Shown: in pieces, positions 1-38,768 of the stretch
How positions within the stretch are numbered: position 1 is the stretch's first letter
Layout: each line of letters opens with the position of its first letter
IMG/VR virus record: IMGVR_UViG_3300037049_000005
Location: 1 to 38,768 of that record
Source: a virus
Strand: one strand, 5' to 3'
DNA length: 38,768 bases
The notes under the pieces: generated by a model
What the model was told of the DNA's origin: nothing
What the model saw: the letters and a program-made list of their open reading frames with translations, nothing else
The model's database searches: none
Translations under genes and position numbers: made by a program

Positions 1-74
1 TCCTGAAGTCGCCTCTGACGCTCACGATTGACCTTTCCGCCCTATCCCCTGAGCAGCCCGAGGTGACCGAATGA
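1..74 (+). CDS. 3' end of Ea22-like protein (complete at 38122-38715)
   Basis: This is the wrapped copy of the last 24 codons of the gene that is complete at 38122-38715. It ends at TGA 72-74, which overlaps the ATG of the next gene at 71. It is not a separate gene: in the closed circle there is one copy. Its C-terminal tail carries the PEQPE residues discussed under the repeated junctions. Confidence 0.9.
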   Translation, partial: LKSPLTLTIDLSALSPEQPEVTE

Positions 75-127
75 GCCGGATCGTAACGGTGCGCGCTGAA
101 ATGGAGATCGAGTTCGAGCGGCCCGAG
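1..127. repeat. Terminal direct repeat, left copy (circular closure)
   Basis: Bases 1-127 are identical to bases 38642-38768. The repeat has no boundary of its own: it runs through the end of one gene and into the next, and 127 is a common assembler k-mer length. The simplest reading is a circular assembly whose ends overlap, with a unit length of 38,641 bp. A real 127-bp terminal repeat is less likely but not excluded. Confidence 0.95.
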
Positions 128-310
128 GATGCCTCGGAGTTCGTGAAGCGCGACGAGCCATTGCGGCAGTGTCTCCACGATGCGCTCTGGAATACAGCCC
201 GGGCGGGCGGCTGGTTGCGCTCAGGCAGCCGAACCAAGATCGCAGCCCTATGGGTAAACGACCTTCCCGGTGCCCCTGAGCAGCCCGACTCGGAAGGAGC
301 CACCGAATGA
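71..310 (+). CDS. Small hypothetical protein
   Basis: A 79-residue acidic protein with no family I recognise. The ATG at 71 overlaps the stop of the preceding gene (ATGA) and the stop overlaps the ATG at 307, so it is translationally coupled on both sides. The first 30 residues alternate hydrophobic and charged residues (RIVTVRAEMEIEFE), as in a beta hairpin. The last residues (APEQPDSEGATE) resemble the tails of neighbouring genes; a 16-bp piece encoding PEQP occurs at both 46-61 and 273-288. The gene lies in the accessory operon that starts near 36.6 kb and crosses the circle junction. Confidence 0.75.
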   Translation: MSRIVTVRAEMEIEFERPEDASEFVKRDEPLRQCLHDALWNTARAGGWLRSGSRTKIAALWVNDLPGAPEQPDSEGATE

Positions 311-666
311 GCCTGACGCAATATCGGGTGGCGTGGCTGCGCACCGACCTATCTGTCGGGCACCGCAACTGCGGCAACAGCCGGGCCAAGGCCGAGCGCT
401 GCAAGGCGTTTGTCGAGGGCCGGTACCAGGACGCCTATCCCGAACGGAAGCCCGACGCCTACTGGTGCTGCAACGGCTACCAGTGCGGCTGTGGCGGCTT
501 GACGGTAGCCGAGAAGTGGCAGGAGTTCGCAGCCTGGACCGACCGCGATGGCGAAGTGCGGGCGCCGCTGGTTTTCGTGCGAATAGAAACGCGGAAGGTC
601 GAACCCTGGACGCCAAAGTCCACCGAGGAGACTCCCACCACGACAGCCCCGGAAGGATGGAGATGA
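307..666 (+). CDS. Cysteine-rich hypothetical protein
   Basis: 119 residues with a cysteine cluster (C-x9-C, then WCCNGYQCGCGG near residues 53-64) that looks able to bind zinc or form disulfides. There is no signal peptide, so metal binding in the cytoplasm is the better guess. The ATG at 307 overlaps the previous stop and follows a strong GGAAGGAG ribosome site within a 24-bp segment repeated exactly at 3620-3643. The Thr/Pro-rich tail looks unstructured. No family recognised. Confidence 0.75.
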   Translation: MSLTQYRVAWLRTDLSVGHRNCGNSRAKAERCKAFVEGRYQDAYPERKPDAYWCCNGYQCGCGGLTVAEKWQEFAAWTDRDGEVRAPLVFVRIETRKVEPWTPKSTEETPTTTAPEGWR

Positions 667-1049
667 ACCTGACGACGAAAGGACTACGCACGCTAGCGGC
701 CCTAGCAGGGACGGCGAGCGGCGGACCCTCGCGGATTGAGCCGATGAGCCTTGTGACGTCCTTCTTCGACGGGGTCGATGTTTCGCACTACAACGTTTTC
801 CGACACTCCCCCGATGACGAGTACCCGGAGACAGGCGAGATCGCCTTTACGACTTCCGGCGTTCGGGCTCGGGAGGATGCCGAGTACATCGCGGCTCTTC
901 TGGACGCCGCCCCGGCGCTCATTGCGGAACTCCAGGTCTTGCGGGCGGACAAGGACGCTGCACACGCCCGAGCCGCTGAACGGGAGGCCGAGAAGAAGCT
1001 AGCCGTCCTTGGCGCCGATCCGGCCGAACTCGCCAAGGCGCTCGCATGA
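663..1049 (+). CDS. Ea22-like hypothetical protein with C-terminal coiled coil
   Basis: 128 residues. Residues about 80-105 (REDAEYIAALLDAAPALIAEL) resemble the C-terminal signature of Ea22/ead-like phage proteins, in which an 'A-x-x-I-A' stretch is followed by a helix; the same type of motif occurs in the gene at 38122. The last 35 residues are Ala/Glu/Lys-rich and predicted helical. ATG 663 overlaps the preceding stop. Ea22-like proteins are accessory early genes with no settled biochemical role. Confidence 0.7.
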   Translation: MNLTTKGLRTLAALAGTASGGPSRIEPMSLVTSFFDGVDVSHYNVFRHSPDDEYPETGEIAFTTSGVRAREDAEYIAALLDAAPALIAELQVLRADKDAAHARAAEREAEKKLAVLGADPAELAKALA

Positions 1050-1093
1050 CCGCCCTCCGTCGCGTCTGGCGCGCCTTGCGGGCAATCCGATGA
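1046..1093 (+). CDS. 15-codon micro-ORF, remnant copy of the 37961 gene
   Basis: ATG 1046 overlaps the preceding stop and TGA 1091-1093 overlaps the ATG of the next gene at 1090, so it sits perfectly in the coupled string. The product, MTALRRVWRALRAIR, matches the C-terminal end of the 54-residue product of 37961-38125 (ALRRVWRELRAIR), with a 20-bp exact DNA match (1050-1069 and 38082-38101). It may be a leftover of a duplication kept only for translational coupling, or a real micropeptide. Confidence 0.4.
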   Translation: MTALRRVWRALRAIR

Positions 1094-1284
1094 GGACCCC
1101 CGACGAACAGGCCCGCATCGAAGCTCTCGAGCGGATGCGGTCGCAGATCGGCTATCACCGCCTCGCGCTCGACCTCAAGATCGAGCCGACCGGGATTCCC
1201 CGCGCCCACCAATCTGCCATCCGGGTTCTGCGCCGCGCATATGCCGCCGAGCAAGGTCCGCTGACACCCCCCACGCGCCGCTAG
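1090..1284 (+). CDS. Small hypothetical protein
   Basis: 64 residues, strongly basic in the second half (RAHQSAIRVLRRAYAAEQG), predicted mostly helical, no recognised family. Its first codons (MRTPDEQA) match those of the Ea22-like gene at 38122 (MRTHDELQA) in both protein and DNA, part of the same duplicated junction as the micro-ORF upstream. The start overlaps the micro-ORF stop. Confidence 0.65.
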   Translation: MRTPDEQARIEALERMRSQIGYHRLALDLKIEPTGIPRAHQSAIRVLRRAYAAEQGPLTPPTRR

Positions 1285-1309
1285 GACGGCCCAGAGCAAG
1301 AGGAAACGC

Positions 1310-1612
1310 ATGAAGAGAGTAATCGCCCACCTGCCAGTCGTGACGCACTTCCAGATCGCCAAGGCGGACATGACCGACGAACGGCCCGCAGTGGTCGGAG
1401 CACTGGAGCTCTCCATCCCCATCCCGGGTCACATCTTCGGACTCCCCAAGGATGCCGATCGCGAGATCACCCTGCGAGCACAGGAGACCTGGCCGCCCGA
1501 GTACCTTCCTGGCCGACATGTCCAGATCAAGATGCTCGGCGAGACCATCGATGCAATCGTGCTCAAGCGGGCACGCAAGGAGATCGTGATGCGCGGGAGG
1601 TTCGTCGCATGA
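1310..1612 (+). CDS. Hypothetical protein
   Basis: 100 residues preceded by AGAGGAAACGC, a good ribosome site 25 bp after the previous stop. The sequence alternates beta-type stretches (HLPVVTHFQIA, ALELSIPIPG) and ends in basic residues. No known domain. The stop overlaps the ATG of the XRE gene at 1609, so the two are coupled and may act together. Confidence 0.75.
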   Translation: MKRVIAHLPVVTHFQIAKADMTDERPAVVGALELSIPIPGHIFGLPKDADREITLRAQETWPPEYLPGRHVQIKMLGETIDAIVLKRARKEIVMRGRFVA

Positions 1613-1911
1613 GCCCCGTCGACGCGATCACCTCAGCCATCCACCACATCCTCGAGGCCCGCTCCCGATGGATCGGCCCCGGCATCCCGCGCGACCTGGA
1701 CATCGCGATCCACGAGCTGCGCACCGCAGCCGACATGACCAGTGGCGCCGACCTCGCCCGCGAACGCGAAGCGGCTGGGCTGAACAAGGCGGAGGTCGCC
1801 CGCCGCATGGGCGTCACCCGTCAGTACTTCGGCCGGATCGAGGAGCAGGACTCCCCGACGGCGGACATCAAGGCCCGGTATCGGGCCGCACTGCGAGGAG
1901 AGAGAGGATGA
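1609..1911 (+). CDS. XRE-family helix-turn-helix protein
   Basis: 100 residues. Residues about 47-82 fit a Cro/C1-type HTH: LAREREAAGLNKAEVARR, then MGVTRQYFGRIEEQD, with the usual 'glycine-valine-T/S' turn and recognition helix. The N-terminal half is a separate helical region. Proteins of this family bind operators as dimers and commonly control phage early genes. A plausible ligand is the GTAACC-N6/7-GGTTAC palindrome that occurs in three intergenic regions, the nearest at 2171; this is inference. ATG 1609 and the stop both overlap neighbours. Confidence 0.8.
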   Translation: MSPVDAITSAIHHILEARSRWIGPGIPRDLDIAIHELRTAADMTSGADLAREREAAGLNKAEVARRMGVTRQYFGRIEEQDSPTADIKARYRAALRGERG

Positions 1912-2174
1912 ATAGTCCCTTCGAGCTAGTCCAGTGGGCCATTGCCGGCATGTTCAGCCTGATCCTCCTGGGGATCGGCCTATCCATCGCGGAGGTCCTG
2001 ATCGTCTCGGCAGTCCGGTCGGCCAGGCGAGGCCCCACGGTGGTCAACCTCGTCGGGATCGGACCGGAGTTCCCCGCCAACCCGATGGTCGGCACCCGGT
2101 TCGTCAAGGCCGGCGACGAATACCGCTTCGACGGGGAGAGGTGGATCGGGCAGCCGCACCGTCTGGACAAGTAA
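1908..2174 (+). CDS. Small single-pass membrane protein
   Basis: 88 residues with one hydrophobic segment at about residues 8-36 (WAIAGMFSLILLGIGLSIAE), followed by basic residues (RSARR), so the C-terminal half probably lies in the cytoplasm. The rest (GPEFPANPMVGTRFVKAGDEYRFDGERW) looks like a small beta-rich domain. ATG 1908 overlaps the stop of the XRE gene. It is the last gene before the intergenic operator/promoter block; its stop codon TAA lies inside the GTAACC half-site. Confidence 0.75.
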   Translation: MNSPFELVQWAIAGMFSLILLGIGLSIAEVLIVSAVRSARRGPTVVNLVGIGPEFPANPMVGTRFVKAGDEYRFDGERWIGQPHRLDK

Positions 2175-2189
2175 CCTGTCCGGGGTTAC
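2164..2189 (+). promoter_or_regulatory. Palindromic operator/promoter block, site A
   Basis: TGGACA (a -35-like hexamer), one base, then GTAACC-TGTCCGG-GGTTAC. The inverted repeat is perfect in its 6-bp arms. The block is 22/26 identical to 34338-34363, with the same spacing. A weak -10 (TACGCT) would lie 17 bp after TGGACA at 2187-2192. A further GTAACC half-site is at 2196-2201. It stands in front of the Cas4-like nuclease gene. The repeated architecture suggests a promoter covered by a dimeric repressor or activator. Confidence 0.6.
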
Positions 2190-2218
2190 GCTCCTGTAAC
2201 CGCATAGAGGTGACGAAA

Positions 2219-3208
2219 GTGACGAGACGCATCGCGGGCCCAGCCCTGGCCCGCACGAACGAAGAGGGCGAACGCTGGTATCTGTGGGATGGCGAACGCT
2301 ATCCCAGCGTGACCACTCTCATCGGCGAGGGCTGGCCGAAGTGGCTGCACCAGCATTACGCCAAGATGACCGCCGACCTCGCGACGATGGACTTGGCGGC
2401 CCACGGCCGGCGGCAAGCCCGAACGATGATCCGCGAGTGGGCGCGTCTCGGGCAGGAGATCGTTGACGCGGCTCAGGCCGAGGGCCGGCTCCAATCCCTG
2501 AAGCCCTCCGATCTGACCGAGCTGGCGCTGGCGCAGCGTTACCTCAAGGGTGCAGCCCCACGGCACCGCGACCAGAGACGCGACGAAGGGTCCGACATCC
2601 ACGCTGAGGCCGAAGACCTGATCCTCGCGTCGATCGGCAAGCTGATCTCTGACGGTGTGATCGAGAACGACCGGATGTACCTGCCGTCGACAATCATCCC
2701 CGAATACCCGACCGAGATCGAGTCTCGGATGCTCAGCTTCACGAAGGCCGTCAACGACTTCCGGCCGCGCATCCTGGTAACCGAAGCCAGCGTGTTCAAC
2801 CTCCGCCACGTTTTCGCCGGCACGCTGGATACCATCTGGGAGATCTTCGTCATCCCGCCCGGCGAGTTGGCGCCGCGCTGGGTCCGCGTCCTGATTGACT
2901 TCAAGAGCGGCGGGGCTCTCTACGACGAAGTGGCACTCCAAGAGTCCGCCTATATCCGGGGCGACTTCATCGGCCTACCTGACGGCTCAAGCATCGCGCT
3001 CCCGAAGTGCGAGTTCGCAGCGGCCCTCCACCTGACCCCCAAGGGATACCACCTGCGATGGCTCGACGTGTCTGACGAGGTCTTTGAGATCTTTCTGGCC
3101 GTTACCACCGTCGCGAAGTCTCGACTCACATCCGACGGAAAGCCCAGCATGGCATCGACTTGGATCGGTGCCGACATTCTCCCTGTCGAGGAGGCAGGCA
3201 TGATATGA
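2219..3208 (+). CDS. Cas4/RecB-like PD-(D/E)XK exonuclease
   Basis: 329 residues. Conserved nuclease landmarks appear in order: GSDIHAEAEDL near residue 124 (motif with the metal-binding His), FAGTLDTIWE near 200-207 (motif II Asp), VLIDFKSG near 222-229 (motif III Asp and Lys) and QESAYIRG near 241 (motif IV Gln/Tyr). This is the layout of RecB/Cas4-type single-strand exonucleases found in phage recombination modules. I see no four-cysteine iron-sulfur signature, unlike true Cas4. GTG 2219 is chosen because AGAGG lies 8 bp upstream; GTG 2210 is the alternative. The adjacent Gp3-like and DnaQ genes support a recombination/replication role. Confidence 0.8.
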   Translation: MTRRIAGPALARTNEEGERWYLWDGERYPSVTTLIGEGWPKWLHQHYAKMTADLATMDLAAHGRRQARTMIREWARLGQEIVDAAQAEGRLQSLKPSDLTELALAQRYLKGAAPRHRDQRRDEGSDIHAEAEDLILASIGKLISDGVIENDRMYLPSTIIPEYPTEIESRMLSFTKAVNDFRPRILVTEASVFNLRHVFAGTLDTIWEIFVIPPGELAPRWVRVLIDFKSGGALYDEVALQESAYIRGDFIGLPDGSSIALPKCEFAAALHLTPKGYHLRWLDVSDEVFEIFLAVTTVAKSRLTSDGKPSMASTWIGADILPVEEAGMI

Positions 3209-3639
3209 CTGAACCTACGACCGAAGCCGGACGGGATGCGCTTGCTGGCCATCGAGAGGACTGCCATTCGCCTGGCGGGCCGTTCGAGCCGTGCCTGTTC
3301 TGGACGCAGATCCTCGCCATAGAAGCCGAGGCCCGTGCTCCGCTCCAAGACCAAATCGCCGCGCTGACGGAGGCGGCGAACGTCGCCCTTCGTTGCGCCG
3401 TTATCGAAGTCGAGGCAGAGCGGGCCGAGTGGATCGATGCCGTGGTCGGCTACCTCGCCGTGGGCGGGAGAAATGGCGTTTGGGATGCGATGGGGTTCGG
3501 CCGGGCCGAGCTTCGGCTCATGGACATGGTGCCGAACGTCCACTCCGAGATAGGTAATCGGCAAATGGCGAACGAGGCCGCCCTGCTTGTCGCTCTACCC
3601 TCAGATGCTCCCCAGGAGACGGAAGGAGCCACCGAATGA
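3205..3639 (+). CDS. Hypothetical protein
   Basis: 144 residues, Glu/Ala-rich and mainly helical in the centre (IEAEARAPLQDQIAALTEAA), with a HxxDC...C stretch near residues 16-30. The C-terminal end, ending EGATE, matches the end of the gene at 71-310, because the 24 bp across the stop and next start (3620-3643) are identical to 291-314. The start overlaps the nuclease stop. No family recognised. Confidence 0.65.
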   Translation: MTEPTTEAGRDALAGHREDCHSPGGPFEPCLFWTQILAIEAEARAPLQDQIAALTEAANVALRCAVIEVEAERAEWIDAVVGYLAVGGRNGVWDAMGFGRAELRLMDMVPNVHSEIGNRQMANEAALLVALPSDAPQETEGATE

Positions 3640-4667
3640 GCCTACGTCGTATCGCCACAATTCAGGCCGGCCTTCGCGAAGCGGGGCGTATCCGGCTCGG
3701 CTCTCAAGAGTCCTATGAACGGAACGGAGTGACGAAGTTCCGCCCGGTCAAGTTCACCACGTTCCGCCTGACCTCCCGCTCCCGCGAGTCCATCGACTCC
3801 GCAGCGGCGGTCTACGGCGGCAAGGTCACCCGTTGGGAAGACGCCCCGACAGGCATGGGCGAGCAGTGGCAGGTGACCATCGACTCCCCATTCCTCGAGG
3901 TGATCGTCCCGCCCAACGGGTACGAAAGCTCGTTCGAGCTCTGGTCCGCCGGAGGCTGCCAGCGCCGCTGTGACGGCCTCAGGGAAGACCTCTCCGGTGG
4001 GCCGTGTCTTTGCCCAGCTGATCCGCACGAACGCACTGCGCTCGCCAAGGACGGCCGTGCATGCAAGCCCACATCTCGACTGTCGGTCCTGCTCCCGACC
4101 CTCAAGGGTCTGGGACGCTGGCCGCTGGTCAGCCACTCGTACTACGCCGCGGTGGAGCTCGGAGCCGTCGCGGACTTCCTTGGCGACGCCGGCATGAAGG
4201 GCTACGAGGTCTGGGCCCGACTGCGCATCGAAGAGCGATCGGTCAAGCGTCCGGGCACGGATCGCGACGGCAAGCCCAGTGTCGAGACGCACCATTTCAT
4301 CGTCCCGGTCCTCGAGATCCCGGACCTGACCCCTCAGCAGATGCTCAGTGCCGGCAAGCCTGTCCGCCAGATTGGGCCCGGAGTGGTAACGGTTCCGAAC
4401 CTCCCGCACCCCGTCGTGGTCATGCAGGACGGCCCGGACACTGAGCCGCTCGAAGGCGAGATCGTTGAGGACGACATGATGCCCGGCGACCCCGCCGAAC
4501 GCTCCGGCATGTCCCTCGAAGAGATCCAGTCCATCGCCAAAGAGCAGAACGTCTCGGTATCCATGCTCAACGCTCAGGCCAAGCTCTTGGAACCAACCGG
4601 CCGAACCCTGCCGGTTATCAGCCCTCAGGAGCGCCTCGAACTGGCGCAGAGACTTCTTGGCGTCTGA
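3636..4667 (+). CDS. Gp3-like (recombination directionality factor-like) protein
   Basis: 343 residues. Residues about 15-190 fit, from memory, the Gp3/RDF-like phage family: a KFTTFRLTSRSRESIDSAA region, YGGKVTRWEDAP, FELWSAGGCQRRCDG, a cysteine pair GPCLCP, CKPTSRLSVLLP and SHSYYAAVEL. The Cys residues (CQRRC, CLC, C) look like a metal site. The best-known member reverses serine integrase directionality in phiC31-type phages, but no integrase is present here, and the position between a Cas4-like nuclease and a DnaQ-type exonuclease suggests a general DNA-transaction role. The C-terminal third is acidic, then helical. Confidence 0.6.
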   Translation: MSLRRIATIQAGLREAGRIRLGSQESYERNGVTKFRPVKFTTFRLTSRSRESIDSAAAVYGGKVTRWEDAPTGMGEQWQVTIDSPFLEVIVPPNGYESSFELWSAGGCQRRCDGLREDLSGGPCLCPADPHERTALAKDGRACKPTSRLSVLLPTLKGLGRWPLVSHSYYAAVELGAVADFLGDAGMKGYEVWARLRIEERSVKRPGTDRDGKPSVETHHFIVPVLEIPDLTPQQMLSAGKPVRQIGPGVVTVPNLPHPVVVMQDGPDTEPLEGEIVEDDMMPGDPAERSGMSLEEIQSIAKEQNVSVSMLNAQAKLLEPTGRTLPVISPQERLELAQRLLGV

Positions 4668-5356
4668 TGAGCTGGTCCGATGGACGCCTCATGGCGTTCG
4701 ACACCGAGACCACCGGAGTCGACCCCGAGACGGCGCGGATCGTCTCGGCCGCCTGTCTCTGGCGAGGCGGAGACAGCGAGGCGGTCGACGAGGAGTGGCT
4801 CATCAATCCCGGCGTTCCGATCCCGCCCGAGGCCACCGCCATCCACGGCATCACTGACGAGATGGCCGAGGCTGGTCACGATCCGGCCGATGCCCTGGAC
4901 GAACTGGCTCAGTGCTTCCTGACTGCAGCATTCGACGCCATCCCCGTCATCGTCTACAACGCCCCGTACGATCTGACGGTCCTGGACCGCGAGGCCCTGC
5001 GATACAGGGTCGAGATGCCCCACATCTCCCGCCTCCTCGTCATCGACCCGCTCGTGATCGACAAAGCCATCGACCCCTACCGCAAGGGCTCCCGCAAGCT
5101 TGTGGACGTCGCGGCCTGCTACCACGTCCCGGAGGAAGGCAAAGCCCACGGCGCCGTCGCGGACGCCCTCATGGCCGCACGGTTGGCGGTTAGATTCTCT
5201 CGTCTACCGGAGATCGCCGAGATGACGCTGCAACAGCTCCACGACGCACAGATCGGTTGGCGCTTCACTCAGGCCGCCTCGTTCGAGGCCTACCTGGAGC
5301 GTAAGGGCACGCCCGAGAAGATCGCCCGAGACTGGCCGGTGCTGCCACGTGGCTGA
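4667..5356 (+). CDS. DnaQ-like DEDDh 3'-5' exonuclease
   Basis: 229 residues. ExoI motif FDTETTG (about residues 11-17), ExoII YNAPYDL (about 97-103) and ExoIII HGAVADA (H-x4-D, about 165-171) give the complete DEDDh set. This is the fold of the polymerase III epsilon subunit. With no phage DNA polymerase in the genome, it may assist host polymerase proofreading or process recombination ends. The ATG overlaps the previous TGA by one base (TGATG). The C-terminal 50 residues form an extra helical tail. Confidence 0.88.
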   Translation: MSWSDGRLMAFDTETTGVDPETARIVSAACLWRGGDSEAVDEEWLINPGVPIPPEATAIHGITDEMAEAGHDPADALDELAQCFLTAAFDAIPVIVYNAPYDLTVLDREALRYRVEMPHISRLLVIDPLVIDKAIDPYRKGSRKLVDVAACYHVPEEGKAHGAVADALMAARLAVRFSRLPEIAEMTLQQLHDAQIGWRFTQAASFEAYLERKGTPEKIARDWPVLPRG

Positions 5357-5672
5357 GAGGTTCATAGGCGCCGGCACGCACCGGGCCTCCCATCCTGGTC
5401 CCACCCGAAAGGAGATCGCCGAGGCCTACGCCCACGTCAACGCTCGGGACCTGGCCTCAGCCCCAGACCGGCACGGTTGTCGGGCTCTTGACATTGACCC
5501 CGAGTCAGGGCCGTGCTCCGGTCGAATTGAGCGACACCACGCTGGCAACAAGATCGGCACCAAGCGAGTCACGAGCCGATACCGGGTCGTCTGCCTCTGC
5601 GAAGGGCATCATGCCCACTGGGCTCCGCCTCGCAACCGCATGATCGTTGAATGGCTCTCAATCCACGGTTGA
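5349..5672 (+). CDS. HNH-like small nuclease
   Basis: 107 residues. The core, from CRALDIDPESGPCSG through RIERHHAGNKIG to YRVVCLCEGHHAHW, has the pattern of zinc-supported HNH proteins: a Cys pair, the HH dipeptide, and a second C-x2-HH element. The substrate cannot be told from sequence; such small phage HNH proteins can be recombination nucleases or homing enzymes. GTG 5349 overlaps the DnaQ stop by 8 bp. It belongs to the same transcription unit as the exonucleases. Confidence 0.65.
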   Translation: MAERFIGAGTHRASHPGPTRKEIAEAYAHVNARDLASAPDRHGCRALDIDPESGPCSGRIERHHAGNKIGTKRVTSRYRVVCLCEGHHAHWAPPRNRMIVEWLSIHG

Positions 5673-5684
5673 AAGGACGAAACC

Positions 5685-5879
5685 ATGACCTCCGGCATCT
5701 TCCGAGTACAGGGCGGGACGTTGGTTCCCGTCAGCCCGACTCCCGACAATCCCGACACCTTCGTGGCATCTACGGAGCCCGCCCAGGACGGCCCAGACGC
5801 GCAGCAAACCGGCTGGGAGCATGAACGGGGCCATCTCCGCACTTCGGACCGCCTGCGAGCGCCTGGAGACTGCCGGTGA
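5685..5879 (+). CDS. Small hypothetical protein
   Basis: 64 residues after a GAAAGGA ribosome site, 8 bp from the ATG. Residues 1-45 look natural (MTSGIFRVQGGTLVPVSPTP); the last 20 (HERGHLRTSDRLRAPGDCR) overlap out of frame with the next small gene and look like run-on sequence. No family recognised. Confidence 0.55.
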   Translation: MTSGIFRVQGGTLVPVSPTPDNPDTFVASTEPAQDGPDAQQTGWEHERGHLRTSDRLRAPGDCR

Positions 5880-5937
5880 AAATGGGCTCGCGAAGGACGT
5901 GCGAATGATCCTTGCCCGCCTGATCTTGCGGCGGTAG
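5821..5937 (+). CDS. Small helical protein
   Basis: 38 residues (MNGAISALRTACERLETAG...) with GGGAG a few bases before the ATG and codon choice typical of this genome. It overlaps the end of the previous small gene in another frame. The product is predicted to be one or two amphipathic helices ending in RLILRR. It is the last gene before the structured leader of the helicase gene. Confidence 0.55.
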   Translation: MNGAISALRTACERLETAGENGLAKDVRMILARLILRR

Positions 5938-5947
5938 ACTTCCCCGC

Positions 5948-6031
5948 GTAGCAGGGCGAGAGGTGGTTGGGCAGCGAACCTCTCCCGCCCTCGCCCGCTA
6001 CAACTTGAGAGGTTCGCACCCTTGATAACCT
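5948..6031 (+). promoter_or_regulatory. Structured leader with mutually exclusive stems (attenuator-like)
   Basis: The 119 bases between 5937 and the helicase start hold four interacting segments: 1, GAGAGGT (5958-5964); 2, CGAACCTCTC (5975-5984); 3, GAGAGGTTCG (6007-6016); 4, AACCT (6027-6031). Segment 2 pairs with 1, inside a longer stem closed by GTAGC/GCTAC at 5948-5952 and 5997-6001, or perfectly with 3 (10 bp). Segment 3 can alternatively pair with 4. This is the layout of an attenuator or RNA switch. No ligand or termination run of T is evident. Confidence 0.5.
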
Positions 6032-6056
6032 GGACGCCATACCCCGAGACCGAACG

Positions 6057-7922
6057 GTGACACGCCCCAGTTCGGTGGATCGCCTCCAGCCCCAAAACAT
6101 CGACGCAGAAACGGCCACCTTGGGGGCAATCCTGATCGACGCCACGAGCCTCGCGGTCTCCGAGCGTGAGATGGGCCGCCGACTTCCCGATGGCTCACTC
6201 GACCCGAGCAAGTCCCCCGCCGTCGTGATGGAGTTCCTCAAGCCCGAGGACTTCTACCGCCAGTCCAATGGTCGCATCTATGCCGCGATGCTGTCGCTCT
6301 ACGACCGAGGGGTGAAGCCGGATGTCGTGACGGTCGCGGAAGAGCTGGAGCGGGACGGCGAACTCGAGGCGGTCGGCGGCGCGGGCTACCTCTCGACACT
6401 CGGGAATGACACGCCCGATAGCTCCAGCGTCGTGCAATACGCCCTGCTGGTGCATCGCAAGGCCGTGCTCCGTCGACTCATCGGGGCGGCCGGCAAGATA
6501 GCGGCCATCGGGTACGAGGGCGGGGTGGACATCGGGCAGGCCATCGAGCGCGCCTATCTGGAGCTCCACGAGGCCACCAGCACAGCCCACGTCGGGGAGC
6601 GGCCGAAGTTCGAGAAAGCCGGCTTCCGGGCCTACTCGTTGACCGATGCGGCGAAGACCTGGCGCCTCGTGCTCTCCCGAGTCGAGGCGAACCACCGTGA
6701 CCCCGAGGGGCTCATCACGGTCTACGCCGACAGCATCCCCGATACTTTCGCGGATCTCGGCTCCTATGCTCTCTGTCGATCGGTCGGACTGTTCGGCGGG
6801 ACGAAGCTCGGGGCGCTCGCGAAGGAGTTGGGCACGAGGCTCGGAGAGAAGCCCGAGGTCTGGATGAAGCGACTCGACTACCTCATCCAGCGGTCCGTTA
6901 GGGAGTCTCAGGCGGCCTCAGAGACGCTATCTATCACGGGAGTACCCGAGAGGCCCAACGGGCACCAATGGCTCTTCCACGGCCGTATGCGGGTCGGACG
7001 CACCCTCTCGCTCTTCGGTCCGGGATCCGCCGGCAAGACCACCATCGCGGACGGGCTGGCTCTCTCCGCCTGTACGGGGCAAGAGATCATCCCCGGCTGG
7101 GCACCGGCTCGGAAGTTCCCCGTCCTGGTCCTGGATTGGGATGAAGGTGAGGACGAGAGCAAGGCCCGGCTGTTCGCGATGTGCTCCAGCTACGGCCTCC
7201 AGTTGGAGAACTGGAACTACCGCCGGATGAGTAGACCCCTGGCGGATTGCGCGGATGACGTGGGCAAGCAGATCCTTGACGCGGGGGTGGAGCTCCTGAT
7301 TGTCTCGCCGGTCCGGAGGGCAATGCGCGACTCGAACGGAGACCCTGGTGGGCCAGTCAACGAGCTGTACGAAGTCCTCCGGGAGTTCGGCACCTCGAAC
7401 CTGCTGATCGACCACGTGACCGGCTCGGCGATCGACGGCCAGCGCGAAGCCAATCGCGAGTACGGCTCAGTGGTGAAGCGAGACAACGCCCGCGGCTCCT
7501 ACTCGGTCTACTGCCAGAGCGAGGAGCCCGGCACCCGCGTGGTGGTCATCAAGAACACCAAACCCGATGCTCTCTCCCCTCGCCATCCACCCCAGGCCAT
7601 TCGGATCGAGTTCAGTCCCTCCGACCCCGATGGTTCAGGTACCTACGACTCCATCCGGTTCGAGCCGGACGAGGTGGTGGAGAAGGTCGCCCCCGCAGTG
7701 GAGCGTCATGCTCCAAGGGAAGGCCAGATGGCGCGCTTCCTGCGACTCGTTCGGGAGTCCGGACCGATCCCCACGTCCGAGCTGGTGGCCGGCTCGGGGT
7801 TCAGCGCGGCCAACATCCGCCAGATGTCCGTGCGCGCTCGCAACAAAGGAGTCGCTATCGCCTGCGGTCCCTCAGGGTGGGTCATCACCGGCCCCGATCC
7901 CTCTCTTGGAATGGATGAGTGA
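6057..7922 (+). CDS. Replicative helicase: DnaB N-terminal domain fused to RepA-like RecA-fold ATPase
   Basis: 621 residues. Residues about 8-165 match the DnaB N-terminal (primase-binding) domain: QPQNIDAETATLGAIL, FYRQSNGRIYAAMLSLYDRG, VGGAGYLSTL. Residues about 305-520 are a RepA/AAA_25-type hexameric helicase core: Walker A GPGSAGKTT at about 321-329, Walker B-like VLVLDWDEGE at about 356-365, then ELLIVSPV and LLIDHVTG. The C-terminal 60 residues look like a winged helix (IPTSELVAGSGFSAANIRQM). The module between residues 190 and 300 is not recognised. GTG 6057 has no strong ribosome site, fitting leader control. The stop lies inside the first repeat of the downstream cluster. No primase or polymerase is encoded, so host enzymes are presumably recruited. 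Confidence 0.82.
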   Translation: MTRPSSVDRLQPQNIDAETATLGAILIDATSLAVSEREMGRRLPDGSLDPSKSPAVVMEFLKPEDFYRQSNGRIYAAMLSLYDRGVKPDVVTVAEELERDGELEAVGGAGYLSTLGNDTPDSSSVVQYALLVHRKAVLRRLIGAAGKIAAIGYEGGVDIGQAIERAYLELHEATSTAHVGERPKFEKAGFRAYSLTDAAKTWRLVLSRVEANHRDPEGLITVYADSIPDTFADLGSYALCRSVGLFGGTKLGALAKELGTRLGEKPEVWMKRLDYLIQRSVRESQAASETLSITGVPERPNGHQWLFHGRMRVGRTLSLFGPGSAGKTTIADGLALSACTGQEIIPGWAPARKFPVLVLDWDEGEDESKARLFAMCSSYGLQLENWNYRRMSRPLADCADDVGKQILDAGVELLIVSPVRRAMRDSNGDPGGPVNELYEVLREFGTSNLLIDHVTGSAIDGQREANREYGSVVKRDNARGSYSVYCQSEEPGTRVVVIKNTKPDALSPRHPPQAIRIEFSPSDPDGSGTYDSIRFEPDEVVEKVAPAVERHAPREGQMARFLRLVRESGPIPTSELVAGSGFSAANIRQMSVRARNKGVAIACGPSGWVITGPDPSLGMDE

Positions 7923-8034
7923 CAGTTTTGCGTGACATGTCACTCTGTCACTCCTATGTCACTGTCACCCGTCAGAGTGACAAAGTGACACAAGGGGGGT
8001 TTCTAGGGGGGAAAGTGTCATTTGTCACTGTCAC
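7919..8034. repeat. Iteron-like cluster of TGTCAC/GTGACA (candidate origin)
   Basis: In 116 bp there are ten exact copies of TGTCAC or its complement (7919, 7932, 7938, 7946, 7957, 7963, 7977, 7985, 8023, 8029) and one near copy (8016). They include a perfect 12-bp palindrome GTGACATGTCAC (7932-7943) and two TGTCACTGTCAC tandems (7957-7968, 8023-8034). A G-rich spacer with two G6 runs (about 7993-8011) interrupts them. The position directly behind a RepA-like helicase gene resembles iteron origins of plasmids and phages. A transcriptional control array is the alternative. Confidence 0.7.
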
Positions 8035-8051
8035 TCAGGGAGGAAACGGCT

Positions 8052-8216
8052 ATGTATAAGCGTCCGATCACCGTCGATCTCAACCGCCGAATGGAGTACC
8101 TCCACCCGGCATGGATCAAGGCCGCCATCGAAGCTGGTCACCAGCCCACCATCCGCGCCTATCCCCGGCTGGCTGGGGCCCGTCGGGCACGGCCCATCCT
8201 CATCCGCGACTGCTGA
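8052..8216 (+). CDS. Small basic hypothetical protein
   Basis: 54 residues, rich in Arg and Tyr (MYKRPITVDLNRRMEYLHPAW), no family recognised. ATG 8052 is chosen over upstream starts because AGGGAGGA lies 8 bases before it. It is the first gene after the iteron-like cluster. A basic product of this size could bind nucleic acid, but nothing specific supports that. Confidence 0.65.
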   Translation: MYKRPITVDLNRRMEYLHPAWIKAAIEAGHQPTIRAYPRLAGARRARPILIRDC

Positions 8217-8226
8217 GGCTTGCACC

Positions 8227-8817
8227 ATGACCACCTCGCAAGATACGATCACCCCAGCCGGTCAAGTCGTAGATCCTGCGCCAGTAGGCTCGGTCGCCGA
8301 AGCAGGGTCGGGCGTTCGTCCGCCTCAGGCGACTGATCGGGCCGGCTCATTCTCCGGCGCCGGTAGCCGCCCTTCGGGGCAATGCGCCGGCCGTCCTGCC
8401 AGTCAGGCGTCCATGCCGGAGGTCAACACCGGGCTCCCCGGACCATCGGCACCGGCGTCGCTGGACGTCGCAAGGCGCCCCCCCCTTCGCTCGGCTCATT
8501 CTCAACGCCCCGGCGAGGCCAACATCTTCAGCCGTGAGTGGCGGGCCAACGGCACGACCAAGCCCATCGGCACGCATGGTCGACTGATCCCTTCCCTTGC
8601 CGGACCGCGCTCGCCGATCGACGTCAAGGTGGAGGCGCAACGAGCCGCCATACCGCACGTCCCCGAGGAAATCCACTTCGCCCGCAAGGATCACGTCCTA
8701 TCCTCGTGGCGATGCCGTTGCGGGGCTCGAGGCCGTACCTGCAACCGCGACCGGGCGCGAGGCCACGCCGACCTGGCGGCCCTCTTCACGGAGCACAAGG
8801 GAGGCGCGATGGTCTGA
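8227..8817 (+). CDS. Hypothetical protein with disordered N-terminus and C-terminal cysteine motif
   Basis: 196 residues. The first 100 are Pro/Ser/Gly/Ala-rich and probably disordered. Residues about 150-190 look folded: HFARKDHVLSSWRCRCGARG followed by TCNRDRARGHADLAALFTEH, with C-x-C...C and two His residues that could form a small zinc site. The start follows GAGGCTTGCACC. The low-complexity part makes the exact start uncertain; a shorter protein beginning within 8500-8600 is possible. Confidence 0.5.
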   Translation: MTTSQDTITPAGQVVDPAPVGSVAEAGSGVRPPQATDRAGSFSGAGSRPSGQCAGRPASQASMPEVNTGLPGPSAPASLDVARRPPLRSAHSQRPGEANIFSREWRANGTTKPIGTHGRLIPSLAGPRSPIDVKVEAQRAAIPHVPEEIHFARKDHVLSSWRCRCGARGRTCNRDRARGHADLAALFTEHKGGAMV

Positions 8818-8858
8818 CGCCGCGACCATTCCCCCTGTAACCAACGTGAGGTAACAAC

Positions 8859-9389
8859 GTGGATCTCAAAACCCCCAAACCCGTCTCCATCATGGCGACC
8901 TGCCTCTCGGTCTCAGTGACGAAAGGCAACACCGAAAGCGGCGCGACCGGCAAGGTCAACTTCCAACTCATACCGGAGTCGGCCGCCGAACTGACGAGCC
9001 GACTCAACAGCGACTCCTTCGACGTCACCTTCGCCCAGGAAGGACTCGGCGACGGCTACACCATCGTGGGGATCCGGTTCCGCACCGACGCCAATGGCTC
9101 CGCAGTGGCGTTCATGACCCTGCTCGCACCCGAGTCGTCGATGCCGGCGCTCTCTCTGCTCCTGGCTCATTCTCGGATCGGCTCCAACGCCAAGCTGGTT
9201 ATGGAGAGCCATCAACTCGCAATTAGTGACCAGCTCTCCCGTAAGGCCGACGAAGACGACGGCCCCTGTCCCTTCGCCGGTTGCACCCTTCGGGCGCTGC
9301 ACTCCGGCAAGCACAAGCTCGAAGAGGAACCGACTCCCCTCCGCAACCGCGTGGTCAAGGCAGGCGACGACCTGCTCCCGCTCAACTAG
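8859..9389 (+). CDS. Hypothetical protein
   Basis: 176 residues, no family recognised. The first two thirds alternate short beta and helical stretches. Near residue 145, CPFAGCTLRALHSGKHK offers a C-x4-C...H...H arrangement that could bind zinc. GTG 8859 is supported by GAGG 8 bases upstream. Two near-direct repeats, GTAACCAACGTG and GTAACAACGTG, lie at 8837-8860 just ahead of the gene and include the start codon. Confidence 0.65.
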   Translation: MDLKTPKPVSIMATCLSVSVTKGNTESGATGKVNFQLIPESAAELTSRLNSDSFDVTFAQEGLGDGYTIVGIRFRTDANGSAVAFMTLLAPESSMPALSLLLAHSRIGSNAKLVMESHQLAISDQLSRKADEDDGPCPFAGCTLRALHSGKHKLEEEPTPLRNRVVKAGDDLLPLN

Positions 9390-9396
9390 GCTTACC

Positions 9397-9428
9397 GCGG
9401 GGCCAGCTTCCCTCGTTCCTGGCCCCGC
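9397..9428 (+). terminator. Perfect GC-rich hairpin without T-run
   Basis: GCGGGGCCAG (9397-9406) and CTGGCCCCGC (9419-9428) form a perfect 10-bp stem with a 12-base loop directly after the stop at 9389. There is no T-run behind it (AACTCTCC follows), so it may be a weak terminator, an RNA-processing or stabilising element, or a Rho-independent terminator of the kind seen in GC-rich hosts. Confidence 0.5.
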
Positions 9429-9489
9429 AACTCTCCTGAGGTGACGACCCTGAACGACTCCGCGCGGCGGCGGCATACCTGGAGGCAGC

Positions 9490-9816
9490 ATGAACACCAT
9501 CGCATCCGAAACCCTGGACAAGCTGGCAGCGGACCCCACGGCATTCGGCTCAATCGGCCCCCGGAGCTTCGCCAAGCTAGTCGAGCTAGCTCGACTACAG
9601 GTGGCACTGAATGAGTGCGAGGCGCTGCTGCCGGAAGGTGAGCATGTCTGCCTAGACTGCGAACCAGGAGGGGGCGCCGTCGCGTGGGTGACTACAGATG
9701 ACGCCACGTGGGGCGACGTTAGCGACCAACTCAACTTCGTGGCAGAGTCTCCCGCCGCGGCACTTCTGGCGCTCCGTGACGCCCTGGCCGCTCTCAATGC
9801 GAAGCTGACGCCATGA
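9490..9816 (+). CDS. Hypothetical protein
   Basis: 108 residues with a GGAGGCAGC ribosome site. The N-terminal half is helical (FAKLVELARLQVALNECEALL); the middle has an HVCLDCEPGGG segment and then ATWGDVSDQLNF. No family recognised. The stop overlaps the ATG of the RusA gene, so it is coupled to Holliday junction processing. Confidence 0.7.
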   Translation: MNTIASETLDKLAADPTAFGSIGPRSFAKLVELARLQVALNECEALLPEGEHVCLDCEPGGGAVAWVTTDDATWGDVSDQLNFVAESPAAALLALRDALAALNAKLTP

Positions 9817-10292
9817 CTCCCGGCGACGGTGGCCTCTGGCCGACTGAGCAGGGCCCAGAGCCGGGTGGCGTTCACTTCCGGGTCTTCGGCTCGCCGGCCC
9901 CTCAGGGCTCCAAGAAGGGCTTTGTCAATCCCCGGACCATGCGCGCCGTGATCGTCGACGACAACAAAGCCCCCCTCCGGTCATGGAGGCAGGACATCAC
10001 AAGGACCGCGATCGAGGCGCGCGGTCAGATCCAATTCACCGGCCCGGTTCTAGTCGAGGCGCTCTTCTACCTCAAGCGGCCGGCGGCGCACTTCGGAGTC
10101 CACGGGCTCAAGCCCAACGCCCCGAGCTACGTCATGACCAAGCCGGACCTGGACAAGCTGCTCCGCGGCCTCCTGGACGCCGTGACGGCCTCCGGGCTCT
10201 GGCGCGACGACTCGCAGGTGGCGTCCTTCGGGAACAGCCGCAAGGTCTACGGCGAGCAGCCCGGCGTGGAAGTCTGGATCTTACCGCTATGA
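9813..10292 (+). CDS. rusA: RusA-like Holliday junction resolvase
   Basis: 159 residues, the usual length for phage RusA. Signature elements: FRVFGSPAPQGSKKGF near residues 22-37, KPDLDKLLRGLLDAV near 109-123 and WRDDSQVASF near 130-139. These carry the acidic residues that coordinate the catalytic metal in RusA (Asp pair in KPDLDK, Asp in the DAV helix, DD in WRDD). It cuts four-way junctions symmetrically, resolving replication or recombination intermediates before packaging. ATG 9813 overlaps the preceding stop. Confidence 0.9.
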   Translation: MTPGDGGLWPTEQGPEPGGVHFRVFGSPAPQGSKKGFVNPRTMRAVIVDDNKAPLRSWRQDITRTAIEARGQIQFTGPVLVEALFYLKRPAAHFGVHGLKPNAPSYVMTKPDLDKLLRGLLDAVTASGLWRDDSQVASFGNSRKVYGEQPGVEVWILPL

Positions 10293-10478
10293 GCACTGGA
10301 GAGCGCATCTCTCTCGCAGACGCCCGGGAAGATAGCCGGCGAGCTCCTCGACGAGCTGGGCCCGTCCTGCGAGCGGCTGGAGGTCGCTGGGAGCATCCGC
10401 CGGCAGAAGTCGGACATCGGCGACATCGAGCTCGTGGCCATACCGAAACTCCGCGCGAAGTACGAGCACGCCCGATGA
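10289..10478 (+). pseudogene. PolX-like nucleotidyltransferase fragment, frame-broken
   Basis: ATG 10289 overlaps the RusA stop and begins MSTGERISLADAR. The continuation typical of this family lies in the +1 frame: KIAGELLDELGPSCERLEV, then AGSIRRQKSDIGDIELVAIP, ending at TGA 10476-10478, which overlaps the ATG at 10475. The GSIRR and GDIEL motifs are the nucleotide-binding and metal-binding signatures of polymerase-beta-like transferases. One skipped base near 10327-10332 (CCCGGGAA) would join the halves into about 62 residues. The rest of a normal enzyme is absent. It could be a decayed gene, a programmed +1 shift, or a sequencing error plus a natural truncation. Confidence 0.6.
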
Positions 10479-10705
10479 GCGCCGAACCCCGCTGGTGCTG
10501 GTGCCCGACGTGCAAGGCATGGATCGGTGCCACCCCGCCGCTACTGCCGGTCTCCTGGCCCGCTGAGACGAGCGCGGCCATGCACAAGAGCGGAATCGGC
10601 CACAGGACGGAGCTGCTCACGCTGTCGGACATCCTGGCGCGCGACTGGCGTGACACCTGGGACCCGGAGACGAGCCATGTTGACTATCGCCGAGTCGAGC
10701 CGTGA
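10475..10705 (+). CDS. Small Cys-containing hypothetical protein
   Basis: 76 residues. The N-terminal WCWCPTCKAW (C-x-C-x2-C) and a later HKSGIGH could form a zinc site. The remainder is helical and acidic (LTLSDILARDWRDTWDPE). ATG 10475 overlaps the stop of the PolX-like fragment and the stop overlaps the GTG of the next gene, so coupling is preserved although the upstream gene is broken. Confidence 0.65.
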   Translation: MSAEPRWCWCPTCKAWIGATPPLLPVSWPAETSAAMHKSGIGHRTELLTLSDILARDWRDTWDPETSHVDYRRVEP

Positions 10706-11265
10706 CTACCCGCGAACGTCGCGAGACCCGTGCCTCCCGCCTCCGCGAGTGGGCCGCCAAGCGCGAGACGGCCGCTGCCGCTGGGCTCGCTGCCGAAGAT
10801 CCGATCCGCCACGATTGGGCATTCGTCACCCAGCCGGGCCACATCCCGGAACGCGCCCGCATGAATGCCCGAGACGATCGCCGGCAGGAGAGCACGGCAA
10901 AGGCCCACGAGATGCGCGCCAAGGCCGCCAACATCGAAGCCGCCGCCGATCGTGCCATCTATTCCGACGATCCCGATGCCCGCGAGCGACTGGAGCGCAA
11001 GATCGCCGACCTGGAAGCACAGCGCGCCGCGATCACCACGTACAACGCCGACTGCCGCAAGGCCGCCAAGACCGGAGGACATGGCGACCTGTCCCTGCTC
11101 GAATGGGACACCCCCAGCGGCCTGCGCTCAATCGCTCGCATGGTCAACGACTGCGCCGCCGCTGGGCAACTCCGACCCGGTTGGGCACTGCCGGCCTATG
11201 CAGCATCCAACCTCGGCGGCAACATCGCCCGGCTGCGGGCACGACTGGAGACCCTCAATGGCTGA
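10702..11265 (+). CDS. DUF3560-like protein
   Basis: 187 residues. Recognisable DUF3560 features, from memory: an N-terminal RRETRASRLREWAAKRE helix, HDWAFVTQPGHIPERARM near residues 37-54, AIYSDDPDARERLERKIADLEAQ near 85-107 and YNADCRK. Members are widespread in phages and plasmids beside replication and modification genes; no biochemical function is established. Starts at GTG 10702, overlapping the previous stop. Confidence 0.75.
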   Translation: MTTRERRETRASRLREWAAKRETAAAAGLAAEDPIRHDWAFVTQPGHIPERARMNARDDRRQESTAKAHEMRAKAANIEAAADRAIYSDDPDARERLERKIADLEAQRAAITTYNADCRKAAKTGGHGDLSLLEWDTPSGLRSIARMVNDCAAAGQLRPGWALPAYAASNLGGNIARLRARLETLNG

Positions 11266-11530
11266 GAACCACGTCCATTACGCCCCCGAAGGCTGGGAGG
11301 AAACGGATCGCGCCATCTGCCACTGCGGCGCCCTGATCCGCTGGAACCCCAAGGTGGAGAAGTGGCGCCCGAGTCGTCGCCTCCGCGTGCTGGTTCTGAC
11401 TCGGGAAGAGGCCCGAGACGTCCTGTTCGTTCTGGTGCAGGCCAATGGGGAAGTCCGACAGCACGGCGACCCCACGCCGCCGACGATCGCGGAGATCGAC
11501 CTCCAGTTGCGACTACAGGAGCCCGCATGA
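11258..11530 (+). CDS. Small hypothetical protein
   Basis: 90 residues. HVHYAPEGWEETDRAICHCG has two His and a C-x-C, suggesting a small metal site; the C-terminal part is helical and basic. It overlaps the DUF3560 gene by 8 bp and the next gene by 4, so it is part of the same operon. No family recognised. Confidence 0.65.
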   Translation: MAENHVHYAPEGWEETDRAICHCGALIRWNPKVEKWRPSRRLRVLVLTREEARDVLFVLVQANGEVRQHGDPTPPTIAEIDLQLRLQEPA

Positions 11531-11736
11531 CCACCGACGAACTGCTCGCGGAATGCGAGAGCCTGCTACGGACCGGCGAGTCCATCACCCTCTCGACCTA
11601 CAAGACCACCGTCAGGCCGGAGCGAAAGTGGTGCGTCCGGATGCTCGGCACCGGGCAGAGCAGCGCCGACTACTCCGCTCCGATCCCCTCCAAGGCTCTT
11701 CAGGGCCTACTCGACTGGCTCCGTCTCCGGTTGTGA
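11527..11736 (+). CDS. Small hypothetical protein
   Basis: 69 residues: a helix (TTDELLAECESLLRTGES), a beta hairpin (ITLSTYKTTVRPERKWCVRM) and a final helix ending in LRLRL. No family recognised. It is the last member of the RusA-DUF3560 string; a 29-bp gap without an evident ribosome site separates it from the methyltransferase gene. Confidence 0.65.
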   Translation: MTTDELLAECESLLRTGESITLSTYKTTVRPERKWCVRMLGTGQSSADYSAPIPSKALQGLLDWLRLRL

Positions 11737-11765
11737 AACACCCGATCTAGTTGTAGGCTCCCGTC

Positions 11766-13073
11766 ATGCCGCGAACACCGAAAGCCTCAGTACCCTGGCG
11801 CAACCGCATCGTCGGCCAAGGCGAAGAGGCGCCCGACCAGATCCTCGCCAACCCGGCCAACTGGCGCACCCACCCAGGAGCGCAGCGAGATGCTCTCCGC
11901 GGCTCGCTCTCCGAGATCGGCTGGGTCCAGCAAGTCATCGTCAACCGCACGACGGGGCATCTCGTGGACGGTCACGCTCGGGTAGAGGAAGCGATCTCGG
12001 CTGGCGCCCCGACGGTGCCAGTCCTGTATGTGGAGCTCACCCCGGAGGAAGAGAAGCTCGTACTCGCCTCTCTCGATCCGATAGGCGCGATGGCACAGGC
12101 AGACGCGACGAAGCTCGATGAACTGCTCGCGGACCTGAACGCCACAAACCCAGGACTCCAAGCCCTGCTCGACTCGCTCGGGACACCGAAGCTCCCTGTT
12201 GGTCTGACCGATCCCGATGATGTGCCAGAGGTCGAGCCCACCACCATCAAGGCGGGCGACCTCTTCGCGCTCGGTGACCACCGGCTGATGTGCGGGGACT
12301 CGACCAAGGCCGAGGACGTGGCGCGACTGATGGGCGGAGCGAAAGTCCCGCTGGTCTTCACGAGCCCGCCCTACGCGGCGCAGCGTGACTACGGGATCGG
12401 CGACTTCGACTGGCTCGCCCTCATGCAAGGCGTGACGGCGCAGGTCGCGGGCGCACTGACCGATGACGGGTCGGCGATCGTGAACCTCGGCCTCGTGCAC
12501 AAGGCTGGCCGGGTCGATCGGTATTGGGACGACTGGCTCACCTACGCCGAGGCGAACGACCTGCCGCTGTTCGGCTGGTACGTCTGGGATCAGGGCTGGG
12601 GCCTGCCCGGCGACTGGGGCGGGCGGCTCGCTCCATCGTTCGAGTTCCTGTTCCACCTTGCCAGGAAGCCGCGCTACACAGCCAAGACGACGCCGACCAT
12701 CTCGGCGGGCAAGATCAGGAATAGCACGTTCCGCCACAAGGACGGATCGCTCCAGCCTTTCACCGGCAACGGGTCGCCGACTGGCGACAGCAAGGTGCCC
12801 GACGCCGTTGTGCGCGTGAACCGCCAGATCGGGCACGTCAACGGCGGCGACCATCCCGCGGTGTTCAGCGTGGGCCTGCCCGAGTATTGCCTGCCCGTCT
12901 GGACGAAGGCAGGCGAGTCGGTCCTCGACCCCTTCTCCGGCTCCGGCACCACAATCATCGCCGCTGAGCAACTCGGCCGCCGCTGCTACGCGATGGAGAT
13001 CGACGCCAGGTACGTCGCGGTCGCCATCAAGCGGTGGGAGCAGTTCACGGGCAGGAAGGCAGAGCAACTCTGA
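11766..13073 (+). CDS. ParB-N domain / DNA amino-methyltransferase fusion
   Basis: 435 residues. Residues about 20-110 are a ParB/Srx-like N-terminal domain (LANPANWRTHPGAQRDALRG, then TGHLVDGHARVEEA). The rest is a class-beta DNA methyltransferase: LFALGDHRLMCGDST, catalytic TSPPY at about 199-203, and the S-adenosylmethionine motif DPFSGSGTT at about 388-396. SPPY favours N4-cytosine over N6-adenine methylation, but the distinction is not firm. Such fusions are common in phages and probably protect phage DNA from restriction. No partner restriction gene is present. The ATG lacks a clear ribosome site. Confidence 0.88.
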   Translation: MPRTPKASVPWRNRIVGQGEEAPDQILANPANWRTHPGAQRDALRGSLSEIGWVQQVIVNRTTGHLVDGHARVEEAISAGAPTVPVLYVELTPEEEKLVLASLDPIGAMAQADATKLDELLADLNATNPGLQALLDSLGTPKLPVGLTDPDDVPEVEPTTIKAGDLFALGDHRLMCGDSTKAEDVARLMGGAKVPLVFTSPPYAAQRDYGIGDFDWLALMQGVTAQVAGALTDDGSAIVNLGLVHKAGRVDRYWDDWLTYAEANDLPLFGWYVWDQGWGLPGDWGGRLAPSFEFLFHLARKPRYTAKTTPTISAGKIRNSTFRHKDGSLQPFTGNGSPTGDSKVPDAVVRVNRQIGHVNGGDHPAVFSVGLPEYCLPVWTKAGESVLDPFSGSGTTIIAAEQLGRRCYAMEIDARYVAVAIKRWEQFTGRKAEQL

Positions 13074-13513
13074 TGCCCCCACGAGCCCCCAGGAAGCCCA
13101 CCACGCCCCCCAACGTCGGGCACCCCACCAAGTACACCCTGGAGAACGTCCAGGCGATCCTGACCGCCCTGGCTATCGGTAACACCGCAGAGGACTCCTG
13201 CCGTGCCGTAGGGGTGGGCTACTCCACGATGCGCGAGTGGGTCGGCCGCTACCCGGAGTTCGCGGACGCGGTAGAAAAGGCCGGCGCTCAGGCCCGCCAG
13301 CGCATGGTCGGCATCGTCGTCAAGGTCGCCAGCGAGGGCAACTGGCAGGCCGCCATGACGTACCTCGAACGCCGCGACCCCGAGCACTGGGGCCGACGCG
13401 AACGTCTCGATGTGATGATGGATGTCCGCCGGTCCATAGAGGCGCTCAGCAACGACCCGGCAGAGGTGGAGGCAGCGGTCGCCGAGGCGCACCGGCTAAT
13501 CAACCACCGATGA
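13073..13513 (+). CDS. terS: Terminase small subunit
   Basis: 146 residues. After a Pro-rich start, GHPTKYTLENVQAILTALAIG and the HTH SCRAVGVGYSTMREWVGRYPEF (about residues 42-63) are typical of small terminases with a phage-type HTH; AMTYLERRDPEHWGRRE (about 95-111) is the usual conserved end. It should recognise the packaging site, which often lies near or inside this gene. ATG 13073 shares a base with the TGA of the methyltransferase gene (TGATG). Confidence 0.85.
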   Translation: MPPRAPRKPTTPPNVGHPTKYTLENVQAILTALAIGNTAEDSCRAVGVGYSTMREWVGRYPEFADAVEKAGAQARQRMVGIVVKVASEGNWQAAMTYLERRDPEHWGRRERLDVMMDVRRSIEALSNDPAEVEAAVAEAHRLINHR

Positions 13514-14838
13514 TCGAGCAGATCGCCGCCGCGTCCCTCGCCGTGGTTAGAGCCAGGCGGGCTGCCGATGCGTCGCGATCGGCTCTCCTGGCGATCCCTC
13601 CCTCTGCTCCGGGCATTCCGGGGTTCATCAACGATCAGCAGCGGTCATTCTTTCAGTCAACTTCCCCGGAAGTGCTGTACTCGGGTGCATTTCGCGCCGG
13701 AAAGAGCCGGATCGGCTGCGAGAAGGCGTATTTCCTCGCCCAAACCTACCCCGGCATCCCGGTGGGCATCTTCCGCAAGACCGCGGCCTCTCTGCCGGCC
13801 TCCACTGAGCGGACCCTGCTGCTGGACGTGATCCCCCGCTCTGCCATCGCACGAAGCAACGCGAGCCAGCACTGGTACGAACTCGAGAATGGATCACGCA
13901 TCTGGCTCTTCGGTCTGGACCCGGATCCAATCACAGGACTTCCCTCCAAGGTCGGATCGGTCGAGTTGGGCTGGGCGTTCGTCGATGAGGCGGTAGAGGT
14001 CAACGAGGGAGACTGGAACATGGTCAAGGGCCGGCTATCCTGGCCCGGCATCCCGTACCACCAGATCGCCGCTGCAACGAACCCGGCCGGGCCGGCCCAT
14101 TGGCTCAAGCGCCGCTTCACCCCGCCGACCGAGACGCGCGAGTACCTCCACGCCTCCACCTTCGACAACCCCGCCCTGCCGGCCGACGTCCTGCTCGAGG
14201 CGGCAGCATCGCCCGACGACTACTACCATCGCCGCTACCACCTCGGCGAGTGGGTCGGGGCTGAGGGCATGATCTGGAACCTCCCCGACGATCAGGTGCG
14301 CGACGAGCCCGGACCATTCAAGGCCATCTGCGGCGCGATCGACTGGGGTTTTGTCCACGCCTTCGCGGCGGAAGTTGTAGGGCAAACCGGATCAGGACGC
14401 CTGGCCGTGATTGACGAGGTATATGAACGCGGCAAGACGCTCGACGAGGTCATCCCGCAATTGCTTCAACTCCAGAAGAAGCACGGCATCCGCGTCTGGT
14501 TCGGCGATCCCTCCGAGCCTGCCTACATCCTCGCGTGTCGCAGGGCAGGTCTGGACGTGGTGCCAGCCGAGAACGCCGTCAACGTCGGCATCCAGGCGGT
14601 AACCCGCGCCATCGCCGCAGGTATGACCGTCTCGCCTCGCTGTACGGGACTCCTTGGCGAGATACCCGGGTACACGTGGGCCAAACAGCGTGACGGCTCA
14701 TTCCAAGAGCGCCCGGTCAAGGTGGGAGACGACGCCGCTGACTGCCTCCGGTACGCCGTAATGGCGTTCGAGCCCGACAACGCCGAGCCGGAAGGCATCG
14801 GGGTCTACGAGGAAAGAGTCGAGATCAGCCCCTATTGA
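13510..14838 (+). CDS. terL: Terminase large subunit
   Basis: 442 residues. Packaging ATPase: Walker A GAFRAGKS at about 59-66, Walker B WAFVDEA at about 155-161, and AAATNPAGPAHW as the coupling region. RNase H-like nuclease: AIDWG near 276 (first Asp), FGDPSEPAY near 337 (second Asp) and GDDAADCLRYA near 405-416 (last acidic pair). All landmarks of the Terminase_3/6 type are present, so the enzyme is probably active. ATG 13510 overlaps the small-subunit stop. Which packaging mechanism it uses (headful or site-specific) cannot be read from this sequence. Confidence 0.93.
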   Translation: MIEQIAAASLAVVRARRAADASRSALLAIPPSAPGIPGFINDQQRSFFQSTSPEVLYSGAFRAGKSRIGCEKAYFLAQTYPGIPVGIFRKTAASLPASTERTLLLDVIPRSAIARSNASQHWYELENGSRIWLFGLDPDPITGLPSKVGSVELGWAFVDEAVEVNEGDWNMVKGRLSWPGIPYHQIAAATNPAGPAHWLKRRFTPPTETREYLHASTFDNPALPADVLLEAAASPDDYYHRRYHLGEWVGAEGMIWNLPDDQVRDEPGPFKAICGAIDWGFVHAFAAEVVGQTGSGRLAVIDEVYERGKTLDEVIPQLLQLQKKHGIRVWFGDPSEPAYILACRRAGLDVVPAENAVNVGIQAVTRAIAAGMTVSPRCTGLLGEIPGYTWAKQRDGSFQERPVKVGDDAADCLRYAVMAFEPDNAEPEGIGVYEERVEISPY

Positions 14839-14866
14839 GGGCTTTTCGTCCGAGTAATCGCTCCGT

Positions 14867-14900
14867 GTAACCTTGTGCGGTTACTTTCGTTCGGTATATC
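14867..14900 (+). promoter_or_regulatory. Palindromic operator site B with candidate promoter
   Basis: GTAACC-TTGTGC-GGTTAC (14867-14884), the same inverted repeat as sites at 2171 and 34345 but with a 6-base centre. TTGTGC could serve as a weak -35 with TATATC (14895-14900) as -10, 16 bp apart. The gap 14839-14997 is the only sizeable one between terminase and portal, so this is a natural place for the late structural promoter. The promoter hexamers are poor matches, so the assignment rests mainly on the shared palindrome. Confidence 0.5.
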
Positions 14901-14997
14901 CTGCGGCCCGTGACCGTCACCTGGGCCCCCACACCCTGCCGCGTCGATCGATGCGCTGCTCAGGCGACTCCCCCGAACCTCCCCAAGGAGTAACGCC

Positions 14998-15468
14998 GTG
15001 GATACCGCACCCTTCGTCAAGTCCGACTGGTGGCATCGACTCGCCTCGGTGAACCTCAAGGGTCACTGCATCACCGAATGCGGCCAGGTCATCGAGAAGC
15101 CCGAGGCGCAGGCCGGCTCCCTCCACGCCATCGAGCAGGACAACGGCTGCCCCCTCTGCGTTCCCGAGCGGGCGATGGCATCAGAGTTGGCGAAGCTCGG
15201 GGAGCCCGAAGCCCCGGAGGCGGTCCCCACGCCGATCGCGGGTCCGGCTCCTAAGCTGACCGCCCCGAAGATCACGCCCCCAGAAGTCACGCCGGTACTC
15301 GGCGACCAGGTCGCAGCCAGTGACGATCTCGACGACCTGAACATGGCCGCCCTCAAGGCCATCGGCGAGCCCCTCGGTCTCACTTTCAAGCCCGGCACGA
15401 CCAAGGCCGGCGCCCGCACGGAGATCCGGGTGGCTCGCATCCAGGCCGCCGCAACGAAGGCCGACTAG
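14998..15468 (+). CDS. Structural-operon leader protein with LEM/SAP-like C-terminus
   Basis: 156 residues. The N-terminal part has WWHRLASVNLKGHCITECG and CPLCVPE, giving a possible zinc-binding set (H, C, C, C-x2-C). A Pro-rich linker follows, and the C-terminal 45 residues (LDDLNMAALKAIGEPLGL, then TKAGARTEIRVARI) resemble short helix-extended-loop-helix (LEM/SAP/Rho-N) folds that phages often place in head or packaging proteins. GTG 14998 follows AAGGAGTAACGCC. It precedes portal, so a head-associated role is possible. Confidence 0.6.
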   Translation: MDTAPFVKSDWWHRLASVNLKGHCITECGQVIEKPEAQAGSLHAIEQDNGCPLCVPERAMASELAKLGEPEAPEAVPTPIAGPAPKLTAPKITPPEVTPVLGDQVAASDDLDDLNMAALKAIGEPLGLTFKPGTTKAGARTEIRVARIQAAATKAD

Positions 15469-15471
15469 CTC

Positions 15472-17130
15472 ATGCCCGCTCGGCGAACCGCCAAGGCAGC
15501 CCCGGAGATGGTTCCGGTCGCGGAGATGCACCGCGAGGTCGAACGTGTCCGAGATCAGGCGGATGCGTCGATCGAGTTGCTGCAGGAGCGGTTCGCCGAG
15601 CTTGAACTTGCGCTCGAGGACACCGGCTGGATGCGCCAGTCCCTTGCCGGTCAGCGGGAGTTCAGCCGCGACGGGCTGACGAAGCTCATCCGCATCGCCC
15701 GCCTGTCCTACCTGAAGAACCCCCTGATCCACAATGGCGTCGAGGTCCAGAGCCACTACGTCTGGGGCCAGGGCGTTTCCATCACGGCCAAGTCCGCTCC
15801 GGTCAACGACGTGATCCAGGCGTTCATCGACTACCGGCCCAACGCTCAGGAGCTCACCGGCCACGCCGCGCGGTTGATGCTCGAACGCCAGCTGCAGGTC
15901 GAGAGCAACCTGTTCTTCGTCCTCTTCACCAACTCCTCGACCGGGTTCGTGCGGATCGGGACGATCAACGTGGACGAGATCATCGAGATCGTCCGCAACC
16001 CCGAGAACAAGTCCGAACCCTGGTACTACAAGAGGTCCTGGTCCACCAAGGGCGTCGACCCCAACGCGGGCACCGTCTCGGTCACGACGCAGCAGGCGTA
16101 CTACCCGGACTGGAAGTTCGACCCCGACGCCAAGCCGGAGAAGTTCGGCGGTCTGCCGATCAACTGGGACAGCCCGGTCTATCACCTCAAGTCGGGTGGG
16201 TTGGGCGACATGGACTTCGGCGTGCCGGAGATCTACAGCGCGATCGACTGGGCGCGTGCCGTCAAAGAGGATCTCGAGGACTACGCCTCCCTCCGTAGGG
16301 CTCTGGCACGGTTCGCCTGGACCCTCACGACCAAGGGCGGCAAGGCCGGAGTGGCATCGGCCAAGAACAAGCTCGCCACCACTCTGGTGTCCGACGGCTC
16401 CCGGATGGAGGGCAACCCACCGCCCGTCACCGCCTCCACCTTCGTCGGGGCCGAGGGCTGGGACATGCAGCCGGTCAAGACTTCCGGCGCGACCCTTCCG
16501 CCCGATGAGGCCCGGCGCTTCTGGCTCATGACCGGTGCTGGCATGGGACTCCCCGAGACGATGCTCTCGGGCGACGTCAGCACGGGCAACCTCGCGACCG
16601 CCAAGTCGCTCGACCGCCCGACCGAGCTGAAGATGCGCAACCGCCAGACGCTCTGGGCCGACGTGCTGGTTGACCTGTTGCAGTACGTCATCGACCAGGC
16701 GGTTATCCACGTCAACGGGCCGCTCAAGGGCGGGCTCGTGGTTGTGGATCCGTACACCGAAGAGCGCAAGGTCGTGCTCGCTCGCGATCCCGAAACGGGC
16801 GAACCGATGGACCGCGGCATCGACGTCAACTTCCCCACGGTCCTGGAGCACGATCCGGTCTCGCGAGTCCAAGCCATCGTCGAGGCCGCAACGCTCGGCA
16901 ACTCGATGGGCACCCCCGCCGGCACGATGGACACCAAGACGCTCAGCCGCCTGCTGCTCTCGGCGCTCGGGGTGGATGACATCGACGAACAACTCGACCT
17001 GCTCTTCCCCGACAACGAGACGGAGCAGACCGCCACGCCCGGTACACCAGTCGTCCCGCCCGACATGGCCGAAGCCGCCCGCGAGCTCAAGGAAGTCATC
17101 CGCGAAATGACAAAGGCGGTCACCCCGTGA
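15472..17130 (+). CDS. Portal protein
   Basis: 552 residues, directly upstream of the gpF-like head protein as in many siphoviruses. An N-terminal coiled coil (EVERVRDQADASIELLQERFAEL) precedes the portal core: LSYLKNPLIHNGVEVQSHYVWG, RLMLERQLQVESNLFFVLF, PVYHLKSGGLGDMDFGVPEIYSAIDWA and the late region TGAGMGLPETMLSGDVSTGNLATAKSLDRPTELKM split by the stem. The dodecameric ring forms the DNA channel at the head vertex. The C-terminal 60 residues are acidic and probably disordered. Confidence 0.88.
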   Translation: MPARRTAKAAPEMVPVAEMHREVERVRDQADASIELLQERFAELELALEDTGWMRQSLAGQREFSRDGLTKLIRIARLSYLKNPLIHNGVEVQSHYVWGQGVSITAKSAPVNDVIQAFIDYRPNAQELTGHAARLMLERQLQVESNLFFVLFTNSSTGFVRIGTINVDEIIEIVRNPENKSEPWYYKRSWSTKGVDPNAGTVSVTTQQAYYPDWKFDPDAKPEKFGGLPINWDSPVYHLKSGGLGDMDFGVPEIYSAIDWARAVKEDLEDYASLRRALARFAWTLTTKGGKAGVASAKNKLATTLVSDGSRMEGNPPPVTASTFVGAEGWDMQPVKTSGATLPPDEARRFWLMTGAGMGLPETMLSGDVSTGNLATAKSLDRPTELKMRNRQTLWADVLVDLLQYVIDQAVIHVNGPLKGGLVVVDPYTEERKVVLARDPETGEPMDRGIDVNFPTVLEHDPVSRVQAIVEAATLGNSMGTPAGTMDTKTLSRLLLSALGVDDIDEQLDLLFPDNETEQTATPGTPVVPPDMAEAARELKEVIREMTKAVTP

Positions 17131-17489
17131 CAACGCAAGGGGAGCGACTCGTGGCGCTTGAGAACGACACGAAGTGGATCCGTGAACAGGTGGGCTCGAT
17201 CGCCGAGACGGTCAAGCGGTTGGAGGACGCCAATAACGCCCCCCACAACACCCCCGCCGGCCGGGAGCTCCTCCGCCGATCCGATGACGCCCGGGAGAAG
17301 GCGTGCGAGGCCGCAGCCGCAGCGGAGGCCGCCCGCATCCAAGCCCTCACGATGCTGACCACGATCCGCGACGAGGTACGCGGAGTCTTCCGGTTCTTCC
17401 GTTGGGTCCTCGCCATCGTGGGCAGTGTCTCCGTGGTCCTGCTGGTCCTGAACAACGCCCACTCGCTCGCTGCCTGGTTGCACCCATGA
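17127..17489 (+). CDS. XhlA/holin-like coiled-coil membrane protein
   Basis: 120 residues. An N-terminal coiled coil (VALENDTKWIREQVGSIAETV), an Ala/Glu-rich helix, and one hydrophobic segment near residues 92-112 (WVLAIVGSVSVVLLVLNNAH). This layout matches XhlA-like haemolysin/holin-associated proteins. The position between portal and head morphogenesis protein is unusual for a lysis gene, so a structural membrane-associated role is possible. GTG 17127 overlaps the portal stop and the stop overlaps ATG 17486. Confidence 0.6.
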   Translation: MTTQGERLVALENDTKWIREQVGSIAETVKRLEDANNAPHNTPAGRELLRRSDDAREKACEAAAAAEAARIQALTMLTTIRDEVRGVFRFFRWVLAIVGSVSVVLLVLNNAHSLAAWLHP

Positions 17490-19189
17490 CCGCCCTCTAC
17501 TTCTCCGCCCATCTGCAGGCCGCGTCAGACGCGCTAGGACGCTACCAGGCGATCCGCGAGGCCATGACGGCCCAATCGGTCCGCTCCGCCAAGATCAAGG
17601 CCCTGACGCCGGTAGAGCGCGACCTGGCACGATCGCTCCGCGTGGCCTTCACCGCACAGCGCAAGGCGTTCCTCTCCGCGATGGTCCTGACGGGTGCGGG
17701 GTTCCCCACGAATGAGGCGGCGCGAGTAGCGGCCCCAACCGTTCACCGCCGCCTGCGCGAAGCCGTCACGCGATGGGACATCCCATTCAACGACGCCGCC
17801 TCCGCCACCCTGTCGCTCTTCACCGATCCGCTCCAGGCGGGGATCGAAGCCGCGATGCTGGCCGGTGGGACGTGGCAGTCGATCAGCCTCGACATCGACG
17901 AGACCTTCACCCTCAGTAACCCCCGCGCGGTGAAGTGGCTCGCCGGACGTGCAGCCGAGCAGGTCGTGGGCATCAACGAGACCACCCGCCAGACGCTTGA
18001 GAAGGTCATCACCGACGGGCTGGCTCAGGGCGACTCGTACAACAAGATCGCCAGCTCCATCCGCTCGACCTACGACGGATGGGAGAACAGCGCACAACCC
18101 GGCATCCCCTCGTTCCTGTCCGACCGCGCCGATGTCATCGCCGTCACGGAGTCCGCATTCGCATACGAGGCCGGCTCGCGATCCGTCGTGGATGACCTCT
18201 CGGCCGCCGGACTCGACATGGAGCAGAGCGTCATCGCCGAAGACGACGCCTGCGACGAGTGCTCGGACAACCAGGGCGCCGGCTGGATCTCCGTCAACGA
18301 CGACTTCCCCAACGATCCCCCACCTACTCATCCAAGTTGCTTCCCGGCCGGAACGATGGTCTCAGGGCCGAAGGCGGTGGGCGCGACCATGCGCTGGTAC
18401 GAGGGGGAGCTGGTCGAGATCGAGACCGCCGATGGCGCACTCCTCGCCGCCACCCCAAATCATCCGGTACTCACCCCGGAAGGATGGGTCGCGCTGGGAT
18501 CGCTGCACGAAGGCGGCCACGTAATCAGCCGCTCCCTCGCTCAACGGGCAGGATCTGATGCTCCACACGATGACGACATTCAGACCGTGCTCGATCAAGT
18601 AGCGGGTGCGCTCCACGAAGCGAGCGGCGTGACGCCCATAGCCGTGCCAGTTGCCGCCGAAGACTTCCACGGCGACGGGGCCGGCTCCAAGATCGCAGTT
18701 GTATGGGCCGACCGCGAGTTGGGGAACCGTCTCGACTCCGCGCTCTCGCAGCCACAGGGCAAAGAGCGTTTCGCCGGGAGTGCTTCGGCCGAGGCGCTCG
18801 ATGGTCTGAGCGAGCCGTTCCTTGGCGATCATGCTCCGATGGCTGCCGCGGACCGCAGCGTGGGCGGCCTCGGTGTAGGCGCGCCGCTGCTCGATGGTCC
18901 GGCCGGCAGCCATGAGCCGGTTGGCGTCCGTGCTGCCCCGGCGCTCAATGCCCCGTTCGTGGAGCACACGATCGATGACGCGACGGCTGATGTTGCTTTC
19001 CTGCGCGAGAGCCTTCACCGATACGCCGGACAGGTAACGCCGACAGAGATCGTCCGGGTCCGCCGGTACCCATTTGCTGGTCATGTCTACAACCTCGAAA
19101 CCGTAGACGGCTGGTACACCGCCAATAGGGTGATTGTACATAACTGCCGCTGCGACGTCCTGTACCAGAGAGCCGAGGAGGCCGCCTAA
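17486..19189 (+). CDS. Mu gpF-like head morphogenesis protein interrupted by an intein
   Basis: 567 residues as translated; 298 after removal of the 269-residue intein (18338-19144). The N-extein is helical, with the gpF-like core IAVTESAFAYEAGSRSVVDD, then ACDECSDNQGAGWISVNDD and PPPTHPS. The C-extein CRCDVLYQRAEEAA completes the conserved zinc-binding HPxCRC end of Mu gpF/SPP1 gp7-like proteins. Splicing is therefore needed to restore the C-x2-C...HPSCRC site. These proteins sit with portal inside the procapsid and help head assembly. ATG 17486 overlaps the previous stop; TAATG joins it to the protease gene. Confidence 0.88.
   Translation: MTALYFSAHLQAASDALGRYQAIREAMTAQSVRSAKIKALTPVERDLARSLRVAFTAQRKAFLSAMVLTGAGFPTNEAARVAAPTVHRRLREAVTRWDIPFNDAASATLSLFTDPLQAGIEAAMLAGGTWQSISLDIDETFTLSNPRAVKWLAGRAAEQVVGINETTRQTLEKVITDGLAQGDSYNKIASSIRSTYDGWENSAQPGIPSFLSDRADVIAVTESAFAYEAGSRSVVDDLSAAGLDMEQSVIAEDDACDECSDNQGAGWISVNDDFPNDPPPTHPSCFPAGTMVSGPKAVGATMRWYEGELVEIETADGALLAATPNHPVLTPEGWVALGSLHEGGHVISRSLAQRAGSDAPHDDDIQTVLDQVAGALHEASGVTPIAVPVAAEDFHGDGAGSKIAVVWADRELGNRLDSALSQPQGKERFAGSASAEALDGLSEPFLGDHAPMAAADRSVGGLGVGAPLLDGPAGSHEPVGVRAAPALNAPFVEHTIDDATADVAFLRESLHRYAGQVTPTEIVRVRRYPFAGHVYNLETVDGWYTANRVIVHNCRCDVLYQRAEEAA
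18338..19144 (+). mobile_element. Intein (269 aa) in the head morphogenesis protein
   Basis: All splice elements are present. Cys1 opens block A (CFPAGTMVSGP). Block B is ATPNHPVLTPEGW, with the TxxH motif at residues 39-42. Blocks F/G are GHVYNLETVDGWYTA and NRVIVHN, with penultimate His and terminal Asn, and Cys is the +1 residue (19145). The flanks PTHPS and CRCDV fuse into the conserved gpF end, which fixes both boundaries. Block A to about residue 70 and the last 40 residues form a mini-intein. The roughly 155 residues between have no intein or LAGLIDADG character and are the antisense of an endonuclease gene on the other strand. Confidence 0.92.
18362..19084 (-). CDS. Vsr-like (EDxHD) homing endonuclease encoded antisense to the intein
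   Basis: 240 residues on the minus strand from ATG 19084, with GAGG 8 bases upstream (19096-19093). An N-terminal HTH (about 12-41: DLCRRYLSGVSVKALAQESN, then ISRRVIDRVL) is followed by a helical linker and a Vsr-type nuclease: GETLFALWL (Glu105), VGPYNCDLG (Asp131), VAVEVFGGNWHGYGRHAARF (Glu140, His147, His152) and GLNVVIVW. This order matches Vsr-like homing endonucleases. Codons are in exact register with the intein codons on the other strand. The C-terminal YRMIWGGGEE lies opposite intein block B; the residues after it are probably run-on. A longer start at 19141 is possible but less likely. Confidence 0.85.
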   Translation of the reverse strand: MTSKWVPADPDDLCRRYLSGVSVKALAQESNISRRVIDRVLHERGIERRGSTDANRLMAAGRTIEQRRAYTEAAHAAVRGSHRSMIAKERLAQTIERLGRSTPGETLFALWLRERGVETVPQLAVGPYNCDLGAGPVAVEVFGGNWHGYGRHAARFVERTRYLIEHGLNVVIVWSIRSCPLSEGAADYVAAFVQRSQRDPSFRGEYRMIWGGGEECAIGGLDLDQLPLVPAHGRAHRLRP

Positions 19190-20805
19190 TGGCTGCGTTC
19201 ACCGCTGACGATGCAACAGAGGCCCTCCCGAAGGGCTCCGACAAGGCAAAGGCCGCATGGGTCAAGATGGCCAACAAGGCTGTCGGGCGCGGTATGTCCC
19301 AGGAAGACGCCGGCAAGGCCGCGACCAAGATGGCCGGCATGATGAACGAGGCCGCCAGTGCTCACCTGGCCCTTCGTGAGGTCGGGCGCGTCCTCTCGGC
19401 TGCGAACGAGAAGCAACTCCGCGCCGCCGCCGCCAACATCGACGCCGTTCTCAAGGCGCTCGGAGACGGCGAGGAGCCGGCCGCCGAGTCGCTGCGCGCG
19501 ATGGAGGCCTACAGCGGCGAAGCCCAGGACGCCGCTCGTGGCGTCGGGATCGTGACGTCGATCGAGTACGCCGCTCAGTCCACGCTGTACCTCATCAGTG
19601 ACGAGTCGGACGAACCGGATCAGGTCGCCATGCTGCAGAAGGTTTATGAGGGCCTGATGGCCGTCGTGCCTCTTGTCCTGGCGTGGGTCACGGCGGAGAT
19701 CGTGGAGATCGGCGGACCCGACGACGACGTGGACGCGCCGGCCAACGTGACCACGTACTACTCCAGCACCACGACCACCGCAGAGAGCGCGGTCGAGCTG
19801 ACGGGCGACATCATCCCGTTGGTGGAGTCCGTGGTCCGCCCGGACGGCACCATGCTCATCAAGCTCATTCAGCCGGGGTGGGGCTCGAGCGGGTACTACT
19901 CCGAAGCGGTCCTGAAGCGCGACGGCCCCAAGGTCTTCACCGCCGGCACCCGGATGTTCGTCGACCACCCGGGCTACGCCGAAGAGGCTGACAGACCGGA
20001 GCGGTCCATCAAGGACATCGGCGCCGTGCTCTCCGCCTCAGCTGTCTGGGACCCGGCCGGTCTGGCGGGTCCGGGGCTGTACGCCCCCGCCAAGCCGCTC
20101 CGCGAGTTCGCGCCGCTCCTCGAGCAGCTGGCCCCCAACATCGGAACCTCGATCCGCATGAAGGGCATGGCAAAGAGCGGAGAGGCCGAAGGCAAGAAGG
20201 GCCCGATCGTCGAGCGGATCATCGCCGACCCGCTGGGCTCGGTCGACTTCGTGACCGTCGCAGGTGCCGGCGGCCAGATCGTTTCGCTCGCGGAGTCGTG
20301 GCGCCATCTCCGTGAGACCAATGCAAGCGCCGATCCAGCGGCAGGTCGCCGCACAGTCCCCCCACAGGAGGTCTCGAACATGGATCTGCAGGAAACGCAG
20401 ACCAAGCTCGCGGCGGCCGAAACGGCGCGTGATACCGCGCTCGCTGAAGCCGCTCGGGCGACCGAGGCTCTGATCCTTCGCGAGGCTCGTGACGTTGTGG
20501 TCACGGAGCTCGCGTCGGCGAAGATCCCCGACATCACCCGGACGCGGCTCTCGGAGTCGCTGGGCAAGAACCCGCCGGTCAAGGACGGCAAGCTCGACAC
20601 GGATGCTCTCAAGGCGTCTGTGAAGGAAGCCGTCGCGGCCGAGATCGACTACCTCGCCAAGATCACCGGATCGGGCCAGGTGCGCGGTCTCGGAGGCACC
20701 TCGACTGCCGCTCCGATCGACGTGGAGAAGAGTCTCACCGAGAGCTTCAAGGCCCTCGGGATGAGCGACAGCGGCGCGGCTCTCGCGGCCGCAGGAAGGC
20801 GGTAA
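19189..20805 (+). CDS. Capsid maturation protease fused to scaffold
   Basis: 538 residues. The N-terminal 170 are helical and Ala-rich. The protease region is about 205-375: GTMLIKLIQPGWGSSGYYSE, MFVDHPGYAEE (His near 260) and NIGTSIRMKGMA (Ser near 321), which fits a herpes-type prohead serine protease. The C-terminal 141 residues are an Ala/Glu/Lys coiled coil typical of scaffolds and have their own start at 20380. The fusion should lie inside the procapsid, cleave itself and free the scaffold. A GGTYP-like linker of repeats TTYYSSTTTT is near residues 185-195. Confidence 0.8.
   Translation: MAAFTADDATEALPKGSDKAKAAWVKMANKAVGRGMSQEDAGKAATKMAGMMNEAASAHLALREVGRVLSAANEKQLRAAAANIDAVLKALGDGEEPAAESLRAMEAYSGEAQDAARGVGIVTSIEYAAQSTLYLISDESDEPDQVAMLQKVYEGLMAVVPLVLAWVTAEIVEIGGPDDDVDAPANVTTYYSSTTTTAESAVELTGDIIPLVESVVRPDGTMLIKLIQPGWGSSGYYSEAVLKRDGPKVFTAGTRMFVDHPGYAEEADRPERSIKDIGAVLSASAVWDPAGLAGPGLYAPAKPLREFAPLLEQLAPNIGTSIRMKGMAKSGEAEGKKGPIVERIIADPLGSVDFVTVAGAGGQIVSLAESWRHLRETNASADPAAGRRTVPPQEVSNMDLQETQTKLAAAETARDTALAEAARATEALILREARDVVVTELASAKIPDITRTRLSESLGKNPPVKDGKLDTDALKASVKEAVAAEIDYLAKITGSGQVRGLGGTSTAAPIDVEKSLTESFKALGMSDSGAALAAAGRR
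20366..20382 (+). promoter_or_regulatory. Internal ribosome site and start for a separate scaffold
   Basis: AGGAGG (20366-20371), 8 bases, then ATG 20380, in frame with the protease gene. It is one of the best Shine-Dalgarno sequences in the window, in the middle of a coding region, exactly where the coiled-coil scaffold begins. The arrangement parallels lambda C/Nu3. Confidence 0.8.
20380..20805 (+). CDS. Scaffold protein from internal in-frame start
   Basis: 141 residues beginning MDLQETQTKLAAAETARDTA, sharing the frame and stop of the protease gene. The first 45 residues form a strong coiled coil; the end (VEKSLTESFKALGMSDSGAA) resembles the short helical capsid-binding end of phage scaffolds. 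In lambda-like systems the internally started scaffold is made in excess of the protease fusion and drives shell assembly; the strong internal ribosome site here implies the same. Confidence 0.75.
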   Translation: MDLQETQTKLAAAETARDTALAEAARATEALILREARDVVVTELASAKIPDITRTRLSESLGKNPPVKDGKLDTDALKASVKEAVAAEIDYLAKITGSGQVRGLGGTSTAAPIDVEKSLTESFKALGMSDSGAALAAAGRR

Positions 20806-20808
20806 GCG

Positions 20809-21615
20809 ATGGCCGGCAACCGCGTCAAGGCGCTAGGGCGCCAGCTCTACACGTTCCCGACCAACGGCGGCGCCACCTCGGGCGCTCCCTGCCGCATCGG
20901 GGACTTGCCGGGTGTCGCTCTCGTGGACCTCGACACCTACTCCGGCACGACGGTCGACTTCGAGGGCGTCTACGCTCTCAACGTCGCGGGCCTCGATGAC
21001 AACGGCAACAGCGCCGTGGCCGTCGGAGACTCGATCTTCTACGTCGATGCCGACACTCCCAAGCTGTCCAAGAAGGCCGCCGCGGGTCGGTTCTTCGGCA
21101 CTGCCGTTGGTCCGTCCTCGGGAGCGTTCGACACTGGTGCCGCCGTTGCGACCCTCGTGGTCGCAGGTGTCACCACCACCACCATCGCGGTTCGCATCGG
21201 TCCGGCTCCGGGAGTCGCGGGCGGGCTGAACACGATCGGCACCACGGCCATCGGCGCCGGCACCGTCACCACGGCGGACATCGGCGCTCTCGCGGTCACC
21301 ACGGCGCTCATCAACAACCTGGCCGTCACGACCGGGAAGATCGCCGCGGCCGCTGTCACCGGGCCGAAGCTCCCCACGGGGCTCCTGCACATCACTCTGG
21401 CGGACGGGACCATCGGGGCCACGAACGTCACCGTCGCTGGCATGGCGGCAACCGACGAGATCGTCAGCGTTCTCTCGTTCACCACGAAGGTGGCCATCGC
21501 CTCCGTCGCGGATCGAACCAGTGAGTACGCCGCAGGTGCCGGCGTTGCAACCAAGGCCGCGGGCACCATCGAAACCGGCAATCAGCTCGTCATCGTCTGG
21601 ATGAGCCACACCTAA
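20809..21615 (+). CDS. DUF2190-like head decoration protein with beta-repeat extension
   Basis: 268 residues. Residues 1-125 resemble DUF2190 capsid-stabilising proteins, usually about 110-130 residues: CRIGDLPGVALVD, TTVDFEGVYALNV, VAVGDSIFYVDAD and AGRFFGTAVG. The C-terminal half is an added Thr/Ala/Gly/Val-rich region with repeats (TTADIGALAVTTALINNLAV, then TTGKIAAAAV) that suggest a beta-helix or trimeric spike, perhaps projecting from the capsid. It precedes the major capsid gene, the usual place for decoration proteins. Confidence 0.65.
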   Translation: MAGNRVKALGRQLYTFPTNGGATSGAPCRIGDLPGVALVDLDTYSGTTVDFEGVYALNVAGLDDNGNSAVAVGDSIFYVDADTPKLSKKAAAGRFFGTAVGPSSGAFDTGAAVATLVVAGVTTTTIAVRIGPAPGVAGGLNTIGTTAIGAGTVTTADIGALAVTTALINNLAVTTGKIAAAAVTGPKLPTGLLHITLADGTIGATNVTVAGMAATDEIVSVLSFTTKVAIASVADRTSEYAAGAGVATKAAGTIETGNQLVIVWMSHT

Positions 21616-21629
21616 AGGAGACGGTCAAC

Positions 21630-22826
21630 ATGCCTGAGTTCCTCGAACTGATCGAGACGATGCGGGCGGAGGACGCCTCCACCGATCGCCTCTACAGGGG
21701 TGAGGGCACGAGCGCACGCTCCATCCGTCGGGATACCGACGAATACAAGCGGGCACTCGCCGAAGCCGCCTCTGTTCTCGGCAACGCCCTGAGCCGCGGG
21801 ACCAACCGGGACCGTTACCTCCTTCGCGAGGCGATGACCACCTCGGACTTCCCGTACCTCTTCGGCGACATCATCGACCGGCAGCTCCTCGCCAACTACG
21901 CGGAGACGCCGGCCACCTACCGGGCATGGTGCCGGATCGCTCAGGTTGCGGACTTCCGCACCGTCAAGCGGTTCGCCATCAACGGCTCGGAAGCGGTCCT
22001 CGGCATGGTCGGGCAGCAGGAGGAGTACCCGGAGTCCAAGATCTCCGATCTGCTCTACAGCTACGCCGTCGCCAAGTACGGCCGCTCCATCCCGTTCGCC
22101 TGGGAGGCGATGGTCAACGACGACCTGGATGCCCTCAAGGACATCCCGGCTCGCTTCGGCAAGGCCGCCCGCCGCTCCGAGGAGAAGTTCGCCACGGGTC
22201 TCGCGTTCGACGCGAACGGCCCGCACGCATCCTTCTTCACCGTCGGCAACAAGAACATGATCTCCATCGCCAACGGCTCGTCTGTCGCCAACCCTGCCCT
22301 CTCGATCGCGGGACTGCAGAACGCCATGACGGTCCTGGGCAACATGCGAGACGTGGACGGCGAGCCGATCGCCGTTGACTCCGTTCAGCTCGTCGTGCCG
22401 CCCGCTCTCCGGGTAACTGCCGAGAACATCCTCAACGCCACCGAGATCTGGCTGAACCCGGCGAACACGACCCTCGACCAGTCCGTTCACACGGTCAACT
22501 GGATGCGCGGTCGCGTCACGCTCCAGGTCGACTCCTATATCCCGCTCGTCGTCACGTCCGGCACGGTCGGACAGACGTGCTGGATGCTGGTCGCCGATCC
22601 CAACCAGCAGCGCCCGGCCTTCGAGATCGGCTTCCTGCGCGGACATCCCGAGCCGGAAGTCTTCATGAAGGAGCCGAACGCCGTTCGTGTCGGCGGCGGC
22701 GGAGTCGTCAATCCTCTGGACGGCGACTTCGACACCGACTCCCTGCGGTACAAGGTGCGCCACGTCTTCGGCGGGACGCGCGAGGACTACCGCATGGCCG
22801 TCGCCTCTACCGGCGCCAACGCGTAA
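21630..22826 (+). CDS. Major capsid protein (HK97 fold, gpT-like)
   Basis: 398 residues. FGDIIDRQLLANYAETPATY (about residues 70-89), YSYAVAKYGRSIPFAWEAMVND, RSEEKFATGLAFDANGP and LQNAMTVLGNMRD follow the Mu gpT-type major head subunit pattern; the late domain has ENILNATEIWLNPANTTLDQ and the end RHVFGGTREDYRMA. The protease-scaffold and decoration genes upstream support this. AAAGGAGACGGTCAAC gives a strong ribosome site, as expected for the most abundant protein. A large hairpin region follows. Confidence 0.88.
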   Translation: MPEFLELIETMRAEDASTDRLYRGEGTSARSIRRDTDEYKRALAEAASVLGNALSRGTNRDRYLLREAMTTSDFPYLFGDIIDRQLLANYAETPATYRAWCRIAQVADFRTVKRFAINGSEAVLGMVGQQEEYPESKISDLLYSYAVAKYGRSIPFAWEAMVNDDLDALKDIPARFGKAARRSEEKFATGLAFDANGPHASFFTVGNKNMISIANGSSVANPALSIAGLQNAMTVLGNMRDVDGEPIAVDSVQLVVPPALRVTAENILNATEIWLNPANTTLDQSVHTVNWMRGRVTLQVDSYIPLVVTSGTVGQTCWMLVADPNQQRPAFEIGFLRGHPEPEVFMKEPNAVRVGGGGVVNPLDGDFDTDSLRYKVRHVFGGTREDYRMAVASTGANA

Positions 22827-22837
22827 CCCCGATGTAC

Positions 22838-22900
22838 CAGCCCGGGCTCCGCCCCTTCTCCGGACCCCTCCTCCGAGGGGCGTCCCGGGCTGTCTTTCTC
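22838..22900 (+). terminator. Large hairpin behind the capsid gene, terminator-like
   Basis: CAGCCCGGG (22838-22846) pairs with CCCGGGCTG (22884-22892). Inside, GCCCC (22851-22855) pairs with GGGGC (22877-22881). TCTTTCTC follows. Located 11 bases after the capsid stop, it is probably a partial terminator or 3'-stabilising structure that sets capsid mRNA levels above those of the connector genes. Confidence 0.65.
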
Positions 22901-22906
22901 CAGGCT

Positions 22907-22975
22907 CCAACGGAGTGCCATGCACCGCGGCCCTGCTCGCGGCGTGGCTCGGTCCGGTCCCTGACACTCCGTTGG
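22907..22975 (+). repeat. Second inverted repeat between capsid and connector genes
   Basis: CCAACGGAGTG (22907-22917) and CACTCCGTTGG (22965-22975) are perfect 11-bp inverted repeats, with a smaller CCGCG/CGCGG hairpin inside. Together with the preceding hairpin they fill the 166-base gap 22827-22992, in which I see no convincing gene. Confidence 0.7.
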
Positions 22976-22992
22976 CCCCTTGAGGTAGTTCG

Positions 22993-23388
22993 ATGACTCA
23001 GACCTACGATCCCTCGACTCTGATCGGAACCACCCGTTTGCTCAGCCAGGACACCAACGTCCCGAACGCCATCCTCGAGGACGAGGAGTATCTGGCGCTC
23101 CTGAACCTCTCGGGCAGCAACGCCCTGCTGGCCGCCGCCTCCGCGCTGGACATCATCGCGGCCAATGAGATCTACGTTCAGAAGCGGATCAAGCTGCTCG
23201 ACCTGGCGACTGACGGAGTGCAGGAAGGCCAGCAGCTTCACGCTCTCGCGGAGTCCTACCGAGATCGCGTTGAGTCCGGCATCGACTCGCCGGACGGCAT
23301 GTTCGACTGGGCCGAGCAGGTGGTGGACGAGTTCACCGAGCGCGAACGCCTCATGAAGCAACTGCTCCGCTTGCAGGACCAGACATGA
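22993..23388 (+). CDS. Head-tail connector (adaptor)
   Basis: 131 residues, almost entirely helical: LIGTTRLLSQDTNVPNAILE, EEYLALLNLSG, ALLAAASALDIIAANEIYVQ and QQLHALAESYRDRV. Length, helicity and the place just after the capsid gene fit HK97 gp6/SPP1 gp15-like adaptors that dock on the portal. The stop overlaps ATG 23385. Confidence 0.7.
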   Translation: MTQTYDPSTLIGTTRLLSQDTNVPNAILEDEEYLALLNLSGSNALLAAASALDIIAANEIYVQKRIKLLDLATDGVQEGQQLHALAESYRDRVESGIDSPDGMFDWAEQVVDEFTERERLMKQLLRLQDQT

Positions 23389-23798
23389 AACAAGGTGCCT
23401 TGATCGACCCCCGCATGGTCGCCGGGCTCGAGCGGTCCGGAGCGTTCCCGCACACCTGTACCGTCCAGCAGCGCCAGGACACCCAGGACCCCACCGGAGC
23501 GGTCCGGCCGCACTGGGCGACTCGGACAGGCTGCGAGAACGTCTCCTGCCGGCGTGCGATCTCTTCCCTGGGATCGGGCGGGCGTGAAGTCCGAACCGCC
23601 TCTATCGCGGCGATCGAGCAGAACGACTACATCATCATCCTGGCCGGCTACTACCCTCAGATCACCGCAAAGGACTCCGTGCTCTGGGATGACGGAACGA
23701 CGCGGTACGACATCAACATCGCGAACCACGACTCGGCCAGCCAGCTCACCTGGCTCATGGTCCGAGTGGTTCAGCCGATTGCGGATCCGGGCGTATGA
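23385..23798 (+). CDS. Head-closure/stopper-like protein
   Basis: 137 residues, mainly beta: CTVQQRQDTQDPTGAVRPHW, DYIIILAGYYPQITAKDSVL, then TRYDINIANHDSASQLTWLM. This matches the small beta-barrel stoppers (SPP1 gp16/HK97 gp7 type) in order and size; sequence conservation in that family is low, so the call depends on context. Coupled on both sides by ATGA overlaps. Confidence 0.6.
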   Translation: MKQGALIDPRMVAGLERSGAFPHTCTVQQRQDTQDPTGAVRPHWATRTGCENVSCRRAISSLGSGGREVRTASIAAIEQNDYIIILAGYYPQITAKDSVLWDDGTTRYDINIANHDSASQLTWLMVRVVQPIADPGV

Positions 23799-24256
23799 GC
23801 ACCTTCACCGCGTCCGTCAAGCTCAAGTCCGGGACTCGGTATCCCGCCGAGGTCCTAGCGGCTGCGTTGACGCAAGAGCGGTTGGAGACGGCCGTGATCT
23901 CTGGTGCGCTCAAGATCGTCAACCCGGCGAAGAAGAACGCTCCGGTCGTCACCGGCACACTGCGCCGTTCCCTCCACATCGGCGGCCATACGGACCTGAC
24001 CGGAGGTCTACCGGAAGGCGCGAAGGACCTCGGCAAGGGCGAGATGTCCGGCCTCAATGTCCAGGTCAAGATCGGGACGGACCTCAGCTACGCCGCGCAG
24101 ATCGAGTACGGCTTCACCGGCACGGACTCGCTCGGCAGTCACTACACCCAGCCGCCTGAGCCGTACCTCCGTCCCGCATGGGACGAGCACAAGGACGAGG
24201 CCATCACGGAAGTCGGCGCGGCGCTGGACATCCTGGTCCGAAAGGCCTTGGCATGA
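23795..24256 (+). CDS. HK97 gp10-like neck/tail-completion protein
   Basis: 153 residues. KNAPVVTGTLRRSLHIGG (about residues 49-66) and LSYAAQIEYGFTG (about 98-110) are the usual gp10-family signatures, followed by PPEPYLRPAWDEHKDEAI, the standard C-terminal helix. This protein helps join heads to tails. ATG overlaps both neighbours. Confidence 0.8.
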   Translation: MSTFTASVKLKSGTRYPAEVLAAALTQERLETAVISGALKIVNPAKKNAPVVTGTLRRSLHIGGHTDLTGGLPEGAKDLGKGEMSGLNVQVKIGTDLSYAAQIEYGFTGTDSLGSHYTQPPEPYLRPAWDEHKDEAITEVGAALDILVRKALA

Positions 24257-24672
24257 GCATCGAGTCCGATCTCTTCGCCGCGCTCTCCCACTCCGCCAGC
24301 CAGACGGCGGCGCTGATCGTCGACCCCACCGTCACCGATCCGGTCAGCGGCAACCCCATCGTGCGTTTCTATCCCGCCTCTCAGGTACCGCAGGAGTCGG
24401 GAATGCCGGCCATCGCGTACAGCCGCGTCAGCAACGCGGTCGCGTCTCGGTCGCAGGACGGCACCAAGTTGATGAAGCCGCGCTACCAATTCGACTGCCG
24501 AGACAAGACGTACGTCGGCGCTCAGGCGCTCGAAGACGCCCTGATCGCGGACCTGGAGTACCACCACTTCGGCTCGGTCAAGCAAGTCCACCACGACGGC
24601 GGGGGACCTGACGAGCGCGACGCCGAAACCGAGCTGTACACCCGCCGCGTCGAACTTGTGATCTGGAGGTAA
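24253..24672 (+). CDS. Tail terminator-like protein (DUF3168-type)
   Basis: 139 residues: SIESDLFAALSHSASQTAAL, ARV-type strand GMPAIAYSRVSNAVA, and PRYQFDCRDKTYVGAQALEDALIADLEY, ending in RRVELVIWR. This fits the alpha/beta terminator proteins (lambda gpU/DUF3168) that cap the tail tube. The position between gp10-like and tail genes agrees. Confidence 0.7.
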   Translation: MSIESDLFAALSHSASQTAALIVDPTVTDPVSGNPIVRFYPASQVPQESGMPAIAYSRVSNAVASRSQDGTKLMKPRYQFDCRDKTYVGAQALEDALIADLEYHHFGSVKQVHHDGGGPDERDAETELYTRRVELVIWR

Positions 24673-24676
24673 CCGC

Positions 24677-24928
24677 ATGACCAAGAGCACCCAGGATGAG
24701 GACGCCCAGGACGTGATCCTCGAAGAGACTGGCGTCATAGTCCCATTCGAGCCTGAACCGACCGTAGCGGCCGTCCTGGTGGCTCCTGCGGTATCCCCGA
24801 CGCATGGCGGCGAGATCATCGAGACGCTGTGGGACGGGCACCCGAACTTCACCTGCTCGCGGTGCGGCTACGCCCGCTTGAACCGCGCCGCGGTGGAGGA
24901 CCACATCAACACCCCGGTCGATCACTAA
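24677..24928 (+). CDS. Small C2H2-like zinc protein
   Basis: 83 residues. An acidic, Pro/Val-rich N-terminus is followed by FTCSRCGYARLNRAAVEDHINTPVDH in two parts (FTCSRCGYARLN, then RAAVEDHINTPVDH): C-x2-C, 12 residues, then two His five or six apart, a zinc-finger pattern. AGGTAACCGC precedes the ATG with a Shine-Dalgarno GGAGG. Small finger proteins like this recur in actinophage tail operons with unknown role. Confidence 0.6.
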   Translation: MTKSTQDEDAQDVILEETGVIVPFEPEPTVAAVLVAPAVSPTHGGEIIETLWDGHPNFTCSRCGYARLNRAAVEDHINTPVDH

Positions 24929-24937
24929 GGAGAACCG

Positions 24938-25321
24938 ATGGCGAACAATCCGATCACCAAGACCACCGTCAAGGGCCCCTGGTTCAACCCGGTTCAGCCG
25001 GTTGCCGGCTCGCTGGCACTGACCGAGACCGCCTCGCAGGCCGCGGCATACGACACCGTGGCGATCACCGGCCCCACATTCATCCTCATCCGCAACAGCT
25101 CCACCACGACTCCGTACACCTTCACGGTGACGAGCGTGGCGAACTTCCCGGACTACCGGACCGGCGACATCACCACCTACTCCGTCGCGGCTCAGGCAGC
25201 GGCCACCACGGCGAACGCGACCGCGATCTTCAAGGTGGACATTCCCGGCTGGCAGGAAACGGACGGCAACGTCTGGATCACCTGCTCCAACGCCGCCCTC
25301 GTCATCGCCGCATTCAGCTAG
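24938..25321 (+). CDS. Beta-rich tail/structural protein
   Basis: 127 residues, rich in Thr, Ala and Val with regular beta strands (TGPTFILIRNSS, YTFTVTSVANF, VWITCSNAALVIAAFS). No family recognised. The place before the tail tube gene and the strong AAGGAG ribosome site suggest a virion protein made in quantity, perhaps a decoration or tail protein. Confidence 0.6.
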   Translation: MANNPITKTTVKGPWFNPVQPVAGSLALTETASQAAAYDTVAITGPTFILIRNSSTTTPYTFTVTSVANFPDYRTGDITTYSVAAQAAATTANATAIFKVDIPGWQETDGNVWITCSNAALVIAAFS

Positions 25322-25348
25322 GCCCGAAAGCCAGAAAGGAGCACGCAC

Positions 25349-25774
25349 ATGGCCGGCGCCTCCAATGCGTCCGTCGGGCCGGGTTTCGCTCTCCAGGTGA
25401 GCGACTCAGGTCTGACGAACTTCACCTCCATCGCGGAGGTCCATACGATCACCGGGCCTGAGGGCAAGGTGAAGATGGTCTCCGTCTTCCACCAGGACTC
25501 TCCGGGCAAGGCCGAAGAGCAGCGCCCCAGCAAGATCACCTGGAGCGACATCACCGCCGAGATCAGCTACGTCCGCGGCGACCCCACCCATGCGGGTCTC
25601 TTGACCTTGCTGGCGAACGGGTACATGCGGTACTGGAGGATCACGGATCCCAACAGCGCCGTCGTGTGGTCGGGGCACTGCTACGTCTCCGGGTTCAAGC
25701 CCGAATTCCCGGAAGACGACCGCCAGAAGGCCACGATCAGCCTGTCGATCGACGGCCCCGTCACCGTCGCCTAA
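25349..25774 (+). CDS. Major tail (tube) protein
   Basis: 141 residues. LTNFTSIAEVHTITGPEGKV, SVFHQDSPGKAEEQRPSKIT, AEISYVRGDPTHAGLL and KATISLSIDGPVTV give the strand-loop-strand pattern of siphovirus tube proteins; the family's usual length is 140-250. AGAAAGGAG precedes the ATG. It is followed directly by the frameshifting chaperones and tape measure, the standard order. Confidence 0.8.
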   Translation: MAGASNASVGPGFALQVSDSGLTNFTSIAEVHTITGPEGKVKMVSVFHQDSPGKAEEQRPSKITWSDITAEISYVRGDPTHAGLLTLLANGYMRYWRITDPNSAVVWSGHCYVSGFKPEFPEDDRQKATISLSIDGPVTVA

Positions 25775-25783
25775 AGGAGCGAA

Positions 25784-26191
25784 ATGGACACGCCGCACAT
25801 CTTCCTCGAAACAGCAGACGAGATCGCCGCACTCGACGACCGCAAGATCGTGGAGTTCTACGTCAAGACCTGGGACCGCTGGGTCCACCTGCTGCCCATC
25901 TCGGGCAAGGACCGAGAGGACCTGCTCGAGATCCAGGGTGTGAAGGACATCGGAGGGAACGCTCGGGTTCGGAACTTCCGGGCCCGGCTGGTCTCCCTCT
26001 CGCTCGTCAACAGCCATGGCATCCCGCTCTACACCTCCCGAGAGGTAGATCGTCTCACCGAGAAGAACGATGCCGCCCTGGCGGAACTGTCCGAGGCTTG
26101 CAGCGATCTCTCGAAGCTCAAGCCGGAGGACGTCGACGAGCTCGTGGGTGGCCTCCCAAACGCAGCGAGCGAGGACTCTGGCGCCGCCTGA
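25784..26191 (+). CDS. Tail assembly chaperone, short form (G-like)
   Basis: 135 residues, helical: DEIAALDDRKIVEFYVKTWD, GKDREDLLEIQGVK, LTEKNDAALAELSEACSDLS. It ends 30 bases after the slippery heptamer, so most ribosomes yield this form. G-like chaperones coat the tape measure during tail assembly and are absent from the virion. Confidence 0.8.
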   Translation: MDTPHIFLETADEIAALDDRKIVEFYVKTWDRWVHLLPISGKDREDLLEIQGVKDIGGNARVRNFRARLVSLSLVNSHGIPLYTSREVDRLTEKNDAALAELSEACSDLSKLKPEDVDELVGGLPNAASEDSGAA

Positions 26192-26499
26192 CCCTCGCAC
26201 TCGGGCATAAGTCAATCGCAGCCTGCCAGCGAGCCATCGACTCAGCGGAGTTCGCCGAATGGATCGCCCACGAACGAGTCAACGGTCCGGTCTGGGGCCG
26301 AGAGGATTACCTCGTGGCCTATGAGATCGGGGCGAACGCTCGACTCTGGCTCGGCGACAAGGCCGGCCGGCCGGAGGACTTCACGCCGTACTGGCTGCGA
26401 AAGCGCAGCACCCTCACTCTCGCGGAACAGATAGCCAGCCTCCCCGGCGCCGTCGGGGTTGAGACTCCCTCGTGGGCGATAGGACCAGCCGAGCGATGA
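25784..26499 (+). CDS. Tail assembly chaperone, -1 frameshift product (GT-like)
   Basis: Slippery heptamer CCCAAAC at 26155-26161, with zero-frame reading C-CCA-AAC, permits a -1 slip. The first 126 residues come from the zero frame. The last 112 are read from 26161 in the -1 frame: RSERGLWRRLTLALGHKSIA, then FAEWIAHERVNGP and LWLGDKAGRPEDFTPYWLR, ending at TGA 26497-26499. The -1 extension has no start of its own and ends exactly at the tape measure ATG (26496). Total 238 residues. Confidence 0.85.
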
Positions 26500-28733
26500 C
26501 AATTACCGAGCTCATGATCATGTTCGGGATCGACTCCGGTGGCGCGCGCTCGGGCGCCACCGAGGTCAACAACGCGCAGAAGTCCGTGGAGGATCAGTCC
26601 AAGTCGACCGGTTCCACGATGGGCAAGAGCTATGACGAAGCCGGGGGGCACGTCTCGAAGCTGGGGAGCCTGACGTCCGGGATCTTCATGGGCATGGGGA
26701 TGGCCATTACGAACTTCGTGATGGAGGGGCCCGGCAAGGTCGTCGATGTCCTGAAGGACGCGGAGAAGGCATACCAGGACGCCGCCGTTTCGACAGCCAA
26801 GCTCGATACCGCAATGAAGAACAACGTCCCGGGCCTGAGTAACAACGCTGCGAAGCTGGCAGGGGTCGCGTCCGCGGCCGACAAGGCAATGGAGTCCAAC
26901 CTCAACCTCGGCTACTCGATGGATGACCAGCGCGACTCCATGTCCATCCTGGTCGGCGTGACCAAAGACACGACCCAGGCGCAGAAGGATATGTCCGAGG
27001 CGATGGACCTGGCGCGTCTGAAGGGCGTCGACTTGGCCTCCGCGACCAACATCGTGATGAAGGCACAAGAGGGCAACACCGGAGCACTCAAGAAGCTCGG
27101 CATCGTGGTGGCTCCCGTCACGACCGCGATGGACAAGCTCACGGCATCCCACAAGAACGCGACGGCTGCCCAGATCGCCGCGGCCAAAGCGGCGGACCTC
27201 CAGGCCACCGAGACCGCTGCGCTGACAGGCATCACGAAGCTCGCCGGCGGCCAGGCCGAGGCCTACGCCGATACGAGCGCCGGCAAGCTCGCCGCAGCGC
27301 ACGCGAAGGTCACCGAGGCGATGGTCAAGCTCGGTTCGATAACGGATCAGATCGTGCAAGCCGTCCTCCCGCCGCTCGCGGATGCCTTCGACAACATCAT
27401 GACGGCTGTGGGGCCGGTGCTCGATCAGATCGGGACGGAGATGCCCGCCGCAATCGCCACAGTCTCGGGAGTGATCACCACGCTCGTAAGCGGGGCGATG
27501 GCGGGGCTGCAGACTGCGCTGGACTTCGTCGCGACACACTCGGACGAGGTGAAAGGCGCGCTGGTCATCCTGGGGGGCGTCGTGGCGGCCGTGGTGGTTC
27601 CGCCATTCGTGGCGTGGGCCGCGGCTGAGATCGTCGCACTGGCACCGATCATTGCTATCGGCGTGGCCGTAGCGGCTGCCATTGCGATCCTCTACGAACT
27701 CGGCGTTCTGAAGGTCATTGGGCAATGGTTCGATGATCTCTCCCAGCGAGCAATGCCTGCCATAAGCGCGGCGTTCGCGTGGCTCACGACCAACGTCCTG
27801 CCGCCACTCCAGCAGGCGTTCACGTTCATCACCACCACCGTCCTGCCAGCGCTGTCTGCCGCGATCCAGGCGATCGTGACGGCCGCGCTCCCACCGATCC
27901 AGACAGCGATCGAATTCATCACGACGACTGTGCTCCCGGCTCTCTCTAAGGCTTTCGACTTCCTGACGACCACGGTCCTCCCGGCACTCTCGACAGTAAT
28001 CGGCGCGATCGTGAAAGCCGCGCTCCCACCGATCCAGACAGCGCTCGGGTTCATCACGACCAACGTGCTCCCGGCGCTGGGCTCTGCGTTCGGTTTCCTC
28101 ACCTCCACTGTGTTCCCGGCGCTGGGCAAGGTGCTCAATACGGTCACGACGGTCTACCTGGCTCCGGTCAAGGTAGCGCTCCAGTTCCTTACCTCTACCG
28201 TGCTGCCAGCGCTCGTGACGGGGTTCGACTTCTTGACGAAGACCGTGTTCCCGGCTGTGGGCTCTGCGATCGGGATTGCGCAGACAGCGTTCTCTACTCT
28301 CGGAACCGTCGTGTCGAATGTCTGGTCCGGCATCAGTACAGCCGTCAAGGGCGCTGTGAATATCGTCATTGGCGCAGTGGACGCGATCATCAAAGGCATC
28401 AACTCCATCCAGCTTCACATCAATCTGAGCATCCCCAACCCGCTCGGCGGCACGTTGGCCTCGATGAAATTCGACTGGGACGGCGTGAAGCTCGGGACGA
28501 TCCCCACGATGCATACGGGCGGTGTCGTCCCCGGTCCAGTCGGGGCCGATGTCCCCATCATTGCCCAGGCGGGTGAGGGCGTGGTCTCCGTGCGCGATAT
28601 GGCAGCGGGCTCGAGCAAGTCCGGCTCGACCTACAACGTCACGATCAACAACCCAACGGCTGAGCCGGCCAGTCAGTCCGCCTTCGCGATGAACATGCGA
28701 CTGGCGGCCCTTGGCTACATAGCAGGAGACTAA
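26496..28733 (+). CDS. Tape measure protein
   Basis: 745 residues. The N-terminus (GGARSGATEVNNAQKSVEDQ) begins a long helical region. A hydrophobic stretch lies at about 353-412 (GALVILGGVVAAVVVPPFVA and following), probably a membrane-insertion region. Residues about 429-593 are eleven 15-residue repeats (consensus FITTTVLPALSxAFx; DNA 27780-28274). The end has a Gly-rich TMHTGGVVPGPVGADVPIIA motif common in tape measures. From the usual 0.15 nm per residue, a tail of roughly 110 nm is expected. Confidence 0.92.
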   Translation: MTITELMIMFGIDSGGARSGATEVNNAQKSVEDQSKSTGSTMGKSYDEAGGHVSKLGSLTSGIFMGMGMAITNFVMEGPGKVVDVLKDAEKAYQDAAVSTAKLDTAMKNNVPGLSNNAAKLAGVASAADKAMESNLNLGYSMDDQRDSMSILVGVTKDTTQAQKDMSEAMDLARLKGVDLASATNIVMKAQEGNTGALKKLGIVVAPVTTAMDKLTASHKNATAAQIAAAKAADLQATETAALTGITKLAGGQAEAYADTSAGKLAAAHAKVTEAMVKLGSITDQIVQAVLPPLADAFDNIMTAVGPVLDQIGTEMPAAIATVSGVITTLVSGAMAGLQTALDFVATHSDEVKGALVILGGVVAAVVVPPFVAWAAAEIVALAPIIAIGVAVAAAIAILYELGVLKVIGQWFDDLSQRAMPAISAAFAWLTTNVLPPLQQAFTFITTTVLPALSAAIQAIVTAALPPIQTAIEFITTTVLPALSKAFDFLTTTVLPALSTVIGAIVKAALPPIQTALGFITTNVLPALGSAFGFLTSTVFPALGKVLNTVTTVYLAPVKVALQFLTSTVLPALVTGFDFLTKTVFPAVGSAIGIAQTAFSTLGTVVSNVWSGISTAVKGAVNIVIGAVDAIIKGINSIQLHINLSIPNPLGGTLASMKFDWDGVKLGTIPTMHTGGVVPGPVGADVPIIAQAGEGVVSVRDMAAGSSKSGSTYNVTINNPTAEPASQSAFAMNMRLAALGYIAGD
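27780..28274 (+). repeat. Eleven 45-bp tandem repeats in the tape measure gene
   Basis: Each unit encodes 15 residues, starting with W/F-I/L-T-T and containing VLPAL or ALPPI. Units are arranged in triplets: two FxTTTVLPAL units and one AIVxAALPPIQTA unit. This gives a 135-bp higher-order period. The repeated Pro spaces hydrophobic helices regularly. Confidence 0.85.
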
Positions 28734-28736
28734 GGG

Positions 28737-29525
28737 ATGGCCGTCTTCAATCGCTGGTCGTTCCGCGGCTTCCCGCTCCGCCAGGGGCTCAACACGAACG
28801 TCGGGACCATGCAAGGCGTCTTCGCCCTCCCGCCTCTCCGTGGGGACGACTTCCTGACGATGAACCGCACCGGCCAGATCTACGTCCAGAAGGTCCACGA
28901 CTCCCGCGTCATCTCCCTCATGATCGTGGTGCGCGATACAGCGTCCAACGCCAAGATCTACTTCGACCAGCTCTCGGTCCTGTTCGCCAACCGATCGCTC
29001 GGGGCCCTGGTTCAGACCCTCGAAGATGGCTCGACCCGAACGGGTCAGGCCGAGTGCGTGGGCTGGACCGGAGCGGTGGACATCTCAGACGACTCCGGTT
29101 CGGTGTTCGCCGGCATGGCCGACTTCTCGCTCCCGGATCCGTGGCTGTATGGGCCTACGGTAACGGGTAGCGTGGCGCCTACTACCGGCGGCGCGGCGCT
29201 CACTATCGCGAACCCCGGCACAGTCACGGCTGAAAGCATGACGCTCGATATCCTCGGGCCGATTACCACCCCGGTTGTCTCCAATGCCACCACCGGGACG
29301 AGCTTGACCATCGCCGTAACGGTTGCGAGCACCAAGCACCTGCTCGTGGACGTTAGGCTGTTCACAGCGGCTAATGACGGGGCCAACGTGATCGGCTTGG
29401 TTACCCATTCAGGCGCAGTCCCATTCCTGACGCTGGCACCTGGCAACAATGCGCTCACGGTTTCCGGCGGTAGTACCACGGGTGCGTCTCTCGTCACTCT
29501 CGCGTTTGCGCCGGCATATGTCTAA
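28737..29525 (+). CDS. Distal tail protein (Dit)
   Basis: 262 residues directly after the tape measure gene. NRWSFRGFPLRQGLNTNVG, RVISLMIVVRDTASNAKIYF and TGQAECVGWTGAVDISDD fit the Dit N-terminal ring domain; PDPWLYGPTV marks the change to a beta-sandwich C-terminal domain (lectin-like region). Dit forms the hexameric ring that begins the tail tip. Confidence 0.75.
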   Translation: MAVFNRWSFRGFPLRQGLNTNVGTMQGVFALPPLRGDDFLTMNRTGQIYVQKVHDSRVISLMIVVRDTASNAKIYFDQLSVLFANRSLGALVQTLEDGSTRTGQAECVGWTGAVDISDDSGSVFAGMADFSLPDPWLYGPTVTGSVAPTTGGAALTIANPGTVTAESMTLDILGPITTPVVSNATTGTSLTIAVTVASTKHLLVDVRLFTAANDGANVIGLVTHSGAVPFLTLAPGNNALTVSGGSTTGASLVTLAFAPAYV

Positions 29526-30921
29526 CCTCCAAGCGTCGGTATGGGACGGGGCCAGCCCGACGACCATGCTCGCCATCCTTGACGGCGCCGCGTCAGTGAG
29601 ATGGACCGATATCGTCGCGGACGTTGGCGCGGGCTCCCTCGTGCTCTCTACCGCAGACCCGAAAGTAGGCTACTGCTCTGAGGGCAACCTCATCAAGATC
29701 GCGCTCGGCGGTACGGCCGTCTTCTCTTACTTTATCGAGGCACCGGTCCTGACGAGCGGGGAGGCGGCAGAGAGTACGCGGACACTCGCCGGACGTTCGG
29801 CGCTCTCGTATCTAGATCAGGCCATCGTCTATCCGCTGGGTTGGCCTAGCCCGATGGGGGATACACGGTACTGGGTGGGCGGATCATTCGGCGGCATCCT
29901 CTCAACGCTCCTGAGCGAGGCGCAAGCGCGCGGAACGCTACCGGCCTTGACGTGGGACTTCACGCTCACTCACGACAGCAAGGGGAACGCCTGGCCGGCC
30001 GATCTCGTATTGATGATCGACGTATCCGCGTCCTACCTGGACGTGGCTAAGAAGTTCGTCGCCCTGGGGATGGGACTAGCAATGAGCCCCGGCCTTGTGC
30101 TCCATTGCTACATCCCGGGGTCCTACGGGTCGGATCTAACATCGTCTGTCGTCTGGCGTCAGGGCTACCACATCGCGGCTCCTGTGACCAACGTGGGCAG
30201 CCGCTCAGGCATCAAGACGGTCTCTCTGGTCAAAGGTGCAGGCGGTATCTTCACGGAGCGAACTGACCCGACGTATACCGGCGACCCCACCGTCGGAAGA
30301 CGCGAGACGGGGCTGGACTACTCGACGACCAGCGGCAATCTGGCGCAGATGATGAACGCCGGGGATCAGCAGATCGCGCTGACTGAGGCCGCCGCTAACG
30401 CGCTCACCGTCTCCCTGACACACGGTACGGGCGGGCTGTACGAACCGTACTCGGATTACAACCTCGGAGACACGATCGCCTTGGACATTCCAGGGTCCTA
30501 TTCTCTCGCGCCGTACCAGATCGTGGGGCTTACCGTAGCCCAGACGGTCGGCGCAAACTACACGGTAGAGGCAAATCTTGGAGCGATCGCCCTGCCTATC
30601 GAGCTGCAACTGCGCCAATGGTTCGCGAGCGTTGCAGGCGCATCCGCCGTAGTCGGGTTGGCTGGCAATCTCAGCCTGACGGCCCCCCGTACCTATCCGT
30701 TCGGCTCTGTCTTCCCAGGCAATCCCACCTCGGGGATGGTGTTCTACTACCTGGGCCAGTGGTACTACTGGTCAGGTACGGCGTGGGTTCTGATCCCGAG
30801 CCCCAATCCACGCCTCTTTTTCATGGGCGAGTCACCCTACTACTACAATGGCAATAGTTGGTCGCCAGCCGTTGACCCAGACCCACGCGTTTTCTTCTTC
30901 CATCACGTCTTCGGAGGTTAA
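29518..30921 (+). CDS. Tail-associated hub protein (Tal-like)
   Basis: 467 residues, overlapping Dit by 8 bp. The core (LQASVWDGASPTTMLAILDG, ESTRTLAGRSALSYLDQAIV, NLGDTIALDIPGSYSLAPYQ) matches the beta-rich hub proteins of siphovirus tips. The last 60 residues are aromatic-rich with repeated pieces (GQWYYWSGTAWVLIPSPNPR, then YYYNGNSWSPAVDPDPR), suggesting glycan or cell-surface binding. Confidence 0.7.
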   Translation: MSNLQASVWDGASPTTMLAILDGAASVRWTDIVADVGAGSLVLSTADPKVGYCSEGNLIKIALGGTAVFSYFIEAPVLTSGEAAESTRTLAGRSALSYLDQAIVYPLGWPSPMGDTRYWVGGSFGGILSTLLSEAQARGTLPALTWDFTLTHDSKGNAWPADLVLMIDVSASYLDVAKKFVALGMGLAMSPGLVLHCYIPGSYGSDLTSSVVWRQGYHIAAPVTNVGSRSGIKTVSLVKGAGGIFTERTDPTYTGDPTVGRRETGLDYSTTSGNLAQMMNAGDQQIALTEAAANALTVSLTHGTGGLYEPYSDYNLGDTIALDIPGSYSLAPYQIVGLTVAQTVGANYTVEANLGAIALPIELQLRQWFASVAGASAVVGLAGNLSLTAPRTYPFGSVFPGNPTSGMVFYYLGQWYYWSGTAWVLIPSPNPRLFFMGESPYYYNGNSWSPAVDPDPRVFFFHHVFGG

Positions 30922-30923
30922 CC

Positions 30924-31253
30924 ATGTGGACTCTCGGCGCAGCCGATTACATCGCAGGCGTCTCGGATGCCGCATCGAAAGTCACCGTGACGGTATTCGG
31001 GATGGAGCTTTCCGCCTCATCGGGCGAGGTGTACAAACGTCTCTCGTCCACTCAGCTCCCGATCACCACGGCGGCGGCGCAGTACACGGTCCCGGCTTCG
31101 ACCATCGCGATGATCTCCGATATCGTGGTCGTCAACACCGACACCGTAGCCCGAACGTTCCAACTGTTTGCCGGGGGCATCACGCAACCCTATGCGGTCA
31201 CGGGCGTCGTGACCATCCAGCCTAATCAGACCGTCTACCCGATGCGGCCATGA
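30924..31253 (+). CDS. Small tail-tip protein
   Basis: 109 residues, beta-rich: TVTVFGMELSASSGEVYKRL and IAMISDIVVVNTDTVARTFQL, ending in TIQPNQTVYPM. The pattern resembles small virion beta-sandwich proteins near phage tips. GGAGG lies just before the ATG. No firm family. Confidence 0.6.
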   Translation: MWTLGAADYIAGVSDAASKVTVTVFGMELSASSGEVYKRLSSTQLPITTAAAQYTVPASTIAMISDIVVVNTDTVARTFQLFAGGITQPYAVTGVVTIQPNQTVYPMRP

Positions 31254-31792
31254 AGACCCTTGACGCCACGGGGTACATACGCGATCTCCCCGATCCCACC
31301 TCCGGCGCAGCGTTCCCCACAGGCGCAGCGCTGACAGCCTACGGCGATGACCGACCGTTCTTCCGCACAGACCTCGGTGAGTCGTACTACCACCACGGGA
31401 CGCGCTGGCTGAGTAGCACGATCTACCTCTGCAACATGGAACTTGCCCCGGTCGTGACCACGGCTACCAACTACATCCGGGTCTGGTCGTTGCCACACGG
31501 TCTTGCCTCAGACATCTTCGTCGTCGGCTGGACACCGCTCGTGAATGTTGCTACGCCGAACGACGGGTCGCACTATTGGTGGGTGGAGATCGACGGACAG
31601 CCTTCCGGCGCGACTATCGATGCCTACTCCACGGCCGCGCAGGGTGTTGGGGCTTGGTATTCGTTCCATCGTGTGCTGGCGAACCTAATGGGCGCCGATA
31701 TATTCGTGTCCCTACAGGTCTTCCGTGGTGTCGGAACCGCAGGCAACATTAGCCTCGGCTGCGTCATCGAGTATTGCAAGGTCTCAACGTAG
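31250..31792 (+). CDS. Putative receptor-binding/minor tail protein
   Basis: 180 residues, beta-rich with many aromatic residues (RTDLGESYYHHGTRWLSSTI, SHYWWVEIDGQ, GAWYSFHRVLANL). Position at the end of the tail genes fits a tip or receptor-binding protein. ATG overlaps the preceding stop. No family recognised, so the role comes from context. Confidence 0.55.
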   Translation: MKTLDATGYIRDLPDPTSGAAFPTGAALTAYGDDRPFFRTDLGESYYHHGTRWLSSTIYLCNMELAPVVTTATNYIRVWSLPHGLASDIFVVGWTPLVNVATPNDGSHYWWVEIDGQPSGATIDAYSTAAQGVGAWYSFHRVLANLMGADIFVSLQVFRGVGTAGNISLGCVIEYCKVST

Positions 31793-31801
31793 GAGGTACG
31801 A

Positions 31802-32278
31802 ATGACCCACCCGCTCAAGGCACTGACGAAAGAGACTGCCACCGGCAACGGCACGGCGAGCACGGCCGACATGATCCGGCTGTCGTCCAGCGTGCTCGGC
31901 TCTCTGAACCTCTTGCGGCGCGACATGAACCGCCGCTTCGGCGATCAGTCTCTCTCAACCTCCGTTGTCGAAGGCAAGGTGGACGCCTTGGACGCCAGGC
32001 TCGGATGCATCGAAGAGGCGCGGAGGAACGATGCTCTTCTGAGCGCGCAGGCCAAGACCATCGCCACCGACAACGCCGCGATCGCCAAAGAGACGGCGGC
32101 GGAAGCCAAGACCACGGCCACCGACCGCAACGCCGACCGCGCGGCGCATGCCCTGTCTCGCAATCAGCGGTTGGCGATCATGGTCGCTGCCGCTTCTGCC
32201 GCTGCGACCCTGCTCCTGTCGCCCGGTTTCGCCGCCCTGATAGCCAACGTCGCCCGCTTCCTGGGAGACCACACATGA
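31802..32278 (+). CDS. Coiled-coil protein with C-terminal membrane anchor
   Basis: 158 residues. A central Ala/Lys/Thr-rich coiled coil (AIAKETAAEAKTTATDRNAD) and a hydrophobic segment near residues 123-152 (LAIMVAAASAAATLLLSPGF). N-terminus out of the membrane, short C-terminal tail. The topology resembles XhlA/holin-associated or spanin-like lysis proteins. Preceded by AGGAGG. Confidence 0.55.
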   Translation: MTHPLKALTKETATGNGTASTADMIRLSSSVLGSLNLLRRDMNRRFGDQSLSTSVVEGKVDALDARLGCIEEARRNDALLSAQAKTIATDNAAIAKETAAEAKTTATDRNADRAAHALSRNQRLAIMVAAASAAATLLLSPGFAALIANVARFLGDHT

Positions 32279-32589
32279 TCGTCGCCTACGCCATCGTTGC
32301 CATCGTCGGGCTCTCAGTCCTTGTGAGCGCGCTAACCTGCGGCGTGGCGCTACTCCGCTGGTACCGCTCCCAGGAGGCGGATCACATGGGCGCGGCGCTG
32401 ACACCCCGCGTCTGTGCCGGCTGCCGCCAGACATTCGACGGCACGGATGCCCTGTGGGCGCACTGGGAAGCCGACGGCGACTGCGACGTGACCTACGGCC
32501 CGGAGATCGAACACTCCGAATACTGGACGGCTCCCGGCGCTGACGGCATGGATGCCGTGCTGGCCGCTGAACACGCCGAGCTGCCATGA
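32275..32589 (+). CDS. Membrane protein with cytoplasmic zinc-like domain
   Basis: 104 residues. One N-terminal transmembrane segment (IVAYAIVAIVGLSVLVSALT), then CAGCRQTFDGTDALWAHWEAD with C-x2-C...H, a zinc-finger-like element, and an acidic tail. Coupled by ATGA overlap to the genes on both sides. It may act with the preceding membrane protein. Confidence 0.55.
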   Translation: MIVAYAIVAIVGLSVLVSALTCGVALLRWYRSQEADHMGAALTPRVCAGCRQTFDGTDALWAHWEADGDCDVTYGPEIEHSEYWTAPGADGMDAVLAAEHAELP

Positions 32590-32756
32590 AGCGCCTCATC
32601 TGCCGCATCCTCGGCCATCGGCTCATCTGGGGGCCCCAGCAATACGCACCCGGCCGGACGGCCAACGTCCGCTCGTGCCAGCGATGCGGCCTCTGGCACG
32701 TCGATACCTGGGGCGCCCCTGTGTGGTTGCCCTTTGACCCAAAGGAGAGACCATGA
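32586..32756 (+). CDS. Small Cys/Trp-rich protein
   Basis: 56 residues (MKRLICRILGHRLIWGPQQY...), with CQRCGLWHVDTWG containing C-x2-C and a His. This looks like half of a treble-clef zinc site. Both ends overlap neighbours (ATGA). No family recognised. Confidence 0.6.
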   Translation: MKRLICRILGHRLIWGPQQYAPGRTANVRSCQRCGLWHVDTWGAPVWLPFDPKERP

Positions 32757-32950
32757 GCTTACCCGCCACGTATGGAGTGACTCCTCTCCCAGGAGGCCCC
32801 GACGCTCGGGATCTGCCGACTCCCGCCCACGAGCACGTCTGGCAGTTCGGCCATGTCGCCACAGAGGCGGACCGGAGAAACCCGATGTACCACCAAGTCG
32901 TCTACCTGTTCTGCCAATGCGGCGCCACGAAACGGAGCGTACCCGAATGA
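32753..32950 (+). CDS. Small His/Cys-containing protein
   Basis: 65 residues: AHEHVWQFGHVATEADRRNP and LFCQCGATKRSVPE. H-x-H with C-x-C could complete a zinc site; the HEHVW...CxCG pattern resembles short zinc-binding proteins common in actinophages. AAGGAGAG precedes the ATG. Coupled to the peptidase gene by ATGA. Confidence 0.6.
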   Translation: MSLPATYGVTPLPGGPDARDLPTPAHEHVWQFGHVATEADRRNPMYHQVVYLFCQCGATKRSVPE

Positions 32951-33723
32951 CCCCTGACTTCGGACTACTCGGCCGACTCCCCGATCCCATCAAGGACCGC
33001 CCGGTCCTCATGCTCGCCCCGCGCGAAGTCGTGGCCCTGCCCGTCCCGCCGCCAGCGGTGGACAATCTCGCGCTGGTCCCGGCTTACAACGATCTTGGGA
33101 ACAAGGTGTACGGCGACTGCGTGATAGCAGCCATCGGGCACATGGCCGAAGTCGCGTTCGTCGCGCACGGTCTGCCGGACCCCGGTATCACCCTTCGGGC
33201 GACGCTCGAACTGTACAAAAGAGTCAACCCCGACTTCGATCCGGCGCGTCCCGGACAGGCGGGCGACAGGGGATGCGTCACTCAGGTGGCGCTCGATCGG
33301 CTTATGAAGTTCGGGATTAGCGGGCGCTTCCCGCTGTGCTTCGCCAAGGTACCGAACAACCTCACGGCGATCCGCGATGCGGTCTGGGAATTCAAGGCGC
33401 CGTTCTACGGCGTGACCCTCGAAGACGCCCAGAAGACTCAGCCCTCCGTGTGGAACTACAACCGCTCGCCGAATTGGGGCGGACACGGCGTCTGTGGCGG
33501 CTCATACACGACGCTCGCTCCCGCTGGCGTCCTCGGTCCCGATCGAACGCAGGTCGTGACCTGGGACCACAAGGTGAACATGAGCGACACGTTCATCGCC
33601 CGCCAGCTCGACGAGGTGTTCGTGATCATATGGCAGGAGACCTGGAGTACGCTCACCCCGACGCGCCAAGAGCAACTCCGCGCCGACTACTACACTCTCA
33701 CCGGCAAACAGATCGCAGCATAG
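32947..33723 (+). CDS. Papain-like (C39-type) cysteine peptidase-like protein
   Basis: 258 residues. NDLGNKVYGDCVIAAIGHMA (Cys near residue 58, His 66), NWGGHGVCGGSYTTLA (His near 181) and VVTWDHKVNMSDTFIARQLD with DEVFVIIW (acidic/aromatic end) match a widespread papain-like fold family with GDC, GGH and TW motifs. The Cys-His pair is intact, so peptidase activity is possible. In this cassette with membrane proteins on both sides it may be the endolysin, but members of this family are not proven lysins and no cell-wall-binding domain is visible. Confidence 0.6.
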   Translation: MTPDFGLLGRLPDPIKDRPVLMLAPREVVALPVPPPAVDNLALVPAYNDLGNKVYGDCVIAAIGHMAEVAFVAHGLPDPGITLRATLELYKRVNPDFDPARPGQAGDRGCVTQVALDRLMKFGISGRFPLCFAKVPNNLTAIRDAVWEFKAPFYGVTLEDAQKTQPSVWNYNRSPNWGGHGVCGGSYTTLAPAGVLGPDRTQVVTWDHKVNMSDTFIARQLDEVFVIIWQETWSTLTPTRQEQLRADYYTLTGKQIAA

Positions 33724-33751
33724 GAGACGCACTCTGGCCTATCCCCACCGA

Positions 33752-33898
33752 ATGTCGCTCGCAGTCGATCATGAGCCGCCTATCGGCTGGCTCAGAACTC
33801 ACCCGGGCTATGTCGGGCAGCGCGAATTGCGCCCGACCCATCTAGGTTGCAATGCCAAGAAGGGGTCACTCCCCGATTGGGAAAGGATCGTGGCATGA
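33752..33898 (+). CDS. Small hypothetical protein between peptidase and holin-like gene
   Basis: 48 residues from ATG 33752 (MSLAVDHEPPIGWLRTHPGY...), ending at TGA 33896-33898, which overlaps the ATG at 33895. The only good ribosome site, TAGGAGA (33721-33727), is too far for this ATG but well placed for an in-frame CTG at 33734, which would add MAYPHR. The start is therefore uncertain. No family recognised. Confidence 0.5.
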   Translation: MSLAVDHEPPIGWLRTHPGYVGQRELRPTHLGCNAKKGSLPDWERIVA

Positions 33899-34248
33899 CG
33901 CAATTCGTGGCATGGGCACACAACGATTGGCTGCGCCTGCCGGCTGGCGTCCGCTCGGCGCTGAGCTTCTCAGTCGCCGTCCTGGTGGCATCTGCGATCG
34001 GCCTCATTCAGGCGTTCGGCTGGTTCGTGCCCGCAAGCACGGCCGACGCCAAGGGCGAGGCAATCGCCTTCCTGACCTACGCCGTCCCCGTCCTGGCAGT
34101 CCTGGTCGCTCAACTCGTCCGGAGCAAGGTCGCGCCTGCACTCGTGGCGTGGTTCCTGGGGACGTTCGGGTACGCGCCTGCCTCCAAGGTGCAGCGCGCC
34201 GCGAGCCCCGCTGGACTCCGACGCGGCGACATCTGGGTCCGCTGCTAG
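33895..34248 (+). CDS. Holin-like membrane protein
   Basis: 117 residues. Two hydrophobic segments, about 20-43 (ALSFSVAVLVASAIGLIQAF) and 58-76 (AFLTYAVPVLAVLVAQLV), separated by a short polar loop, and a basic C-terminal tail. This is the standard two-helix holin layout, and the gene is last in the lysis-like cassette. GGAAAGGATCGTGGC precedes the ATG. Confidence 0.65.
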   Translation: MTQFVAWAHNDWLRLPAGVRSALSFSVAVLVASAIGLIQAFGWFVPASTADAKGEAIAFLTYAVPVLAVLVAQLVRSKVAPALVAWFLGTFGYAPASKVQRAASPAGLRRGDIWVRC

Positions 34249-34279
34249 GTCGCGCCAAGTAGCCTTTCCAACGGGACCG

Positions 34280-34316
34280 CCCCTCGGGTCGCCCTCACCG
34301 GCCCGAGGGGCTTTCT
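34280..34316 (+). terminator. Rho-independent terminator after the late genes
   Basis: CCCCTCGGG (34280-34288) and CCCGAGGGG (34302-34310) make a perfect 9-bp stem with a 13-base loop, followed by CTTTCT. It closes the late operon 32 bases after the holin-like gene. The rest of the gap 34249-34413 holds the promoter/operator site C. Confidence 0.85.
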
Positions 34317-34337
34317 ATGTCCAGCAGAAAGTACCTG

Positions 34338-34366
34338 TAGACATGTAACCTGCCGGGGGTTACAGT
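34338..34366 (+). promoter_or_regulatory. Promoter with palindromic operator, site C
   Basis: TAGACA (5/6 to -35) and TACAGT (4/6 to -10, 34361-34366) are 17 bp apart. Between them lies GTAACC-TGCCGGG-GGTTAC (34345-34363), running into the -10. The block 34338-34363 matches 2164-2189 at 22 of 26 positions. It should drive the methyltransferase and downstream small genes, and binding of a dimer to the palindrome would block it. Confidence 0.65.
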
Positions 34367-34413
34367 TACGGCAAGCCGGAAGGGAAGCCGGTAGAACGGA
34401 AGGGAGACACGAG

Positions 34414-34545
34414 ATGCGCAACCCGAACGTCAAGCGAGAGCCCGCCAACGTCCGCTGCATCATCTGCGGCGCTCCGCTCGCCGAGTGCAGCATCGGTGGA
34501 CTCCACGGCATCATCCGCGACAAGGCTGCGAAGGCTACGGCGTGA
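34414..34545 (+). CDS. Small zinc-ribbon-like protein
   Basis: 43 residues (MRNPNVKREPANVRCIICG...) with C-x2-C followed by a third Cys (LAECSIGG). AGGGAGACACGAG precedes the ATG. The stop overlaps the GTG of the methyltransferase (GTGA), so they are co-expressed. No family assignment. Confidence 0.6.
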   Translation: MRNPNVKREPANVRCIICGAPLAECSIGGLHGIIRDKAAKATA

Positions 34546-35213
34546 GACTCCTTGACCTGTTCTGTGGCGCTGGTGGCGCAGCGATGGGCTACCACCGTGC
34601 CGGGTTCGAGGTAGTCGGCGTCGATCTGCGCCCTCAGAAGCACTACCCGTTCACCTTCGTTCAGGCCGACGCGCTGGAGTACGTCGCGGAGCATGGCCGG
34701 GAGTTCGACGCGATCCACGCGAGCCCGCCGTGCCAGGCATACAGCTCGGCCACGGCAGATCACTCGCTTCACCCTGATCTGTACCTAGCGACCCGCGCCC
34801 TGCTCGACGGCCTTGGGCTGCCGTACGCGATCGAGAACGTCATTGGTGCGCCGTACGGTCATGGGGTAGTTCTGTGCGGCGCAGCGTTTGGCCTAGAGGC
34901 GGACGGGGAATGGCTCCAGCGGCACCGCAATTTCGAGACCTCGTTTCTAGCCTTCCAGCCGCCGCACCCTCACCGCACGGATAAGCGCCCGGTGACGATT
35001 ACGGGCAATTCGTTCGTGTCCCCTATCGTCAAAGAATGGGGCCATAGCCGACATGGAACGTGGCTGATCGCCCAGGCCCTCATGGGCATCGACTGGATGA
35101 CCCGTGACGAACTCGCCCAGGCCATCCCCCCGGCCTACACATATTGGATAGGTTGTCAGCTTATGGTAGCATTAGGGCATGAGCCGAACGCCTTGCCGAG
35201 TGGACTCCTGTGA
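34542..35213 (+). CDS. C5-cytosine DNA methyltransferase, short phage form
   Basis: 223 residues from GTG. Motif [16 protein letters not shown] begins at residue 3; GVDLRPQ (motif II), ASPPCQAYS near 60-68 with the catalytic Cys (motif IV), and AIENVIGAP near 96-104 (motif VI ENV) are all intact. The target recognition domain is much shorter than in typical enzymes of 300-400 residues. Phage copies of this size are frequent, and some modify or help hypermodify phage DNA. The last 35 bp overlap the HNH gene. Confidence 0.88.
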
Positions 35214-35559
35214 CAGCCCCGTCGCCAGTCATGGCCTTTGCGCCTCTCACTGGAAGCGCTGGAGCACCAGAGGAACCCTGGAGCCGTTCGTCCGAACGCG
35301 CCGTGACTACGTGGACACCACGGGCTACGTCAAGCGGTACATCGACGGCCACCGCCAAGGCCAGTACGTCCACCGACTCGTCATGGCAGAGACGCTCGGA
35401 CGGCCGCTCCTTCCAGACGAGAGCGTCCACCACCGGAACGGCATCAAGACCGACAACCGGCCAGAGAACCTTGAACTGTGGGTTGCGTGGCAACCAAAGG
35501 GGGTCCGCGTCGAGGACCTGGTGGAGTTTGCCCGCGAGGTTCTGCGTCGCTACTCCTGA
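35179..35559 (+). CDS. HNH homing-type endonuclease
   Basis: 126 residues. N-terminal zinc-like region ([21 protein letters not shown]-x4-C...C-x2-H), then [20 protein letters not shown] and [19 protein letters not shown] near 84-102, the HNH motif of group-I-intron/free-standing phage homing enzymes, and a final helix. It starts inside the end of the methyltransferase gene and follows it closely, a typical insertion place for free-standing homing endonucleases. Confidence 0.88.
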
Positions 35560-35607
35560 CGAATGGATAGGTCGGCAACTGATCGAAGCGCTCTGACTTC
35601 TCCACCC

Positions 35608-35645
35608 GAGCCGCCGAGCCTCTTCCCCCTCAGGTTCGGCGGCTC
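35608..35645 (+). terminator. Hairpin after the HNH gene
   Basis: GAGCCGCCGAGCC (35608-35620) and GGTTCGGCGGCTC (35633-35645) pair at 12 of 13 positions with a 12-base loop. There is no T-run after it, so it may be a weak terminator or processing site. It lies in the 126-base gap 35560-35685, where I find no convincing gene. Confidence 0.55.
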
Positions 35646-35685
35646 CAATGGGTAGTCAACCCAAACGACGAAAGGACGGAACGAA

Positions 35686-35967
35686 ATGGGTCTCTTTGGC
35701 AAGAAGAAGGTCGTGGCGTGGACTAGCAAGAAGTGCTCAGCCAAGAACGCCAACAAGCTCCTCGCTCGCGAGATCGAGAAGATGGCCAAGAAGGGATACA
35801 TCCTCCAGTCGAGCAACATCGCTCAGGAAGGCCGCAGCAAGCGCTCGTGGCTCCTTCTCGGCATTCTCAACTTTGCTCGGGGCAAGCAGGTGGTCGTCAA
35901 CGCGATCTTTGTCCTAGCCCCGGAGCCGATGGGCCTCGAAGATGACAAGGCAGGCGAGGAAGCATGA
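35686..35967 (+). CDS. Hypothetical protein
   Basis: 93 residues, very basic (MGLFGKKKVVAWTSKKCSAK, EIEKMAKKGYILQSSNIAQE). The pattern 'helix, KKGY, beta strands' resembles small soluble proteins of unknown role seen in actinobacteria and their phages. The tail is acidic. A good AAAGGACGGAACGAA precedes the ATG. Confidence 0.65.
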   Translation: MGLFGKKKVVAWTSKKCSAKNANKLLAREIEKMAKKGYILQSSNIAQEGRSKRSWLLLGILNFARGKQVVVNAIFVLAPEPMGLEDDKAGEEA

Positions 35968-36035
35968 TCGCCGCCCTCTGCTTCCTGCTACTGCTCGCGG
36001 CGACAGATTGGGCGCTATTCGGAGGGCGCAAGTGA
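35964..36035 (+). CDS. 23-residue hydrophobic peptide
   Basis: [23 protein letters not shown]: one membrane-spanning helix with a basic end. ATG 35964 overlaps the preceding stop and its TGA overlaps the GTG of the next gene, so it is embedded in the coupled string. It may be a true micro-membrane protein or a coupling relay. Confidence 0.5.
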   Translation: MIAALCFLLLLAATDWALFGGRK

Positions 36036-36175
36036 ACCGCTCACAAGCCCATCGTCCCGCCCCGCCGTCCCGGCTCCACAGCGCCCTCGAAACCATCGCG
36101 GCTGGACTCCTGTTCGTCGCGCTGATCGTCGAGGTGCTGTTCTTCTGCCTGATAGTTGGGAGTAGCAAATCATGA
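36032..36175 (+). CDS. Small single-pass membrane protein
   Basis: 47 residues from GTG 36032. Basic N-terminus ([16 protein letters not shown]) followed by a transmembrane helix ([20 protein letters not shown]) and a short tail, so the N-terminus is probably cytoplasmic. It directly follows the micro-membrane peptide; the two could form a pair. Confidence 0.6.
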
Positions 36176-36423
36176 CCGTCACGATCCGATCCATCGATGG
36201 CCGCGACCTGTATGTCGCCAAGAACGCGGCAGACGTGCGAGCGGCTCTCGTAGAGGCCGTGAGCCAGGGCGCGGACCTCCGGGACGCGTACCTCCGGGAC
36301 GCGGACCTCCGGGACGCGGACCTCCGGGGCGCGTACCTCCGGGGCGCGGACCTCCGGGGCGCGTACCTCCAGGGCGCTAAGGGCGCGCGAGTACCGATGC
36401 CTCGACTTGATCGTCACCTATGA
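36172..36423 (+). CDS. Pentapeptide-repeat protein
   Basis: 83 residues. After a short beta domain ([20 protein letters not shown]), seven A-D/Y-L-R/Q-D/G pentapeptides run from about residue 34 to 68, encoded by seven 15-bp units (36271-36375). Such repeats form a right-handed quadrilateral beta helix that can mimic DNA; seven units give fewer than two full turns. The ending [10 protein letters not shown] looks unnatural: the +1 frame after GGGCGCGCGA instead reads [20 protein letters not shown], so a frame slip is suspected. Confidence 0.65.
36271..36375 (+). repeat. Seven 15-bp tandem repeats
   Basis: Units alternate GCGGACCTCCGG-GAC/GGC and GCGTACCTCCGG-GAC/GGC. They differ at one or two positions only, at the DNA level as well as the protein level, which indicates recent expansion by slippage. 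Confidence 0.9.
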
Positions 36424-36436
36424 GAGCAAGTGGGTA

Positions 36437-36529
36437 GTGACGGCACCGAACAAGCCACCGCCGCATACGGCCTGCCGCAAGCTCTCCCCGGTAGTCGCAT
36501 GGCAACCTTCGGAGCGGACTGGCGGCTGA
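36437..36529 (+). CDS. Possible continuation or small ORF after the pentapeptide gene
   Basis: A 30-codon reading frame from GTG 36437, extended to about 40 codons if TTG 36407 is used ([20 protein letters not shown]...). It has no ribosome site. Its natural-looking beginning lies in frame +1 of the pentapeptide gene, so it may be that gene's original C-terminus rather than a separate gene. The rest of 36424-36599 holds only the promoter described next. Confidence 0.35.
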   Translation: MTAPNKPPPHTACRKLSPVVAWQPSERTGG

Positions 36530-36538
36530 AACTGAGGC

Positions 36539-36566
36539 TTGACAAGTACGCGCCAGCGCGTATACT
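36539..36566 (+). promoter_or_regulatory. Strong sigma70-type promoter
   Basis: TTGACA (36539-36544, consensus) and TATACT (36561-36566, 5/6) are 16 bp apart; a GCGC-rich spacer separates them. It is the best promoter match I see in the window and stands 34 bp before the first gene of the accessory operon that continues across the circle junction. It does not overlap the GTAACC palindrome. Confidence 0.85.
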
Positions 36567-36599
36567 ACTGGAGTAAAGAGAGCACCAAAGGGAGACGAG

Positions 36600-36767
36600 A
36601 TGGACCAGCAGACGATCAAGGCGCAGGAAGCCAACCGAGCAGCCGTAGCCGCTCGTTTCGAGCGCCGCTTCGGCCGCAACCCGTTTGCCGCCAAGAAGAC
36701 CACCTGGACCCAGGACGAGGATCGCGGTTACCACGAGCCGACCTTCCGCGCCGACACGCTCGACTGA
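36600..36767 (+). CDS. Small basic protein, first gene of the accessory operon
   Basis: 55 residues (MDQQTIKAQEANRAAVAARF...), helical, Arg-rich centre (FERRFGRNPFAAKKTTW). AAAGGGAGACGAG precedes the ATG. First gene after the strong promoter, so probably an early, well expressed product. No family recognised; short basic early proteins often interact with host DNA or polymerase, which is only a possibility here. Confidence 0.65.
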   Translation: MDQQTIKAQEANRAAVAARFERRFGRNPFAAKKTTWTQDEDRGYHEPTFRADTLD

Positions 36768-36776
36768 GGAGAGACG

Positions 36777-36986
36777 ATGCGATATACGATTAGCGCCGGC
36801 AGCAACTCCACTGAGTTGGGCAAGGTCGGCGAGGCAGACACCCTGCTGGCTGCCAAGCGTATCGGCCGCAAGGCCATGCGAGAGAGCCTACCCAATTGCG
36901 AGGGCTGGTACACGGTCCGCGACGAGTCCGGCGAGACGGTTGCTGGCGAAGAGCGGAGCATCCGCACCAACTACCGGTGGCAGTAG
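36777..36986 (+). CDS. Small hypothetical protein
   Basis: 69 residues: RYTISAGSNSTELGKVGEAD, a central helix (TLLAAKRIGRKAMRESL) and beta strands (GWYTVRDESGETVAGEERSI). The pattern resembles small phage proteins with one helix packed on a three-stranded sheet. GAGGAGAC precedes the ATG. Confidence 0.65.
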   Translation: MRYTISAGSNSTELGKVGEADTLLAAKRIGRKAMRESLPNCEGWYTVRDESGETVAGEERSIRTNYRWQ

Positions 36987-36988
36987 CC

Positions 36989-37183
36989 ATGACGATCCCC
37001 GAGGCGGCAGTTCTGCTTGGCCTGGCCCCTGCCACGCTCCGGCTCCAGATCAGGCTAGGCAAGCTGGCCGCTCGAAAGGTGGGCCGTGATTGGTACGTGT
37101 CTGCCGAAGAGGTGGAGTCGTATCGACGTGTGCACTTGCGCCAGAAAGGAGCCAACCCCGAAGGCATGCCGGTGCCGCAGTGA
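36989..37183 (+). CDS. Excisionase/MerR-like helix-turn-helix protein
   Basis: 64 residues. TIPEAAVLLGLAPATLRLQI, then RLGKLAARKVGRDWYVSAEEVESY is the standard small winged HTH of HTH_17/excisionase type: the helix-turn-helix begins at residue 3, the wing is KVGRDWYV. These proteins bind DNA as architectural factors or repressors. As no integrase is present, a regulator role is more likely than excision. Confidence 0.8.
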   Translation: MTIPEAAVLLGLAPATLRLQIRLGKLAARKVGRDWYVSAEEVESYRRVHLRQKGANPEGMPVPQ

Positions 37184-37503
37184 ACCGCTGTTCCGCGCGT
37201 CTCCCACTCAACGCCCGCCCGTACATCGTCAACGTGGACGGCTGGCCGCGCATGATCGAAGGCCGCCGCTGCCGTCAGAGCGTGGGAGTGACGACGATAA
37301 CCACCGTCTCGGGCCACGACTACCACGCCTGCGCAATCGCCGGACACGTCGGAGACGTGCTGGCACAGGTGGAGGCTGACGAGATGATCGAACGCATCCG
37401 TTCCGAGACACGCCCGGAGCCGCGCGCCTTCGATCGGACCGAGTACAGCCCGAACTACCGCGCCGCAATGGTGGACGCGGGGAGAGGGAGTCTGATCAGA
37501 TGA
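37180..37503 (+). CDS. Hypothetical protein
   Basis: 107 residues from GTG 37180, which overlaps the preceding stop. RPYIVNVDGWPRMIEGRRCR, TITTVSGHDYHACAIAGHVG and an acidic helical part EADEMIERIRSETRPEP. Repeated His/Cys residues are scattered rather than arranged as a motif. No family recognised. Confidence 0.6.
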   Translation: MNRCSARLPLNARPYIVNVDGWPRMIEGRRCRQSVGVTTITTVSGHDYHACAIAGHVGDVLAQVEADEMIERIRSETRPEPRAFDRTEYSPNYRAAMVDAGRGSLIR

Positions 37504-37748
37504 GCCGCTACCCCACTGTGGTCTATGAGGCGGTCCCGCTGGATGGGGAGACGAAGGACGAGGCGAAGTCGCGCAGGTGGCGCAACCGGCTCAGCCGGGA
37601 ACAAGCCGAAGCATGGCGATCTACCCGTTGCCGCTGCGGCATGGCTCAATCAAACATCGTTCACAACGTCAACCCCGAGGACCAGATCGAAGGCCCGGCC
37701 TACTACGCCGACAAGAGCCTCCATGAGTTCGAGCCGATCCGTGACTGA
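37500..37748 (+). CDS. Small hypothetical protein
   Basis: 82 residues. A charged helical middle (GETKDEAKSRRWRNRLSREQ) and TRCRCGMAQSNIVHNVNPED with C-x-C and His. The end (LHEFEPIRD) recalls the short 'H.F.P' ends of small zinc-binding phage proteins. Coupled by ATGA to the preceding gene. Confidence 0.6.
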   Translation: MSRYPTVVYEAVPLDGETKDEAKSRRWRNRLSREQAEAWRSTRCRCGMAQSNIVHNVNPEDQIEGPAYYADKSLHEFEPIRD

Positions 37749-37770
37749 GCGCTGGAGCATGCTGAGATGA
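37741..37770 (+). CDS. Nine-codon minigene
   Basis: GTG 37741 encodes MTERWSMLR and its TGA overlaps ATG 37767. The first 14 bases including the preceding C (CGTGACTGAGCGCT) are repeated at 37960-37973, the start of the next but one gene (MTERYPGR). It is either a remnant of a duplication or a coupling device; expression is uncertain. Confidence 0.3.
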   Translation: MTERWSMLR

Positions 37771-37964
37771 GAACCGATCGGCACGGCCTCGACGTGGTGG
37801 ACCGCTACATGCGCCGAAAGTATCGCGTCCAGCAACGCGACCGGGCATTGTCCGCGCTCCAAGAGGAGATCGTCTCCCACGCGTTCCTAGGTCGGCTCCT
37901 GGCGCTCGCCACCGTGGTATTCGCTGTCGTCCTCGTCCTGGAAGCCTACGGAGTAGTGTCGTGA
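37767..37964 (+). CDS. Small membrane protein
   Basis: 65 residues. Basic N-terminal half (DRYMRRKYRVQQRDRALSAL) and one C-terminal transmembrane helix (LLALATVVFAVVLVLEAYGV). A tail-anchored topology with the charged part in the cytoplasm is likely. The stop overlaps the GTG at 37961. Confidence 0.65.
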   Translation: MRTDRHGLDVVDRYMRRKYRVQQRDRALSALQEEIVSHAFLGRLLALATVVFAVVLVLEAYGVVS

Positions 37965-38125
37965 CTGAGCGCTACCCTGGCCGCTCCGTGATTGTGCTGG
38001 AGATGCTGACGGCGTGGAAGGCGCGGAACCACTACCACCGCGTCTCCATCGATTGGTACCTCTCGACGGGCTACCGCCTTGCCGCCCTCCGTCGCGTCTG
38101 GAGAGAACTGCGAGCGATCCGGTGA
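37961..38125 (+). CDS. Small basic protein, parent of the 1046 micro-ORF
   Basis: 54 residues from GTG: MTERYPGRSVIVLEMLTAWK, then HYHRVSIDWYLSTGYRLAAL and RRVWRELRAIR. Helical and Arg-rich. Its last 13 codons are duplicated at 1050-1093. The stop overlaps the GTG of the next gene, and the same stop-start arrangement is duplicated as well. No family recognised. Confidence 0.6.
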   Translation: MTERYPGRSVIVLEMLTAWKARNHYHRVSIDWYLSTGYRLAALRRVWRELRAIR

Positions 38126-38715
38126 GGACCCACGACGAACTACAGGCGCTTGCGGAGGCGGCAACGCCGGGACCGTGGCACTGGGACTACTCCCAGGAGG
38201 AGACGGCCTACGAAACAATCAATCCCGATGGAAGTCGCCTGATCGAGCCCAGGGCCGTCGATACCGAGGTGCCGTCGGGTGACTTCGCCCGCGAATACTT
38301 TGCTGGGGGAGTATCCATGCGGGGTGAGCCGGGAACAGCCAACAGTGAGACGTTCCCCGATTTGCCGAACTTCGTCATCCATACGACCGACGATATCAAG
38401 CCAGCGGACGCGGCCTACATCGCCGCCATGTCACCGGACGTAGCCCTCGCCCTCTACGCTCAACTAGCCGAGCAGCGCAGCATCAACGCAGCCCGTGAGT
38501 CGGCGATGTTTGATGCCATGCGAGCCGCCGACTCTCGGACGCGCGATCTCTGGGAAGCCCTGGACGAACTGGTCGCCCTCGCCAACCAACCCGGATATGA
38601 CGACGCGGAATGGGAGTCGGCGCTGGGGCGGGCGGCGGATGTCCTGAAGTCGCCTCTGACGCTCACGATTGACCTTTCCGCCCTATCCCCTGAGCAGCCC
38701 GAGGTGACCGAATGA
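38122..38715 (+). CDS. Ea22-like phage protein
   Basis: 197 residues from GTG 38122. The opening LQALAEAATPGPWHWDY, the central region FVIHTTDDIKPADAAYIAAM and the helix PDVALALYAQLAEQ follow the Ea22-like pattern: an A-x-x-TPGPW start, then D-A-x-Y/F-I-A-A with a C-terminal coiled coil. Members are common in temperate and virulent phages, unproven in function. The gene crosses the circle junction; the copy at 1-74 is its end. Confidence 0.75.
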   Translation: MRTHDELQALAEAATPGPWHWDYSQEETAYETINPDGSRLIEPRAVDTEVPSGDFAREYFAGGVSMRGEPGTANSETFPDLPNFVIHTTDDIKPADAAYIAAMSPDVALALYAQLAEQRSINAARESAMFDAMRAADSRTRDLWEALDELVALANQPGYDDAEWESALGRAADVLKSPLTLTIDLSALSPEQPEVTE

Positions 38716-38768
38716 GCCGGATCGTAACGGTGCGCGCTGAAATGGAGATCGAGTTCGAGCGGCCCGAG
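38642..38768. repeat. Terminal direct repeat, right copy
   Basis: Exact copy of bases 1-127; remove one copy to obtain the circular genome. The gene at 71-310 restarts here at 38712 and is cut by the end of the window. Confidence 0.95.

Follow-up and report, generated by a model that had tools for sequence, protein, structure and literature searches.

The window (the whole stretch of DNA analysed here) is a 38.8-kb virus record with siphophage genes for the terminase, portal, head and tape measure. It contains a helicase gene and, directly behind it, a dense array of short repeats (Table 1). According to the first-pass annotation, the helicase gene stands without a phage primase or polymerase. 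No primase was found in the ORFs scanned, but a polymerase-exonuclease-like gene is present at 4667–5356. A gene for a Gp3-like protein (3636–4667; recombination directionality factor-like, PF18897) lies in the replication region beside the exonuclease genes. Elsewhere, the product of 11766–13073 joins a ParB-like N-terminal part to a DNA methyltransferase (N6_N4_Mtase), and a second methyltransferase-like gene lies at 34485–35213.

Using Pfam, we found only two domains in the helicase, DnaB-N (PF00772, 6e-24) and the RepA-like AAA_25 core (PF13481, 1e-15). The core thus matches AAA_25 instead of the DnaB C-terminal RecA domain, and neither a DUF927 nor a D5/primase-C-terminal domain appears. 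The AlphaFold2 (AF2) model covers aa 181–621 (441 aa), and the AF2 helix numbers in Table 1 refer to this numbering. In structure comparison the core model matches RAD51, KaiC, DnaB and RSF1010 RepA (1nlf; TM, target-normalised, 0.57). To our knowledge, RSF1010 RepA has no origin-binding winged helix (wH), and its iterons are bound by RepC. The tail of the window helicase is modelled as helix-helix-helix-strand-strand, that is, three helices and a two-strand wing, with a pLDDT of about 84. When modelled alone, this tail matches the solved winged helices of BirA, NiaR and CggR (Z 7–8.6), so the helicase carries a predicted C-terminal DNA-binding domain. A profile search of the window wH against PDB sequences returned only unrelated HTH proteins, and a single-protein scan of genome contigs with the helicase gave only N-terminal DnaB-type matches.

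Table 1. Features of the helicase gene and of the repeat array behind it (positions in the window).
Feature	Position	Strand	Evidence
Putative initiator helicase gene, 621 aa	6057-7922	+	Pfam, AF2 model, fold matches
DnaB-N domain of helicase	aa 56-133
RepA-like AAA_25 RecA-fold core of helicase	aa 290-454
C-terminal winged helix (wH) of helicase	aa ~557-610
Predicted wH recognition helix, aa 584-596, SAANIRQMSVRAR region, including R588-Q589 (positions that vary with the iteron in relatives)	7806-7844	+	AF2 helix H404-416
Iteron array, 10 exact TGTCAC/GTGACA in both orientations	7919-8034		homologous arrays in relatives
Exact copies	7919, 7932, 7938, 7946, 7957, 7963, 7977, 7985, 8023, 8029	-, -, +, +, +, +, -, -, +, + (in order)
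Imperfect eleventh copy, TGTCAT	8016-8021
Palindrome GTGACATGTCAC, 12 bp, two abutting inverted iterons	7932-7943		sequence
Tandem iteron dimers, n=2	7957-7968, 8023-8034		sequence
Double G6 element GGGGGG-TTTCTA-GGGGGG separating two iteron groups	7994-8011	+	sequence, relatives' equivalents
G6 runs	7994-7999, 8006-8011
End of array unit: ribosome-binding site AGGGAGGA, then 54-aa ORF 8052-8216	8037-8216	+

Counting confirmed the ten exact copies in 116 bp noted in the first-pass annotation, and the palindrome and the two tandem dimers described there are present as well. The first repeat overlaps the stop codon of the helicase gene (TGA 7920–7922), as had also been noted, and the last one ends 17 bp 5' of the ATG at 8052. 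Only 7 scattered copies of TGTCAC/GTGACA occur in the remaining 38.6 kb of the window. The total of 17 is close to the 16.5 expected; since the hexamer is not over-represented genome-wide, the clustering itself is the signal. The Poisson probability of 10 copies within 116 bp is about 2e-20. Across 60 first-order Markov versions of the window, the maximum for any hexamer was 4–8 per 120 bp and never 10. The folding score of the array as single-stranded DNA (z −3.0) is driven by the inverted repeats, and we therefore did not accept it as a sign of a functional hairpin. Scans for Rfam families, tRNAs, promoters and terminators gave nothing at the array locus, and blastn of the array region against phages gave only three 24-bp matches, which is the chance level. 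The 54-aa ORF has no match in Pfam or PHROG. The GC skew is flat and does not turn at 8 kb; because the phage is coded on a single strand, the skew is uninformative on the origin.

We searched viral contigs with profiles and compared the relatives found, all of them metagenomic contigs. The scans gave 10 more distinct helicases that end in a wH (L160, L161, L162 = L163, L164 = L165, L166, L167, L176, L178, L179 = L180 and L181) and one without it (L168 = L002). Repeats that are not conserved beside homologous helicases would speak against a functional array. It turned out that a hexamer array of 5–9 copies lies at the stop codon or immediately past it in 10 of 10 wH-bearing relatives, so that in the window and in 10 other members a dense iteron array comes directly after the helicase gene. 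The array is absent from the lone member without the wH. What is conserved is the position and architecture of the arrays, not their letters: the hexamer is GGGTAA in one member, GGGACA in two, AGTAGC in three, CTGACA in three and TGTCAC in L166, as in the window. Constancy of position and architecture with variable letters is the hallmark of a protein and a DNA site that co-evolve. The hexamer goes with the type of recognition helix: SVKACLYRY with AGTAGC (3 phages), S[VI]ERVLYRY with CTGACA (3 phages) and RIRKIA with GGGACA (2 phages). Identity of the helicase cores is 45–98% within and between these hexamer sets. The genes downstream of the array vary among members, and the array remains with the wH. 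The helicase of the member that has neither wH nor array (L002 3533–5203) has an N-terminal part that looks Toprim-like by eye. Comparison of this protein with the window helicase suggests that N- and C-terminal modules may be exchanged around the same core.

One pair of relatives represents a natural exchange. L162 and L167 come from the same metagenome (3300032516), and the arrangement of L162 recurs in L163 from another metagenome. Their helicase cores are 98% identical, and their DNA is about 95% identical over 1 kb upstream and 2.7 kb downstream of a divergent block (L162:1935–2245), within which identity is only 30–65%. The block begins just 5' of the wH, stops at the start of the next gene and coincides exactly with wH and array. 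The sites are AGTAGC in one phage and CTGACA in the other. Thus, helicase and origin very probably form a swappable lock-and-key pair, as judged from these sequences.

A search for TGTCAC arrays by the DNA pattern alone gave 4 more AAA_25 helicases directly 5' of arrays, two with DnaB-N and two with a Toprim N-terminus. With a profile built from two of these four, we retrieved a second clade. All 13 of its 13 full-length wH helicases have 6–10 copies of one hexamer behind the stop codon; 45 other helicase genes of the same scan, mostly ordinary DnaB, have at most 4 copies of any hexamer. A further scan brought the number of distinct second-clade members with arrays to 34. In these proteins we defined a code residue X by the recognition-helix motif R-X-A-[YFW]. 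When X is Q or M, iteron position 2 is T (15 cases: 14 GTGACA and one CGGCAC, an array that reads GTGCCG on the opposite strand). When X is K or R, position 2 is G (19 cases, GGGACA and CGGACA). The agreement is 34/34, with zero exceptions. The residue before X goes with position 1, R/K with G and S/A/Q with C. Contacts of Gln with A:T and of Arg or Lys with G:C are classical in protein-DNA recognition. On a core-only tree of the 34 genes, both traits require about 10 parsimony changes, and in 2 million simulations at each of 5 rates no independent trait matched perfectly. Three members (L286, L289 and L292) have no array at the stop codon, and in them the hexamer predicted from the residues lies about 240 bp downstream, past a small ORF. 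This ORF, between the helicase stop and the array, has about 75 codons.

We formulate this code for the second clade, and the window appears consistent with it. By MAFFT alignment only, the window (Q589, TGTCAC), L161 and L176 (K, GGGACA) and L160 (R, GGGTAA) follow the rule. Profile comparison of the window wH with the second clade revealed no significant homology. We rejected the idea that the Q/K code holds for every wH tail: the L162/L166 type disobeys it, L166 having R at X and yet GTGACA.

By comparison, the C-terminal domain specifies the iteron, as indicated by the joint swap and by the 34/34 covariation in the second clade. On the same grounds, the array belongs to the helicase, and its letters are set by the wH. 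The first-pass annotation had left two candidates for the protein that binds the repeats, an initiator or the winged helix of the helicase. Since the array varies with the wH, is swapped with it and vanishes with it, the wH is favoured. We consider it very unlikely that the array is bound by a separate initiator, be it from the host or from the phage (such as the 54-aa protein), which recruits the helicase. Classical iteron origins do use a separate Rep, and the 54-aa ORF adjoins the array; however, the hexamer changes with individual residues in the wH of the helicase itself, and it has been swapped together with the wH while the next gene stayed about 95% identical. In addition, the ORF at 8052 is without a family match, and different genes occupy this place in other members. 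Thus, the helicase almost certainly binds the array through its own C-terminal tail, to judge from the comparisons above.

Two further explanations concern the array itself. Slippage can create short repeats and the window is a metagenomic contig, so one could suspect a coding, low-complexity or assembly artefact, that is, a repeat expansion without function. The chance of this is negligible. The repeats stand in both orientations with irregular spacing, and the layout recurs across dozens of independent contigs as well as in complete cultured-phage genomes (CRP-811, CRP-823 and 1N2-2). The covariation of hexamer and wH refutes this reading, unless the covariation is itself an alignment artefact. 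The array could also be an operator through which the helicase or its wH regulates its own operon or the downstream genes, with replication starting elsewhere. It lies between two co-directional genes, just 5' of the ribosome-binding site of the 54-aa ORF, and wH domains are common in repressors, the nearest folds here being BirA, NiaR and CggR. We nevertheless regard an operator as improbable. The array is 3' and not 5' of the helicase gene, no sigma-70-like promoter or terminator was found in 5500–9000, and the downstream genes vary from member to member, the array remaining linked to the wH. The sites point both ways and may lie 240 bp further away, and the known systems with such a layout are origins. 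It is possible that binding to the array serves both regulation and replication.

The arrays of the window and its relatives consist of oriented iteron groups parted by a GC-rich element. In the window this is the pair of G6 runs. They had been proposed to form a structured or easily melted element; the runs are there, but the element is G-rich and hardly easily melted, and no AT-rich unwinding element is evident. A double G-run between the groups is also found in L264, L267, L275 and L294, where G6–8 N2–3 G6–8 stands at the equivalent site. Because double G-runs recur in these four distant arrays, the G6 runs of the window are a recurring part of the array. Other arrays have, as separator, either a palindrome resembling CCCCCTTAAGGGGG or a hairpin along with a CTCGCGCGCG stretch. 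A conserved CTCGCGCGCGCG stretch followed by a CCCTCC-loop-GGAGGG hairpin was seen in L265, L268, L272, L273, L282, L284, L290, L293 and others. The alternating CG stretch between iteron groups suggests Z-DNA or a priming or loading site.

The layout is also found in cultured phages. CTACAA(A) is present in 11 copies in Roseobacter phages CRP-811 and CRP-823, and GGTACA in up to 9 copies in Idiomarinaceae phage 1N2-2, in each case directly behind a RepA-family helicase. The uncultured myovirus MW202867 has 8 copies of GGGACA directly behind the helicase. Caulobacter phage GB2A, Mycobacterium phage Minerva, Rhodococcus phage Shagrat and plasmid pPNAP03 have an AAA_25 helicase and no array. The layout is not universal, since 26 more distant AAA_25 relatives with helix-turn-helix-like tails have no array behind the stop.

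Similar repeats were observed in other settings. GTGACA-NNN-TGTCA arrays with G6–8 separators occur in L036:1685–1786, L014:11123–11193, L079, L031, L027 and L120. In the two tested, L036 and L014, the arrays fall within the coding sequences of HTH_36 phage proteins. These could be in-gene iterons of the lambda O kind, with the same hexamer and G-runs in unrelated initiators. TGTCAC arrays also lie within Phage_rep_org_N, DUF1376 and unassigned replication-type genes (L131:7877–7937, L145:3747–3828, L123 and L140). TGTCAC seems to recur as iteron among several initiator families that have no relationship to one another. At L149:4760–4894, L141:2540–2679 and L133:4797–4851, dense TGTCAC arrays of 6–13 copies have no helicase or initiator gene next to them.

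Proteins with a comparable organization are known. The alpha protein of phage P4 is a primase, helicase and origin-binding protein whose C-terminal winged helix binds short iterons. It has another helicase fold, and its iterons lie in ori and in the distant crr; no second iteron site was seen in the window. The nearest precedents with experimental support are SaPI Rep and SCCmec Cch2. In staphylococcal islands, the C-terminal domain of SaPI Rep recognises iterons directly downstream of its own gene, and these sites are origins (Ubeda et al. 2007, in PMC7581432). SaPI Rep is a self-loading helicase with a C-terminal domain for a short-iteron origin directly behind its own gene, the arrangement proposed for the window protein. 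For Rep of the SaPIbov1 type the relative is the DUF927 helicase Cch, and Rep of SaPI5 is akin to the D5/primase-C-terminal type (PMC7581432). In the window, by contrast, the motor is a RecA-fold, RepA-like AAA_25 core with DnaB-N and belongs to a tailed phage; the residue-level code (in the second clade) and the intact wH and array swaps seen here are further differences. The SCCmec protein Cch2 binds iterons (AAGTG) 3' of its gene through its C-terminal domain, with binding and unwinding demonstrated in vitro, and the SCC sites are probably origins (PMC7581432). Cch2 differs in its helicase family, in having three 5-nt iterons against about ten hexamers in the window, and in residing in a staphylococcal cassette. 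By analogy, we regard the window helicase as a protein that works like SaPI Rep and Cch and not as a homologous member of their family. The pRN1 replicon has an essential origin directly downstream of the replication gene ORF904 (PMC4234260); it differs in having a stem-loop of about 100 nt instead of an iteron array, and it is an archaeal plasmid with a different replication protein. Near-identical Gordonia phages are reported to differ by a wHTH exchange in a replication initiator (PMC10684548, Fig. 5E); the passage on this exchange describes no accompanying array change, and the protein family is another one. We found no description of this array family and code in the open-access literature, to which our search extended. 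The self-addressing initiator helicase described here thus has, provisionally, a new motor type, a readable code and natural cassette swaps as its novel features.

Taken together, the data make it highly likely that the upstream helicase has its cognate binding site in the array, which is also, most probably, the replication origin of the phage. We strongly infer the origin function from SaPI Rep and SCCmec Cch2. Several helicase subunits would bind the TGTCAC iterons in both orientations via their C-terminal winged helices, and this binding would assemble one or more helicase rings at the array. The DNA would then be opened, and the RecA-like motor would unwind it outwards, with priming and polymerisation left to factors of the host or to other factors of the phage. 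Opening, loading or priming would probably involve the G6-TTTCTA-G6 element that separates the iteron groups. More tentatively, and with somewhat less than even confidence, we suggest that RecA-type phage initiator helicases carry an exchangeable "address cassette" of wH and iterons with a readable code, that relatives from the same habitat swap it and so fall into replication-compatibility groups, and that the G-run, hairpin or CG-alternating element of the arrays is an undescribed conserved loading or priming site.

For most environmental phages the replication origins are unknown, and this layout permits both the origin and its key to be read from the sequence: when an AAA_25 helicase has a wH tail, the region behind its stop codon should be inspected. 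In one clade the iteron is predictable from two recognition-helix residues. The cultured phages with this layout make the reading testable. Tailed phages with a RecA-type motor would thereby join the staphylococcal islands as carriers of self-addressing initiator helicases. In the L162/L167 pair and the Q/K switch, nature supplies ready experiments on how the origin specificity of a phage changes, and they also bear on whether related phages avoid each other's origins.
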